A stretch of 64,000 bases of DNA from Muscardinus avellanarius. Its lineage: Eukaryota; Chordata; Mammalia; Rodentia; Gliridae. Positions 1 to 64,000 of the stretch are shown here, one piece after another. The translations under genes and the position numbers were made by a program. The stretch is from contig OY726559.1 in NCBI GenBank assembly GCA_963383645.1, positions 111,823,444 through 111,887,443 on the forward strand, written 5' to 3'. The first letter of the stretch is position 1. Every line of letters begins with the position of its first letter. The notes under the pieces were generated by a model. The model worked only from the letters and a program-made list of their open reading frames with translations. It was not told where the DNA came from and did no database searches.

Positions 1-10
1 AAAATAAAAA

Positions 11-65
<55 letters not shown>
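1..65. repeat. (GAAA)n microsatellite at window edge
   Basis: An almost perfect GAAA tract of about 14 units after a short A-rich start. It is probably the tail of a SINE lying off the left edge. Confidence 0.9.
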
Positions 66-66
<1 letters not shown>

Positions 67-517
67 GAAAAGTAGGACTCATTTCTGGAAAAAAAGCAGA
101 AAATAGAATTTGCATGTATAATTATAATGCACCAATGAAATTATTTGAAAAAGAGAAGAAAGGAAAAAAGAGAGAGGAAGGAAGGAAGGAAAGAGATAAG
201 GAAGAAGGAGGGAGGGAGGAAGGAAGAAAGGAAAGAAGGAGGAAGGAAAGAAGGAAGGGAGGGAGGAAGGGTGAGTCTGGAATCACGGGGTCATGGGGCT
301 AAGGAGAGAGCGCTCACCTGATCTTTGCGGCATCCTTCTGCATCCTGAAGAAAGTGTGCAAAACAGCCTTTTCTAATCCATTTCACCACCACAAGCACTT
401 TTTGTTTATTTCTTCATCTTCACTCATCTTCCCAAAACCATCTAGTCCCTAATCTTCCAAGGACTGCACTTTGGGGATTCCCTTCTTGATACATTTTGGA
501 CTTTTTTTTCTGCCACA

Positions 518-521
<4 letters not shown>
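66..521. other. Non-genic stretch with purine-rich tract
   Basis: Around 112-145 there is a short motif ending in 'AATGCACCAAT', which resembles the 3' terminus of older L1 copies in this window. Positions 150-270 are an imperfect GGAA/GGGA purine tract. The rest shows no gene or repeat that I recognise. Confidence 0.5.
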
Positions 522-582
<61 letters not shown>

Positions 583-587
583 TCCCC
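522..587. repeat. (TC)n microsatellite
   Basis: About 29 TC dinucleotides followed by a degenerate C/T-rich end. Confidence 0.95.
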
Positions 588-644
588 TCTCTTTCTGTCC
601 TTTCTTTCTTTCCCATAATCTGTTCCTCCAGTTAATTTATCAAA

Positions 645-900
645 TATGATTGTACCCTATTTATTGGTTCATTCTTTTATAATTTATTGATGCACTGCAA
701 TTTTACATCATCGTGAGGCTCCATGTATTCAAAACATACATGCACACGTTCTTTCGGTATTTCCATCCACAGAGCTCCCCAATCCCCTCTCCTACCTCCC
801 CGAATGACTGAGGGTTAGAGTTAGCAAGGTTGATAATAATACCTTCACACATTGCTGTAGTATTTGTTTTTTGGGAGGATGCTATATATCTCATTTTTTC
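645..900 (-). mobile_element. L1 3' UTR remnant
   Basis: In reverse orientation it contains the 'TGCACTGCAATT' terminal signature, then the 'GAGGCTCCATGTATTC' block and a C-rich region. The same order recurs near 6.15, 11.48, 17.76 and 28.0 kb. This repetition in one order is why I call it a 5'-truncated L1 3' end. Confidence 0.45.
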
Positions 901-1400
901 CTAGTGGAACATGAAGTGGCATATACACTCGGAAGAATATTTTGGCAGTTTTTATATAATTATCATTGTATATATACAATGTAAACATAAAATTACCTTA
1001 TTGCACAAATGTAAGTATACAATTACCATATGCACAGAGAAAGAATTTTACTTCACAATTATACAACTGTAAATAGACAATTATCATATTTCACAGAGAA
1101 AGAATTTTATTCCCAAATTCATACTCTGAAGACAAGCCTATGTCCCCACCCCAGGCCAAGACTTGTAAGTCATTGTCATGCACACTTCCTCTTCCTGAGC
1201 TTAAATGTCAAGACTGAATTAATTCCTCTTGGGTTTTTGGTTTTTTTTGGCATTGTTTTTCCTTCCGCTTTTTGAGTTACCATCACCACTCCTCTTTGGG
1301 CTAAAATCTCAGAGATAACTGCAATCCCTCATCGTATCATCTGATCCTCTGAAGAGTACTACAGTCAGGCATCACTTAACGATGGAGATCCAGCCCAGTG
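901..1400. other. AT-rich non-genic stretch with a 58-bp tandem duplication
   Basis: Positions about 1019-1112 hold two diverged copies of a segment containing 'CACAGAGAAAGAATTTTA', spaced 58 bases apart. No gene is visible. Around 1362-1385 the motif 'CAGGCATCACTTAACGATGG' resembles the terminus of an old DNA transposon, but this is weak. Confidence 0.4.
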
Positions 1401-1424
1401 AAGACATGAACAGGCCATCTTATA

Positions 1425-1510
1425 CACGTGTATTGGTGCCCGGCAGTCATAACGAGGTTCAGAGCGACAGACAGAAACGCACATGCCACAGCGCTTGGGG
1501 CTCCGCACCA
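1425..1510 (-). mobile_element. L1 3' end remnant
   Basis: Antisense 'TATTGGTGC' followed by 'CATAACGAGGTTCAGAG', the same block order as the other short L1 3' ends in the window. Confidence 0.35.
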
Positions 1511-1664
1511 GTATCACAGAGCGCACCTGCCCACAGCTAGTTGGTACGCAGCAGCCCCGCGCTTAGCCGGCCTCTCGATGACTTTTGGAGACCCGGGGAA
1601 CACAAGATATGAGCCCACTTTTCTTAGCATATGTAGGAGCACACTTCAAAGTTCTGAGAAGGAG

Positions 1665-1745
1665 GCTGGGGTGTCGCTAAGTGCTAAAGCACATACTTAG
1701 CATGAGTGAGGACCTTGGTTTAGTCCCCAGCCAAAAAGGAAAAAG
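1665..1745 (+). mobile_element. ID-like (tRNA-derived) SINE monomer
   Basis: A solitary right-monomer-type sequence ('GGCTGGGGTGTCGCTAAGTG' through 'GGTTTAGTCCCCAGCC') with an A-rich tail. It lacks the 7SL-like half, so it may be a monomeric ID insertion. Confidence 0.6.
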
Positions 1746-1757
1746 TAATACTGTTTA

Positions 1758-2000
1758 AAAAGTATAATGTAGCCGGGCGTGGTGGCGCACGCTTGTAATC
1801 CCCGCGCTTGGGAGGCAGAGACAGGAGGATCGCGCAGGTTCGAAGCCAGCCGCGCCCGCTGGCTTAGGAGACCCTGTTTCCAAATAAAAATGTAAAAATA
1901 GGTCTGGGAGTGTAGCCCGGAGGTAGAAGGGCTTCCAGGAACCCCAATACCACCAAATTAATTAATTAATTAATTAATAATAAATAAAAAGTATAATGTA
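1758..2000 (+). mobile_element. Dimeric SINE, type C, with target-site duplication
   Basis: A 7SL-like left half with the 'CCCCGCGCTTGGGAGG' variant is followed directly by 'CTGGCTTAGGAGACC' and then 'TAGGTCTGGGAGTGTAGCCC' and 'GGGCTTCCAGGAACCCC'. The tail is an (AATT)n run. The 15-bp duplication AAAAAGTATAATGTA is perfect at 1758-1772 and 1986-2000, so this is a complete, recent insertion. Type C lacks the 'CTCAGCTACTTAGTGAGG' segment that is present in the other subfamilies. Confidence 0.9.
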
Positions 2001-2073
2001 GTAATACACACAGCATGAACATAGTCATTTACTATTAGTATTATAATCCTTTAAAATAAATGTAAAAAGTAGC

Positions 2074-2280
2074 TTTTTTTGCATACTGGGGATGGAACCC
2101 AGGGGCATTCGACCTCCAAGCTACACCCCCAGCCCTATTTTTTATCCTTTATTTTGAACAGGGTCTCACTGAGTTGCAAAGGGCCTCACTAAGTAGCTGA
2201 AGCTGGCCTTGAACCGCGATCCTCCTGTCTCAGCTTCCCAAATGCTGGGATTACAAGCATGTGCCACCACACCCAGCTGA
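2074..2280 (-). mobile_element. Dimeric SINE, type A
   Basis: Reverse orientation: ID half (2080-2135), linker, then 7SL-like half to 'CCACCACACCCAGCT'. Near full length. Confidence 0.85.
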
Positions 2281-2331
2281 AGCACACTCTAGAATAATGA
2301 TAAAATTATAGTAAATTATCAAGTGTTATAC

Positions 2332-2335
<4 letters not shown>

Positions 2336-2366
<31 letters not shown>

Positions 2367-2368
2367 TA

Positions 2369-2422
<54 letters not shown>
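2336..2422. repeat. (TA)n followed by (TC)n
   Basis: A compound microsatellite: about 15 TA units, a short spacer, then about 24 TC units. Confidence 0.95.
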
Positions 2423-2423
<1 letters not shown>

Positions 2424-2425
<2 letters not shown>

Positions 2426-2727
2426 GTATTGGGGATTAAACCCAGAAGCATTCTACCTCTAACTACACTCTCAGCCTTTTTTTGTTGTTGTAGTTTTTTG
2501 TTTTTTGGGTTTTTTTTTTTTTTTTTTTTGCGTACTATGGGTGGAACCCAGGGGCATTCTACCTCCTAGATACACCCCAGCCCTATTTTTTATTCTTTAT
2601 TTTAAAACAGGGTCTCACTGAGTTGTGGAGGGCCTCACTAAGTTGCTGAGGCTGGCTATGAACTTTCAATCCTCCTCTCTCAGCCTCCCAAATCCTGGGA
2701 TTACCAGTGTGTGCCACCATACCTGGC
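2424..2727 (-). mobile_element. ID half-copy followed by a dimeric SINE
   Basis: 2424-2482 is a diverged ID half only. After a T-rich stretch, 2510-2727 is a near full-length type A copy in the same reverse orientation. Confidence 0.75.
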
Positions 2728-2744
2728 TCCACACTATACTTTTT

Positions 2745-2950
2745 ATGTGCCTGTGATACTGAGGATTGACTTCAGGAGCATTCTACCTCCAAGCTACACC
2801 CCTGCCCTATTTTATTTTTTTGTTTGAAAAAGGGTTTCACCAGGTTGCTGAGAGTATCTCCAAGTTGCTGAGGCTGGTCTTGAACCTGTAATTCTCCTGT
2901 CTCAGGCTCCCAAGTACTGGGACTCTGGGTGTGCACGGCCAAGCCTGGCT
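2745..2950 (-). mobile_element. Dimeric SINE, diverged
   Basis: Both halves are recognisable but well diverged (ID half starts near 2750; the 7SL half ends 'GTGTGCACGGCCAAGCCTGG'). This is an older copy. Confidence 0.7.
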
Positions 2951-3565
2951 ATATATTCTACACTTTTGTACGGCTGGTGATGCGGTAAGTTTGCTTACAG
3001 CACCATCAGCCTGAGGAACATGTTGTACTTCAACCTCTCCGGGTGATAAGACTTGCCAGGCTTCATTATCAGCCTCTGAGGACCCCTTGGCAAACGCAGT
3101 CCCTTCTTGATAAAATTGCACCTTGGTGACTGTATTTGCAACTCGGCTATTCTGCACTAACAATGAATTTTTATTTCTACATGAAGGAAACAGCAAGCAC
3201 CTTTCTCCTTTTACATTGCATCTGGACGAGCCTCCATCCTGCTGGGATGCTTCCAGCGGCAGGCGCTCACCACATACCCCAGGAGGTAGCCTGCTTCCAC
3301 TATGACAGACGCAGACAGATGCCAAGAAGCAGACACTTAACCTGGGCAGAGGTCGGGAAAATTAAAGGAAAAGAAAGAAAACCTCATCCTTCTCACAAAC
3401 CCACTCACCACTGTGGGCAGCTGCTCCTCTCCCCACCCCGAATCCAGTTGCCCGGATCGTCCTCAAGTGCTGCCCTAACCCAGGTTGACTTATGAATGAA
3501 TGGGTGTGCAGGAAAAGACGTTTCCCTGAAGGAGCTTCTAGACGTATAGAAGGGAGATAAAGCAG

Positions 3566-3620
<55 letters not shown>

Positions 3621-4365
3621 TGAAACACGAAAATAGATATTGAATGGCACACATTTAATAAAGAATTGTCTGAATTCATTTGTCTCAAAACTTTCCTATT
3701 TTTCTCTTTCATCTCCTGGTAGAGCTTTAGTCTTGAGTGATTGGTTGCACCTCTGAGCACAGGGCTTGGGGGCACAGAGCCCGAGAGCCCGAGGATCCAT
3801 TCCACCTCCCCGCAGCTGCTCTCTTGAACTTACCCGCCCGGGGCAAAGGGCCCCTCAGGTGACTTGGACACCATCTTGCTGGGAGAGGCAGGTTACCATG
3901 GCGACAGGTCCTGCAGGGCTGTGCCCCTGATGAGGGACAGTCCTGGTGATAAGGGCTGGCTACTGTTGGCCCTTGGTGACTCTCTACCACATCTGCCAAC
4001 CTCTGCTGCTCCCTCCCACAGTGACTCCGGTACCAGGATGAAGCATCAGCCTCATTGACATGCGCCAGAGGCAGACTCTGCCTGCCCAGAAGACACAGGT
4101 AACCACCATCCACAGATCCAGAGACAGGGTACGAGATCGCTGGGGGAGACGGGCAAGCAAGGGGCAGGGGAGCCTCTGCCAGAGTCACCGTCCTGTCCAC
4201 GACAGACACCCTCAAGTACTGCCATCCCCTGTAGAATCCGTCCTAATCTTGGAAACCTCTTGAATCCCCCAGATGTTCCAGGAGCTTTAAACCTGAAAAC
4301 TGCAATGAGTGATCGTAAGCACTGGGCGGTTGTAATTATATTCTATTCTATTTTATTTTATTTTT
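2951..4365. other. Non-genic unique sequence with (CA)n
   Basis: Contains a (CA)24 tract at 3571-3619. I see no recognisable gene. Several short open frames on both strands overlap one another and have no conserved look. A CpG-richer stretch at about 3770-4060 is the only compositional change. Confidence 0.5.
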
Positions 4366-4552
4366 TAGGCACTGGGGTTGGAACCCAGGGGCATTTGACC
4401 TCCGAGCCCTATTTTTTATTCTTTATTTTGAAACAGGGTCTCACTGAGTTGCAGAGGGCCTCACTAAATAGCTGAGACTGTCCACGAACTGTGATCCTCC
4501 TGTCCCAGCCTCCCGAATGCTGGGATGACAAGCGTGCGCCACCACGCCCGGC
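4366..4552 (-). mobile_element. Dimeric SINE, type A
   Basis: Reverse copy with T-rich tail at about 4345-4366; runs to 'CCACCACGCCCGGCT'. Confidence 0.85.
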
Positions 4553-4989
4553 TGCAGTTGTAATTTTATACTCTCGTGATTGATCTGGATATGGCCACTT
4601 GCTGTTGTAATCTTCCACCCATATAATTGATTTGGACATGGTGCTAAGAAGCACTTTTGAAATGTCCCCAAGTGTTAGGGCTGTTTTCCTTCCGGTTCCT
4701 AACTAATATATACTAAGTGTGCGTATATAGGGGGTGCAACGTGGCGTAGAAAACGCACAAGGATCAGATCAGGATACTTAGCATCTCCATGTCTGTGTTT
4801 GAAGACTTCAGCTGCCCTCAGGGAGTGCTTCACAGATGATAGGTTATATAAACTACAGCCGCCCCACTGTCCATCAAGAACTGAAATCTACTAGTTCTGT
4901 TTATCTGTGTTTAGATAGCCAACCCTCCTCTAACCTCCGTGTCCCTAAAAAGTCTTCACTACTGTATTTTCTTCTGCACTGGGATCATC
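4553..4989. other. Non-genic unique sequence
   Basis: AT-rich with no repeat or gene recognised. Confidence 0.4.
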
Positions 4990-5279
4990 TTGTTTGAGCT
5001 CCCACAGATGAAAGGAGACTTGAGGTGCTTGTCTTAATCTGTCTGGCGTATTTTATTTAGCAGGATACGCCCCATTTCCATCCATGTTGCAGCAAATGGT
5101 AGGAGTTCCTTCCTTCTTACGACTAATGGTGTCCTGTTGTGCACACAGTCCACATTTGCTTCCTTCCCCCGATGGAAACCTCAGTTCACTCCATATTTTG
5201 GCTTTTGTGAAAAGGGCTGCAGTAAGCGTGAGCATGCAGGTATCTTCTTTCTTTTTTCTTTCTCTCTTTCTTGCTTTCT

Positions 5280-5302
5280 TTCTCTTTCTCTCTCTCTCCC
5301 TC

Positions 5303-5362
<60 letters not shown>
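5280..5362. repeat. (TC)n microsatellite
   Basis: Imperfect then perfect TC run, ending in TTTA units. Confidence 0.9.
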
Positions 5363-5363
<1 letters not shown>

Positions 5364-5372
5364 ATTTATTTC

Positions 5373-5430
5373 TCAGTACTGGGGATGGAATCCAGGGCAA
5401 TTCTACCTGGAGCTACACCCCCAGGCCAGC
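5373..5430 (-). mobile_element. ID half of a SINE
   Basis: 'CAGTACTGGGGATGGAATCC' through 'CACCCCCAGGCC'; the 7SL half is absent. Confidence 0.65.
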
Positions 5431-5892
5431 CCAGGTATTCTTTGCAATGCTGACTTCATTATCTTTGGCTAGCTCCCCAGAAGTGGGATAGCCGCATCAT
5501 ATGGCGGACCTATTTTGTGGTTGTTGTTTGAGGAATCGCCATAATTTCTCTGTAATGGCTGTACTACTTACACACCCATGCAGAGATCAGCGCGCCCTCT
5601 CTCTCTGCATCTTTGCCAACATTCGCCATGTTTCGGCTTTTAGATAACAGCCGTCTGACCAGGTACGGGGGCACCTCACTAGGGTTCTGCTTTGCATTCT
5701 ATACAGAATGTTTTGGGTGAGACTGTGGTAAGATTCTAAGGATCTATAAAATGTTGGCCCAGGCAGGGAATTATTTATGGGAAAGGGAAGTCCAGAGAGA
5801 AAGGGCAAGGATACAGGAGGAAGGAATCAATCTTAGAATGATTAGGAGATAGAATTCTCCCCTTCCTACAGGCCAGGCCCAAAGTCCTAACT

Positions 5893-6134
5893 ACCATGTG
5901 GCACACGCTTGTAATCCCAGCATTTGGGAGGCTGAGACCAGAGGATTGCAGTTCACAGACAGCCTCAGCTACTTAGTGAGGCCCTTCGCAATTCAATGAG
6001 ACCCTGTTTCAAAAATAAAAAGACTAAAAAATAGGGCTGGGATGTAGCTTAGAAGTAGAACACCCCTGGGTTCCATCCCCAGTTTGCAAATATAATATAA
6101 TATAATATAATATAATATAATATAATATAATATA
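5893..6134 (+). mobile_element. Dimeric SINE with (TATAA)n tail
   Basis: Type A copy lacking the first ~15 bases of the left monomer. Its tail has expanded into a TATAA pentanucleotide repeat (about 6092-6134). Confidence 0.8.
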
Positions 6135-6144
6135 AATTTGCATA

Positions 6145-6450
6145 TTTTAAGTACACTTTTATTGGTGCATTGCAATAATTCATGATAAATAAGGCTCAGA
6201 GTAGTAGACGCTCACAGGCACCCAGCATGTGGTAAATTTCCCTTCCCATCCCTCCCACTCCATATATTATTGAGATTGGTGTTAATAATTTCATATATGT
6301 ACATTAGCATTATTTTAACTGTTCCTTTCATGCAGTTTGCGAGCAAATCATCTTCAGGTAAACTTCCCGTTTGATGATCATGTGGTCTAATGATGTCAGA
6401 ATAACAGATATCACCAGCAGTAGCAGGAGCAATATTTGTCAGATGAAAAC
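6145..6450 (-). mobile_element. L1 3' UTR remnant
   Basis: Antisense 'TTTTATTGGTGCATTGCAAT' followed by a C-rich block ('CCCATCCCTCCCACTCC'), consistent with the polypurine tract of an L1 3' UTR on the other strand. Confidence 0.45.
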
Positions 6451-6452
6451 AC

Positions 6453-6632
6453 AAGTTTTAATCCCAGCATTTGGACTGAGACAGGAGGATCCGGGTTTGC
6501 CAACAGCCTCAGCTACTTAGTGAGGATCTTGGCAAACTCAGTGAGACCCTGTTTGAAAATGAAGAAAGAAAATAAGGCTGGGGGTGTAGCTTGGAGGTAG
6601 AATGCCCCTGGGTTCCATCTCCAATACCCCCC
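6453..6632 (+). mobile_element. Dimeric SINE, 5' shortened
   Basis: Starts inside the left monomer at 'TTTTAATCCCAGC' and has a small deletion around the 'GGGAGGCTGAG' block. The ID half is complete. Confidence 0.75.
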
Positions 6633-6787
6633 CAAAAAACAGTGATCTGCTTAAGAAACTGTTCTCTTCCTGGCCCACCTCCCTTTCCAAAGCCATTTTC
6701 CCCTTTGCAAGAAAAGGCATCCCTGAAGCTCACTGTGCAGGAATATCCCAGAAGGTAAGGACCAGTGTCAGTGTCAGTGTTCAAAAA

Positions 6788-6997
6788 GTGAAGGCCAGCC
6801 AGGCACGGAGGCACACTCTTGTAATCCCACCATCGAGGGGCTGAGACCTGAGGATCGCGGTTCATGGCCAGCCTCTGCTACTTAGCGAGGCCCTTCGCAA
6901 CTCAGTGAGACCCTGTTTCAAAATTAAGAAGGCTAAGAAATAGGGCTGGAGGTGTAGCTCAGAGGTACGATGCCCCTGGTTCCATCCCCAGTACCAA
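6788..6997 (+). mobile_element. Dimeric SINE, type A
   Basis: Full-length copy from 'CAGCCAGGCACGGAGG' to 'CCCCAGTACC'. Confidence 0.85.
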
Positions 6998-7786
6998 ACA
7001 AAAAGGGAAGGACCGAAAACTGAGTAACAAATCCTTCTGCAATGCGGGGGGCCCTGGCCTATTTCTTTCAACACAATTAAAATGGCTAAACAAATTGTTA
7101 GCTGGCAGATCAATACAAATGATTTTGGTGATTGATTGCCGTATAATTTTGGCATATAGTTAATGAGTTCAAATAATGTGGGATTATTCCTATAACAAAA
7201 TAATAGCATTTCCAGGGCTGTGGTCCATTGCTTATGAGATCTCATTGTCTCAGTGTTTTTATGAAAAGCAAGAGCGGTGCTGATGCTGAGGTCTTTCTCA
7301 TTGGTGGTTAGAAGTAGACATGATGCACTTAGTTTAAAAAATGCAGCCTACATTATTAGAAGATGGCTTTCCAATAAATTTTTAATATTTGCCCAATATA
7401 TTTTCTGAAATTTGTCATATATTTGTATTGTTTGGGTGAAATGTGTGCTAATTATATAATACCTACAGGAAAATCTTTCATAAAGAGCTTATAATCTCAA
7501 AGTACAGAAGTCCAAAGACATGTAGATAGATGCAGAGAAGTCCATAAAAGACTTGTAATTATTTTAAAAAAAGGATGTTACAATGCCATGAGCTTTGGCT
7601 TCAGTGGATAAATGATGTTAAAAACACCCTGTTTTGTTAAAGATACACTCATTTATATAACTTTTTAAAAAAGCTTTCATGAATATCACTACAATATTTT
7701 TGATACTTAAATTCTATTTAGATTCATATTTATACATTATTAAATGCATAAATTAGCTCTATAGTAGTTTCATTTAAAAGGCTAAT
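6998..7786. other. Unique AT-rich stretch with an unrecognised open segment
   Basis: On the minus strand about 7018-7245 is open for roughly 75 codons and reads like coding sequence (for example 'NNPTLFELINYMPKLYG'). I do not recognise it, and the frame continues into the neighbouring SINE. It could be a fragment of a processed pseudogene. The remaining 7250-7786 is AT-rich with nothing recognised. Confidence 0.3.
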
Positions 7787-7967
7787 ACTCAATCTGGCGT
7801 GTGCTTGTGATCCCAGCACTTGGGAGGCTGAGACAGGAGGACTGCAGGTTTGTGGTCAGCCTCAGCTACTTAGTGAGACCCTGTTTCAAAATAAAGAATA
7901 AAATCACAAAATCGGGCTGGGGGAGTGGCTCAGAGATAGAATGTCCCTGGGATCACTCTCTAGTACC

Positions 7968-7996
<29 letters not shown>
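7787..7996 (+). mobile_element. Dimeric SINE with poly(A) tail
   Basis: The left monomer is slightly 5'-truncated. The tail is an uninterrupted A run of about 28, which suggests a fairly recent copy. Confidence 0.8.
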
Positions 7997-7998
<2 letters not shown>

Positions 7999-8031
7999 CT
8001 CCCAATGCAGTGGAGTTAGAGAATTTAAGTC

Positions 8032-9178
8032 CATTTAACATTTTTTAACTTTTTTTTTCTTTCTTTTAACAATTTTTTATTGAACATAAATAGTATACAT
8101 TTAAACTATATTTGGTGCCCTCTCCCCCCTGCCCCCGTTTTCCCTTTCCCCCTCCCACCAATGGTTGTCCAGGTTAACCATGTCATATTCATAATTTTAC
8201 ACATGTTCAGATGTAGACCCTCATTAATCTAGATCAGCCTTCCTCCTCTCCTATCTTTCCATTCAAATTTGCTGATATTTCCCCTCCATTATCTGGAGTC
8301 CCACTGGTATCCTCCGTGTTTCCTAGTTTGGGCATATTAGAGGAAACATATGTACCTTCTCCTTCTGTGCTTGGCTGATCTCACTTAACATGATGCTCTC
8401 CAGGACTTTCCATCTTCTTGCAAATGATATAATTTTGTTCTTCTTTATGGCGGTATAGAATTCCATTGTGTGTATTTCCCACAGTTTTGCTCTCCATTCA
8501 TCTGTTGATGGTGGTCTGGGTTGGTTCCATATTTTGGCTATTACAAATTGTGCTGCTATGAACATAGGTGTGTATATGTTGCTGTATTTCTCTGAATTCA
8601 ACCCCTTTGGAAAGATACCCAGGAGTGGTATAGCTGGATCATATGGTGGATCTATTCCCAACTTTCTTAGAAATCTCCACACAGATCTCCATAGTGGCTG
8701 AACTAGTTTGCATTCCCACCAACAGTGTAAAAGAGTTCCTCTTTCCCCACATCCTCGCCAGTATTTGTTGTTGTTTGATTTCTTTATGCTTGCCACTCTG
8801 ACTGGGGTTAGATGGAATCTCAGTGTAGTTTTGATTTGCATCTCCCTGATGGCCAGTGATGAAGAACATCTTTTCATGTATCTATTGGCCCTTTGTATCT
8901 CTTCTTCTGTGAAGTGTCTATTTAGTTCATTTGCCCATTTCTTGATTGGGTTGTTTGTTTTGCTAGTGTAGAGTCATTTGAGCTCTTTGTATATTCTGGA
9001 TATTAGCCCCCTATCAGAATGGTGGCTGGTAAAAATCCTTTCCCATTCTGTAGGCTTCCTCTTTAGGTTATTGATAGTTTCCTTTGATGAGAAGAAACTT
9101 TTTAGTTTGATGCTATCCCACTTGTTTATTCTTGCTTTAATTTCCTGAGCTTTGGAGGTTTTCATTTAACAATTTTTT
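8032..9178 (-). mobile_element. 5'-truncated young L1 with target-site duplication
   Basis: The sense strand is minus. The right end (9165) starts inside ORF2, continues through the ORF2 C terminus to 8323, then a 3' UTR with a G-rich polypurine tract near 8125-8155 and the end 'TTCAATAAAAAATTGTT'. Flanks share about 15 bp: CATTTAACATTTTTT at 8032 and CATTTAACAATTTTTT at 9163. About ten differences over ~430 bases separate its 3' end from the copy at 20.75 kb, so this L1 lineage was active fairly recently. Confidence 0.9.
8323..9165 (-). pseudogene. L1 ORF2 C-terminal part with one premature stop
   Basis: An L1 ORF2 fragment, starting downstream of the reverse transcriptase catalytic domain and including the C-terminal Cys-rich segment. 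It stays in one frame from 9165 to the natural stop at 8323, interrupted only by a TGA at 8974-8976 just after 'RIYKELK'. The C-terminal Cys-rich/WRGCG region and the 'WNQPRPPS' block are clear by comparison with L1 proteins in general. It cannot make a functional retrotransposase because the endonuclease and RT domains are missing. Confidence 0.9.
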
Positions 9179-9245
9179 CCACTTAACTATTTGTCTAATA
9201 AAAATAGTTATCAAACTGGTATATCACTTTTAAATTTTTTTCTTC

Positions 9246-9460
9246 CAGCCGGGCGTGGTGGCGCATGCTTGTAATCCCAGCATTTAGGAGGATCGCAGTT
9301 CGCGGACAGCCTCAGCTACTTATTGAGGCCCTCTGCAACTCAGTGAGACCCGGTTTCAAAATAAAGAATCAAAAATAGGGCAGGGGGTGTAGCTCGGAGG
9401 TCAAATGCCCCTGGATTCCATCCCCAGACCCGCAAAAATAAATAAATAAATAATAAATAA
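9246..9460 (+). mobile_element. Dimeric SINE with AAAT tail
   Basis: Type A copy with a short deletion after 'CCCAGCATTTAGGAGG'; tail (AAAT)n. Confidence 0.85.
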
Positions 9461-9469
9461 ATAAATTTT

Positions 9470-9684
9470 TTTCTTCCAGTAATAGGGATTGGACCCAGGG
9501 GTATTCTACCTCTGAGCTATACCTCCAGGCCTTTTTATCTTTTATTTTTATTTTATCTTTTATTTTGAAACAGGTCTTGTTAAATGGCTGAGGGTCTCAC
9601 TAAGTTACTAAGGCTGGCCTCGAACCTGCAATCCTCTTAGGCTCCCAAGTACTGGCATCACAGGAATCCACCATCACACATGGC
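9470..9684 (-). mobile_element. Dimeric SINE, diverged, head-to-tail inverted neighbour
   Basis: Reverse-orientation copy about 10 bases from the previous forward copy. The two A/T tails abut, making an inverted pair. Confidence 0.75.
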
Positions 9685-9795
9685 AATATTATTAGCGAGA
9701 AAGTATAATCCTCAAGTCTGAGAACTTTTCCCTTGAAATGGGAGAGAAAACAGCAAGGTGAAGGATGAAAAAAAATTGTCATAATAATTGGCGAT

Positions 9796-9999
9796 CAGCC
9801 ATGTGTGGGGGCACACGCTTGTAATCCCAGCATTTGGGAGACTGAGACACGAGGATTGTGCGGTTTGAGGACAGCCTCAGCTACTACTTAGCGAGGCCCT
9901 TTGCAACTCAGTGAGACCCTATTTCAAAATAAAGAATAAAAAATAGGGCTGGGGGTGTAGCTTGGAGGTAGAATGGCCCTGGCTTCCATCCCCAGTACA
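9796..9999 (+). mobile_element. Dimeric SINE just upstream of OR6P1
   Basis: Full-length type A copy ending 140 bases before the OR6P1 ATG. A non-ATG open frame runs from this SINE into the OR frame but is interrupted functionally by the splice acceptor at 10105. Confidence 0.85.
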
Positions 10000-10074
10000 A
10001 AAAAAAATTGTCAATCTACTCTCTCCCTGGATACTTCAGGGGTCCCAGGCGGTGAGGGCGGATAGGATTTTGTT

Positions 10075-10105
10075 CTCTCTTTCAACCTGGTTTATTTTCC
10101 TCCAG
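10075..10105 (+). promoter_or_regulatory. Likely splice acceptor of OR6P1 coding exon
   Basis: A pyrimidine-rich tract ends in 'TTTTCCTCCAG' at 10105, 33 bases before the ATG. OR genes usually have 5' non-coding exons spliced just upstream of a single coding exon, which this fits. Confidence 0.6.
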
Positions 10106-10138
10106 TTCCCTGCTCAGACAGTCCAGAGGCCCGAGGCC

Positions 10139-11092
10139 ATGGGAAACGTGAGCGGCGGGCGAGTGGAGGAGTTCGTGCTGCTGGGGTTCCCCACCTCCCC
10201 GCCCCTCCAGCTGCTCCTGTTTGCCTTCTTCTTCACTGTCTACCTGCTGACGCTGCTGGAAAACACGCTCATCATTTCCACAGTCTGGCTCTCTCCGAGC
10301 CTCCACCGGCCCATGTACTTCTTCCTGGGCCATCTCTCCTTCCTGGAGCTGTGGTACGTCAACGTCACCATCCCCCGGCTGCTGGGCGCCTTTGTGACCC
10401 AGGATGGCAGAGTCTCCTACGGAGGCTGCATGGCTCAGCTCTACTTCTTCATTGCTTTGGCCTGCACGGAATGCGTCCTGCTGGCCGTGATGGCCTACGA
10501 CCGCTACCTGGCCATCTGCGAGCCCCTCCGCTACCCCAGCCTCATGTCCCCCAGCCTGGCCACGCGCCTGGCCGCTGCTTCTTGGGGCAGCGGCTTCTTT
10601 AGCTCCATGATGAAGCTACTTTTCATTTCCCGGCTGTACTACTGTGGCCCCAACATCATCAACCACTTCTTCTGTGACATCTCCCCGCTGCTCAACCTCA
10701 CCTGCTCCGACAAGGAGCAGGCGGAGCTGGTGGACTTCCTCCTGGCACTGCTGATGATCCTACTCCCGCTGGTGGCTGTGGTCTCCTCCTATGCCGCCAT
10801 CATGGTGGCCGTCCTCAGGATCCCCACTGCCCAGGATCGGCACAAAGCCTTCTCCACCTGCACCTCCCACCTGGCCGTGGTCATCATCTATTACTCCTCC
10901 ACACTCTTTACCTACGCCCGGCCCCGAGCCATGTATGCCTTCGACTACAACAAAGTCATCTCTGTCCTCTACACGGTCATCGTCCCGTTCCTCAACCCAG
11001 CTATCTACTGCTTGAGAAATAAGGAGGTGAAGGACGCCTTCAAGAAGACAGTGCTGGGCAGACGTCACTATCCCAGGGATGCTCCTGACTGA
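10139..11092 (+). CDS. OR6P1: Olfactory receptor family 6 subfamily P member 1
   Basis: Odorant-binding seven-helix GPCR, expected in the cilia of olfactory sensory neurons and coupled to Golf/adenylyl cyclase. The 317-residue frame is intact. It shows an N-glycosylation site at N3, PMYFFL at the start of TM2 (58-63), extracellular-loop Cys97/169/179/189, the MAYDRYLAIC motif closing TM3 (D121-R122-Y123), KAFSTC before TM6 (236-241) and NPAIY in TM7 (286-290). The sequence matches what I know of human OR6P1 nearly end to end, including length and the C-terminal HYPRD motif. The ATG at 10139 is chosen over the upstream non-ATG extension because that lies in a SINE and a splice acceptor sits between. 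The neighbour OR6Y1, on the same strand, agrees with conserved cluster order. Confidence 0.95.
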   Translation: MGNVSGGRVEEFVLLGFPTSPPLQLLLFAFFFTVYLLTLLENTLIISTVWLSPSLHRPMYFFLGHLSFLELWYVNVTIPRLLGAFVTQDGRVSYGGCMAQLYFFIALACTECVLLAVMAYDRYLAICEPLRYPSLMSPSLATRLAAASWGSGFFSSMMKLLFISRLYYCGPNIINHFFCDISPLLNLTCSDKEQAELVDFLLALLMILLPLVAVVSSYAAIMVAVLRIPTAQDRHKAFSTCTSHLAVVIIYYSSTLFTYARPRAMYAFDYNKVISVLYTVIVPFLNPAIYCLRNKEVKDAFKKTVLGRRHYPRDAPD

Positions 11093-11477
11093 TGCTCGAC
11101 AGATCCGGGCAGGAAGGGGAGTAACGGTCTTCATGGGGATGTGCTGAGCGATTGTAAACTGGGCTCCAAGGAATACGGTTATCTGTAGACCATGTTTGCC
11201 CTGAATATTGCCTGGAACTCTCCTGATTCAAAAGGAAAGTCTATAAGTCATTGACTTTGTACTGGGGTTTCCAAACTAGGATTGGGCTAGCTGCCTAAAA
11301 GTCAGTCACTTGGGGGTACCGTTGAAATGAAGATTCCCAGAACATACGCAGAGATGGTCTGTCTGAGGACATCTAAGTTGTGTCCCTGCCATGAATAATT
11401 TTTAAATCTTCCCGGGAATTCCTATTTCAGAAACAGTTTGAGCTTCTCTACTTCAGACCTTGCCTGTTATCTTTTTA
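11093..11477. other. 3' flank of OR6P1
   Basis: Probable 3' untranslated sequence. No clear polyadenylation signal is close to the stop. No repeat recognised. Confidence 0.4.
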
Positions 11478-11575
11478 TACTTTTATTGGTACATTGCAAT
11501 TATACACCACAGTGAGGTTCAAAGTGATGCAAAATTACAGGGACACAGCACAGGGGTGCGTTTTCCTCGGGAGCC
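11478..11575 (-). mobile_element. L1 3' end remnant
   Basis: Antisense 'TTTTATTGGTACATTGCAAT', then 'CACAGTGAGGTTC'. The minisatellite starts right after it. Confidence 0.5.
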
Positions 11576-11582
11576 CCCTGCT

Positions 11583-12262
11583 TCCACGCCTGCAAAGTGT
11601 GGGTGAGATCGGGAGTGACGCCTTTAGATGTGTGGACACAGTGTTGGTGTGATTGGGAGTGATGCCTTTAGCTGTGTGGACACGGTGTTGGTGTGAGTGA
11701 GATCAGGAGTGACACCTTTAGCTGTGTGGACACGGTGTTGGTGTGATCGGGAGTGACGCCTTTAGCTGTGTGGACACGGTGTTGGTGTGAGTGAGATCAG
11801 GAGTGACGCCTTTAGCTGTGTGGACATGGTGTTGGTGTGAGTGAGATCAGGAGTGACGCCTTTCGCTGTGCGGACACGGTGTTGGTGTGATCGGGAGTGA
11901 CGCCTTTAGCTGTGTGGACACGGTGTTGGTGTGAGTGAGATCAGGAGTGACGCCTTTAGCTGTGTGGACATGGTGTTGGTGTGAGTGAGATCAGGAGTGA
12001 CGCCTTTCGCTGTGCGGACACGGTGTTGGTGTGATCGGGAGTGACGCCTTTAGCTGTGTGGACACGGTGTTGGTGTGAGTGAGATCAGGAGTGACGCCTT
12101 TAGCTGTGTGGACATGGTGTTGGTGTGAGTGAGATCAGGAGTGACGCCTTTCGCTGTGCGGACACGGTGTTGGTGTGATCGGGAGTGACGCCTTTAGCTG
12201 TGTGGACACGGTGTTGGTGTGATCGGGAGTGACGCCTTTAGCTGTGTGGACACGGTGTTGTC
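11583..12262. repeat. Minisatellite with 144-bp higher-order unit
   Basis: About 14 units of a GT-rich repeat in two lengths: a 44-base form with 'GTGTGATCGGGAGTGACG' and a 50-base form with 'GTGTGAGTGAGATCAGGAG'. Two long units and one short unit make a 144-base higher-order repeat. The variant 'TTTCGCTGTGCGGAC' recurs at 11861, 12005 and 12149, exactly 144 apart. Copies are highly similar, implying recent amplification. Confidence 0.95.
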
Positions 12263-13059
12263 TGAGCTGTTTTCTTTGGCAAAGCTCCTTTATCCCTTTC
12301 TTCTTGCCTATTATTTCAAAAGTAAGAAAATCTAACATGAAAAAAGAAAAAGTCCTTCCTGGTGAATAAGGCAAAAGGATGTAGGCTTTAGTGTAGCGAT
12401 TTCAAAGCTCCCTCTTCTCAAATCCCAGTTTCATGAGAATATGCAGAAGTATACTTCATACCCCAAGAATAAGTTGTATGTCATCTAATAAATATCCTCT
12501 ATTCAAAGAGCCCGTGTCCACTGGATGTCAAAGAAGAGACATGTAATTTTGATATTAAGTAATATTTATCTATACCAATGTATTTAAGCCTAAATACACT
12601 CTTCATCTCTTTTCTTTCATCTTGGGGGATACAGAACTATTTGATCTAATGAGATTGATTCGATTCTGTGGTAGGTAAAGCGTACTAGACATCTTTTCTA
12701 CAGAATCCTCTCTACCACTATAGCCCGCATCTGTTTCAACTTGATGTTGAAACACTAGATGCTGGCACCTGGGCAATACCAGTTGTCAGATATTTCCAAT
12801 TTTTCCCCTGGGAAAAGGACTATAGAGACATAAAAATGTCTTCATAAGAGGCATTAGAGGACCAGAGACAGGGGAAAGATGTGTCTGTGATGAGCAGGCT
12901 CTTCTGTTCACAGTCTAGACGGCAGCTGTTCTCCCAAGTCTCCTTGGGTTTTGCAGAGTTACTTGAATTGCAGAAATACTTTCGCATCTAAAATTTAGGT
13001 TTGTTTACCCAAACACATGACTACTTAGATAGAGGATCTATAAAAATTAATAAATAAAT
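12263..13059. other. Non-genic unique sequence
   Basis: AT-rich intergenic sequence. No gene, SINE or L1 that I recognise. Confidence 0.4.
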
Positions 13060-13466
13060 ATCTAGGTATGATGGTGCATGCTTATAATCCCAGCATTTGA
13101 GAGGAGGATTGTGGGTTTTCGAACAGCCTCAGCTACTTAGTGAGGCCCTTTGCAACTCAGTGAGACCCTGTTTCAAAATTAAAAAAAAAAAAAATAGAAG
13201 CCAGGCATGGTGGTGCATGCTTGTAATCCCAGCATTTGGGAGGCTGAAACTGGAGGATCAGGGTTCATGGCCAGCCTCAGCTACTTAGTGAGGCCCTTTG
13301 CAACTCAGTGAGACCCTGTTTCAAAATAAAGAATACAAAATAGGGCTGGGGGTATAGCTCAGAGATCGAATGCTCCTGGGTTCTATCCCCAGACCCGCAA
13401 AAAAAATTAAAAATAGAGCTGAGAGTATAGCTCAGAGGTTGAATGCCCCTGGGTTCCAGTCCATGT
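13060..13466 (+). mobile_element. Three consecutive SINE units
   Basis: 13060-13195 is a left (7SL-like) monomer with an A-rich end. 13198-13400 is a full dimer. 13407-13466 is an ID half. The full dimer has evidently inserted into the linker of the first copy, whose ID half is the third unit. Confidence 0.7.
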
Positions 13467-14284
13467 ACCTCAAAAATAAATAAACAAAGAAACAAACAAA
13501 CAATTGAGCAAATTCTAGGAGACAAAAATTATTAGACAGTGTAAATTTTTAGCAGGCTGTGGAAGGAGAAAAAAGATTTGTTATCCATCAAGGTAAGTGA
13601 CTTGATCCACAATCATTTTAGGTTTTCTAGTATCTAAAATAAAATAACTACAGGTAATCTGGCACTAAAAGGATGTAAATGGCTTTATTTTCATAAAACT
13701 TCTCATAGTCATGGAAACTTCTCTGCGCAGGGCTCAGTCATCCCCGTCTCTTCCTTCCGACAGAGTCTCGGATGGCATGGAGTTCAAGGTTGAGAGTTCA
13801 GACCCTAGAACCAACAGATTCCAGTCTATGGCTTTACTACTACCAAGTTATAAAGCAGAAGCAAAGACCCTGACTTCTGTCTTCTCCGTTTCTTCCTCTT
13901 CTGAGCAAAATAACCTTGTCTACCTCATATGCTTGTGGGGAATATTAAATAATAGTAAACCCTCTTTTCTCCCTGGATGAATTTGAGCTAGTTCTGGTTC
14001 CGTGGGAACCTGGCGAGTGTTGCTTGGCAACGTTGCTTAGGATGCGAGTGTCCTCTGACTGGGGAAGGTCTCAGGGATGGGAGGATGGTGTGTGCGTTAC
14101 AGATGCTCAGAAATGAGAGCTTCGATGGTGTTGGTAGCCGGGGCCGTCTCTGCAGGGAACTCGGGAGGTCATGCATACAAGAGACGCTGGCTCCTACAAG
14201 GTGTGGACAATCCCAAGCCATGATGGATTCAGCCCTGCTTGCAACATGCTGCTCCCCATTCTCATAACCCAAGTATGATTTTTG
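13467..14284. other. Non-genic unique sequence
   Basis: Short open frames occur on both strands (for example 13711-13980) but none resembles a known protein. No repeat recognised. Confidence 0.4.
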
Positions 14285-14470
14285 TTTTTTTGTACTAAGA
14301 ACTGAACCCAGTCTACCTCAGAGCCATACCCCAGCCCTATCTTTTTTTTTTTTTTCTGAAGCAGGGTCTTACTAGTTTCTTGAGAATCTAAGTAGCTAAG
14401 GCGGGCCTTAAACCTATGATCTTCCAGTCTCAGCCTCCCAAGTACTGGGATTAGAGGTGTGAGCATCGTG
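14285..14470 (-). mobile_element. Dimeric SINE, diverged
   Basis: ID half 14285-14337 and left monomer to about 14470, with several deletions. An old copy. Confidence 0.65.
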
Positions 14471-14957
14471 TCTCTTTAAAGTCATGATTCACGAGGTTAG
14501 GGAGAAAGACAGGCTATTTCTTTCCAGACACTATGCTCGCAAGCCCAGTATTTATTATTGGGTTTGTTTTATTTTATCTTATTAGACTCTGGTTTATTTT
14601 TATCTCATTTTACATTAGTTTGGTTTGGTTTTGAATTTATACCTAGTACAGCTGCCTTTTGACCAGAGAACAGAAAGGTGGCATGCAGTCCAGCTAATTA
14701 TGATTTTTTTTCTGAATGAAATTAAACCTTTTTAAAAGAATAGAATTGTTCATCACACCTGACTACAAGGAACATGCATCTAAAACCTAAATTATATCAT
14801 TTTTATTCACAAGACACTTTATAGAAATCACAGACATGATTTTCTGCCTCGAAGCTCTATGACTTGGGTAAATTTGATAGGATAACATTCTCAGATTTCT
14901 AAAATAGTAACACAAAGGGAAAATAAGGGTTTCTCCACTCAATTTTAACTTCTTAAT
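14471..14957. other. Non-genic unique sequence
   Basis: AT-rich with no recognised element. Confidence 0.4.
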
Positions 14958-15201
14958 TTAAAAATGGTTCAGTTCTTGCTGGGCGTGGTGGCGCACGCTT
15001 GTAATCCCCGCGCTTGGGAGGCAGAGACAGGAGGATCGTGCAGGTTTGAAGCCAGCCTTGCTGGCTTAAGAGACCCTATTTCCAAATAAAAATATAAAAA
15101 ATAGGTCTGGGAGTGTAGCCCCGAGGTAGACGGGCTTCCAGGAACCCCAGTACCACCAAAAAATAAAATAAAATAAAATAAATAAAAATGGTTCAATTCT
15201 T
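14958..15201 (+). mobile_element. Dimeric SINE, type C, with target-site duplication
   Basis: Body 14978-15165 with an (AAAAT)n tail. The flanking duplication is AAAAATGGTTCAGTTCTT on the left and one base different on the right (15184-15201). Confidence 0.9.
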
Positions 15202-15655
15202 ACCAAAGAGGAGAGTGTATTCCTCCAAAATACTTCCCCAGAGCCAAACACGTTCCAATACTTGTCTGACTAACTCAGAGGCATAGTCGACTTATTTCTT
15301 CAAAACATCACCTCTAACTGACTGTGGCTTTCTTTTCTGCCAGAGACAATGGGAGACAGTGAAGCCCCTTTTGCTTGAAGTACTCACAGCTCCAGCTCTG
15401 CCAGAGAATAATCATAAAGAATTACACCAAGAAAACCCGGCATTTTCTTAGTAGCCATTTTCACTTCATAATAGTAGCAAAGGAGACCTTAAACAAAAAG
15501 AATCTGAGCTAGCTATTGAAGTTTTACCCACAAGTCTCCCAGTGGCAGCATTTAATATGCCGGGTTCCTCTAGTTCTTAGCTCCACGTTGAATTCTGCAT
15601 TTATTATTCATAGAAAGAAATGGAACTCTGATTACTTCCTCTTCCATCAGACTTT
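15202..15655. other. Non-genic unique sequence
   Basis: No recognised gene or repeat. Confidence 0.4.
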
Positions 15656-16057
15656 TTTTTTTTTCAGTATCGGGGATGGGGGGTACCTCCGAGCTACACC
15701 CCAGCCCTATTTTTTAGTCTTTTTTTTTTGGTGGTACTGGGGTTCCTGGAAGTCCTTCTACCTCCGGGCTACACTCCCAGACCTATTTTATATTTTTACT
15801 TAGAAACAGGGTCTCTTAAGCCAGCGCACGCGTCTGGCTTTGAACCTGCGCGATCCTCCTGTCTCCGCCTCCCAAGCGCGGGGATTACAAGTGTGCGCCA
15901 CCACGCCCGGCTTTTTTTTAGTCTTTTTATTTTTGAAACCAAGTCTCACTGAGTTGCAAAGGGCCTTACTAAGTATCTGAGGCTGTTCGCGAACCGCGAT
16001 CCTCTGGTCTCTGCCTCCCGAATGCTGGGATTACAAGCTTGTGCAACCATGCCTGGC
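15656..16057 (-). mobile_element. Type C SINE nested in an older type A SINE
   Basis: The older reverse copy is split: ID half at 15660-15720 and left monomer at 15927-16057. A reverse type C copy lies between (about 15723-15911). The 15-base duplication TTTTTTAGTCTTTTT flanks the insertion, in the A-rich linker of the host element. Confidence 0.9.
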
Positions 16058-16144
16058 CTCAATCAGATATTTTTGGTACCTACTATGAACTCTATGTTGT
16101 AACAGAAGTAACAGAAAACACTGAATTATTTGAGGACTCTGAGT

Positions 16145-16200
16145 CTAATCTATCTAATCTTAGATTAGATAGATGATAGATAGATATAAATGATATATAG

Positions 16201-16248
<48 letters not shown>
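16145..16248. repeat. (GATA)-type hairpin then (GT)n
   Basis: A short inverted repeat ATCTATCTAATCT/AGATTAGATAGAT with one base between is followed by a GATA run and a GT run (16202-16246). Confidence 0.85.
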
Positions 16249-16249
16249 T

Positions 16250-16461
16250 TTTTTTTTCAGTAGAAGGGATTGCACCCAGGGGCACCATAACTCTGAGTTA
16301 CACCCCTAGCCCGATTTTTTTATTCTTTATTTTGAAGCAGGGTCTCACTAAGTTGCAGAGGGCCTCACTAAGTAGCTGAGGCTGGCTTTGAACCTGCGAT
16401 TCCCCTTTCTCCGCCTCCCCAAGACTGGGATTACAAGTGTGCGCCACCGCAGCCGCCCGGC
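16250..16461 (-). mobile_element. Dimeric SINE
   Basis: Reverse type A copy whose tail adjoins the GT microsatellite. Confidence 0.8.
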
Positions 16462-16989
16462 CTCCATTCCTCTTTTCTGAGTGGCTCAGGCTATAGCACT
16501 CTTTCCCCCAGAGGACCTTATTATTTCCAAGTCTATTCTGCAGAAAGATAAATGCACAGACAGGCACAGTTTTCCTTTCCAGCTTCTTCTTCCCCAGGGT
16601 CCGCTTGGGAAGGAGGGCCAGCGCACCGCCATCACTGGAAGGTCCCTCTGCGCCTCCAGAGGCCGCTAAGCTTGCCCTCCCTTTCCTAATGTTCCCCCTT
16701 GAGCCCTGGAAAGGCGACTGCTTTCCTGGAGGCCCTGTCTCTCGGGAGGCGCCGGGGGTGGAAGGGAGTTGGTTTGTACTCCTGCAGTAGTTCTGGCCAG
16801 CACTTGTGAATAAACACACAGCTGTATCCTGCCTCCCTGCAGGCCACAGGGCAGCGGCCTCCTGCTCCCAGTCTGCACGATTTCTCCTTTGTGTTTCATT
16901 CAGGCTGCCTACAACCGCCAAGGCTGGGGAAAGAGTCACATCTCAGAGGAAAGGGTGAGTTGGAAAAACTCTCTAATGCTGCCAAAAGG
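16462..16989. other. Moderately GC-rich unique sequence
   Basis: Open on the minus strand for long stretches, but the frame begins in unique DNA and continues into the SINE. No recognised protein. Confidence 0.4.
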
Positions 16990-17660
16990 AGCTAGGCACT
17001 CCCTCCCGGAATGTGGGAGCCTGAGACGGGAGGATCGCAGGTTTGAGGGCAGCCTCAACAGCAAGACTTTCAACAACCTATCAAGACCTTGTTTCAAAAA
17101 TAAATAAATAAATAAGATAAAGGGCTGGAGGTAGAGCTTGGAAGTAGAATGCCTTTGGGCTCAATCCCCAGCAACATACACACGCCCCAAAAGGAGAATG
17201 TGGCCAGCTTTTAAAGAATTCTTATTTGGCCGGGTCCACACTTGTAATCCCAGTAGTTGGGAGGCTGACACAGGAGGATTGCAAGCTGGAGGACAGCCTC
17301 AGCAAGTAATGAGGCTCTCATCAATGTAGCGGGACCCTGTTTACAAATAAAAAATAAATTCAAGCTTGGGGTTTAGCTGGAAGGTAAAATGGCTCTGGTT
17401 AAATCCCCCGAACTACAAAAAATTAAATTAAATTAAAATTAAAAGATAATTAATTACTGAATAGTGTTGGGGCTGCTCCTGGTGGCACATAGTACTTGGG
17501 AGGCTGAGATGGGACGATTGCGCAGGTTCGAAGCCAGCCTCAGCTACTGAGTGAGGCTCTCAGCAACTTAGTGAGACCCTGTTTCCAAATAAAGTATAAA
17601 ATAGGTCTGGGAGTATAGACTGGAGGTAGAAAGTCCCTGGGTTCCATCCCCAGTTCCATA
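16990..17660 (+). mobile_element. Cluster of three dimeric SINEs
   Basis: 16990-17175 and 17228-17418 are diverged forward copies with altered left ends. 17470-17660 is type B: it keeps 'CTCAGCTACTGAGTGAGGCTCTCAGCAACTTAG' in substance but has the 'TAGGTCTGGGAGT' right monomer. Confidence 0.75.
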
Positions 17661-17757
17661 AAAAAATATTTAAAAAAATAGAATTCCTATTCTGAAGGGA
17701 AACAAAAACTAATTGAGAATCATCTTTATTTAAATTACTGATTCATCAAGATTTTGT

Positions 17758-17890
17758 TTCTACGGCACTTTTATTGGTGCACTGTAATTATACAGCGTAA
17801 AGAGGTCCAGGGTCATGGGGACACACATGCACACACCCCTCTCGATCCCTCTAGAGCCCTCTAGATCCCTCTAGATCCCTCTAGATCCAG

Positions 17891-17895
<5 letters not shown>
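17758..17895 (-). mobile_element. L1 3' end remnant with CCCTCTAGAT decamer array
   Basis: Antisense 'CTTTTATTGGTGCACTGTAA' then 'AAAGAGGTCCAGGGTCATGG'. At 17840-17888 a ten-base unit (CCCTCTAGAT) is repeated about four times. Confidence 0.5.
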
Positions 17896-17922
<27 letters not shown>

Positions 17923-18006
17923 GTATAGGGGATGGGACCCAGGGGCACTCTACCTCCGAGCTACACCCCCAGACCTACGCTTTTATTCTTTATTTTGAAA
18001 CAGGGA
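17896..18006 (-). mobile_element. ID half of a SINE with (GT)n tail
   Basis: The tail has become a GT microsatellite (17896-17922). Only the ID half and linker remain; it ends at 'TTTTGAAACAGGGA'. Confidence 0.7.
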
Positions 18007-18672
18007 CTCACAGAGGAGAGGATTCTAGAGCACAAAGGATGCCTGCTCCCTGTTCAGAGCAAACCAAGCCTCCAGTCCCCTGTGAGTCTTCCGCAGCCTC
18101 CGATCCTGCTCCCGGTAAAGGATCAAGTTAAACGGGGACCACGCGAGAGGGCCACAGACTTCAAGGACTGAAGTGCCTGCTTTAGACACAAGGCAAGCGA
18201 GAGGCTGAGTCTAAGGAAGGACGGAGGTAGCCAAGCCGGGCGACAAAGGTGAGACAGTGCATGGACCAGATCTAACCTCACCCAGAAAAGCCGTGGTCTG
18301 AGCAAAGCTGCTTCTGTGCAGAGAAACCAGAACCAGGGCTTGGGGAAAAGGTGGCTTGGACCAGAAAGACCTGTGTCTCCATCCAAGGTTTCTTTCTTTC
18401 TTTTTTTTTTCTCTAGGAAAATATTTATAGATACCGTGTTTTCTGCCCTAGGAGAAATGAATTTCTTGTTCTGTGCATTGCAGACCCACAAATTAGGAAA
18501 CCCATTGGGTCTTACCAACTGTAGGGTTCTTCCCAGCCCTGGGGGCCTGTGTTTTAGAGCCCAGCTTCCTCCTGCTTCTTCAACGATATCTGTGTGTGTG
18601 CACACATGTGTAATTAATACAATGGGACATCCATTGTGAAAGCTGGTAAAATGCACCTTAAAAAAATCAATT
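18007..18672. other. Non-genic unique sequence
   Basis: Mixed composition with short open frames only. Nothing recognised. Confidence 0.4.
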
Positions 18673-18884
18673 AGCCGGGCGTGGTGGCGCACGCTTCTAA
18701 TCCCAGCGTTTGAGAGGCCGAGACAGGAGGATCGCGGTTCGTGGCCAGCCTCAGCTACTTAGTGAGGCCCTCTGCAACTCAGTGAGACCCTCTTTCAAAA
18801 TAAAGACTAAAAAATAGGGCTGAGGGTGGAGCTCAGAAGTTGGATGCCCCTGGGTTTCATCCTCAATACAGCAAAAAAAAAAAA
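18673..18884 (+). mobile_element. Dimeric SINE, type A
   Basis: Complete from 'AGCCGGGCGTGG' with an A12 tail. Flanks 'AAAAAATCAATTA' and 'AAAAATCAATTA' suggest its target-site duplication. Confidence 0.85.
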
Positions 18885-18942
18885 ATCAATTAAAATTCAA
18901 TTTTAAAACCAAACTCTGATCCATATTAGCAATTTGCTAAAA

Positions 18943-19080
18943 TTGAGGCTTGTGGATTTTTATGGGTGCGTTGTAATTGGGCATCATAATGAGGTTCAGA
19001 GTGGGTTTCAGAATGATGGATCAAACATACATGCATACAGCACTTGGTGTGTGTTTTTGGGAAAAAGTCTTAATTATAAG
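18943..19080 (-). mobile_element. L1 3' end remnant
   Basis: Antisense 'GGTGCGTTGTAATTGGGC' then 'CATAATGAGGTTCAGAGTGG', the standard block order here. Confidence 0.45.
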
Positions 19081-19089
19081 ACTCAGACT

Positions 19090-19293
19090 AGAGCCAGGCA
19101 TGGTAGCACATGCTTGTGGTCTCAGCACTTGGGAGGCAGAGACAGGAGGATCGCAGGGTCAAGGACAGCCTCAGCTACTTGGTGAGGCCCTTTGCCACAT
19201 GGTGAGACTCTGTTTCAAAATAAAGAATTAAAGATAGGGCTGGGGATGTAGCTCAGAGGTAGAATGCCCCAGGTTCCAGCTCTAGTACTGCAA
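19090..19293 (+). mobile_element. Dimeric SINE
   Basis: Forward type A copy flanked by 'AAGACTCAG' / 'AAGACTCAGGCTA', a probable target-site duplication. Confidence 0.8.
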
Positions 19294-19315
19294 ATAAAAT
19301 AAGACTCAGGCTAAC

Positions 19316-19316
<1 letters not shown>

Positions 19317-19346
<30 letters not shown>

Positions 19347-19552
19347 TTTGGCAGTACTGGGGATATAACCCAGGGGGCATTCTACCTCCGAGCTACACCC
19401 CCAGCCCTATTTTTTATTCTTTATTTTGAAATAGGGTCTCTTTGAGTTGCAGAGGGCCTCACTAGGTAGCTGAGGCTGTCCGCAAACCGCGCTCCTCCTG
19501 TCTCAACCTCCCAAATGCTGGGATCACAAGCGTGCGTCACCACGGCCGGCTC
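19317..19552 (-). mobile_element. Dimeric SINE with (TTTA)n tail
   Basis: Reverse type A copy, body 19351-19552. Its tail is the TTTA microsatellite at 19317-19350. Confidence 0.85.
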
Positions 19553-19726
19553 AATGCCGCTGTTTAAATATGTTATTATTTGGGGATCTTCCCTTGGCTC
19601 TTGGCTCTCATTCTGGAACTGTGATTCTTTACTCCTTGAATTGTCATTCCTCTTTATATAGAGAAGGCTATTAAAACTGCTGTCAAGGGTCCAGATTAAG
19701 GCTTAGGGTAAAAAGCAGAAAATCAA

Positions 19727-20200
19727 GCCCGGTGGGGTGGTGCATCCCGGTCACCCCAGTCCTCGGGAGGCCGAGTCGGGAGGATCAATAGCTCAGTGAG
19801 ACCCTCAGCAATTTAACCCTGATTCAAAATCTAGAAGAAATTAAAAAGGGCTGGAGGTGTAGCCCGGAGATACAATCCTTCTGAGTTGAAACCCTGGAAT
19901 GACACCACCACCAACAACAACAACAAAAAAAAAAAAAAAAAAAAAAAAGCAGGGAAAAAAACCAGGCAGACTCAACTCGTAGATCATCCTTTATCTTCTC
20001 ATACAAAAAGAATCAGTGGCCTCCAGGGTCAGCGGTGCAGGCCTGCCATCCTAGAACGTGGGAGGCTGAGGCAGAAAGATGGCAGGTGCAAGGGCGGCTT
20101 TGGCAACATGGAGAAACCCTGCTTCAAAAGGAAAACAATAAAAGAGGCTCGGGAGTGTAGCACAGAGGTGAAATGCCCCTGGGTTCAATCCCCAGAACCC
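19727..20200 (+). mobile_element. Two old dimeric SINEs
   Basis: 19727-19905 has a large deletion in the left monomer and ends in a CAA/A-rich tail to 19948. 20022-20200 is a diverged forward copy with a 'GGTGCAGGCCTGCCATCC' left end. Confidence 0.65.
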
Positions 20201-20739
20201 AAAAGAAAAAAACACTGGGTTATAAAAAGAACTTTGAGTATTTAGTTTTAATTCTGTCACTAAGCAACTAGCTGTGTAACCTTGAGCCACACACTTGACG
20301 TCTCGGGGTCAGCACCAAGGCGTTTGTCTGGCTCAGTCCCTGGATGTGAGGATCGGATGGAGCGGCGTATTAGATACGCAGCCACCAGGCGCCAGCCAGG
20401 GGTGCCTGCGATTTGGGGACCCAGTGGTTGAAGGAAGGCCTGAGCCTGGCTCTTCCCCCCACACCTGCTGAGTGGGCTGTCCATAAAGGGTCTTCGAAGC
20501 TACCAACCAGGAACCCAGACCCCCGACTCTTTGCACATTGCAGACATATTCCTATATCCACCTGCTGCCGCGTTCATTTTCCCTCTCACGTGGGATGAGG
20601 CATCATATAATTCAGATTTCTCAGGAGGGTTCAGACAGTTGGATGTGGTCCCGCCCCATTTTCAAGTGTTTGCCTGTTTCACTCGGCTTCCAGGAAGCTC
20701 AAAGCTGAGCTCTGTGCTCCCATGATAACATGGCTCAAA
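20201..20739. other. Non-genic unique sequence
   Basis: Relatively GC-rich with no recognised gene. Overlapping short frames on both strands are not protein-like. Confidence 0.4.
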
Positions 20740-21515
20740 CATGTTCTCTTTTTTTTTTTAACAATTTTTTATTGAACATAAATAGTATACATTTAAACTA
20801 TATTTGGTGCCCTCTCCCCCCCGCCCCGTTTTCCCTTTCCCCTTCCCACCAATGGTTGTCCAGGTTAACCATGTCATATTCATAATTTTACACATGTTCA
20901 GATGTAGACCCTCATTAATCAAGATCAGCCTTCCTCCTCTCCTATCTTTCCATTCAAACTTTGCTGATATTTCCCCTCCATTATCTGGAGTCCCACTGGT
21001 ATCCTCTGTGTTTCCTAGTTTGGGCATATTAGAGGAAGCATATGTACCTTCTCCTTCTGTGCTTGGCTGATCTCACTTAACATAATGTTCTCCAGGGCTT
21101 TCCATCTTCTTGCAAATGATATAATTTTGTTCTTCTTTATGGCTGAATAGAATTCCATTGTGTGTATTTCCCACAGTTTTGCTATCCATTCATCTAACCC
21201 CAGTCAGAGTGGCAAGCATAAAGAAATCAAACAACAACAAATGCTGGTGAGGATGTGGGGAAAGAGGAACTCTTTTACACTGTTGGTGGGAGTGCAAAGT
21301 AGTTCAACCACTGTGGAGATCTGTGTGGAGATTCCTAAGAAAGTTGGGAATAGATCCACCATATGATCCAGCCCTACCACTCCTAGGTATCTTTCCAAAG
21401 GGGCTGAATTCAGAGAACTACAGCAACATATGCATACCTATGTTCATAGCAGCACAATCTGTAATAGCCAAAATATGGAACCAACCCAGATCTCCATCAA
21501 GCATGTTCTCTTTTT
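20740..21515 (-). mobile_element. 5'-inverted (twin-primed) L1 with target-site duplication
   Basis: The element is inserted in minus orientation: T-tract at 20750, then the L1 3' UTR and ORF2 end in antisense to 21195. From 21196 to 21500 the more 5' part of the same ORF2 region appears in sense orientation. The inner segment ends at 'CTCCATCAA', which adjoins the antisense breakpoint in the intact copy at 8.5 kb, and the join has the shared bases CATCT. The perfect 14-bp duplication CATGTTCTCTTTTT flanks it at 20740-20753 and 21502-21515, with a TTTT/AA nick site. Confidence 0.95.
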
Positions 21516-21517
21516 AA

Positions 21518-21590
21518 CATACTTTTATCGGTACAGTGTAATCACATATTCAGGCAGATGTCCTTGACACTGTATTCTAGACTCTCTTTA
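21518..21590 (-). mobile_element. L1 3' end remnant
   Basis: Antisense 'ACTTTTATCGGTACAGTGTAAT'-type terminus (shortened). The twin-primed L1 landed at its T-rich edge. Confidence 0.4.
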
Positions 21591-21599
21591 TATTTGTGT

Positions 21600-21858
21600 C
21601 CATTTATTTATTTTGAAACAGGGTCTTACCAACTTGCTGAAGGTCGTGTTGAGTTGCAACTCAGTGAGTGGCGCATGCTTGTAATCCCCGCGCTTGGGAG
21701 GCGGAGACAGGAGGATTGCGCAGGTTCGAAGCCAGCCGCGCTGGCTTAAGAGACCCTGTTTCCAAATAAAAATATAAAATAGGTCTGGGAGTGTAGTCCG
21801 GAGGTAGAAGGGCTTCCAGGAACCCCAGGACCACCAAAATAAATAAATAAATAAGCAG
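21600..21858 (+). mobile_element. Type C SINE beside a reverse SINE fragment
   Basis: 21600-21660 is a reverse fragment of an older SINE. 21665-21840 is a forward type C copy lacking its first ~12 bases, with an AAAT tail. Confidence 0.75.
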
Positions 21859-22286
21859 AGTAGCCTGCAAAGGTGGCAGTGTATGCCATAGGAACTTAAA
21901 CTCTCAAGCCCATTGATGTTTACATGATGTGGATACCACATTACTATCCTCACCTTGGAAATAAGTTATGTAATATTCCGAAGGCTTGTGTACTATTTTC
22001 ACTTAGCTCGAGAGAGGTAAAAGTGGGATTGGACGGTGAATTTTTACAGACCCCTCATCAAAGATTCTATAGATGAATCCGATCACGGAAAATTTACCCT
22101 TCAGAAATTTTCCTCCATCCGATGTTTCTTCCCTTAGAAGCTGGTGAATCTTCATACCAAATTTATTTTTGCTATGATCACAGGGGTACGCTCAACCATC
22201 GCATTGAGCAAGCCTGTTAGAGAAAAACAGAAAGATTATCTGCAGTTGTTTCCTTTTGTTTCATTTGTTTGGTAGTTTGCTTTTGA
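21859..22286. other. Non-genic unique sequence
   Basis: No gene or repeat recognised. Confidence 0.4.
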
Positions 22287-22490
22287 TTTTTTTTTGTACT
22301 GAGTATTGAATCCCAGAGATACTCTACCTCTAAGTCATACCTCCAGCTTTAGTTATTTATTATTTATTTGTTTGTTTTAATTTTTGAAACAAGGTCTCAC
22401 TAAGTTGCTGGGGCTGGCCTTGAACCTGCGACCCTCCCATCTCAGCCTCCCAAGTACTGGCAGGCATGCTCCTTCCTCATACGTGGCTGT
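22287..22490 (-). mobile_element. Dimeric SINE, old
   Basis: Reverse copy with deletions around the 'GGGATTACAAGCATG' region. Confidence 0.7.
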
Positions 22491-22516
22491 ATTTTCTTTT
22501 CCTTTCTTCTTCTTCT

Positions 22517-22517
22517 A

Positions 22518-22556
<39 letters not shown>

Positions 22557-22757
22557 TGCAGTTCTGGGGTTAGAACCCAGGGGCACTCTACCTCTGGGTT
22601 ACACCCCCAGCCCTATTTTTTATTCTTTATTTTGAAACAGGGTTTCACTGAGTTGCAAAGGGCCTGGCTAAGTAGCTGAGGCTGTCCGCGAATCGCGATC
22701 CTCCTGTCTCAGCCTCCCAAATGCTGGGATCGCAAGCGTGCACCACCACACCCGGCT
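22517..22757 (-). mobile_element. Dimeric SINE with (TTA)n tail
   Basis: Tail is a 13-unit ATT repeat (22517-22555); body runs to 'CCACCACACCCGGCTT'. Confidence 0.85.
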
Positions 22758-23032
22758 TCTGGATTTTCCATAGATGGTGGTGTCATGAGCCAGTCCAAAG
22801 TCACATAAACCATACCTACAGAGCGAGAGATTGGGGTGGGGCTCCTTCTTTCCACGGGCAGGAGCTGGGCGTGTTCTTCCTGTTGTGAAATCTTGGCAAA
22901 GCCCCCAAGTGAGCCTCGGGAGGTTCTAATTTCACTTCCCTTGTCAACTTCGCTGACAGACTTGCTGGAGGTGGGTTGCGGGCCAGTGCTGGGGCCCAGA
23001 GGAAACTGATTTTGTGTCCGTTACAGCCCGCC
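22758..23032 (+). promoter_or_regulatory. OR6Y1 upstream sequence and splice acceptor
   Basis: Unique sequence with a pyrimidine-rich end 'GATTTTGTGTCCGTTACAG' at 23026, followed by CCCGCC and the ATG. The AG at 23025-23026 is a good acceptor, and the ATG then sits in a strong initiation context. Confidence 0.6.
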
Positions 23033-24010
23033 ATGCTCCCTGAGGCTCTGGAAGCAGGCAACTGGACGGTGACCACGCACTTCATCCTCCTGGGATTCCC
23101 AACGCGCCCGGCCCTGCAGCTCCTCCTCTTCTCTGTCTTCCTGGTCGGCTACCTGCTGACCCTGCTGGAAAACCTCCTCATCATCCTGGCCATCCGCAGC
23201 GACGGGCGGCTGCACACGCCCATGTACTTCTTCCTGAGCCACCTCTCTTTCCTGGAGATGTGGTACGTCACCGTCATCAGCCCCAAGATGCTGGCCGACT
23301 TCCTCAGCCGGGACAAGAGCATCTCCTTCAACGGCTGCATGACCCAACTCTATTTCTTTGTGACCTTCGTCTGCACTGAGTACATCCTGCTCGCTGTCAT
23401 GGCCTTTGACCGCTACGTCGCCATCTGTAACCCGCTACGCTACCCGGTCATCATGACCAGCCGGCTCTGCGGCACCCTGGCCGGCGGGTGCTGGTCCTGC
23501 GGACTCCTGACCGCCATGATTAAGATGGTTTTCATAGCCCGGCTCCACTACTGCGGCACGCCTCACATCAACCACTACTTCTGCGACATCTCTCCTCTCC
23601 TCAACGTCTCCTGCGAGGACTCCTCCCAGGCCGAGCTGGTGGACTTCTTCTTGGCGCTGATGGTCATCGCCGTCCCCCTCTGTGTGGTGGTGACATCCTA
23701 CATCACCATCCTCACCACCATTCTTAAGATCCCTTCTGCCCAGGGCCGCCAGAAAGCCTTCTCCACCTGCGCCTCCCACCTGACCGTCGTAACCCTGTTC
23801 TATTCCACAACCCTCTTCACCTATGCCCGCCCCAAGCTCATGTACGCCTACAACTCCAACAAAGTGGTGTCTGTTCTTTATACTGTCATAGTCCCCCTCC
23901 TGAACCCCATCATTTACTGTCTGCGGAACCGAGACGTGAAGGCAGCCCTCAGAAAGACCGTGCTGTGCGGTACAGGTGGGCCCAGGGAGGACAGAGACTC
24001 CGGTAGCTAG
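23033..24010 (+). CDS. OR6Y1: Olfactory receptor family 6 subfamily Y member 1
   Basis: Intact 325-residue odorant GPCR, the same length as human OR6Y1 and matching it closely through the helices. Visible features: N-glycosylation site N10-W-T, PMYFFL (63-68), Cys102/174/184/194 in the extracellular loops, [10 protein letters not shown] at the end of TM3 (D126-R127-Y128), [13 protein letters not shown] in TM6 (241 onward) and NPIIYCLRN in TM7 (291-299). The ATG at 23033 lies seven bases after a splice acceptor, so the upstream non-ATG extension is excluded. It lies 12 kb from OR6P1 on the same strand, as in human in reverse. The C-terminal tail (from about 312) is the least conserved part. 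Confidence 0.95.
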
Positions 24011-24018
24011 GACATCTG

Positions 24019-24208
24019 TAGACTGGCAGGCGTGGTGGTGCACGCCTGTAATCCCAGGACTTGGGAGGCTGAGACAGGAGGATCGCAGGCCCGGGCCGGC
24101 CTCAGCAAGCCAGCAAGGCCCTCTGCAACTCAGCAAGACCTCATTTCAAAATAAAAAGGGCTGGGGTGTAGCTGGAAGATAGAATGTCCTTGGGTTCAAT
24201 CCTTGGTA
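24019..24208 (+). mobile_element. Dimeric SINE in the OR6Y1 3' UTR
   Basis: Begins eight bases after the OR6Y1 stop codon. Forward orientation, diverged ID half ending 'TTCAATCCTTGGTATGAG'. It would be transcribed as part of the mRNA in sense orientation. Confidence 0.8.
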
Positions 24209-24371
24209 TGAGAGAGAGAGAGAGAGACAGAGAGGCAGAGAGAGATAGAAAGACACAGGGAGGAAAGGAGGGAGGGAGGGAGGGAGGAAAGGAGGGAGGG
24301 AGGGAGGAAGGGAAGAAGGAAGGAAGGAAGGAAGGAAGGAAGGAAGGAAGGAAGGAAGGAAGGAAGGAAGA
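24208..24371. repeat. (GA)n/(GGGA)n/(GGAA)n purine tract
   Basis: Grown from the SINE tail: GA units, then GGGA blocks and about 17 GGAA units. Confidence 0.95.
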
Positions 24372-24544
24372 TGATTAGTATATGTTCTTCAAGCCTGGAT
24401 AGGAGATAACTATAACATTCAACCTCAGGCCTTTATTTATCTACCAGTGTCCAGTATATGTGTGTGCATCCATGTATAAGCATGAAAAGAACCATTTTTT
24501 CATTCTTAAAAAATAGCTTTATCATGTACAAAGACATAACTGTG

Positions 24545-24890
24545 GATGAGGGCACTGGGGTTGAATCTAGGGGCATCCTACCTCTGAGCTGTGCCCCCTG
24601 CCCTATTTTGCATTCTTTATTTTGAAACAGGGTCTCACTGAGTTGCAGAGGACCTCAGTAAGTAGTAGCAGAGGATGGCCTTGAACCACGATCCTCTGTC
24701 TCAGCCTCCCAAATGCTGGGATTAAGCATGTGCCATCATGCCTGGCTCCAACCTTTTTTTTTTTTTTAGTTTTTTTTCCTTCAAAACAAGGTCTTGCTAT
24801 GTTGCTGAGGCTGGCTTAGAACCTGTGATCCTCCTGCCTCAGCCTCACAAGTACTAGGATTACAGACGTGGGCCACTGTGCTGGACTAGA
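24545..24890 (-). mobile_element. Two reverse SINE copies
   Basis: 24545-24748 is an old full dimer. 24765-24890 is a left monomer only, after a T-run. Confidence 0.7.
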
Positions 24891-25315
24891 GGGTACAACT
24901 TGGAAGATAATAAGGATACAAAGTAGGGGGGAGAAAAGAGAAATATATAGGCGCAAAGTTTAAATACCATTGGAATTCAATTGATAGCAATCTGAACTAG
25001 ATTGTATAAATTGAGAAACTAATTATAATCCTCAGGGCAACTACAAAGAGAATAACTAAAACTGTATACAGAAAAAGAAATCACCAGGAATTAAAGTGAT
25101 GTACAATAAAATAACTACTTAGTGCAGAGGAAGGCGGCCATGGATGAGCAGAGAAACAAAACAAGACAGGACATAAAAAAGTGGCGAGAGGTCAGACCCA
25201 AGTCCTACCTCATCACTGATGTAAACATATCAACACTCCAGTCTAACAGCAGAGCTTCGCGGAACGTACTGGGTGCTGGGTGCACAGTCGTCGCTACAGT
25301 CCTGAGGTGACTGTA

Positions 25316-25341
25316 CCTCCAGGACTGTACAGTCCTGGAGG
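25316..25341. repeat. Perfect 26-bp palindrome
   Basis: CCTCCAGGACTGTACAGTCCTGGAGG is its own reverse complement. It overlaps a second hairpin (stem GGAGGGGTA at about 25337-25345 pairing with TACCCCTCC at 25354-25362), and a diverged third arm lies at 25296-25308. Confidence 0.95.
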
Positions 25342-25462
25342 GGTAGGGAGTCCTACCCCTCCACAAAAGGGTCGATTAGGTGATTAAAATAGCCAGCTAC
25401 ATGTTTTCTATAAGAAATATATTCTGCCCTCAAAGACACAAGTTAAAAATCAAGAGGCAAGC

Positions 25463-25600
25463 CAGGCGTGGTGGTACACATCTGTAATTCCAGTACCTGA
25501 GAGGCTGAGACAGGAGGATTGCAGGTTTGAAGCCAGCCCTGGAAACTTAGAGAGACCCTGGGTTCAATCTCCAAATCCCCTGCATCACGTAGAAAAAAAG
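25463..25600 (+). mobile_element. Partial dimeric SINE in L1
   Basis: Left monomer plus a fused remnant of the right monomer; the linker is deleted. Confidence 0.7.
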
Positions 25601-25789
25601 AAGAAAAAAATATGGCAGGCAAAATAATAACAAAAAAGAGTTGGAGTGCCTACAAAATATCAGACAAAATAGCCTACTAGAGGTACCATAGAATATTTTA
25701 TAATGATAAAAGATTCAATCTAGCAAGAAGTCTTAACAAATGTAAGCATAACCACAGAGCGCCAAAACATGAGTCAAAGACAGACAAAA

Positions 25790-25983
25790 TGGTGGTGGGT
25801 GTGCTGGTGCCTACTTGTGATCCCAGTTCTCAGGAGGCCCAAACAAGAGGACCTCAGATTCAAGGCCATTCTCAGCAACTTAGCGAGGCCCTCTGAGACT
25901 TAGTGAGACCCTGCTTCAAGGTAAACAATGAGATAGGGCTGGGAGTGTAGTTCTGAGGTAGAATGCCCCTGTGTCCGTCCCCT

Positions 25984-26031
<48 letters not shown>
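25790..26031 (+). mobile_element. Dimeric SINE with (CA)n tail
   Basis: Old forward copy ending in 'CCCCTGTAA' and a 23-unit CA repeat (25986-26031). Confidence 0.75.
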
Positions 26032-26032
<1 letters not shown>

Positions 26033-26489
26033 AGCAAAATGCAAGGGTGAAATACACAGTTCAACAATGATAGAGAATTCCATATCTCATTTCCTGTAAT
26101 TGATATAGCAAGAAAATAGAAAACCATCAAGGTTGTATAAAACTTCAACACCACTACTAACTGAATAAACCTAAACTTACATAGACCACTCTATCCAACA
26201 GAGAGTACACACATTCTTTTCAAATGTGCATAAACCATCCTTGAAGATAGACCAGTTATTAAAACATAAACCTCAAATTATGAAGGACAGAAATTATGCA
26301 AAGTATACTTTATGACCCATACTAAAATAAATTAGAAAGCAACAATAAAATGACAAAAATTAAACTATGTACTCCGTGGATGAAAAATATATCAAATGAA
26401 AAATTTGTTTGGTATGCAACTAACGCAGCACCTCGAGGCCAATTTGTAATAATAATAAAATCTAAGCTTAAAAAGAAGAGAAATTCCAG

Positions 26490-26625
26490 TCAGGCATGGT
26501 GGTTGCAGGACTGTAATCCCAATATTTGGGAGGCTAACGCTGGAGGATTGCAGGTTTTTGGCCAGCCTCCGCAACTTAGTAAGACTCTGTTTTAAAATAA
26601 ATAAGGCTGGAGTGTTGGGGGGAAA
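26490..26625 (+). mobile_element. Partial dimeric SINE in L1
   Basis: Left monomer and linker; the ID half is cut short after 'AAGGCTGGAGTGT'. Confidence 0.7.
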
Positions 26626-27240
26626 AAAAGACAAAAAAAGAAAAAGCTATCTCAAGTTAATAACCTACCTGTATGCCTTAAAAATTACATAAAAATTAAA
26701 TTCAAAATGAATAGAAAAAAGAAAGTAATAAAATAGAGATAAGATTAAAGAATAAAAATAAACAATGTTGGCAAACCCAAAGGCTGATTATTTGAGAGGA
26801 TCTACCTAACTGACAAATATTTAGCTAGATTAAACAAGAAAGAAGAAAGAAAAACTCAAACTGATAAAATCAGAAATTAAAAAGGAGACATTACCGCTGA
26901 TCTAGAGACAGACAAAGGATTCTAAGGGGCTATTCTGAACAGTTTATGTCAACAAACTGGATAACATAAAGCAGATAAATTCCTTTAAAAAGTACTGATA
27001 CTAAAGAATAAATATAAAGTATAAATAGGTATATAAGCTGAACAAATATCGAGTTAATAATCAAAGAATGATTCACAAAAGTGAGCGCAGACTCAGATGA
27101 CCCCATGGGTGAGTTTTTACCAAGGATTTAAAGAATTGGCAGCAAACTTTCACAAAACAGATGAGGAGGGAATACCTTCCAACTCTCTCCATGAGACCGG
27201 CACATTCTCTATCGCAACGCTGCTGTGTAAACCACTTTTA

Positions 27241-27974
27241 ATTTTAGTAGCGGGGCTCAGAGGTGAGAGGCTGTACGAGCGTTGGAGTTGGACGTGGACT
27301 CCTCCAAGTCTCTCGGGGGTGACCAGTGGGTCACGAGTCCTCCCTGTTAGCACCTGCCCAGCCATAGCTGCAGAGCCGGGTGTGAGCCTCAGGGCTGTGG
27401 CAAAGACGGAGGTCTGCAGTCCAGCCTCTGAGGTCGAAGACAGAACTGTCCCCTGGCGAGAGATCCAGCTCTCAGATCACCTCACAGGCCCACACCAGAA
27501 TCTGCCGGAGACCGAGGCAGCAGGACCACCTCTGGGGACCCAGCTCTGTCTCCCCCAGGTCTCAGTGCATGGCGGGGGCGCTCAGACTGGGGCTAAGACA
27601 GCTGAGAGCCGAGTCTCGGGGCCCTCCTGGGGGACCGAGGTTGGCAGCCTCCTCTGAAGCACTGGCCCACTGGAGGATGGCTTTGGTGATGGTAACAAAG
27701 CAAAACTGGGCTGTGGCCAAATCCAGAGGGAGACGGGACCCTCTCTAGACACGGATCCTACTGCTGAATACTGTCAGCCAGGATGCAGTCTAGACTCAGG
27801 TCTAGATGCCATTTTTCCCAAACGGCCTTCGTGGCCATGGTCTTGGTCTCTGCTGGGGCTTCACAGGCTGCAGCAAGAACCCCAGGGGCTCCCCAGAGGT
27901 AGTGGCATCCATGCATGGCTGCAAAATCATTGTCCTGGTGGAGCATGAGTCGGACGCTCCCACGCCTCCATGGC
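27241..27974. other. GC-rich unique block of unknown origin
   Basis: An abrupt rise in GC after the AT-rich L1. The plus strand is open from within the L1 at about 27097 to 27657, so the frame is an L1/unknown hybrid and not a natural protein. I do not recognise any domain. It could be a processed pseudogene, an LTR or a GC-rich single-copy island. Confidence 0.35.
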
Positions 27975-28065
27975 TCTTTTACTTTTTCACTCCCACGATT
28001 ATGTTTTATACAGTTTACTGGTGCATCACACGTAAGCATTATAGTGAGGTTCCATGTGTTAAAAG
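27975..28065 (-). mobile_element. L1 3' end remnant
   Basis: Antisense 'GTTTACTGGTGCATCACA' then 'TTATAGTGAGGTTCCATGTG'. Confidence 0.5.
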
Positions 28066-28067
28066 CC

Positions 28068-28278
28068 AGGCACGGTGGAGCACGCTTGTAATCCCAGCAT
28101 TGGGGAGGCTGAGACAGGAGGATCACGGTTCGAGGACAGCCTCAGCTACTTAGTGAGGCCCTCTGCAACTCAGTGAGACCCTGTTTCAAAATAAAGAATC
28201 AAAAATAGGGCTGGGGGTGTAGCTCAGCGGTAGAATGCCCCTGGCTTCCATCCCCAGTAATGCAAAAAAAAAAAAAAA
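28068..28278 (+). mobile_element. Dimeric SINE, type A
   Basis: Full length with A15 tail; ID half has the canonical 'AGCTCAGCGGTAGAATGCCC'. Confidence 0.85.
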
Positions 28279-28682
28279 GTGTAATGATGGAGATATCTAT
28301 TATCCACCTTCAAATATGTTGATTGTTTCTGGGTAGGTGAAACATTCGATCCATCTACAGGTTACCATGGAGATGAGAGGAGCAAGGGAGGAAGGTATAC
28401 TAAAGCAAGACTTCATAACACTGGCAGGTGCTTGCCCCGCAGGTCTCCTATTTCACAGTTAGGCAAGAAAAACGCTGCAGGTAAGACTTTCACACTGTCG
28501 TGGTGGTGGGAGTGGTGCCTTGGGTCCCTTGGCTAAGGACTAATTTTGTCTCACACGGATCATTTTGTGGGGGACCTTACTAAACTGTGTGGGAGTCGTG
28601 AGCGTTGAGCCTTCTACACAAACTACAGGACAATGTTTTCCTTATCCTTCACTAAAGAGACTAAAATCATTCTTTAAGTTGC
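28279..28682. other. Non-genic unique sequence
   Basis: 28320-28440 resembles L1 3' UTR text weakly. Otherwise nothing recognised. Confidence 0.35.
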
Positions 28683-28970
28683 AGAGTGTGGTGGTGCACG
28701 CCTATAATCCCAGGACTTGGGAGGCAGGGACAGGAGGATCACAGGTTCGAGGACAGCCTCAGCAAATAGTGAGACTCTCATCAACTTAGTGAGACCCTGT
28801 TTCCAAATAAAAATAAAATAGGGCTGGAGGTGTAGCTCATAGGTAGAATGCCCCTAGGTTCAATCTCAAAAAATCATATATATGTATATGCATATATTTA
28901 TTATTAATTAATATATAATTTAATATATAATTAATATATAATTAATATATAATTTAATATATAATCTAAT
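28683..28970 (+). mobile_element. Dimeric SINE with AT-rich tail
   Basis: Forward copy to 28870. The tail runs into about 100 bases of TAATATATAATT-type repeats. Confidence 0.75.
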
Positions 28971-29815
28971 GTGCATCTCTATGCCACCTTCTTTTCATAC
29001 ACTTGTCTTTTATCAGCGCTAAGAAACCAGGTGGGCAGACTAAAGGTCACAGGATAATTGGAGCCTTCCTAGGGCTATCAATGGTCAACGAGGCCTCGGG
29101 CCGAATAGATCTAATTTGATCTCAATTTGCCGTGTAAAATAACTCCACTGGGGGGGCTATTTCCTGTGCTCCCCGGCTGGCAGAATCCAGCGAAACCCAG
29201 CATCCTGCAGCCCTTTCTATTTTTCAAAGATTGCATTCTTTGACTCTTTTTTTTTTTTTAACCAGTGACATCACAGAGGCCCAAACTCTATTCCTATGGC
29301 CTCTGCGGAGAGTTCTGAAAATTATCCCCCAAAGCACCACTGTAGAACCTTTTCTTTTCTTCTGTCTCTTATTAGTCATGGCCTCCACACGCTGGCTGAT
29401 ATTTGTGGGTTTTTTTGTTCAAAACCCCAGGGAGTCATTATTGCCAAATTATTTTTGGAACACTTTTATATTTATCTCACTAAGCAAAGGGGATGCAGAA
29501 AACGCTACAGACCCAAAGCTCACAGGTCCAACCGGGTGGAAAAGAAACAGAGGGGGGAAGATTGGCATGGTCATTAGCTGGTTTTCTCTCTGGGGTTCCC
29601 TGCCAGCTCCTTAGAAGCTGAGAGCTGGGGAGCATCGAGGGGCATGAATATGGACAATCTGGATTTACAGGTTACATGGGGCTGTCTTTCTGAGTCTTTT
29701 TGTGTAGGGGAAGCTTTTTTCCTTCTTCTTCTTCTTCCTCAGACTTTACCAGGATGAATAAAGCCTCCCCCCTCCCTCTCTCTCTCCCTCGCTCCTTCCC
29801 TCCCTCTCCCTCTCT
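28971..29815. other. Unique stretch without recognised elements
   Basis: Nearly 850 bases free of SINE and L1 sequence, unusual for this window. No protein is recognisable in short frames at 29231-29614. A C/T-rich patch lies at 29770-29815. Confidence 0.4.
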
Positions 29816-29824
29816 CGTTTGTGA

Positions 29825-30075
29825 TACTGCAGATGGAACCCAGGGGCTTTCTACTCTGGGCTACATTCCCAGACCTATTTTATACTTTATTTGGAAACAG
29901 GGTCTCACTAAGATGCTGAGAGCCTCACTAAGTAGCTGAGGCTGGCTTGGAACCCGTGCGATCCTCCTGTCTCAGCCTTCCAAGCACTGGGATTCCAAGC
30001 ATGCGCCACCACACCGGGCTTGATTCTTTATTTTGAAACAGGATCTCGCTGAGTTGCAAAGGGCCTCACAAAGAC
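29825..30075 (-). mobile_element. Dimeric SINE, type B, plus fragment
   Basis: 29825-30020 is a reverse copy with type B features ('CCCAGACCTATTTTATACTT'). 30024-30075 is part of a further reverse SINE (linker and start of left monomer). Confidence 0.75.
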
Positions 30076-30129
30076 TAATAATAATAAACAAAAAGGGAAA
30101 TAAAATGATGTATTTTGAGGGTGAAGTTA

Positions 30130-30316
30130 CTTTTTTTTTTTTTTTTTTGGTGGTACTGGGGTTCCTGGAAACCCTTCTACCTCTGGGCTACACTCCCAGA
30201 CCTATTTTACACTTATTTATTTGGAAACAGGGTCTCTTAAGCCAGCACACCTGCGCGATCCTCCTGTCTCTGCCTCCCAAGCGTGGGGATTACAAGCACG
30301 CACCACCACGCCCGGC
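30130..30316 (-). mobile_element. Dimeric SINE, type C
   Basis: Reverse type C copy with T18 tail ('GGTGGTACTGGGGTTCCTGG' to 'CCACCACGCCCGGC'). It lies 12 bases before the VNTR retroposon's target-site duplication. Confidence 0.85.
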
Positions 30317-30344
30317 ACAAATATTTTTGAAATATAAAACCTTA

Positions 30345-30690
30345 GGCGCGCGGCGCACACCAGCCGGGGCCCGGGTCGCGGGACCCTGGGCCACGGGCCG
30401 AATTGCATGTAGCACGCCAGACCCCTGGAGAAACCAGGCCCAGTAAGTGGCTGGGTTCTGGGCAGGGGTCGTGCTCGGGGCATGCCAGATGGGGCCCGGG
30501 TCGCGGGACTCTGGGCCCTGGGCCGAAATGTGCATAACACGCCAGACCCCTGGAGAAACCGGGTTTAGTACCCTGGGTTCCGGGCAGGGGTCACGAGGAG
30601 CACGCCAGCTGGGGCCCGGGTCGTGGGACCCTGGGCCCCAGGCGGAATAGGGCAGATCACTCTGGACCCATGGGGAAACCAATAGGGTTA
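30345..30690 (+). repeat. GC-rich 5' tandem monomers of the composite retroposon
   Basis: The motif GGGGCCCGGGTCG starts at 30366, 30491 and 30611, giving a monomer of 120-125 bases with about 2.8 copies. The outermost monomer is cut short at the 5' end. CpG-rich. The arrangement recalls the promoter monomers of mouse L1 5' UTRs; a promoter role here is inference. Confidence 0.85.
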
Positions 30691-31254
30691 CAGTGCTACT
30701 GAGTGCCTGATCCCATACCTCCTCAAACCACATATACTGTCTTCTCTTATTAAAAAAAAAAAAAAAGGAACAGAAAAAGAAAAAGAAAAATATCGGAGAG
30801 GAGGTAAGAAAGCCGTTATGGATGCCAGGACACTGGAGATGCAGATAAAACTTATCTAAATGCACTGGAACTTATGGAAAAATTCGCCGTGAAAGAGGAC
30901 TGCTATTTCTCTATATTGTTAAGAATCTCAGACATCACCTGTAAGGAGAGAGTTTACCGGAGACCAAGGAGAAATGCGATGTTGAAAGAGTTCTCCGCGA
31001 TGGTGGTGGAGACTTGTATTCAGGAGAAGCAGAAACCGGATCCTACCAACTTTATTTTTTTGGAGAAATTACACCAAATGTCGAATGCTACCATTACGCA
31101 TGCTTAGGAACACTGGACAACATTCAGAGTGGAAAAAGAGCCTGGGAAGGATTTGAAATGGTGGAGGCAGTGGCAGTGCCAGTGGCCAATACTCAGGGGA
31201 GGCAGAGATCTGATACATTACACCTGGAACCTTTGAAATAATAACCACAGAGAC
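30691..31254 (+). other. Non-repetitive module of the composite retroposon
   Basis: Starts with AT-richer sequence and an internal A15 run (30751-30766) followed by A/G-rich sequence. That looks like a fossil tail or a junction between two source pieces. A strong splice-donor match GAGGAG/GTAAGAA occurs at 30801-30810. A 77-codon frame follows. Confidence 0.6.
30874..31107 (+). CDS. 77-residue ORF inside the composite retroposon, function unknown
   Basis: ATG at 30874, stop at 31105-31107. Charged and Cys-containing with no domain I recognise. A second overlapping frame (about 31014-31241) is open just after it, so a single frameshift may have split a longer captured exon. Whether it is translated is unknown. 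The low confidence refers to its being a real gene. Confidence 0.2.
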   Translation: MEKFAVKEDCYFSILLRISDITCKERVYRRPRRNAMLKEFSAMVVETCIQEKQKPDPTNFIFLEKLHQMSNATITHA

Positions 31255-33515
31255 AGTGATCGGAACCTGCTGAGGGGTTAGGCGGGCGCTGGGACCAGTG
31301 GCCAACATCGGAGCTTGCTGTGAGGCAAGGCCACTACTGAGGCCTCCGTGGCCGGGATTGGAACCTGCCGAGGGGTTAGACCAATGCTGGGGCCAGCGAG
31401 GCGGGCATTGAAGCCTGCCATGAGGCAAGGCTTGTGCTGGGGCCTCACAGGTCGGGTCCGGAACCTGCTGAGGGGTTAGGCCGGTGCTGGGGCCAGTGAG
31501 GCCGGCATCGAAGCCTGCCATGAGGCAAGGCTGGTACTGGGGCCTCCGAGGCCAGGATAAGAGCCTGCCAAGGGGTTAGGCCAGTGCTGGGGTCAGCGAG
31601 GCCAGCATCGGAGCCTGCCGTGAGGCAAGGCCGGTGCTGGGGCCTCCGAGGACGGGACCGGAGCCTGCTGAGGGGTTAGGCCGGTGCTGGGGCCAGCGAG
31701 GCCGGCATCAGAGCCTGCCATGAGGCAAGGCAGGTACTGGGGCCTCCGAGGTCAGGATAAGAGCCTGCCGAGGGGTTAGGCCGGTGCTGGGGCCAGTGAG
31801 GCCGGCATCGGAGCCTGCCGTGAGGCAAGGCCAGTGCTGGGGCTTCCGAGGCCGGGATAAGAGCCTGCCGAGGGGTTAGGCCGGTGCTGGGGCCAGCGTG
31901 GCCGGCATCGGAGCCTGCCGTGAGGCAAGGCCGGTGCTGGGGCCTCCGAGGCCGGGATAAGAGCCTGCCGAGGGGTTAGGCCAGTGCTGGGGCCAGCGTG
32001 GCCGGCATCGGAGCCTGCCGTGAGGCAAGGCCAGTGCTGGGGCCTCCAAGGCCAGGATAAGAGCCTGCCGAGGGGTTAGGCCAGTGCTGGGGCCAGTGAG
32101 GCCGGCATTGCAGCCTGCCGTGAGGCATGGCTGGTGCTGGGGCCTCCAAGGCCAGGATAAGAGCCTGCCAAAGGGTTAGGCCGGTGCTGGGGCCAGCGAG
32201 GCCGGCATCGGAGCCTGCCGTGAGGCAAGGCCGGTGCTGGGGCCTCCAAGGCTGGGATCGAAGCCTGCCTTGAGGCAAGGCCGGTACTGGGGCATCTGAG
32301 GCTGGGATAAGAGCCTGCCGAGGGGTTAGGCCAGTGCTGGGGCCAGCGAGGCCGGCATTGGAGCCTGCCGTGAGGCATGGCCGGTGCTGGGGCCTCCGAG
32401 GCCAGGATAAGAGCCTGCCGAGGGGTTAGGCCAGTGCTGGGGCCAGCGAGGCCGGCATCGGAGCCAGCCGTGAGGCATGACCAGTGCTGGGGCCTCCAAG
32501 GCCGGGATCGGAGCCTGCCTTGAGGCACGGCCGGTACTGGGGCCTCCGAGGCCAGGATAAGAGCCTGCTGAGGGGTTAGGCCGGTGCTGGAGCCAGTGAG
32601 GCCGGCATCACAGCCTGCCGTGAGGCATGGCCGGTGCTGGGACCTCCGAGGCCAGTATTGGAGCCGGCCGAGGGGTTAGGCCAGTGCTGGGGCCAGCGAG
32701 GCTGGCATCGGAGCCTGCCGTAAGGCAAGACTGGTACTGGGGCCTCCGAGGCCAGGATAAGAGCCTGCCGAGGGGTTAGGCCGGTGCTGGGGCCAGCGAG
32801 GCCGGCATTGGAGCCTGCCGTGAGGCATGGCTGGTGCTGGGGCCTCCGAGGCCAAGATCGGAGCCTGCTGAGGGGTGAGGCCGTAGCTGGGGCCAGTGAG
32901 GCCGGCATCGGAGCCTGCCGTGAGGCAAGGCCAGTGCTGGGGCTTCCGAGGCCGGGATAAGAGCCTGCCGAGGGGTTAGGCCGGTGCTGGGGCCAGCGAG
33001 GCCGGCATCGGAGCCTGCCGTGAGGCAAGGCTGGTATTGGGACCTCCGAGGCCAGGATAAGAGCCTGCCGAGGAGTTAGGCCGATGCTGGGGCCAGCGAG
33101 GCCAGCATCAGAGCCTGCCGTGAGGCAAGGCCGGTACTGGGGCCTCCGAGGCCAGGATAACAACCTGCCGAAGGGTTAGACCAGTGCTGGGGCCAGCGAG
33201 GCCGGCATCGGAGCCTGCCGTGAGGCGAGGCCGGTGCTGGGGCCTCCGAGGCCGGGATTGGAATCCTGCCAAGGGGTTAGGCCGGTGCAGGGGCCAATGG
33301 CCAGCATCGGACTCTGGCATGAGGCAAGTTCACTCCTGCGGCCTCCAAGGCCGGGACCAAAGCCAGCTTAGGGGTTAGACCGGTGCAGGGGCCAGCGAGA
33401 CCAGAACTGGGGCCTCCCATGAGGCAAGACCGCTGCTTGAGCCAGCGAGGTCTTGATCAGTCCACTGAGTAGCCAGGCCACTACTGGGACCATCAAGAGT
33501 GGGATCGGTACTTGA
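31255..33515 (+). repeat. VNTR of 50-bp half-units in 100-bp dimers
   Basis: Half-unit a contains 'GGGGCCAGCGAGGCCGGCAT' and ends 'CCTGCCGTGAGGCAAG'. Half-unit b contains 'GGGGCCTCCGAGGCCGGGAT' and ends 'CCTGCCGAGGGGTTAG'. The AGGGGTTAGG marker recurs at 100-base steps (31471, 31571, 31671 and so on to 33171), about 21 times. Two steps are 150 bases (32171-32321 and 32421-32571) because of the same extra half-unit containing 'CCTGCCTTGAGGCA'. Edge units are the most diverged. Each unit has several CpGs. Confidence 0.95.
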
Positions 33516-33897
33516 AACGCAGCATGCACAGAGAAATATCGCAGGAAATATAAATCAGACGCTTCTCTTAATCAGCAATAACTAGGAGGAAAAGGGCAAC
33601 AGGAAGAAGTTGAGCTATAGAAAGGGCCCTATAGTGAAGTAACTAATGTGACCAATCAGAGGGTATGTAATACTGGAGGACAGAGCCTCTTTAAAACGCA
33701 GGAGGTACATAAACAAATGTATCAAAGTAAATCACCAAAGAAGCGTGGGATGGAGGGAGGGGGAGGGGATGGGATGGGGGCTGGAGGAGGGCTAATTGTA
33801 TGATGTGTGCTTGTATATCCTCTCAAGTCTTGTACTCCAATGTGATTGATATATGACTACAATGCACCAATTTAAATAATAAATTAATTTAAAAAAA
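33516..33897 (+). mobile_element. L1-type 3' UTR end of the composite retroposon
   Basis: Contains a G-rich polypurine tract (33749-33790) followed by 'AGGGCTAATTGTATGATGTG', 'CTTGTACTCCAATGTGATTG' and 'GACTACAATGCACCAAT', then the A-rich tail. The same blocks in the same order close the L1 fragments at 46.26-46.56 kb and 53.2 kb. This is the part that could recruit L1 machinery. Confidence 0.75.
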
Positions 33898-33964
33898 GAA
33901 ATATAAAACCTTAAAGAATAAAATGAAAACAAAATTGTGTGTATCTAATGTTGGAAGACTTTTT

Positions 33965-34038
33965 TTTTCTTTTTGGTGGTACTGGGGACTAAACCCAGGA
34001 GCATTATACACTACAAGTGTGCACAATCACACCCAGCA
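33965..34038 (-). mobile_element. Internally deleted SINE
   Basis: Reverse ID start joined directly to the outer end of the left monomer ('ACAATCACACCCAGC'); the middle is missing. Confidence 0.65.
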
Positions 34039-34256
34039 TAAACTATATATTTTAGTGGGTGTCTTTTATTGCCTACAGACGATGTCTCTATGTCTGCTTA
34101 AAAGATGAAACATTAATAAAGGAACTTCACACTGTACATCTGATGGCAGGAAATTTTTAGAAGCAAATATAAAGAAAAGTTAATTTAGCCGTGATTTAGG
34201 AAAGTTTTTTTCAGACAAAACACATAAAGCACTAAATATAAAAATAATATAATTGT
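34039..34256. other. Non-genic unique sequence
   Basis: AT-rich with nothing recognised. Confidence 0.4.
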
Positions 34257-34430
34257 GTGGTGGCGCACGCTTGTAATCCCGGCATTCCAGAGGCTGAGAC
34301 AAGAGGACCATGGTTTGTGGGCAGCCTCAGCTACTTAGTGAGGCCCTCTGCAACTTAGTGAGACCCTGTTTCAAAATAAAGAATAAGAAATAGGACTGAG
34401 GGTAGAATGCCCCTGGTCTCCATTCCCCGA
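34257..34430 (+). mobile_element. Dimeric SINE with shortened ID half
   Basis: Left end begins at 'GTGGTGGCGCACGC'. The ID half lacks the 'GTGTAGCTCGGAGG' A-box region, so its tRNA-like promoter is damaged. Confidence 0.75.
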
Positions 34431-34757
34431 AAACACAAGAGAGAAGGGATTTCAGACGGAGGAGGAGAGAGACCAGCAAGCCAAATGGCGAAGGGGTTTG
34501 GGGATGGGACGGGGGATGGGAAAGAAAGCCCGCCCAAGGGATCGTCAAGTACCTATGTCCACGCATAAACGTACCATTACCAATCACACTCTGTGCGCAG
34601 GTTTGCGTAATCAAGATGGACCAAGAAAAGTTAAAAAAAAAAAAGAGTTGTATGGTCAGAGGCCAACACAAGAGGGCGCGCGAGGACCACAAATCTGGGC
34701 TGTTTTCAAAGTCCAACTCTCCTTCCCACAGTACAAGAGAACCAATCTCAAATCCGG
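34431..34757. other. Non-genic unique sequence
   Basis: No recognised element. Confidence 0.4.
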
Positions 34758-34860
34758 CATGGTGGCGCGCGCTTGTAATCCCAGCCTTCGGGAGGATGAG
34801 ACAGGAGGATCGCAGGTTCTTGGGCAGCCTCAGCTACTTAGTGAGGCCCTCTGCAACTAT
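34758..34860 (+). mobile_element. Left monomer of a dimeric SINE
   Basis: Stops at 'CCCTCTGCAACTATATATA', so the linker and ID half are missing. Confidence 0.75.
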
Positions 34861-34980
34861 ATATATAAAAAATATATTCACTTCAATTTCTTTTAACGTA
34901 CTTGAAAACACCAGACTAAGGTTTTCTTCTGCATTGCTCTTCAAGGCTCTTGGTGTTCGTATCCTTGGATAGAGCACTCT

Positions 34981-34990
34981 TTATTATTAA

Positions 34991-35033
<43 letters not shown>

Positions 35034-35450
35034 TGCAGTACTGGGGCTGGAACCCAGGGGCATTCTACCTTCAAGCTACAACCCCAGCCCTATTTTTTTT
35101 ATTTTTTTGGTGGTACTAGGGTTCCTGGAAACCCTTCTACCTCCGGCCTACACTCCCAGACCTATTTTTATACTTTTCTATTTGGAAACAGGGTCTCTTA
35201 AGCCAGCACAGCTGGCTTCGAACCTGCTCGATCCTCCTGTCTCTGCCTCCCAAGCTCGGGGATTACAAGCATGTGCTACCATGCTCGGCTATTCTTCTTC
35301 TTCTTCTTCTTCTTCTTCTTCTTTTTTTTAAATCAAAGTCTCACTAAGTTGTGGAGGGCCTCACTAAGTAGCTGAGGCTGTCCAGAAACCACAACCCTGT
35401 GTTAGCCTCCTGAATGCTGGAATTACAAGCATGCGCCACCACGCCCAGCT
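34981..35450 (-). mobile_element. Type C SINE nested in an older SINE, with ATT and TTC repeats
   Basis: Host copy: (ATT)n tail 34981-35034, ID half 35035-35092, left monomer 35325-35450. A reverse type C copy occupies about 35100-35290, again in the host's A-rich linker, and a TTC repeat (35293-35320) lies at its far edge. Confidence 0.85.
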
Positions 35451-35807
35451 CTGGTGTCTGTGTTTTTGACAAATGCACAGAGATACTGCAGCTGTAGCCT
35501 GCCTAGGAACTGCTGAGCAATGGTCGGGGTGTTTCTCTTTCTTTGTTTCTTTGGTCTCCTGCATGAACTCATGAACTCATGAACTCACAGTCAGACCTCG
35601 CCATGGGTCTGACAGTGCCCCGTCAATTAGGGGCAGTGTTTACTTGAAGCCTAGTGTCTCCAGATTCTCACTATACAGCTGCAGCCATTTACCACAGAGA
35701 TGCCCTCCTGATCTGTTCTGTCTTTCTCATAATAACCTCTATGGGACACACTTGCGCAATGTGTTTGCAAATTCTTGTTTACATGAGATTTTGTTTTGTT
35801 TTGTTTT
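35451..35807. other. Unique sequence with short direct repeat
   Basis: 35562-35588 carries 'ATGAACTC' three times at ten-base spacing. Nothing else recognised. Confidence 0.45.
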
Positions 35808-35972
35808 TTGCCAAACTGGGGATAGATTCTACCTCTTGGCTACACCCCAGCCCTATTTTTTATTCTTTATTTGAAACAAGGTCTCATTGAGTTGCAAAGG
35901 GCCTCACTAAGTAGCTGAGGCTGTCTGCAAACTTTGATCCTCCTGTTTCAGCCTCCCAAATGCTGGGATTAC
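35808..35972 (-). mobile_element. Dimeric SINE, shortened
   Basis: Reverse copy lacking the outer 20-30 bases of the left monomer, ending at 'GGGATTACAG'. Confidence 0.75.
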
Positions 35973-36160
35973 AGAGAGAAGGAGGGGAGGAGGAGGAGAG
36001 AGGGAGGGAGGGAGGAGGAGGAGGAAGAGTAAAGAACAAGGAGGGAAAGAGGAGGAGTGGAGGGGAGGAGGAGGGGAGGAAGGAGGGGAGGAGGAGGGGA
36101 GGGAAGAAGGAGGTGGTGAGGGGAGGAGGAGGTGGTGAGGGGAGGAGGAGGGGGAGGACT
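35973..36160. repeat. (GGA)n-rich purine tract
   Basis: About 185 bases of G/A with irregular GGA, GAGG and GGTGA units; a polypurine/polypyrimidine tract. Confidence 0.9.
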
Positions 36161-36737
36161 CCTTCCTCACACTCCACCCAAGGCTGTTCCCAGGCCCTCT
36201 GGGTGACCCAGTTGCTCTGTGTCTGGCCCATTTCTGTTGGGCCCCTTTCGCAGGTGCACTCCCAGCCTTCTCCCTCTGCTCAGAGCCCTGTCAGTGGCCC
36301 TGCTTTTCTTCTGTGGTTGTTTCAGCACCTCCGGGGCTCTCTGTGGATCTGCTTTCAAATGCGCCCTTTCTTGTGGTTTCCCTGCCCCACCATCACAACA
36401 GAGTAGAGTCTCTCTGTTGACTCACACAATTTATACTTAGCATTTTAAAAAGAAGATGCTGGGACAGGATTCCAAGTCAGTTGTGCTAGAAATAGGACAA
36501 ATATATACAATATAAGGAATATAGCAAAAAGCCAATCAACACAGACGAAGTGGAGAATTTTAATTCAGCCCTAGGAAACCCTGATAGGCCACGGACAGGT
36601 AAAGCAAACCATGACACAGTATGAATAAAGGAGTTTAAACTGAAACAATAAAAATTCAAACAAGAACTAGAGCCCACAAAGTGTTCATCTGGGTGAAGTT
36701 TCTTCACCAGGCATAATTCAGACCGAGCCAATAATAA
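36161..36737. other. Non-genic unique sequence
   Basis: No recognised gene or repeat. Confidence 0.4.
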
Positions 36738-36945
36738 TTTATGGTGGCGCACACTTGTAATCCCAGCGCTTGGGAGACTGAGACAGGAGGATCTACTGCA
36801 CAGGTTTGAAGCCAGCCTCAGCTACTTAGTGAGGCTCTCAGCAACTTAGTGAGACCCTGTTTCCAGATAAAATATAAAATAGGTCTGGGAGGTAGAAAAG
36901 CCTCTGGGTTCCACCCCTAGTACCACCAAAAATAATAATAATAAA
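36738..36945 (+). mobile_element. Dimeric SINE, type B
   Basis: Retains 'GAGGCTCTCAGCAACTTAG' and has 'TAGGTCTGGGAGGTAGAAAA', lacking part of the right-monomer A box; (AAT)n tail. Confidence 0.8.
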
Positions 36946-37098
36946 AAATTATAAAAATACAACCATGTGGATCACATCATATCACTAATGTCTAACAAAA
37001 GTAGAAATAAATAACAAAAGTTATTTTAAAGGTCAGCAAGGAAATATCTGTAATAAACATTTCATTCTTGAAAGTATTTGGTTAATAAAAGAGAATCG

Positions 37099-37327
37099 CA
37101 GCCAGGCGTGGTGGTGCATGCTTGTAATCCCAGCATCCTGGAGGCTGAGACAGGAGGATCTCAGGTTCGCCACCAGCCTCAGCTACTTAGTGAGGCCCTC
37201 TGCAACTCAGTGAGACCCTGTTTCAAAATAAAAAGAATTAAAAATGGGTCAGGGGGTGTAGCTCTGAGGTAGAATGACCCTGGGTTCCATCCTCAGTACC
37301 ACCAAATAAAATAAAATAAAATAAAAA
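37099..37327 (+). mobile_element. Dimeric SINE with AAAAT tail and duplication
   Basis: Full type A copy. 'AAAAGAGAATC' before it and 'AAAAAGAGAATC' after it form a target-site duplication. Confidence 0.85.
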
Positions 37328-37659
37328 AGAGAATCACAAAATCTACTGGGGTGGAAGGCAGAATGGAGAAGCTGCCAGTCTTCCTTGCAGAGACATGGGG
37401 CGCCTTCAGGCCTTGATGACTCAGCCAGGGGTGGGAAGGAGCCTGACTCCAGCTTGCAACACAAGAAGGCCGGCCAGAAACAGGAACAGAGGTGCTCATG
37501 TCAAACATGAGAGACATTATTTGTGATTTTTAAACACTTTCATTTGAAAATCATATTCCGACTTGACAGAGAAGAACACAGATTTATCACACCTTGGGAA
37601 AGGAAGTCACTCACAGAGATAGACTTTGATTTTCTTTATTATTAAAAGGAATATTAGAG
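37328..37659. other. Non-genic unique sequence
   Basis: No recognised gene or repeat. Confidence 0.4.
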
Positions 37660-37875
37660 CCGGCCCGTGGTGGTGCATGCTTGTAATCCCAGCATCCTGG
37701 AGGCTGAGACAGGAGGATGGCAGGTTTGTGGCCAGCCTCAGCTACCTCGCGAGGCCCTTTGCAACTGAGTGAGACCTGGTTTCAAAATAAAGAATAAAAA
37801 ATAGGGCTGGGGGTGTAGCTCGGAGGTAGAATGGCCCTGGTTTCCATCCCCAATACCGCTAAAAAAAAAAAAAAA

Positions 37876-37919
<44 letters not shown>

Positions 37920-38012
37920 AAATCAAAAAGGAATGGGGGTGTAGCTTGGAGGTAGAATGACCCTAGATTCAATCTCCAGAACCAAAATAAATAAATAAAT
38001 AAATAAATAAAT
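37660..38012 (+). mobile_element. Dimeric SINE, (GAAA)n, then separate ID half
   Basis: 37660-37860 is the dimer, 37861-37921 its A then GAAA tail. 37930-37985 is an ID half with AAAT tail to 38012. Confidence 0.8.
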
Positions 38013-38138
38013 GCCCCAAATGTCACACCATTCATTCAACATCACATAAGCAGGATAAATAGACTAATTACCCTCATGACTTAAATAACGAGTAAATATA
38101 AGAGGCCGCGATGTGTATGGTCTGTCTAAAGCGTCTGT

Positions 38139-39080
38139 TTATACAGTCTTCAGGGAAACCCCAGTCCTTTGGATCACTTTCCGAATGGCTCTCTGAACGT
38201 CTCTGTTGCGCAGGCTGTACACCACGGGGTTCAATAGCGGGGTGATGATGGTGTAGGTCACCGTCACCAGCCTGTCTTTGCCGGTTGAGTATCTGGCCGA
38301 GGGCCTCAGGTAGACGAAGGAGGCGCAGCCGTAGTGCACGACGACCACGGTGAGGTGGGAGGCGCAGGTGGAGAAGGCCTTCCGCTTGCCTTCCACCGAC
38401 GGGATGCTCAGGATGGTGCGGAGGATGAAGCCGTAGGAGATGCAGATGAACGTCCAGGGTACCACAAGCACCAAGACCCCACAGCTGAAGATGACCAGTT
38501 CATTGATGTGGGTGCCAGAGCAGGCAAGGCGGATGACCGGCGAGATGTCGCAGAAGAAGTGGTTGACCCTGTTGGAGCGACAGAAAGGGAGGCTAAACAC
38601 CAGGGTGGTCCCGACCAGGGATATGAGGAAGCCACTGCCAACACACGCGGCTGCCAGTCGCCCACAGGTTCCCCAGCTCAGGAGGACGGGGTAGCGGAGA
38701 GGCCGGCAGATGGCCACGTAGCGATCGTAGCCCATTACTCCTAGCAGCAGGCAGTTGGTGACCGCAAAGCCCAGGAAGAAGAACATTTGCGTGGCACAAC
38801 TCACGAAGGACAGGGTCCTGAGAACAGAGAGAAGGTTGAGCAGCATCTTGGGCAGGATGACCAGTGTGTAAAAGACCTCGGAGGTGGACAGGACGCCCAA
38901 GAAGAAGTACATGGGTGTGTGCAGACTGCGGTCCATGCAGATCACCGAGATGATGGTGATATTTCCGCTCAAGATGACCAGGTAGAAACAGAGGAAGACC
39001 ACGAAGAGGACCGGCTGCAGCTCCCCAAGGCTGGAGAAACCCAGCAGCAGGAACTCAGTGACGGAGGAGGAATTCGCCAT
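38139..39080 (-). CDS. Olfactory receptor, OR10R-family paralogue
   Basis: Intact 313-residue odorant GPCR. N-terminal N3-S-S glycosylation site, PMYFFL (56-61), Cys95/167/177/187, MGYDRYVAIC (D119-R120-Y121), [13 protein letters not shown] (234 onward) and NPVVYSLRN (284-292). It is clearly closest to the OR10R2 gene 8.2 kb away (about 70 percent identical by eye), with shared 'FSLPFC-SNRVNH-FCDISPV' and 'KDRLVTVTYTI-TPLLNP'. The pair is a tandem duplicate. Human has OR10R pseudogenes in this position, so this may be the functional counterpart of one of them. The first true ATG is at 39080; the codon before it is TTG. No strong splice acceptor is visible near the ATG. Confidence 0.93.
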   Translation of the reverse strand: MANSSSVTEFLLLGFSSLGELQPVLFVVFLCFYLVILSGNITIISVICMDRSLHTPMYFFLGVLSTSEVFYTLVILPKMLLNLLSVLRTLSFVSCATQMFFFLGFAVTNCLLLGVMGYDRYVAICRPLRYPVLLSWGTCGRLAAACVGSGFLISLVGTTLVFSLPFCRSNRVNHFFCDISPVIRLACSGTHINELVIFSCGVLVLVVPWTFICISYGFILRTILSIPSVEGKRKAFSTCASHLTVVVVHYGCASFVYLRPSARYSTGKDRLVTVTYTIITPLLNPVVYSLRNRDVQRAIRKVIQRTGVSLKTV

Positions 39081-39149
39081 CAAGAGTTGCTCCAGAGTCC
39101 TTCAAAACGGGGAAGTGGAGATTTATCCTCATAAAGTAGCCGTGCCGAG

Positions 39150-39467
39150 CCGAGCGTGCTGGTGCATGCCTGAGATCCCAGGGCTTGGGAAGCTGAGGCA
39201 GGGGAGAATGGCAGGTTCGAGGTCAGCCTCAACAACCCTCAGCAACTTAACAAGACCCTGTTCCAAAATAAAAGAAAATAAGCCGGGTGTGGTGGCGCAC
39301 GCTTGTAATCCCCACTCTTGGGAGGCGTAGACAGGAGGATCGCTTAGGTTCCAAGCCAGCCGTGCTGCCTTAAGAGACCATGTTTCCAAATAAAAAGTAT
39401 AAAATAGGTCTGGGAGTGTAGCCTGGAGGTAGAAAGGTTTCCAGGAACCCCAGTACCACCAAAATAA

Positions 39468-39506
<39 letters not shown>

Positions 39507-39575
39507 AGTACTGGGGATATAGCTCGGAGATAGAATGCCCCTGGGTTTAATTTCTGTTACCAAAAATAAAAAAAT
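39150..39575 (+). mobile_element. Type C SINE nested in an older SINE
   Basis: Host left monomer 39150-39280, then a forward type C copy (39283-39462) with a long AAAT tail (to 39507), then the host ID half 39510-39565. Once more the insertion is in the linker. It lies 70 bases upstream of the OR10R paralogue's ATG. Confidence 0.85.
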
Positions 39576-40267
39576 AAAAAAGTAGCTGTGCCAATCGTGT
39601 TTGAATGAGAACAACAGACATGGAAGAGAAAAAGAAAAGATTGCAACTTAATCAGCAATTATTCTAAATATAGACATCACCCAAATGGATATATTTTTTG
39701 CCCGTGATTTTAGCAATGAATCCAGACCAAGTAATCTGCTCAGATAAAGCTATGTCCCCCATCCCCGACCCTCCTTGGAGATTTATTTCATATCCGCTAA
39801 ATTTTCAAAGTAATCTAATCCCCAGAAAACCTTCATCTTCATTCATTGTTATTTCAAGTGGTCAGACTCTCGTGCTGATTACTGATGCCTCTATCAATAA
39901 GAATTAGCACCGACATCTGAGAATTCCCCCGGGATGCACACGCACCCATCTCAACGTGTGTCCCATCTAGGGAGACATTGCTGGCTCTGTGTGCCTATTG
40001 CTTGCCCTAAAAGAATGCGGCTCCGGTTCACAACTAATCGTCCGCCCTATTTCTACCCAGTCATCCACTGAAACTAATTTGGTTTTGAATCAGGAAGCTA
40101 GTGTCTTAGAACTAGCTTCCTGATTCCTGTTATTCCTGCAGAAGCACACAGCTGGGGCTCTTGGGTGTGCTTCAGCATTGCCTGGCTGCATCTTCTGGCA
40201 TGTCTCGCCTGGCTTGGAGGGCTCTTTCACAGGACCTGTCTCTGACATGGTGATTATTTATTACTGG
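39576..40267. other. Non-genic unique sequence with hairpin
   Basis: Otherwise featureless; see the separate inverted repeat at 40088-40125. Confidence 0.45.
40088..40125. repeat. Perfect 15-bp inverted repeat with 8-base loop
   Basis: AATCAGGAAGCTAGT at 40088-40102, loop GTCTTAGA, then ACTAGCTTCCTGATT at 40111-40125. It lies in otherwise unique DNA. Confidence 0.95.
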
Positions 40268-40425
40268 TGATATATGTGTATATATATATATATGTATATA
40301 TATACACACATACATATGTGTATATGTATATATGTGTGTATATATGTATATATATATATGTATGTATATGTATGCATATGTATGTATATATGTATACATA
40401 TACATATACGTATACGTATATAGTT
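40268..40425. repeat. (TA/TATG)n microsatellite
   Basis: About 155 bases of TA, TG and CA steps in TATATG/TATACA units; strongly AT-rich and partly self-complementary. Confidence 0.9.
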
Positions 40426-40429
40426 GCGG

Positions 40430-40625
40430 GTCTGGGAATGGAACCCAGGGATATTCTACCTGCAAGCTACACTTCCAGCTCTATTTTTTATTCTTTATTT
40501 TGAAACAGGGTCTCACTGAGTTGCAGAGGGCCTCACTAAGTAGCTGAGGCTGTCTACAAACTGCGATCCTCCTGTCTCAACCTCCCAAATGCTGGGATTA
40601 CAAGCGTGTGCCACTATGCCCAGCT
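40430..40625 (-). mobile_element. Dimeric SINE
   Basis: Reverse type A copy whose tail became the TA/TATG microsatellite. Confidence 0.8.
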
Positions 40626-40705
40626 TATATATTTTAATCAAAATATTCTTTCCCCCTCCCACCCCCTACCCAAGAGTGTTCCTTTACCTCAATTCTGCAT
40701 CTTAA

Positions 40706-40912
40706 TTAAAAAGTTTCACTGGTCGTGGTGACGCACGCTTGGGAGGCTGAGACAGGAAAATCATGGTTCGCAGACAGCCTCAGCTACTTAGTGAGGACCT
40801 CTGCAACTCAGTGAGACCCTGTTTCAAAATAAAGAATAAAAAATAGGGCTGGGGGTGGAGCTCAGAGGTAGAATGCCCCTGGGTTCCATCCCCAGACCCG
40901 CAAAAAAAGGCC
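40706..40912 (+). mobile_element. Dimeric SINE with gap in left monomer
   Basis: Forward copy lacking 'TGTAATCCCAGCA' near its start; ID half canonical. Confidence 0.8.
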
Positions 40913-40919
40913 CCTAGGA

Positions 40920-40920
<1 letters not shown>

Positions 40921-40959
<39 letters not shown>

Positions 40960-40968
40960 CCTCCCTCC

Positions 40969-41028
<60 letters not shown>

Positions 41029-41060
41029 TCCCTCTCTCCCTCTCTCCCTCTCTCTCTCTT
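40921..41060. repeat. (TC)n microsatellite
   Basis: About 138 bases of TC with CCCT interruptions at 40955-40970 and 41025-41050. Confidence 0.95.
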
Positions 41061-41247
41061 TTTTCTTGCGGTACTGGGGATGGAACCCAGGGGTATTCTA
41101 CCATGGAGCAACACTCCCAGCCCTACTTTTTATTTTTTATTTTGAAACAGGGTCTCACTGAGTAGCTGAGTCTGTCTGCGAACCGCAATCCTCCTGTCTT
41201 GGTCTCCCAAATGCTGGGATTACAAGCGTGCGCCACCACGCCTGGCT
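41061..41247 (-). mobile_element. Dimeric SINE, reverse
   Basis: Has an internal deletion of the 'TTGCAGAGGGCCTCACTAAG' segment; its tail is the adjoining TC tract. Confidence 0.8.
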
Positions 41248-41526
41248 AGAGTTGTCTTTTAATGGGACGAATCCAATCACCTTGAAATGAAATGACTTTT
41301 GGTTACCTACAAAATATTCCAGATCCTTTGTAGTCTTCCCAAATCTCCCTCTCCATGCATGGTCACCTGTGTGTATTTCTTCACGCATACTTTAGCTTTG
41401 GGAAAATGCTAACAACCATATTTTGTTCACAGTATTTCTAATATCTGAAAGTAACCAGTGCTTTAGGCTTGTTGTTCTCTTTCTCCTTTCAGCTGTATGG
41501 CTTTCTTTTGACTTTCGGTTGAAAGT
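41248..41526. other. Non-genic unique sequence
   Basis: No recognised element. Confidence 0.4.
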
Positions 41527-41688
41527 GAGAGAGAGACAGAGAGAGAGAGAAAGAGAGAGAAAGAGAGACAGAGAGAAAGAGAGGGAGAAAGAGAGACAGA
41601 CACAGAGAGAGACAGACACTGAGACAGAGAGAGAGAAGAGAAAGGGAAAGAGACAGAGAGAGAAAGAGACAGAAAGAGAGACAGAGAG

Positions 41689-41755
<67 letters not shown>
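41527..41755. repeat. (GA)n microsatellite
   Basis: About 228 bases of purine: irregular GAGAGACAGA units, then a clean GA run from 41693. Opposite strand polarity to the TC tract 470 bases earlier. Confidence 0.95.
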
Positions 41756-41759
<4 letters not shown>

Positions 41760-42406
41760 TCATAGAATCCTTCCTACATCTCCATAGTCTGCTACTTACA
41801 CTGGCTGGGTCTCCTGAGTAAATCGCTAGGGTCTTATTTGCTTTGATGCTGCTATTGTACATCTGCCTTTGACTCTACAAATTCCAGCTTCCAGATGCCA
41901 GACGCAGCATCTCCAGCACATGCCGCAGTGGAAAGTGTGGACAGTGCTTGGAAACTCGCTGAGAAAACATAAATGAACCCAATTTCTCCTTGACATCTTG
42001 TCAAACCTCCCAGGGAGAAGGCATTTGACCCCAAGGATTTTCTGAATTTGTTATTTTAATATTCATCTAGCATGCAATGTTAACCTTCTGTTTCAATGCT
42101 TTAGAATGAAACATCTTTCCAACATCACTTTATAAACACAGAAGCAAAAGATCCATTAAAAATTGCAAGATAACTGATCTCCAAGTGATCCCCCAATATC
42201 TCACTAAGTGTTTTTACTTTAAATGTTCCAATACCTTATTTTCAAGTTTGAAGTCCTTCCCAAAGAACCAAGTGACTATTTGTTCTTTTGCCTGGACAAA
42301 GGTTTAACAAAATTTCAAAGTCTGACTAGAACCAGAACCTTAGCTCCTATTTCCACGTATCTTTGCATTTTGAGTTTATTCTAAACATTTTAACAATAAA
42401 GTATAA
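41756..42406. other. Non-genic unique sequence
   Basis: No recognised gene or repeat. Confidence 0.4.
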
Positions 42407-42632
42407 GCCAGGCGTGGTAGTGCCTGTAATCCCAGCACTTGGGCGGCTGAGACAGGAGGATCACACAGGTTCGAAGCCAGCCTCAGCTACTTAGTGAGGC
42501 TCTCAGCAACTTAGTGAGACCCTGTTTCCAAATAAAACATAAAAAATAGGTCTGGGAGTGTAGCCTGGAGGTAGAAAAGCCCCTGGGTTCCACCCCCAGT
42601 TTCATAAATAAATAAATAATAAAAATAAAATA
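42407..42632 (+). mobile_element. Dimeric SINE, type B
   Basis: Keeps the full 'CTCAGCTACTTAGTGAGG' region with the 'TAGGTCTGGGAGTGTAGCC' right monomer. It is a good representative of the form intermediate between types A and C. Confidence 0.85.
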
Positions 42633-43498
42633 TATACACCAGGAATTGGACTAGTGCAAAGCCTCACTACTATTCTTTCTGAAAGATCATCTCTACCATT
42701 TCATTTCCTTGTCTCCTTTCCACTATTAACAGCTAGGGGAAAACAAATAACTAGCTCATGGGGAAATGCAACAATTTTCAAATTTAACTTACAAATAAAT
42801 TATTTAACATGACTGCTCGTCTCAGTAAAAAAAATCAAAGACCTTAAATAAAGATCAGAGTGTCACGTTCCTTCAGAGTCCTGGTGCTTCATGGCATACA
42901 GATAGATTTCTTGATTCTTGGGCACTTTCTACAAATTTCCATGAAAGTTTTTAGATAAAATTTGCCAACATTATCCCTATGATGATACCCTTGAGCTTTG
43001 TTGGCTCTTCCAGAAAGTCCTTAGATCAGCATAAAGAAAATCATTACTCCACAGAAAAATGTCACCTGTGCTTTTTGTCCTTGGGCAATTTAGATACTGT
43101 CTCAAGGAGTGTCACCAGTGGCTCTTCCTTTGTACATGAGCTGTGACCCGGATGCCTTGGTTGGTAATGAGACTTCCACCTCCACAGAGAGCTAATTACC
43201 ACCCTGTGCCTAATACTTGTCCATAATTTCCCCAATTAGCCAGTGGCGCCTTGGCAATACAGTGTGAAATTTTGTTGGCCAAAGAGAAGGCCCTTGCTGA
43301 TATACACGGGGATCAATTTGCTTCCTGTTAGGAATTCTCCGGGCACCCATTACAGAATGGAGTTTCCTGGACACCGTTTGTTAAAACAGACATCAATAGA
43401 ACTGTTCTTTGGGTATTTTGTTTTGTTTTGTTTTAATACCCAATGTATCTAGGTTTCCATTCTCAAGTTGTATATTAAGAAAGGCTTTAATAAAACCA

Positions 43499-43503
<5 letters not shown>
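42633..43503. other. Long unique stretch
   Basis: About 870 bases without SINE or L1. No recognised coding sequence. The only open frame of note (43243-43452) is not protein-like. Confidence 0.4.
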
Positions 43504-43549
<46 letters not shown>

Positions 43550-43755
43550 TTTTTGCGGGTCTGGGGATGAAACCCAGAGGCAATTAACCTCCGAGCTACA
43601 CCCCCTGCTCAATTTTTTATTCTTTATTTTGAAACCGGGTCTCACTGAGTTGCAAAGGGCCTCACTAAGCAGCTGAGGCTGTCTGCAAATTGTGATCCTC
43701 CAGTCTCAGCCTCCCAAATCCCGGGATTACAAGCGTGTGCCACCGCGCCTGGCCC
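43504..43755 (-). mobile_element. Dimeric SINE with T/(AT)n tail
   Basis: (AT)n and T22 at 43504-43554 form the tail; reverse type A body to 'CCACCGCGCCTGGCC'. Confidence 0.85.
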
Positions 43756-44289
43756 ACTCTATGTCCGAAAGCTAGAAGAGAAGAAGAGAGACAGGGAAAT
43801 AGAGAACAGCATATTAGAATAGTAGCAGCAGCATGAATCTTCCAGACACATAGGAAACATTCTTGTTCCTGAAATATAGAGTGAGTTTGGTAAATGTTTG
43901 TTCAATAAACAAGGAAAGGCGTTTGGGGCCATAGAGAAAAAATGTGATAACACTCTGGCATAGATTTTAGCAACTCTACCTGTGTTTCATGGTTTTAACA
44001 ACGAGTCCAGGCATTTGGGCTGGCAATGGGTAAATGGGTGAACCTCGTGGCTATCACTCTGAGGGGCTCACATGAGCTATCAGAGAAGCCCCAGAGATGG
44101 GAAGTAGGAAAAATGCCCAAGTTATAAACTCAGGAACCTTTAGTGACAGCTTTGTTCTTTGGCTGTATCAGAGATTCAGAGAGTAGCCAGCTCTTCAAAC
44201 AAAACTTTGCTGAGACTGTTCATCCTAGGGCTTTATCTCTCTTCTAAGTACACAGAAGATTAAAGATAGCCATGCCTTTATTGTTTCGT
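43756..44289. other. Non-genic unique sequence
   Basis: No recognised gene or repeat. Confidence 0.4.
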
Positions 44290-44760
44290 GTTTCTTGCCT
44301 ACAGAGATGATACATGTGCCACTTTTCTTGAATCCCCGTAGGCTGGTTAACTACTCTGACCAATGAATTTTTGCCAGAGTGATTCCGTATTTGTTTATAG
44401 ACCTTGGTCTCCAGAGTTTGACAGCTTCGACATCTTGTCTCTTAGAACATTTAATCTTTGAACTCAGTCCTATGCCAGGAAAAATTCCAAGGAACTCCAA
44501 GGAAAGGGCTACATAGAGAGGCGTTGCAGCCCACAGCCAAGAGCCCAAGCTCATGCTAGCCACAGCTCGTGAGCCAGCCCCGTGAGTGGGCCATCTTGGA
44601 AGCAGGTCCTTCAACGAGTCAAGCAGTCCAGTTGACATTGAATGGACCGGACATCAGCCACCCTCACAAGTCTTCCCCAAACTGGAGATTTCTGAGCAAA
44701 ATAAATAATTGTTGTTCCAAATTACTAAATTCTAGAAGGCCTGGATTGTGCTAAACTTTT
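44290..44760 (+). mobile_element. Possible old MaLR-type LTR
   Basis: The stretch from 44650 to 44735 ('AAATAAATAATTGTTGTTCC' then 'AAATTACTAAATTCT') resembles the end of mammalian MLT1-type LTRs. The upstream portion has a matching general composition. No internal region or partner LTR is seen, so it would be a solo LTR. Recognition is by eye and weak. Confidence 0.3.
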
Positions 44761-45114
44761 CATTAATTCTACTATGGACGATTGGTTCTACTAAAAGATG
44801 ATTCTGAGTAGAATCGTCTTTTTTTTTGTCAAAGAGATAGTTCTTATTCATTGACTGCATGCTGATTGTTGTGTCAGGGATTACTCAGTACACAGGTAGG
44901 ATGAGGTGCTGCTTCTCAGGTTGCTAACGGCCTGGTAGAGGTCGTGATGAATGAGCCTGAGCACCCGAATACGTCGGAGTTCAGTAAATAGTGGAAGGAA
45001 GGCTTTAATTCCTCTGTGATTTTGCAGAATAAAAGTAAGAAATACATGTCCTTTATGAGACAGGTGAGAAGGAAGGAGAATTTATTTTTCTTTTGTTTTA
45101 TTTTTGTTTTTTGT
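44761..45114. other. Non-genic unique sequence
   Basis: An imperfect hairpin (AAGATGATTCT/AGAATCGTCTT, 44798-44822) is the only structure noted. Confidence 0.4.
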
Positions 45115-45318
45115 GGTACTAGGAATTGAACCCAGGGACATTCTACCTCTGAGCTACGCCTCCAGTCCTATTTTCTATTCTTTATTTTAAAACAAACAGG
45201 CTCTCGCGAAGTTTCTGAGGGCCTCACTAAGCAGCCGGGGCTGGCCATGAACCTGCGATCCTCCAGTCTCAGCCTCCCAAGTCCTGGGATTACAAGCGTG
45301 CGCCACCACCCCCGGTTA
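45115..45318 (-). mobile_element. Dimeric SINE
   Basis: Reverse copy, moderately diverged, with 'AAAACAAACAGGCTCTCGCG' in the linker. Confidence 0.8.
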
Positions 45319-45580
45319 CCATAAAGTTTAACTCCAGTTCATGTTACCAGTAGCTCTGCTGCCTTTTAACTGTATCTTGTGTCCTGAATCTTTAAAGCCA
45401 AAGGTCAATTATGTACATCCTGCTTTAATAAATAATAAGAACATAATAAATGTTATGACTGCCAAAAAATTTGAGTTAAAAAGGGGGAACAAATGGAATC
45501 TTTGGGGAAACTACTTGATTTCTTGAGGCTTTATCAACACATTGACCCCAGAATCAGGACTGATTTATCTTGTACAGGAG

Positions 45581-45634
<54 letters not shown>

Positions 45635-45909
45635 GAGCAATCCAGCATCTGAGTTCACCTTAGAAATATGAATGGAGGCGTCTGGGGCAGTTGGCTGGAG
45701 ACACCTGCTCACACACTGCAAGGCAGCCCTTCGACCAACTCTGGGAGTCAGGGGTGCCCAGCTATTTTCTTTTAGATCAGATATGATAAAATTGGGGGAA
45801 GGCCATTCTGGAATCAATTTAAAAAGACTTTTCCCACTAGCCTCCCCTCCCCTGAAGACATGTGAGCCAGAGAGACGGTAAGCTTTCAGAATTAAGAAGC
45901 AAACCCATA
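45319..45909. other. Unique sequence with (CA)n
   Basis: (CA)24 at 45583-45631. Nothing else recognised. Confidence 0.5.
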
Positions 45910-46245
45910 AGCCGGGCGTGGTGGCGCACGCTTGCAAACCCAGTATTCTGGAGGCTGAGACAGGAGGATCACGGTTCGCGGACAGCCGCAGCTACTTAGT
46001 GTGGCACTCCGTAACTTAGTGAGACCCTGTTTCAAAATAGAGAATAACAAAAAAACAGGGCAGGGGGTGTAGCTCGGAGGTCAAATGCCCCTGGGTTTCA
46101 TTCCCAGACGCACAAAAAATAAATAAGTAAATAAATAATAGGGCTGGGGGTATACCTCGGAGGTAGAATGCCCCTGGGTTCCACCTCCAGTACTGCAAAA
46201 TAAATACATACATACATGCATGCACACATGCATACATACCTGCAT
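45910..46245 (+). mobile_element. Dimeric SINE, extra ID half and CATA tail
   Basis: 45910-46113 is a full dimer. 46139-46198 is a second ID half. The tail continues into CATA/CATG tetranucleotides (46203-46250). Confidence 0.8.
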
Positions 46246-46259
46246 ACATAAGGAGCTGG

Positions 46260-46560
46260 GAAGAAAAAGGGTCATAAAAGGAACTCTAGGTAAAAAAGGA
46301 GAAACCATAGATGAGCAAATAAGGCGCCCTAACTGGGGGTGATGGGAGGGGAGAAAAGAGAAATTCCCTAATGTGCATGAAGTCCATTCACAAACACATC
46401 AAGTCAATCACTAAGCCAACATGAGAAGGAGGGAGAAGGAATGGAATAGGGCGGGAACTGGGGAAGGGCTAAATGAGCGATATGTGCATGGATGTCTCTA
46501 CATCCTGTACCCCATTAAGATGTACAGCTACAATGCGCCAATAAAAATTTTAAAAAGAGC
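46260..46560 (+). mobile_element. L1 3' UTR fragment, sense
   Basis: 'GAAGGAGGGAGAAGGAATGG' purine tract, then 'GAAGGGCTAAATGAGCGATA', 'CATCCTGTACCCCATTAAGA' and 'CAGCTACAATGCGCCAATAA'. It shares these blocks with the 3' end of the composite VNTR retroposon. Confidence 0.65.
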
Positions 46561-46829
46561 TAGGTACACATGTAGTTCAGAGGCAGCATGTTTCTGGGTT
46601 CATTTTTCTGAGAGAGGGGGGGGGGCTTTCTGAGATTTTTTTCTAAGAAACTGAAAACCACCAGCCTGCAGAATGGATTTAAAGGGATGGCCAAAAAAAA
46701 AAAAAAAAAAAAAAAAAATTATTTTGTGATGTGCATTTTTTTAAAGTCCTGTTATTTCAATGAACCCATTACAGATAGCATATGTATATAACAACGGAAG
46801 GCGTCATTTCTTAAGGAATCTAAGATACA
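46561..46829. other. Unique sequence with A-run
   Basis: A29 run at 46690-46718. No element recognised around it. Confidence 0.45.
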
Positions 46830-47225
46830 GCCGGGTGTGTAGGCACATTCCTGTAATCCTCATACTTGTGAGGCTGAGACAAGAGGATCACAGGTTTGAG
46901 GTCAGCCTCAGCAACTTAGTGAGGCCCTTAACAATTTAGCAAGATGTCATTTCAAGATTAAAAAAAATACATAAAATAGGGCTGGGACCCAGTACTTGGG
47001 AGGCTGAGACAGGAGGATCCGGGTCCGCAGCCAGCCTCAGTTACTTAGTGAAGCCCTCTGCAACTTAGTGAAAGCCCGTTTCAAAATAAAAAGAATAAAA
47101 AATATTGGCCTGGAGGTATAGCTCGGGGGTAGAATGTCCCTGGGTAAAATCCTCAGAACAGAAAACAAAAATAGGGATGGGTTATAGCTCAGAGAATGGA
47201 TGCCCCTCAGTGCTAATAACCGAGT
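46830..47225 (+). mobile_element. Two overlapping SINE copies plus ID fragment
   Basis: 46830-46985: left monomer and start of an ID half. 46986-47160: a second copy inserted right after 'GGGCTGGGA'. 47170-47218: remainder of an ID half. Confidence 0.7.
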
Positions 47226-47248
47226 AAATCACATAATATGATAGTATT

Positions 47249-48196
47249 TTATTGGTACTGTTTTAGAGATCCTTTCTTGCCCAACACTTTTCTGATAGCA
47301 AACTGGACCTCCTTGTTTCTGAGGCTGTACACCATGGGGTTTAGCAAAGGAGTGAAAATGGTGTACGTCACCGTCACCAGCCTGTCCTTGCTGGACACGT
47401 AGCTGGTGGACGGTCTCAGGTAGATGAAGGAGGCGCAGCCATAGTGTATGACCACGACGGTCAGGTGGGAGGCGCAGGTGGAGAAGGCCTTCCGCTTGCC
47501 CTCGGCCGAGGGGATCTTCAGGATGGTCCTCAGGATGCAGAGGTAAGAGATGCAGATGAAGAAGAAGGGAAGGACAAGAACGAGGACCCCGCAGATGAAG
47601 ATCACAAACTCGTGGACGTCTGTGTCGGCACAAGCCAGACGGAGGACCGGAGAGATGTCGCAGAAGTAATGGTTGACCCGGTTGGCGCTGCAGAAAGGGA
47701 GGCTGAAAACTAAATTCACCACTGTGAGCGAGGCCAGGAAGCCTCCAGCCCCGCAGCCAGCTGCCAGACTCGCACACACCTGTCGGCTCATAAGGACGGG
47801 GTAGCGCAGAGGGTGACAGATGGCCGCGTAGCGATCGTAACCCATCACCCCCAAGAGCAGGCAGTTGGTGATGGCAAAGCCCAGGAAGAAGAACATCTGC
47901 AGGGCACAGCACGAGAAGGAGATGGTTCTGCCCACAGACAGGAGGTTGAGGAGCATCTTGGGCAGAATGACGAAGGTGTAGAAGGTCTCAGACGTGGAGA
48001 GAACCCCCAGGAAGAAGTACATGGGCGTGTGCAGGCTTCGCTCCAGGCGGATGACGCTGACGATTGTGGCATTGCCGCCGAGAATCACCAGGTACAAAAG
48101 GAAGAAGACCGCAAAGAGAGCCAGCTGGGTTCCACCGAGGCTCGAAAATCCCAGCAGCAAGAACTCAGTGATGCTGGTGAGGTTTTCTGTGAGCAT
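47249..48196 (-). CDS. OR10R2: Olfactory receptor family 10 subfamily R member 2
   Basis: Intact 315-residue odorant GPCR. N5-L-T glycosylation site, PMYFFL (58-63), Cys97/169/179/189, MGYDRYAAIC (D121-R122-Y123; Ala124 where most ORs have Val), [13 protein letters not shown] (236 onward) and NPMVYSLRN (286-294). The C terminus 'RKVLGKKGSLK' fits OR10R2. The upstream in-frame ATG at 48295 would add 33 residues, but a splice acceptor (pyrimidine tract and CAG) abuts the ATG at 48196, so I start there. Its nearest relative is the OR10R paralogue 8 kb downstream on the same strand. Position next to OR6Y1, in opposite orientation, matches the human order. Confidence 0.93.
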   Translation of the reverse strand: MLTENLTSITEFLLLGFSSLGGTQLALFAVFFLLYLVILGGNATIVSVIRLERSLHTPMYFFLGVLSTSETFYTFVILPKMLLNLLSVGRTISFSCCALQMFFFLGFAITNCLLLGVMGYDRYAAICHPLRYPVLMSRQVCASLAAGCGAGGFLASLTVVNLVFSLPFCSANRVNHYFCDISPVLRLACADTDVHEFVIFICGVLVLVLPFFFICISYLCILRTILKIPSAEGKRKAFSTCASHLTVVVIHYGCASFIYLRPSTSYVSSKDRLVTVTYTIFTPLLNPMVYSLRNKEVQFAIRKVLGKKGSLKQYQ

Positions 48197-48222
48197 CTGG
48201 AGAGGAGAGGCAAAATCATTAA
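48197..48222 (-). promoter_or_regulatory. Splice acceptor abutting the OR10R2 ATG
   Basis: On the minus strand 'TTTTGCCTCTCCTCTCCAG' is followed immediately by the ATG. A long pyrimidine tract with CAG is a strong acceptor, implying a 5' non-coding exon further upstream. Confidence 0.65.
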
Positions 48223-48547
48223 AGACATTCGGGTAGCCAAGAGAAGAAGCAGGGGCCTGTGTTCCTTTCTGGAAGGGCTGGGGAGGAGGAAACATGCCTT
48301 TTGTTTATCTTGACCAGTTTTTAGAACACCATCACACCCATTGGTTCCTGGTGCCTTCCTTCCAGCTTCAATGAACAAAGCCACATCTCTTATGCTAATT
48401 CCTTCCCTCTTAAGCTCCCTTTGATTACTTTGGGCCCACCGGAATAATGCAGGACAGCCTCTCTATTTGAAGGTTAGTTTATTTCATCTGAAAACTGAAT
48501 CCTCCCTCCCCCGCCGCAGCCATTTTTATTTTTTTAATTACTTTAAT
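48223..48547. other. OR10R2 upstream unique sequence
   Basis: Probable intron/promoter-side sequence; no motif called. Confidence 0.35.
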
Positions 48548-48665
48548 TTTTTGTGGTACTGGGGATGGAACCCAGGGGCATCCTATCTCTGAGCTACACC
48601 CTCAGCCCTGCTTTTTATTTTTTTAATTTTGAAACAGGGTCTCATGAAGTTGCAGAGGGCCTTTG
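48548..48665 (-). mobile_element. Partial SINE
   Basis: ID half, linker and the first bases of the left monomer; ends at 'TTGCAGAGGGCC'. Confidence 0.75.
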
Positions 48666-49099
48666 CGTCTCTTGATCAGTGTGGCTGAGGTCAATTACAA
48701 AGGGCTTGACTACATGAGGAGTAGCCATGCTCCTGAGTTAAAGACTCAGTAAAGTAGAGGCGATTTCTTCCAAATTGAGCTATGGATTCAATGTCATTCT
48801 CTGGACATCGTAGCAGGCTTCCCTTATAAAGATGACTACAAAATTTATAGTAGGAAAAAACCATAATAGACCAATTGATTGTCAGAGAGAAACACAAAGA
48901 CGAAAAATGTATACTTTCTGACTTTGGAACCTCCTCTACAGAGGAGTAATTAAGACGGCACAGTAATGGCGTACAGCTGTATATATGGGTCACTAAGCAG
49001 AGCCAGAAGCCCAGAAATTAAATACACAAAAATGGACCATCGTGAGAATAAAGAGGCATACCATGGATGAGAAACTTTATTTGCAAACCACATTTTTTT
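48666..49099. other. Non-genic unique sequence
   Basis: Nothing recognised. Confidence 0.4.
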
Positions 49100-49155
49100 A
49101 AATACTGAGAATTAAACACGGGGCCATTCTACCTCTGACCTATACTCCTGGCCAT

Positions 49156-49202
<47 letters not shown>

Positions 49203-49315
49203 TTTGAAACAGGATCTTGCTAAGTTGCTGAGGCTGTCCTCAAATCTGCCATCCACCTGTCTCAGCCTCCCACGTACTGGGATAACAGGCATGTACCACC
49301 ACATCTGGAGCAAAA
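49100..49315 (-). mobile_element. Old dimeric SINE with (TTTA)n linker
   Basis: The linker between the halves has expanded into about 13 TTTA units (49155-49205). Confidence 0.75.
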
Positions 49316-49739
49316 CACATACCTAAGAAGGGACTAAATGCATAAATAACTTTTACTATTGGGTAATAAGAGTGAAACTCAGTTTGGGGGGGAAAAAAAG
49401 GCAAAAGATTTGTACAGACAGTTCATCAAGTTCTATCAGCAGGAAGGTGGGGCGTGTGTGTTCTTGACAAAGCAGCTCATTTAAACAGCCAGGAAAAGCA
49501 AGAGGAAGAGAATCAAAGCAAGCAAAGCCTCCCTACTGCTGCAAATAGTAGACGAGAGTCAGCGATTGTCACAGAAGGCAGATCAACCAAGCAGTGAGTC
49601 CACACACACACACACAACCAATAGTCAAGGGTGCTCTGAAAGCAACTTAACTCTGTGCACTATATGGTGGGCCCGTAGCAAAATATTTCAGGAAGTCTAA
49701 AAATTAGAGAAAGAAAGACACAGAAAAACTAAAGCAACA
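49316..49739. other. Non-genic sequence
   Basis: May include diverged L1 before 49740, not resolvable by eye. Confidence 0.3.
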
Positions 49740-49928
49740 AAAGCCGCAATCCTTTCCTAAAACTGAATTGCTTCCCTACAGCAAAGGAAACCATCAAGGA
49801 CCTCAACAGGGAGCTAACAGAATGAGAGAAAAGTTTTGCCAACTATTTCTCTGATAGAGGACTAATATCTAGAATCTACAGAGAACTCAAGAAGCTCACA
49901 GCTAAGAAAACAAATAACACAATTTTTA
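49740..49928 (+). mobile_element. L1 ORF2 fragment
   Basis: Sense text corresponding to the ORF2 stretch 'GLISRIY-ELKKL' (49862-49900), preceded by the Thr-Glu-Trp region in mutated form. Truncated by the SINE at 49938. Confidence 0.7.
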
Positions 49929-49937
49929 AAAATGGAG

Positions 49938-50140
49938 AACCGGGCGTGGGGGCTCACACTTGTGATCCCAGCATTGGGGAGGCTGAGACGGGAGAATCGC
50001 GGTTTGCGGACAGCCTCAGCTACTTAGTGAGGCCCTCTGCAACTCGGTGAGACCCTGTTTCAAAATAAAGAATGAAAAATAGGGTTGGGGGTGGAGCTTG
50101 GAGGTAGAATGCCTCTGGGTTCCATCCCCAGTACCGCAAA

Positions 50141-50175
<35 letters not shown>

Positions 50176-50178
50176 ATA
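49938..50178 (+). mobile_element. Dimeric SINE with AAAT tail
   Basis: Full type A copy, (AAAT)10 tail at 50140-50178. Confidence 0.85.
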
Positions 50179-50329
50179 GTATGCACTCTTTTCGAAAGGC
50201 AAGAAATATGAATGAATATTGACCATTAAGTCACAGCAGAAACATCAACCAGGGTAAGAAAATGGGACGAATGCAAGCACTATTTCCTAATCTCAACACA
50301 ATACATCACTCATGGATAACGAAATAAAG

Positions 50330-50385
50330 AGGAGCTGGGGCTGGAACGGAGAGACCCTCGGTTTAATTCCAAGTACAGCAATAAA
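50330..50385 (+). mobile_element. ID half
   Basis: 'GAGCTGGGGCTGGAACGG' to 'TTCCAAGTACAGC'; diverged. Confidence 0.5.
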
Positions 50386-51060
50386 TAAAAGAAAATTAAT
50401 AAAACAAAAGGTGTCCACTAGAGGACTGTAAATACTTGCTGAGTGAAAGGAAAAATAAACAGTAAGATGAACACGTCCTAGAAAATTACATCAAATATAC
50501 TTTAGACACTAGAATACATGCCAAGTTGAAAGCTGTCAGATGAGAGTTTATATCTTAGTTTTATTCTGTATAGAAAAAAATATTATAAGAATTTTTAAAA
50601 CAAAGACCATGTCGGTGCCATCTTAACTTTTTCTGACATACTGTAGTAACTCAACTTTAGTAAAAATGAAAGTTATCTTAAATTTAAGCTCACATAATGT
50701 CACACATTATTTTATATGTCAATAAAATATAAACCATTCAAAGGATTTGGAAAACGTATAACTGGATCAGAAACCTGTCAAGATAAACAAAATGAAACAT
50801 TATCCGAGTAGTAAGTAGGAAACATTTTGTCTGCATAAAGTAAAACATTTATTTACAACAAAAACAATCAGAAATATTCAGAAGCAAATAAGAGGAAAAT
50901 TACCAAAGATATTGCTAGGATTTACTATTAATAACAAATGTATTACAGACTGATGGGGAAAATAAAATCCAATTTAAAACAAAAGTTGTATATCAGCATA
51001 TAGTTTATGAAGTAGAAATAAAATGTGTTACACACATAAAACTTTATTTCACTCCATTTA
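50386..51060. other. AT-rich unique stretch
   Basis: Very AT-rich, with no recognised element. Confidence 0.4.
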
Positions 51061-51254
51061 AAAATAAACCAAGCCCGGCATGGTGGCGCACGCTTGTAAT
51101 CCCCGCGCTTGGGAGGCGGAGACAGGAGGATCGCGCTGGTTTAAAGCCAGCCACGCTGGCTTAAGAGACTCTATTTTGAAATAAAAATATAAAATAGGTC
51201 TGGGAGTGTAGCCCAGAAGTAGAAGCATTTCCAGGAACCCCAGTACCACCAAAA

Positions 51255-51301
<47 letters not shown>

Positions 51302-51315
51302 AATTAAACCAAAAG
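51061..51315 (+). mobile_element. Dimeric SINE, type C, with long AAAT tail
   Basis: Body 51074-51252 and (AAAT)n to 51302. Flanks 'AAAATAAACCAA' and 'AAATTAAACCAA' are the duplication. Confidence 0.9.
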
Positions 51316-51359
51316 ACTGTATACGCGTCATATTGGCAGTGATTAAATGGTTAGCAATG

Positions 51360-51520
51360 TCCGAGCTTGGTGGCTCACTCCTGCAATCCCAGTACTTGGG
51401 AGGCTGAGATAGGAGGATCCTCAGCTACTCAGTGAGACCCTGTTTCGAAATAAAGAATAAAAACTAGGGCTGGGGCATAGCTCGGAGGTAGAGTGCCTCT
51501 GGGTTCCACCCCCAAAACCA
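51360..51520 (+). mobile_element. Dimeric SINE, internally deleted
   Basis: The left monomer lacks its centre (joins 'AGGAGGATCC' to 'TCAGCTACTCAG'). Confidence 0.75.
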
Positions 51521-51593
51521 CAAATAAAGAAATAAATAGCAACAAAAAATTAACTAATAAGATTATGTAAGTTTATGCAAAGAAATTTAGTAA

Positions 51594-51747
51594 GCTGGGC
51601 ACAGTGGTGCACACCTATAATCCCAGCTACTTGGGAGACTGAGGCAGGAGGATCGCATGTTTGAGGCTAGCCTTGGCAAGTAAGTGAGATTCTTTCTCAG
51701 AATATAAGGGATAGCTCAGTGGTAGGGCATCCCTGGGTCCAATCCCC

Positions 51748-51793
<46 letters not shown>
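51594..51793 (+). mobile_element. Dimeric SINE with (CA)n tail
   Basis: Short linker variant, ID half 'GGGATAGCTCAGTGGTAGGG', and (CA)21 tail. Confidence 0.75.
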
Positions 51794-51794
<1 letters not shown>

Positions 51795-52385
51795 AAAATG
51801 TATTGAGCTCCTTGAATATATTCGTTCAATATATTTCCATAATTCTGTTTCTTTTAAACCACTCAACTAAAGCAAACTTACACAAAACTTTGGCAAAATG
51901 ATGCGTTTGTGGTAAAGAAAATCTGTAAGTCCTATACAAGATTAATAGCACTGGGTTTGAGGAGGACAGGGATTATTTGTCGTGGACGAGAGCCCCAGAA
52001 ATGGGAAGCAGGTAAGGGGTCCCGGTCCTTCCACTGGGCCACTGGGTGACCTGGGACAATTTGATTAAACTCTCTGTTACAGTTTTTTTCACCTAGAAAA
52101 TGGACCGTCCTGAATAGTAAATGTTTTACCACAGACAAAGTATTGAGAACAGAGCCTGCTGGGTAGGGACCACTGTCTGTGACGTTTTCTTTATTATCAT
52201 TTTTTCTCTCTGGTCTCTTTCCTGTCTAGACAAACTCTCCATTTTAAGACGGTGGTGTTTAAGCTCTATGGTTATACCATCGTGGGAGCATGGGATCAAC
52301 TTAGCAATCAACACAGCTGTTATAAAATCTAAATAGCAGAGGAGGAAAGCAGAGAAAATGAGGAAAGTGCGTACAGTCTCAGGAG
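51794..52385. other. Non-genic unique sequence
   Basis: No recognised gene or repeat. Confidence 0.4.
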
Positions 52386-53270
52386 CCCTTATTTAAAGCG
52401 AATCTGTTAGTATGATATTCTTGAGTTCCATCCATTTTCCTGCAAAAGATGAGAATTTTTTGCAGGTGGGTCTGGGCATGGAACCCAGGGGCATTCAACT
52501 TCCGAGCTACACCCCAGCCCTATTTTTTATTCTTTATTTTGAAACCGGGTCTCACTGAGTTCCAGAGGGCCTCACTAAGTAGCTGAGGCTGTCTGAGAAC
52601 CGCGATCCTCTGGTCTCAGCCTCCCGAATGCTGGGTTTACAAGCATGCGCCACCACGCCTGGATAAAAGATAAGATTTTGTTCTTCTTTACGGCTGAGTA
52701 GAATTCCACTGTGTGTTGATGCCAAAGTTGCGTGATCCGTTAATCTGTTAACGGATACCTAAATGGGTTCCATAATTTGGCTATTGTCAAATTGTTCTGC
52801 GATGAACACGGACGTGCAGGTGTTGTAATATTCTGGCTTCATTTAGAGACTATCATAGTAAGCGAGTACAGCCCGTCTCACACAGTGAGTAGAGCTATGT
52901 TTTCTCTTATATGTGGAAACGAGAGAGAGAGATTCAGAAACCAGGGCAACAGCAGGTGGATTGGCCAGGGCTGCAGGGGAGTGGGGGAGGGGCAGGGATG
53001 GGAGAGGGAGTCTTAAAGAGTGTAACAGAGGGTACGAGGCTACAAAGAAACGATGCTATGTAGGATTTTGAACTGGATGGGCTGAGGACACAGAGCTGAC
53101 ACAGAAGACACAGAGCAGCCAATTCCAATCTCAAAGACAGACACCGGAAGGCAGAGGGAGGGGAGAGGGACCCAGCGGGGAGGCCCCAGGACTGTGCGTG
53201 TGCATCTGTGTGACTCTCTTTTTACCAATACGATATCAAATTTACAATGCACCACATAAAAATAAATAAT
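52386..53270 (+). mobile_element. Older L1 with inverted 5' part
   Basis: 52405-52820 reads as antisense ORF2 end (including 'TTTTGTTCTTCTTTACGGCT' and 'TTCCATAATTTGGCTATTG'). From about 52840 the sense strand continues from the same L1 position ('AGACTATCATAGTAAGCGAG') through a 3' UTR to 'TTTACAATGCACCACATAA'. The order (inverted 5' piece, then sense 3' piece) is that of twin priming in plus orientation. A SINE sits inside it at 52466-52664. Confidence 0.7.
52466..52664 (-). mobile_element. Dimeric SINE inside the inverted L1
   Basis: Reverse type A copy flanked by related AAAAGAT(G)AGA-type sequence. Confidence 0.8.
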
Positions 53271-53271
53271 T

Positions 53272-53475
53272 TTTTATGGCGCTGGGGATGGAACCTAGGG
53301 ACCTCCTACCGCCGGGCTACACTCCTAGACCTATTTTATATTTTATTTGGAAACAGGGTAAGTCGCTGAGAGCCTCACTGAGTAGCTGAGGCTGACTTTG
53401 AACCTGCGCGATCCTCCCGTCTCAGCCTCCCAAGCGCTGGGATTACAAGCGTGTGCCACCACGCCCGGCTAAATA
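53272..53475 (-). mobile_element. Dimeric SINE at the L1 3' end
   Basis: Reverse copy with type B markers ('CTACACTCCTAGACCTATTT'), inserted in the L1 A-rich tail. Confidence 0.8.
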
Positions 53476-54039
53476 AATAAATTTCTAAAAAAATGAAGCA
53501 GACCTTTTGTTTGTCTCTGCACCTGGGCACTCGCATGCCGGATGGCAAGTAACACTCAGTACTTCATGTTTCCAGCTGAGCTACAGATTGAGGGTTTGGG
53601 GCTGAGTGGCCGAGGGCCGGCGGCAGCATCCCATCAGAGGATGAACTCTCTTTACCTCTTTGGGCTCCCAGGGCTTCACGTACGGTGTTTTTCTCATGGG
53701 TGATTCTTCTCGAGAGGCAGAAGGATAGACCCTGAAGAGAACCTTGTGTTTCTGAAAAGAAAGGCAAGTGTCCGGTGACGCTTGATTCTCAGTGCTTTTT
53801 GCCTTTCTCTTTGGGTCTCAGAGTCAAAGCGAGAAATCAGAGCAGACCGACCCGTGCACAGCAGAAAAGTCACGGAGGTTTTTAATCTCCACTCGTTTAA
53901 TCTCCACTTGTGGGAAGGCAATCGGAGTGGAGTTTTTTCCTCTTATTTGGGCAGCAGGGAGGCAGCAGGGAGGCCTGGCCCCTGGACCTGGCACAGCTTG
54001 TGAAGGCGGGAGGAGATGGGGAAAAAATGGCCAAGTGTG
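53476..54039. other. Non-genic unique sequence
   Basis: No recognised gene or repeat. Overlapping short frames at 53782-54003 and 53824-54099 are not protein-like. Confidence 0.4.
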
Positions 54040-54345
54040 TGTTGAAGCCCACTGTGACCCACTAGCGAATATATTATTAAACCCACTCGATAATATCATG
54101 CTAAGTAAGATTAGCCAGTCGCAGAGGGCAAAGGGTCATATGTTTGCATCCCGTTTAAAGAACAGGCAGAGTCTGAGAAACAAAAGGATTTCACATTAAT
54201 AAGGGGAGACACTAGAGGAATACTGGCAGGGGATTTAAGGAGGGAGGTTGGGGGAGGTCATGAAGAAAACAGCTCAGATAATCCTATAGTCCTATGTGAA
54301 GTTATCAATACAATCAATGTCTAGGGCACATTGTAATATACCTAG
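54040..54345 (+). mobile_element. L1 ORF2 end and 3' UTR fragment
   Basis: Sense 'AATATCATGCTAAGTAAGAT' followed by a mutated ORF2 C terminus and a G-rich tract (54240-54260). Confidence 0.6.
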
Positions 54346-54420
54346 TACTTTCTCACCAAGTACCTTCCAACCAAATACCTTCCAACCAAGTACCTTCCAA
54401 CCAAGTACCTTCTAATCCAA
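54346..54420. repeat. 15-bp minisatellite
   Basis: About five units of ACCTTCCAACCAAGT with single-base variants. Confidence 0.9.
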
Positions 54421-54486
54421 CTCCTGCAATGGCTAGAAAAAAGTATCTCCAAGGGACAAGGATGAAAGATAAAAGATTCAGGTTCT

Positions 54487-54705
54487 GCCGGGTGTGGTGG
54501 CGCACGCTTGTAATCCCTGCGCTTGGGAGGCTGAGACAGCAGGACCGCACGGGTTCGAAGCCAGCCTCAGCTACTTAGTGAGGCTCTCGGCAACTTAGTG
54601 AGACCCTGTTTCCAAATAACATATAAAATAGGTCTGAGAGTGTAGCCCAGAGGTAGAAAGCCCCTGGGTCCTACCCCCAGTACCACACACACACAAAAAA
54701 AAAAA
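54487..54705 (+). mobile_element. Dimeric SINE, type B
   Basis: Full copy: 'CTGCGCTTGGGAGG' left end, 'TAGGTCTGAGAGTGTAGCCC' right monomer, CA/A tail. Confidence 0.85.
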
Positions 54706-54914
54706 TCATGTTCTGAAGAAATCACTAGATATGGGGTAAAGAGGTATAAATTCACATTTCTGTTTTGGCATTTTTAAGCAAACAACTTAATCCCTCTGAA
54801 TCTTAGTTTTCATTCCTAAAATTGGGATGGTATAAGGATTAATGAGCAGAATAAGTAAAACGCAGCAACAAAATAAAACAAAAAAACAGCCAGAATTATA
54901 CCATCCGAAGCCCT

Positions 54915-55141
54915 AATTAAGCCAGGTGTGGTGGTGGAGGTGTAAACTTGTAATCCCAGCATTTGGGAGGATGAGATGGGAGAATCATGGTTTGAGGACG
55001 GCCTCAGCCACTACTTAGCGAGGCCCTTTGCAACGCAGTGAGACCCTGTTTCAAAAAATAAAGAATAAAAAATAGGGCTGGGGGTGTAGCTCAGAGGTAG
55101 AATGCCCCTGGCTTCCATCCCCAGTATATTAAAAAAAAAAA
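54915..55141 (+). mobile_element. Dimeric SINE with target-site duplication
   Basis: Type A copy between 'AGCCCTAATTAA' and 'AGCCCTAATTGA'. Confidence 0.85.
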
Positions 55142-55539
55142 GCCCTAATTGAATGCTGCCTGCCTGCCTGCCTGCCTGCCTTCCTCTTTCCCTCCCTTTC
55201 TTCCTTCCCTACCTCTTTTCTTCGAAAACTGACGCTAGGGAGGGGACTCTGACCATTCCGCAGCATCTCCAGCGTCCATGGGTCTCACCTCCAGACCTCA
55301 AGGTGGACACTCTCAGCCGCCCCACCCAGCCGTCCTTCCTCCCATCACCCCAAAATCCTTCTCTGTCGTGCATTTTCAGACCTGAGTTTTAAGATCCCGA
55401 CAATTGCAGAATTGACTCTAGGTTGAAAGGGAAAACTAGCTATCATCTTTGAGAGGCTGTAAAGGCATCCTTAAGATTTTTAGGCCATCTGTTTTTCTTT
55501 CAAGCCATATTAAGAAGGCTGACTCAAAAATGAGCTGGT
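55142..55539. other. Unique sequence with TGCC repeat
   Basis: Seven TGCC units at 55157-55183, then C/T-rich sequence. No gene recognised. Confidence 0.5.
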
Positions 55540-55741
55540 TCTGCAGGGTGTGGCGGCACATACCTGTAACCCAGTACTTGGTAGGCTGAGACAGGAGGAG
55601 TGCAGGTTTGAGGCCAGCCTCAGAAACTTAGCATGACTCTCAGGACCCTGGAGAGACCCTGTTTCAAAATAAAATCTAAACAGTGCAGCTCAAAAGTAGA
55701 AAGCCCCTGATTCAGTTCCCAGTACCAAAAAAAAAAAAAAT
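55540..55741 (+). mobile_element. Old dimeric SINE
   Basis: Left monomer and a damaged ID half ('CAGTGCAGCTCAAAAGTAG'); A14 tail. Confidence 0.7.
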
Positions 55742-56576
55742 TACATTCCCCAAAACATAAATCCTGGGGTACAGAAGAAAGCAGTTGTCCTGTCTTCTAA
55801 CCATGGTCCAGGGTACTTAGGGAGCTATCTAAGCAATTTGTCACAACCAGCACATTCTTAGCTTATAAACCATCTTCCTCCTGTTCTCTTAATTTTTTTC
55901 AAAGCAGTGAAAAAAGGCTTCTTACTGCTTCGCCCGGGGTAGAGTGGCCCTGGACCTCTGTGCGAGCCCTCACTGTGATAATTCAGCACCTGTTTGAATG
56001 CTCTTCACTTTGCCCTGCAGCACCCTAGGGAGCCATTACTGTCTTGGTTCTCAATTAGCAAGCACCTGAGATCCCAGGGAAAACGGACCTGAGTCTCCTT
56101 TGCCAGATAGTAAATCACGGCATAGACTCAGGCGGCCCGTTGAATTTCCACTGTAGACGCCCAGTGTAGACCCGCTGTGGGTGCCTGGGCCCCGAGGGAG
56201 CCCTGAACACCGCCAGTCGTCCCCAGGGTCTTTTGCTAAGGTTCCTGCTCCTTCCTCTTGGCTGAAGGCAGTAGTCGTTGATTTTGAAGAACACAGAGCA
56301 CTGGGCTTGCAGGTGCCTTGAGATTCACAGCAAAGGCAGCACAGAGCTCGCCCGAGAGCAGCACCGCGCGCCGGGCATCCGCAGGGCACGGCCGGAGGTA
56401 GCGCTGATGTATTTCTTCTCCCAAAACATTTCCTCAGTTCCTGGGTTCGGCCATGGATCGTGTTCTCTTGGGGCATTGCCAACTCAAGTCATTTAACCAA
56501 TGATGGAGCAGACAGAGAAAGCCCAGCTCACAGGATCCAGGATGGAGGTCATGAGAGACAGACAGACAGACATTTT
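55742..56576. other. Non-genic unique sequence
   Basis: 56050-56480 is relatively GC-rich and open on the minus strand (143 codons), but resembles no protein I know. Confidence 0.4.
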
Positions 56577-57022
56577 AAGCTAGGCGTGGTGGTGCATGAC
56601 TCTAATCCCAGTACTTGGGAGGCAGAGACAGGAGGATATTGAGGCCAGCCTCAGCAACTTGCAAAACCTTCAGCAATGTAGTGAGACTTTTAAAAATAAA
56701 AAAGTAGCTGGGCGTGGTGGCGCACGCTTGTGATCCTGGCACTTGGGAGGCAGAGACAGGAGGATCGCGCAGGTTCAAAGCCAGCCGTGCTGGCTTAAGA
56801 GACGCTGTTTCCAAATAAAAATATAAAAAATAGGTCTAGGAGTGTAGCCCGGAGGTAGAAGGGCTTCCAGAAACCCCAGTACCACCAAAATAAGTAAATA
56901 AATAAATACATACATACATACATACATACATACATACATACATAAAATTTTTAAAGTAGAAAGGGCTGGGGATGTAGCTCAAAGGTAGAACACTCCTGGG
57001 TTCAATTCCCAGTACTGCAAAA
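56577..57022 (+). mobile_element. Type C SINE nested in an older SINE
   Basis: Host left monomer 56577-56698 and ID half 56965-57020. A forward type C copy (56703-56890) with an AAAT then CATA tail (to 56943) occupies the linker. Confidence 0.85.
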
Positions 57023-57086
57023 AATATATTTTAATAACAATGCTTTTTATACTTGAAAATTGTGGATAGATTTCGGGTGTTTTCAT

Positions 57087-57088
<2 letters not shown>

Positions 57089-57125
<37 letters not shown>
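57089..57125. repeat. (CA)n microsatellite
   Basis: Eighteen CA units. Confidence 0.95.
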
Positions 57126-57128
<3 letters not shown>

Positions 57129-57949
57129 GTAGGCGAGGCAAGACATAAGCTGATTACACTGATTAGACTATTACATAAAGTATACTTAGACCAAAGTATC
57201 ATGTTACGCACCACAAGTATATGTGAGTTTTATTTGTCAATTAAAAAATGCAAAGAGGTGTTGATGGCCCTTTTTGTTTACCTCTAACTCATCCAAATCT
57301 TTCTTATTTTAGGGCTTATCTATATATTGCTCCGGTTAAGGAATATCCTCAAACGATCTTCTCTGCCTGGTGACTCTGCTCGCCCTCAGGTTGTGGGCGA
57401 GGTGCCAGCCCCTCGGGCTGACCACCCATACCACTCAGCCCACTTTAGATTTCTCTTACTCTTTCCTCTTCTGGCTCCTGCAAATACTCTTTCTTCATAA
57501 GCTATACTTGAACCGGGGGTAAAGTCTTATGTCTCAGCGCTTGTCTGCTTGATGGACTCTCTTGAACCAGACCGCAAGGTTGACGAGGGCAGAAACCCCC
57601 CACAAAAATCAAGTTCCAGCAGCTATGAGAGTATCCAGAGCATAGTAAAGATATCATGGAAAAGGGTTAAGATGGTCAGAAGTATAATAAAAATAGATCC
57701 CCTGTGTTATGAGAACCCGAGGAAGGCAGCGGGAAGGTTTAAAGAAAGGTGGGGCGTGAGATTGTCTTGAAGTGTGAGATTGTGTGTATATAAAGTCAAC
57801 AGAAGAAGAGGCACTATATCAAAGAGAAGCTGCAGCCCAGGAGAAGACAATGGCACTTTGGGGACCAGCAAAGAATTGGTCAGCTTCAGAGTCCACAGCT
57901 AGGCACGTACAGGAAACGGGTAATGACAGCTTTAGGACGGGGACTGCTG
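57126..57949. other. Unique stretch, possible LTR-like segment
   Basis: 57330-57520 has a composition (C/T-rich, 'CTTCATAAGCTATACTTG', 'GGGTAAAGTCTTATGTCTC') that could be the end of an old LTR, but I cannot name it. No coding sequence recognised. Confidence 0.3.
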
Positions 57950-58155
57950 GGAGCCAGGCGTGGGGGCACAATCTGCGATCCCAGTACTCAGGAGGCTGAG
58001 ACAGGAGGATCTCAGGTTCGAAGCCAGCCCCAGAAACTTAGTGAGAGTCTCAGCAACTCAGTGAGACCCTGTTTCCAAAAAAAAAAAATAATAAAATAGG
58101 GCTGGAGGTATAGCTCGGAGGTTAGAATACCTATAGGTTCAACCCCTAGTACAAA
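57950..58155 (+). mobile_element. Dimeric SINE
   Basis: Forward copy with A11 linker and 'ATAGCTCGGAGGTTAGAATA' ID half. The following purine tract is its expanded tail. Confidence 0.8.
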
Positions 58156-58182
58156 AAGAAAAAAGAAAGTAGAAAGGAAAGA

Positions 58183-58231
<49 letters not shown>

Positions 58232-58295
58232 GGAAGGAAGGAAGGAAGGAAGGAAGGGAAAGGAAGGAGGAAGGGAGGGAAGGAAGGAAGAAAAA

Positions 58296-58340
<45 letters not shown>

Positions 58341-58605
58341 GAGAAAGGAAGAAAGGGAGAGAGAAAGAAAAGAAAGAAGAAAGAAAGAAAAAGAAAGAAG
58401 GAAAGGAAGGAAGGAAGGAAGGAAGGAAGGAAGGAAGGAAGGAAGGAAGGAGGGAGGGAGGGAGGGGAGGGAGGGGAGGGAGGAAGGAAGGAAGGAAAGA
58501 AGGAAGGAAGGAAAGAAGGAAGGAGGGAGGGAGGGAGGGGAGGAAGGAAAGAAGGAGGGAGGGAAGGAAGGAAGGAAGGAAGGAAGGAAGGAAGGAAGGA
58601 AGGAG
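58156..58605. repeat. 450-bp polypurine tract (GAAA/GGAA/GGGA)
   Basis: Essentially all purine on the plus strand, in alternating blocks of GAAA, GGAA and GGGA tetranucleotides. The longest such tract in the window. Confidence 0.95.
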
Positions 58606-59164
58606 GCAACTGCTGGAGAGGTAGGCAGACTATGTGATAAATCTGTACTGATGAAGGCTGCTGGGCCAAGGGCGCCCATGCAGGGTTTTTCATGAACTAT
58701 TCTGGCCACTATCCTGGGACTGCTTCTTTTTCTGTCAATATCAATTCAACCCCTTTCCTTGAAATTACACGAGCTACTTTAGCAATTATTTATGCAATGT
58801 CAGTAGCTCATTGGACGAAAATAAATAAGTATGATATTCAGGAAATACAGTGGGAGCGAAGACAGGACAGCACAGGAAGAAAATGCACATGCATAGGAAG
58901 GGGACTCTGCAAAGACTTCTCAGAGCGCGGCGCGGCAACCCCAGGCAGAGGTCAAGACCGGTCAGCATGTAGTTTACGGCAGTGAACTGAGCCCCAGAAA
59001 GAGCCACTGCAGTTTGGTGCCGTGGCTGCTTCTTGTCTGTAGGAAGGAAGAAGAGAGGGGGCAGATTTCTGCTCTGTTGCTGGAACTGTACAGGTGGAAG
59101 AAGAATCCTTGGGATCCTCCATTGCTCTCTCCAGATCCTCTATTTTTATTTATTTATTTATTTT
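58606..59164. other. Non-genic unique sequence
   Basis: No recognised gene or repeat. Confidence 0.4.
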
Positions 59165-59373
59165 CGTGCAGTATTGGATATGGAACCCAGGGACATTCTA
59201 TCTCTGAGGTCCACCCCCCAGCCCTATTTTGTTTTTTATTCTTTATTTTGAAACAGGGCCTCACTGAGTTGCAGAGGGCCTCACTGAGTAGCTGAGGCTG
59301 TCTGCAAAATGCGATCCTTCTGTCTCAGCCTCCTGAATGCTGGGATTACACACGTGCGCCACCACGCCCAGCT
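59144..59373 (-). mobile_element. Dimeric SINE with TTTA tail
   Basis: Reverse type A copy, ends at 'CCACCACGCCCAGCTT'. Confidence 0.85.
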
Positions 59374-59566
59374 TCCGTTAGTCTTTGACGGCCACTATTT
59401 TACTGCGGGGGAATATAATTAAACTTGTTCTAGACCTGAGTGGTTCTTTTCTATACATCACCCAGCTTATTAGAAGCCCACTATTAGGAGAGAGCCAGAA
59501 TGCCTCATCTTCCTTCTTCTTGTCCAGAAAGGTCTGTAGGTTACAGGGCATTTGGAAATTAAATGA

Positions 59567-59993
59567 CAGCCGGGCATGGTGGCGAGGCTTGTAATCCCAG
59601 CATCCGTGAGGTGGAGACCAGAGGATTACGGTTCACGGACAGTCTCAGCTAATTAGCGAGGCCCTTCGTAACTCAGTGGGACCCTGTTTTAAAAATAAAA
59701 AGACTAGCCGGGCGTGGTGGCGCACACTTGTAATCCCCGATCTTGGGAGGCAGAGACAGGAGGATCGCGCAGGTTTGAAGCCAGCGCGCCCCCTGGCTTA
59801 GGAGACCCTGTTTCCAAATAAAAATGTAAAAATAGGTCTGGGTATGTAGCCCGGAGGTAGAAGGGCTTCCAGGAACCCCAGTACCACCAAAAAAATAAAA
59901 AATAAAAAAATAAAAAGACTAAAAATAGGACTGGGGTATAGCTGGGAGACAGAATGCCCCTGGGTTCCACCCCCCCCCAGTACTGCAAAGTAA
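59567..59993 (+). mobile_element. Type C SINE nested in an older SINE
   Basis: Host left monomer 59567-59690, ID half 59925-59985. A forward type C copy (59706-59890) lies between, flanked by the direct repeat AAAATAAAAAGACTA (59691-59705 and about 59910-59924). Confidence 0.9.
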
Positions 59994-60058
59994 ATAAACA
60001 TAATTAAATGAGAAACTATGCAAGAGTTCACAGTTTCCCTGGCACATGGCAGCCGTGA

Positions 60059-61018
60059 CTAGTTGAAGTTTGTTTTCCATTTCACAGGACACCGAGTCTG
60101 GCCCATTGTTCTTCGAAAGGCGGATTTGAACTCCTTGTTCCTCAGGCTGTAGATCATGGGGTTGAACAGCGGGGTGAGGATGGTATAGGAGACAGATATG
60201 AGGGTGTCTTGGCTGGAGGAGTAGTTGGACTTGGGTCGCAGGTAGATGAAGGAGGCGCAGCCGTAGTGCACCGTCACCACGATGAGATGGGAGGCGCAGG
60301 TGGAGAAAGCCTTGTATCTTCCAACGGAGGAAGAGATCTTCAGGATGGCGGAGATGATGCGGACGTAGGAGACCAGGATAAGGAGCAACGGGATGACCAG
60401 GACGAACACTCCCAGCATGAAGATGACCAGCTGGCTCAGGCGCGAGTGCTGGGAGGCCAGCTTGAGGACAGGGGAGATGTCGCAGAAGAAGTGGTGCAGT
60501 TGATTGGAAGAGCGGAAGGGCAGCTGGAAGACCAGAGAGGTGGTAACCACGGAAACAGTCAAGCCACAGACGCAGGCAGCGGCCACCAGCCCTGCGCACG
60601 CCCCGGGGCCCATGAGCACCGTGTAGCGCAGCGGGTCGCAGATGGCCACGTAGCGGTCATAGCCCATGGCGGCCAGCAGGAAGGAGTGAGAGCAGCCCAG
60701 GAAGAGGAAGGTGAACATCTGGATGGCGCAGCCCAGGAAGGAGATGGTCTTCCTCTGGGCCAGCAGGTCCACCAGCATCTTGGGCACGATGACGAAGGTG
60801 TAGCAGGTCTCGGAGCAGGACAGCACAGACAGGAAGAAGTACATGGGCGTGTGCAGGGCTCTGTCCAGCGCGATGGTGGACAGGATGATGGCGTTGGTGA
60901 ACAGCGTGAACAGGTAGAGGAGCAGGAAGACGAGGAAGAGCAGGTGCTGCAGCCCGGCCAGAGAGGAGAAGCCCAGGAGGATGAACTCCCTCACCACGGT
61001 CTCATTGGCCCACGCCAT
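60059..61018 (-). CDS. OR10K1: Olfactory receptor family 10 subfamily K member 1 (OR10K1-like)
   Basis: Intact 319-residue odorant GPCR. N5-E-T glycosylation site, PMYFFL (58-63), Cys97 and Cys179, MGYDRYVAIC (D121-R122-Y123), [13 protein letters not shown] (236 onward) and NPMIYSLRN (286-294). 'LFNPMIYSLRNKEFKSA' and 'SNQLHHFFCDISPVLKLASQHS' point to OR10K, nearer K1 than K2. The extracellular loop 2 cysteines at 169 and 189, found in the other four genes, are both absent (Arg169, Ser189). The tail is about six residues longer than human OR10K1. ATG at 61018 chosen; the longer open frame upstream starts with a non-ATG codon. Placement beside OR10R2 matches human OR10K1. Confidence 0.92.
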   Translation of the reverse strand: MAWANETVVREFILLGFSSLAGLQHLLFLVFLLLYLFTLFTNAIILSTIALDRALHTPMYFFLSVLSCSETCYTFVIVPKMLVDLLAQRKTISFLGCAIQMFTFLFLGCSHSFLLAAMGYDRYVAICDPLRYTVLMGPGACAGLVAAACVCGLTVSVVTTSLVFQLPFRSSNQLHHFFCDISPVLKLASQHSRLSQLVIFMLGVFVLVIPLLLILVSYVRIISAILKISSSVGRYKAFSTCASHLIVVTVHYGCASFIYLRPKSNYSSSQDTLISVSYTILTPLFNPMIYSLRNKEFKSAFRRTMGQTRCPVKWKTNFN

Positions 61019-61479
61019 GGGGCGGGGAGAGAGGTGGAGGCCAGGACCCAGGGTAGAAAGCAGAAACGGACAAAGACCACAGCACAATCTGCAGGCGGCA
61101 GGCGCTTCCAGATGTTTGGCAGAGTTCCTTCATTCCCCAAAGCATCTGCTAAAAGAAGAACTGGTGCTAAGCATGAGCGAGAACAACTGGGTCCAGTTGG
61201 GAGGCCGTCTCTAAAGTGAAAAGGACAGGCTGTCTCCAGCCAAGGGTGAGGATGCTCTGATAAAAATGTCCTCTTTCTCCTCCATTGGGTTTTCCTGCTC
61301 AACAATAAGCCCCAGCAAGTGAGCTCTTCCCAAAGGAAGCATGCTGTTAACTCAGCTACAGATACTATTCAGACACAAGCCTCAGGTTAACCAACCACAG
61401 AATCAGACAGGAGAGGAAGAATCCCACGATATCTTAATACAAGCACCAAGGGCTTTGTGCTTATGGTATTTACAATGCA
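61019..61479. other. OR10K1 upstream sequence
   Basis: A pyrimidine-rich minus-strand tract (about 61019-61075) precedes the ATG but has no AG close by, so I call no acceptor. No SINE within 460 bases. Confidence 0.4.
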
Positions 61480-61709
61480 CTGCCAGGAGTGGTGGTGCAC
61501 GCTTGTAATCCCAGCATTCGGGATGCTGAGACAGGAGGATCGCAGTTTGGGGACAGCCGCAGCTACTTAGTGAGCCCTCTGCAACTCAGGGAGACCCTGT
61601 TTCAAAATAAAGAATAAAAAATAGGGCTAGGGGTTTAGATTGGAGGTAGAATGTCCCTGGATTCCAGCCCCAGTGCCGCAAAAATGAGGGAGGGGGGGAG
61701 GGAGGGAGG

Positions 61710-61770
<61 letters not shown>

Positions 61771-61865
61771 GGAGAGAAAAGGAAAGAAAGAAGGAAAGAA
61801 AGAAAGGAGAGGAAGGAAGGAAGGAAGGAAGGAAGGAAGGAAGGAAGGAAGATAGAAAGAGAGAA
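61480..61865 (+). mobile_element. Dimeric SINE with long purine tail
   Basis: Body 61480-61680. The tail expands into GGGA, then a (GA)n run (61711-61768) and GGAA units to 61855. Confidence 0.85.
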
Positions 61866-62279
61866 AAGGGCAGGTGCAGTGGTGACCTGTTCTATACTCA
61901 TCTCTGTGCTTCTTACAATGATCTTATGTCAGTGCCCAAAACAAACAAACAAAAAAACGTAGCTCTATTTCTAATTGACTAATAAGAACACAGTCAGGGA
62001 CAGTGCTGGGGGCTCTGCACATTGCCCTAAGGTGGGCACGAGATAATATCAGTTTAAAGACAATTTCTTTTATTATTCAAGAAGAGAACGCGGGGTAGAG
62101 GGAGGCTCATCGACTGGCGCCGCTTTTAGCACTCTCTGTCTCTCCTTGCTGAGGAGCCTCCGAGAAAAGTGGGGACATTGGATTTTGCAGAACGGGTAAT
62201 AAAATGTGAGAAAGAGACAGAGACCGTGTGACAGATCCCAATTCCCTGCAGGAAAGCGCCAGCTTTGGGGTTTTGTTTT
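61866..62279. other. Non-genic unique sequence
   Basis: No recognised gene or repeat. Confidence 0.4.
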
Positions 62280-62340
62280 GTTGGGCACTGGGGATTGTCT
62301 CCCGCCCCCAGCCCTTTGTTATTTTTTATTCTGAAACTCT
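62280..62340 (-). mobile_element. ID-half fragment
   Basis: 'GGCACTGGGGATTGTCTCCC' then 'CCCCCAGCCCTTTGTTATTT'; internally deleted. Confidence 0.55.
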
Positions 62341-63040
62341 GCAATACCAAACAAAATTAAGTTTGATTATGTGACACTCAGTCTCCTACGTCATTCAGCT
62401 GGTTCCATTCACATGGGTTTTTACAGTGTTAAAATGACCCTGTAGCCTCGATGAATTGTGATATTTTTTTTGTTTTATTTAATTTTATTTGAGAAGACAG
62501 CACCCATCTGCTCAAGATAACATCAGACATGACCCATAGTATTTTATCATCTATACTATGACTGAAAGATATAAGTCCAGAAAAAATTAAATTTTTCCTC
62601 CAGCTGAACACCCACAGGTTATAAAACAAATATGGAAGGTCCCTCGATTTGGGTGAGGATATCTAGATTTTTAGGTTTCCGTCTATGGGACTTAGGAGGA
62701 AGAACTTCACGTGGGTGTTTGGTCTTTTTGTTCTAAAGCATAAGCAAGAACAGGAATCACTGTCGAAGGCATGGAAGAAGCTGGCCCATGGGTCCTCAGG
62801 CAGTATCTTGCAGGAGTTTTGACCTGGGTTAGGAGTTAAGTACTATGACTCCAGTCCTCTAGTTAGAGGGTCTCAAAAGTCCCCTCATTAGGATACTAGA
62901 ACCCATGTATGGAATTCAGATCATGATACTTCTGTGTCTTACATTTCTCATTCCTCAGCTGTTCCAACAGGAGTGAATGTAACTTGGATGATAGAGATAG
63001 CAACTCAGTACTTGAGATTGATGGGTGCCCTCAAACAGGA
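62341..63040. other. Non-genic unique sequence
   Basis: About 700 bases with no SINE, L1 or gene recognised. Confidence 0.4.
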
Positions 63041-63047
63041 ATAATCG

Positions 63048-63500
63048 AGCCAGGGGAGGTAGCGCACGCTTACAATACCAGCACAGGCGTGGGGGCACAC
63101 GCTTGTAATCTCCACGCTGGGGAGGCTGAGACAGGAGGATCGCGCAGGTTGGAAGCCAGCCTCAGCTACTGAGTGAGGCTCTCAGCAACTTAGTGAGACC
63201 CTGATTCCAAATAAAATTATAAAATACGTCTAGGAGTATAGCCCAGGGGCAGAAAGCCCCTGGGTTTCACCCTCAGTACCACCAAAATAATAATAATTAT
63301 TATAATTATTATAATAATAATCCCAGAACTTGGGAGGCCAAGACAGGAGGACCACAGGTTCAAGGACAGACCCAGCAACTTAATGAGAGCCTCGGCATCT
63401 TAATAAGAACTTGTCTCAAAATTTAAAAAAATAAAATAAAATAGGGCTGCAGGTTTAGCTCAAAAGTAGAATGCTCCTTGGTTCAATCCCTAGTACCAAA
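63048..63500 (+). mobile_element. Three SINE pieces in series
   Basis: 63048-63084: start of one left monomer. 63085-63290: a type B dimer inserted into it, with an ATT tail to 63318. 63319-63500: the rest of the host copy (left monomer body, linker and ID half). Confidence 0.75.
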
Positions 63501-63894
63501 GAGGGGAACAATCTACAAAGCTTTTACAATGAAAAAACTGAGAAATTCTAATATCTATCTTAGGAAAAGCATCAATTAAATAGGTAAGGGATGTTATGTA
63601 GCGAAGCCTCGGACAGTAATGAAGTACAACTTGTATCTCTTATAGACACACACACAACATTTTAAATTTCTTTAAAGTGCCTAGTTCAAATGAAGTTAAG
63701 CGTCATATTTCATATAACTGAAAAAAAAAAGCATTCTCGGGTACGGACTTAGGGAAGGGGGAGAGGTGGAGCCTCTGGTTCGTGTAATTTATGAGTCTAT
63801 CACTTGAAAAGAAATTGGGAAAGAAAAAGAGAGAGAAGAGAAAGGAGAAAATCTAGCTGGGAGAAGAACTGCCCACAAAAAAATAAAAAATAAA
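63501..63894. other. Non-genic unique sequence
   Basis: AT-rich; a purine patch at 63815-63855. Nothing recognised. Confidence 0.4.
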
Positions 63895-63895
63895 A

Positions 63896-64000
63896 AGCCG
63901 GGCGTGGTGGTGCACGCTTGTAATCCCAGCATGGGGGAGGCTGAGACCGGAGGATCGCGGTTCACGGCCAGCCTCAGCTGCTTAGTGAGGCCCTCTGCAA
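63896..64000 (+). mobile_element. Dimeric SINE cut by window end
   Basis: Left monomer from 'AGCCGGGCGTGG' to 'GAGGCCCTCTGCAA'; continues off the window. Confidence 0.85.

Follow-up and report, generated by a model that had tools for sequence, protein, structure and literature searches.

The window analysed here (the whole stretch of 64,000 nucleotides of rodent DNA) was found to contain an insertion of 3,553 bp which is a real composite retroposon insertion, having an SVA-like plan made from other parts. Its modules, all read on the plus strand, follow one another in the order of ~125-bp monomers, an A-rich linker with a unique stretch, a VNTR, a 3' module and an A7 tail. We give a probability of about 0.7 to the reading that a non-autonomous composite retroposon, lacking recognised coding domains, was inserted here at full or nearly full length. 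Its description as a composite retroposon inserted by the L1 machinery is well supported, and its description as a new SVA-like family, which rests on one copy, is plausible.

The insert is bounded by a perfect 16-bp direct repeat, GAAATATAAAACCTTA, with its left copy at 30329-30344 and an exactly matching right copy at 33898-33913, and with no other plus-strand occurrence in the 64 kb. The left copy adjoins the first monomer and the right copy adjoins the A7 tail, because of which coincidence is a very unlikely origin for the repeat. The control consisted of 3,000 position pairs drawn at random from the window and scanned with a slack of ±10 bases; matches of at least 10 bases were returned by six of the pairs, the longest being 30 bases (the upper limit of the scan), and these six were counted whatever their nature. 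The nick inferred from the left copy falls between 30328 and 30329, where the top strand reads TTTTT/GAAA, one mismatch from the L1 endonuclease motif TT/AAAA (given in a passage of PMC13174262). The length of the duplication, the A tail, which is short, and the nick site all match target-primed reverse transcription by LINE-1. A simple model that requires all 32 duplication bases to have stayed unmutated puts the probability of a divergence since insertion of more than about 9% below 5%, to be taken as a rough bound. This confirms what had been proposed in a sequence-only reading of this DNA, an insertion of 3.55 kb with an A-rich tail, flanked by a perfect duplication of 16 bp; both copies of the duplication are identical and the tail stands directly before the right one. 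The GC-rich tandem monomers, unique module and 2.2 kb VNTR which that reading had placed inside the insertion are likewise present, as described below.

The insert begins with a GC-rich 5' module at 30345-30689, consisting of a monomer of about 125 bp in 2.7 tandem copies (30355-30681 in the TRF output) with a G+C content of 69% and pairwise identities of 0.72-0.81. The observed/expected CpG ratio is 0.62 in the monomers compared with 0.56 in the right flank, 0.32 in the left flank and 0.40 in the window. The CpG content is no proof of a promoter role for the monomers, since the value of the right flank nearly equals their own. Two Rfam matches were obtained when small RNA heads were considered, both far under their gathering scores, and this candidate was rejected.

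The monomers are followed at 30690-31244 by an A-rich linker (about 30750-30800) and the unique module. An open stretch of 99 codons in it (30808-31104) appeared protein-like by eye and was considered as a captured host exon. The candidate was rejected, as the 99-aa translation had no match in Pfam, PDB or the protein database and its length was at chance level, 1155 of 2000 second-order shuffles having a stretch at least as long.

The largest module is the VNTR, detected by the tandem repeat scan with a period of 100 and 21.8 copies at 31266-33437, and by similarity from about 31245 to about 33510 (~2.2 kb). Unit classification resolved the 100-bp dimer into 50-bp half units, A and B, of which 37 stand in exact 50-bp register at 31383-33232 (18 of type A and 19 of type B). 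These alternate with two exceptions, in each of which one B unit succeeds another; the extra units there (32233-32282 and 32483-32532), which lie 250 bp apart, read as B/A hybrids with a B-type left and an A-type right part, and resemble each other. It is possible that they trace the duplication of a 250-bp block within the array. Two further units, at 32683 and 32833, received mixed labels from the classifier, which is crude, and are by eye A and B units with substitutions. A units share a mean identity of 0.90 with one another and B units one of 0.855, the mean between the two types being 0.73, and the array as a whole has a G+C content of 69%. Both edges are more diverged than the interior, which would fit arrays with internal turnover. 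A short unique stretch (33511-33586), having no VNTR similarity and lying outside the match at 46 kb described below, separates the array from the 3' module.

Elsewhere in the window, neither the monomers nor the VNTR found a match, and the unique module did so only through its A-rich tract. A single origin of monomers and VNTR from one repeat was considered and rejected, the two showing no similarity (score of 10 compared with a shuffle mean of 11.7 and maximum of 18). The window also contains a second minisatellite at 11597-12260, with 50-bp and 144-bp periods and 14 copies of the 50-bp unit, which lies downstream of an olfactory receptor gene at a distance of about 500 bp; the lack of a match between the VNTR of the element and the rest of the window is the result of the window-wide search, as distinct from a pairwise alignment of the two arrays. 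Beyond the window, plasmid and phage collections gave no match and a search of viral contigs for one VNTR pattern was negative, which says little as rodent DNA is unexpected there.

The 3' module (33587-33897, ~310 bp) carries a purine-rich G tract, an AATAAA signal and the A7 tail. It was found to share 64% identity over 302 columns with 46262-46554 on the plus strand (score of 66; the best of 60 shuffles reached 15), where a separate diverged copy of the 3' end of the element occurs without the other modules. A possible third relative of 73 bases at 17769-17841 on the minus strand is weak, scoring 31 against the 46 kb copy (the best of 20 whole-window shuffles reached 25) and only 14 against the element's own tail. 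In contrast, the 3' module resembles none of the three L1 or putative L1 3' regions compared within the window, and its identity as a local L1 3' UTR was not supported. Against the two L1 3' UTR copies it scored 14 and 12, with shuffle maxima of 18 and 16, whereas these two copies score 320 against each other; for a putative L1 remnant at 54.1 kb, the comparison with its 3' region gave 14, with a shuffle mean of 11.2 and a maximum of 15. On the basis of the match to 46262-46554, the 3' module is the 3' end of an older lineage of dispersed repeats. This lineage is probably LINE-type, judging by its form (a G-rich tract, AATAAA and apparently 5'-truncated fragments). The L1-type 3' UTR of the sequence-only reading was consequently not supported.

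The coding content of the insert was scanned in 12 translations, namely those of 11 among the 50 open stretches that overlap the insert and have at least 50 codons, and that of one stretch of 42 codons. No significant Pfam match and no L1 domain were detected among them, the sole match being a non-significant one to fn3_4 (E 0.24). Nor was L1 ORF2 or reverse transcriptase found by Pfam in the 12, and the one translation compared with PDB had no match. The absence of L1 ORFs, which had been claimed before, therefore holds among the translations scanned by Pfam, which is a weak test for L1 here because the same library also missed a true L1 ORF2 fragment elsewhere in the window. This fragment, an ORF2 C-terminus at 8329-8973 on the minus strand, had its best match in PDB to LINE-1 ORF2 protein (E 1.4e-91); the same query also matches a chain of the cilia protein CFAP61 in PDB (E 3.5e-11). 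As the C-terminus is open over 215 codons, it suggests fairly recent L1 activity in this genome and a comparatively young age for this copy. The 3' UTR of the same L1 recurs at 20.7-21.1 kb, the pair being the two local copies compared above. The remnant at 54.1 kb is L1 by the look of its translation only and had no PDB match. Four long open stretches match the olfactory receptor family (Pfam 7tm_4), at 9947-11086 and 22913-24004 on the plus strand and at 47255-48304 and 60065-61129 on the minus strand, and the window sits in an olfactory receptor cluster. With these genes and the L1, the window has a mammal-like content.

The insertion probably arose from an RNA that started in the GC-rich monomers, which may have served as promoter, crossed the VNTR and ended at the A tail. 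This RNA would have been reverse transcribed at the nicked A/T-rich site with proteins supplied by LINE-1, and target-primed reverse transcription of the LINE-1 type would leave the 16-bp duplication. Supply of the proteins in trans is most likely, because the 12 translations showed no coding domain at a significant level. The element may be one of a family and the composite may have been built from an older LINE-type 3' end, comparable to gibbon LAVA with its old L1ME fragment. It had been proposed earlier that the element was moved by L1 through an L1-derived 3' end. The first part of this proposal is well supported, as the duplication, the near-consensus nick site and the A tail point to L1-type retroposition, and the second part is not supported, the 3' end being unlike that of the local L1s; recognition in cis by that L1 is therefore not indicated.

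Other origins of the segment have been weighed against this one. It is scarcely credible that it is an LTR element, or that a minisatellite simply expanded on the spot, with the 16-bp repeat as a coincidence. The bulk of the segment is indeed a tandem array, which is able to grow in place, and the minisatellite at 11597-12260 is another such array in the same window. However, the perfect duplication lies exactly against the A tail on one side and the 5' monomers on the other, and local expansion would not supply a 3' end with AATAAA followed by an A tail. Terminal repeats are also lacking, the longest exact match between the first and the last 400 bp of the insert being 7 bases, and an LTR element was further rejected on the length of the duplication, which is 16 bp and not 4-6 bp and so exceeds what the integrase of such an element leaves. 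A LINE-1 lineage changed by internal deletion or rearrangement, in which monomers, unique module and VNTR together would make up an L1 5' UTR of this genome and ORF1 and ORF2 have been lost, is improbable to a lesser degree. Mouse L1 promoters are likewise arrays of monomers, in keeping with this origin. Replacement of L1 5' and 3' UTRs by unrelated sequences has occurred in the past (as described in part of PMC5753468), for which reason a mismatch to the local L1 3' UTRs (scores of 14, 12 and 14 against the three L1 or putative L1 3' regions, with shuffle maxima of 18, 16 and 15) counts against this origin without being fatal to it. The failure of Pfam to recognise any ORF1 or ORF2 remnant also speaks against it, with the weakness of that test for L1 noted above.

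That a non-coding transcript of the host, by chance containing a minisatellite and ending in an old repeat, was retrocopied just once is unlikely, though this origin deserves rather more weight; its odds overlap with those of the preferred reading, which also covers a single L1-driven insertion. Such an event would not involve a transposon family, and it agrees with the finding of a single occurrence in the window for the modules besides the 3' end. A 5' start made of GC-rich tandem monomers is a layout familiar from L1 internal promoters. The insert begins directly with such monomers and its last ~310 bp are the 3' end of a dispersed repeat, whereas a random transcript need not have both; on the other side, L1 is known to insert cellular RNAs in trans too (stated in a passage of PMC13174262). 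The preferred reading thus remains that of a full-length or near full-length composite retroposon.

A further step is to regard this retroposon as one of an independent, non-primate family of VNTR composites in this rodent, with its own version of the SVA plan (GC-rich promoter monomers, a VNTR in 50-bp register and an old LINE-type 3' end) and carried by LINE-1 despite a 3' end unrelated to that of the local LINE-1. The chances for and against this are evenly poised. VNTR composites have been termed specific to hominoid primates in a section of a paper which itself analyses SVA2 of a macaque (PMC4432496). No description of a VNTR composite in rodents, including sciurids, was found in the literature by titles and the starts of abstracts, mostly open-access, which is weak evidence of novelty. 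If such a family exists, it would be a second, unrelated origin and would make GC-rich 5' repeats joined to a VNTR and a borrowed 3' end a recurrent way of riding LINE-1. It would also offer a natural comparison for the role of the VNTR in mobilisation. Should the insertion turn out to be a lone retrocopy, its general interest would be small.

Among known systems, the element shares GC-rich tandem 5' monomers with LINE-1 elements that have a monomeric 5' UTR (mouse Tf type). It differs from these in its long VNTR, in having no ORF domains found and in a 3' module unlike the local L1 3' UTR, where the comparison covers the L1s of the window. The HAL1 (half-L1) elements, non-autonomous L1 derivatives which arose several times in mammals (according to a passage of PMC5753468), resemble it in being non-autonomous. 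HAL1, however, encodes ORF1p, and as no ORF1 domain was detected in the 12 translations the element is not HAL1 by this criterion.

SVA elements carry an A tail and a target-site duplication. The element has both, the A tail being short and the target L1 endonuclease-like, as is expected of L1-mobilised retroposons. It also shares the overall plan of the hominoid SVA (SINE-R-VNTR-Alu), in which a 5' repeat module is followed by a VNTR with units of 35-50 bp and a distinct 3' module (as outlined in part of PMC5753468). Its 50-bp units fall within that range, and differ in being paired as an A/B dimer and kept in exact 50-bp register. Its array of 37 units at 69% GC also corresponds to the VNTR of SVA and LAVA taken together, which is central, GC-rich and built of units of about 30-50 bp. 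Nevertheless, the element is not a member of SVA or LAVA, because both the CT-hexamer of their 5' end and a 7SL-type match are absent; this assignment is judged by these two features, a further hallmark of the group being its 3' domain, SINE-R (HERV-K) or U1-AluSz-U2-L1ME. No tandem CCCTCT occurs in 30329-30700, CT-rich stretches at 29772-29811 lying outside the duplication, and Rfam gave no SRP/7SL match at the gathering score or at E up to 1, a search that a very short or diverged Alu piece could have escaped. In gibbons, LAVA (L1-Alu-VNTR-Alu) is a non-autonomous element with a central GC-rich VNTR and an old L1 (L1ME) fragment in its 3' part, and is mobilised by L1 in trans (as reported in a section of PMC4432496). 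The element described here is likewise non-autonomous, with a central GC-rich VNTR and a 3' part from an old repeat, and is different in having a set of 125-bp monomers as its 5' end. LAVA is therefore a closer analogue than SVA, since its 3' part too contains a fragment of an old element.
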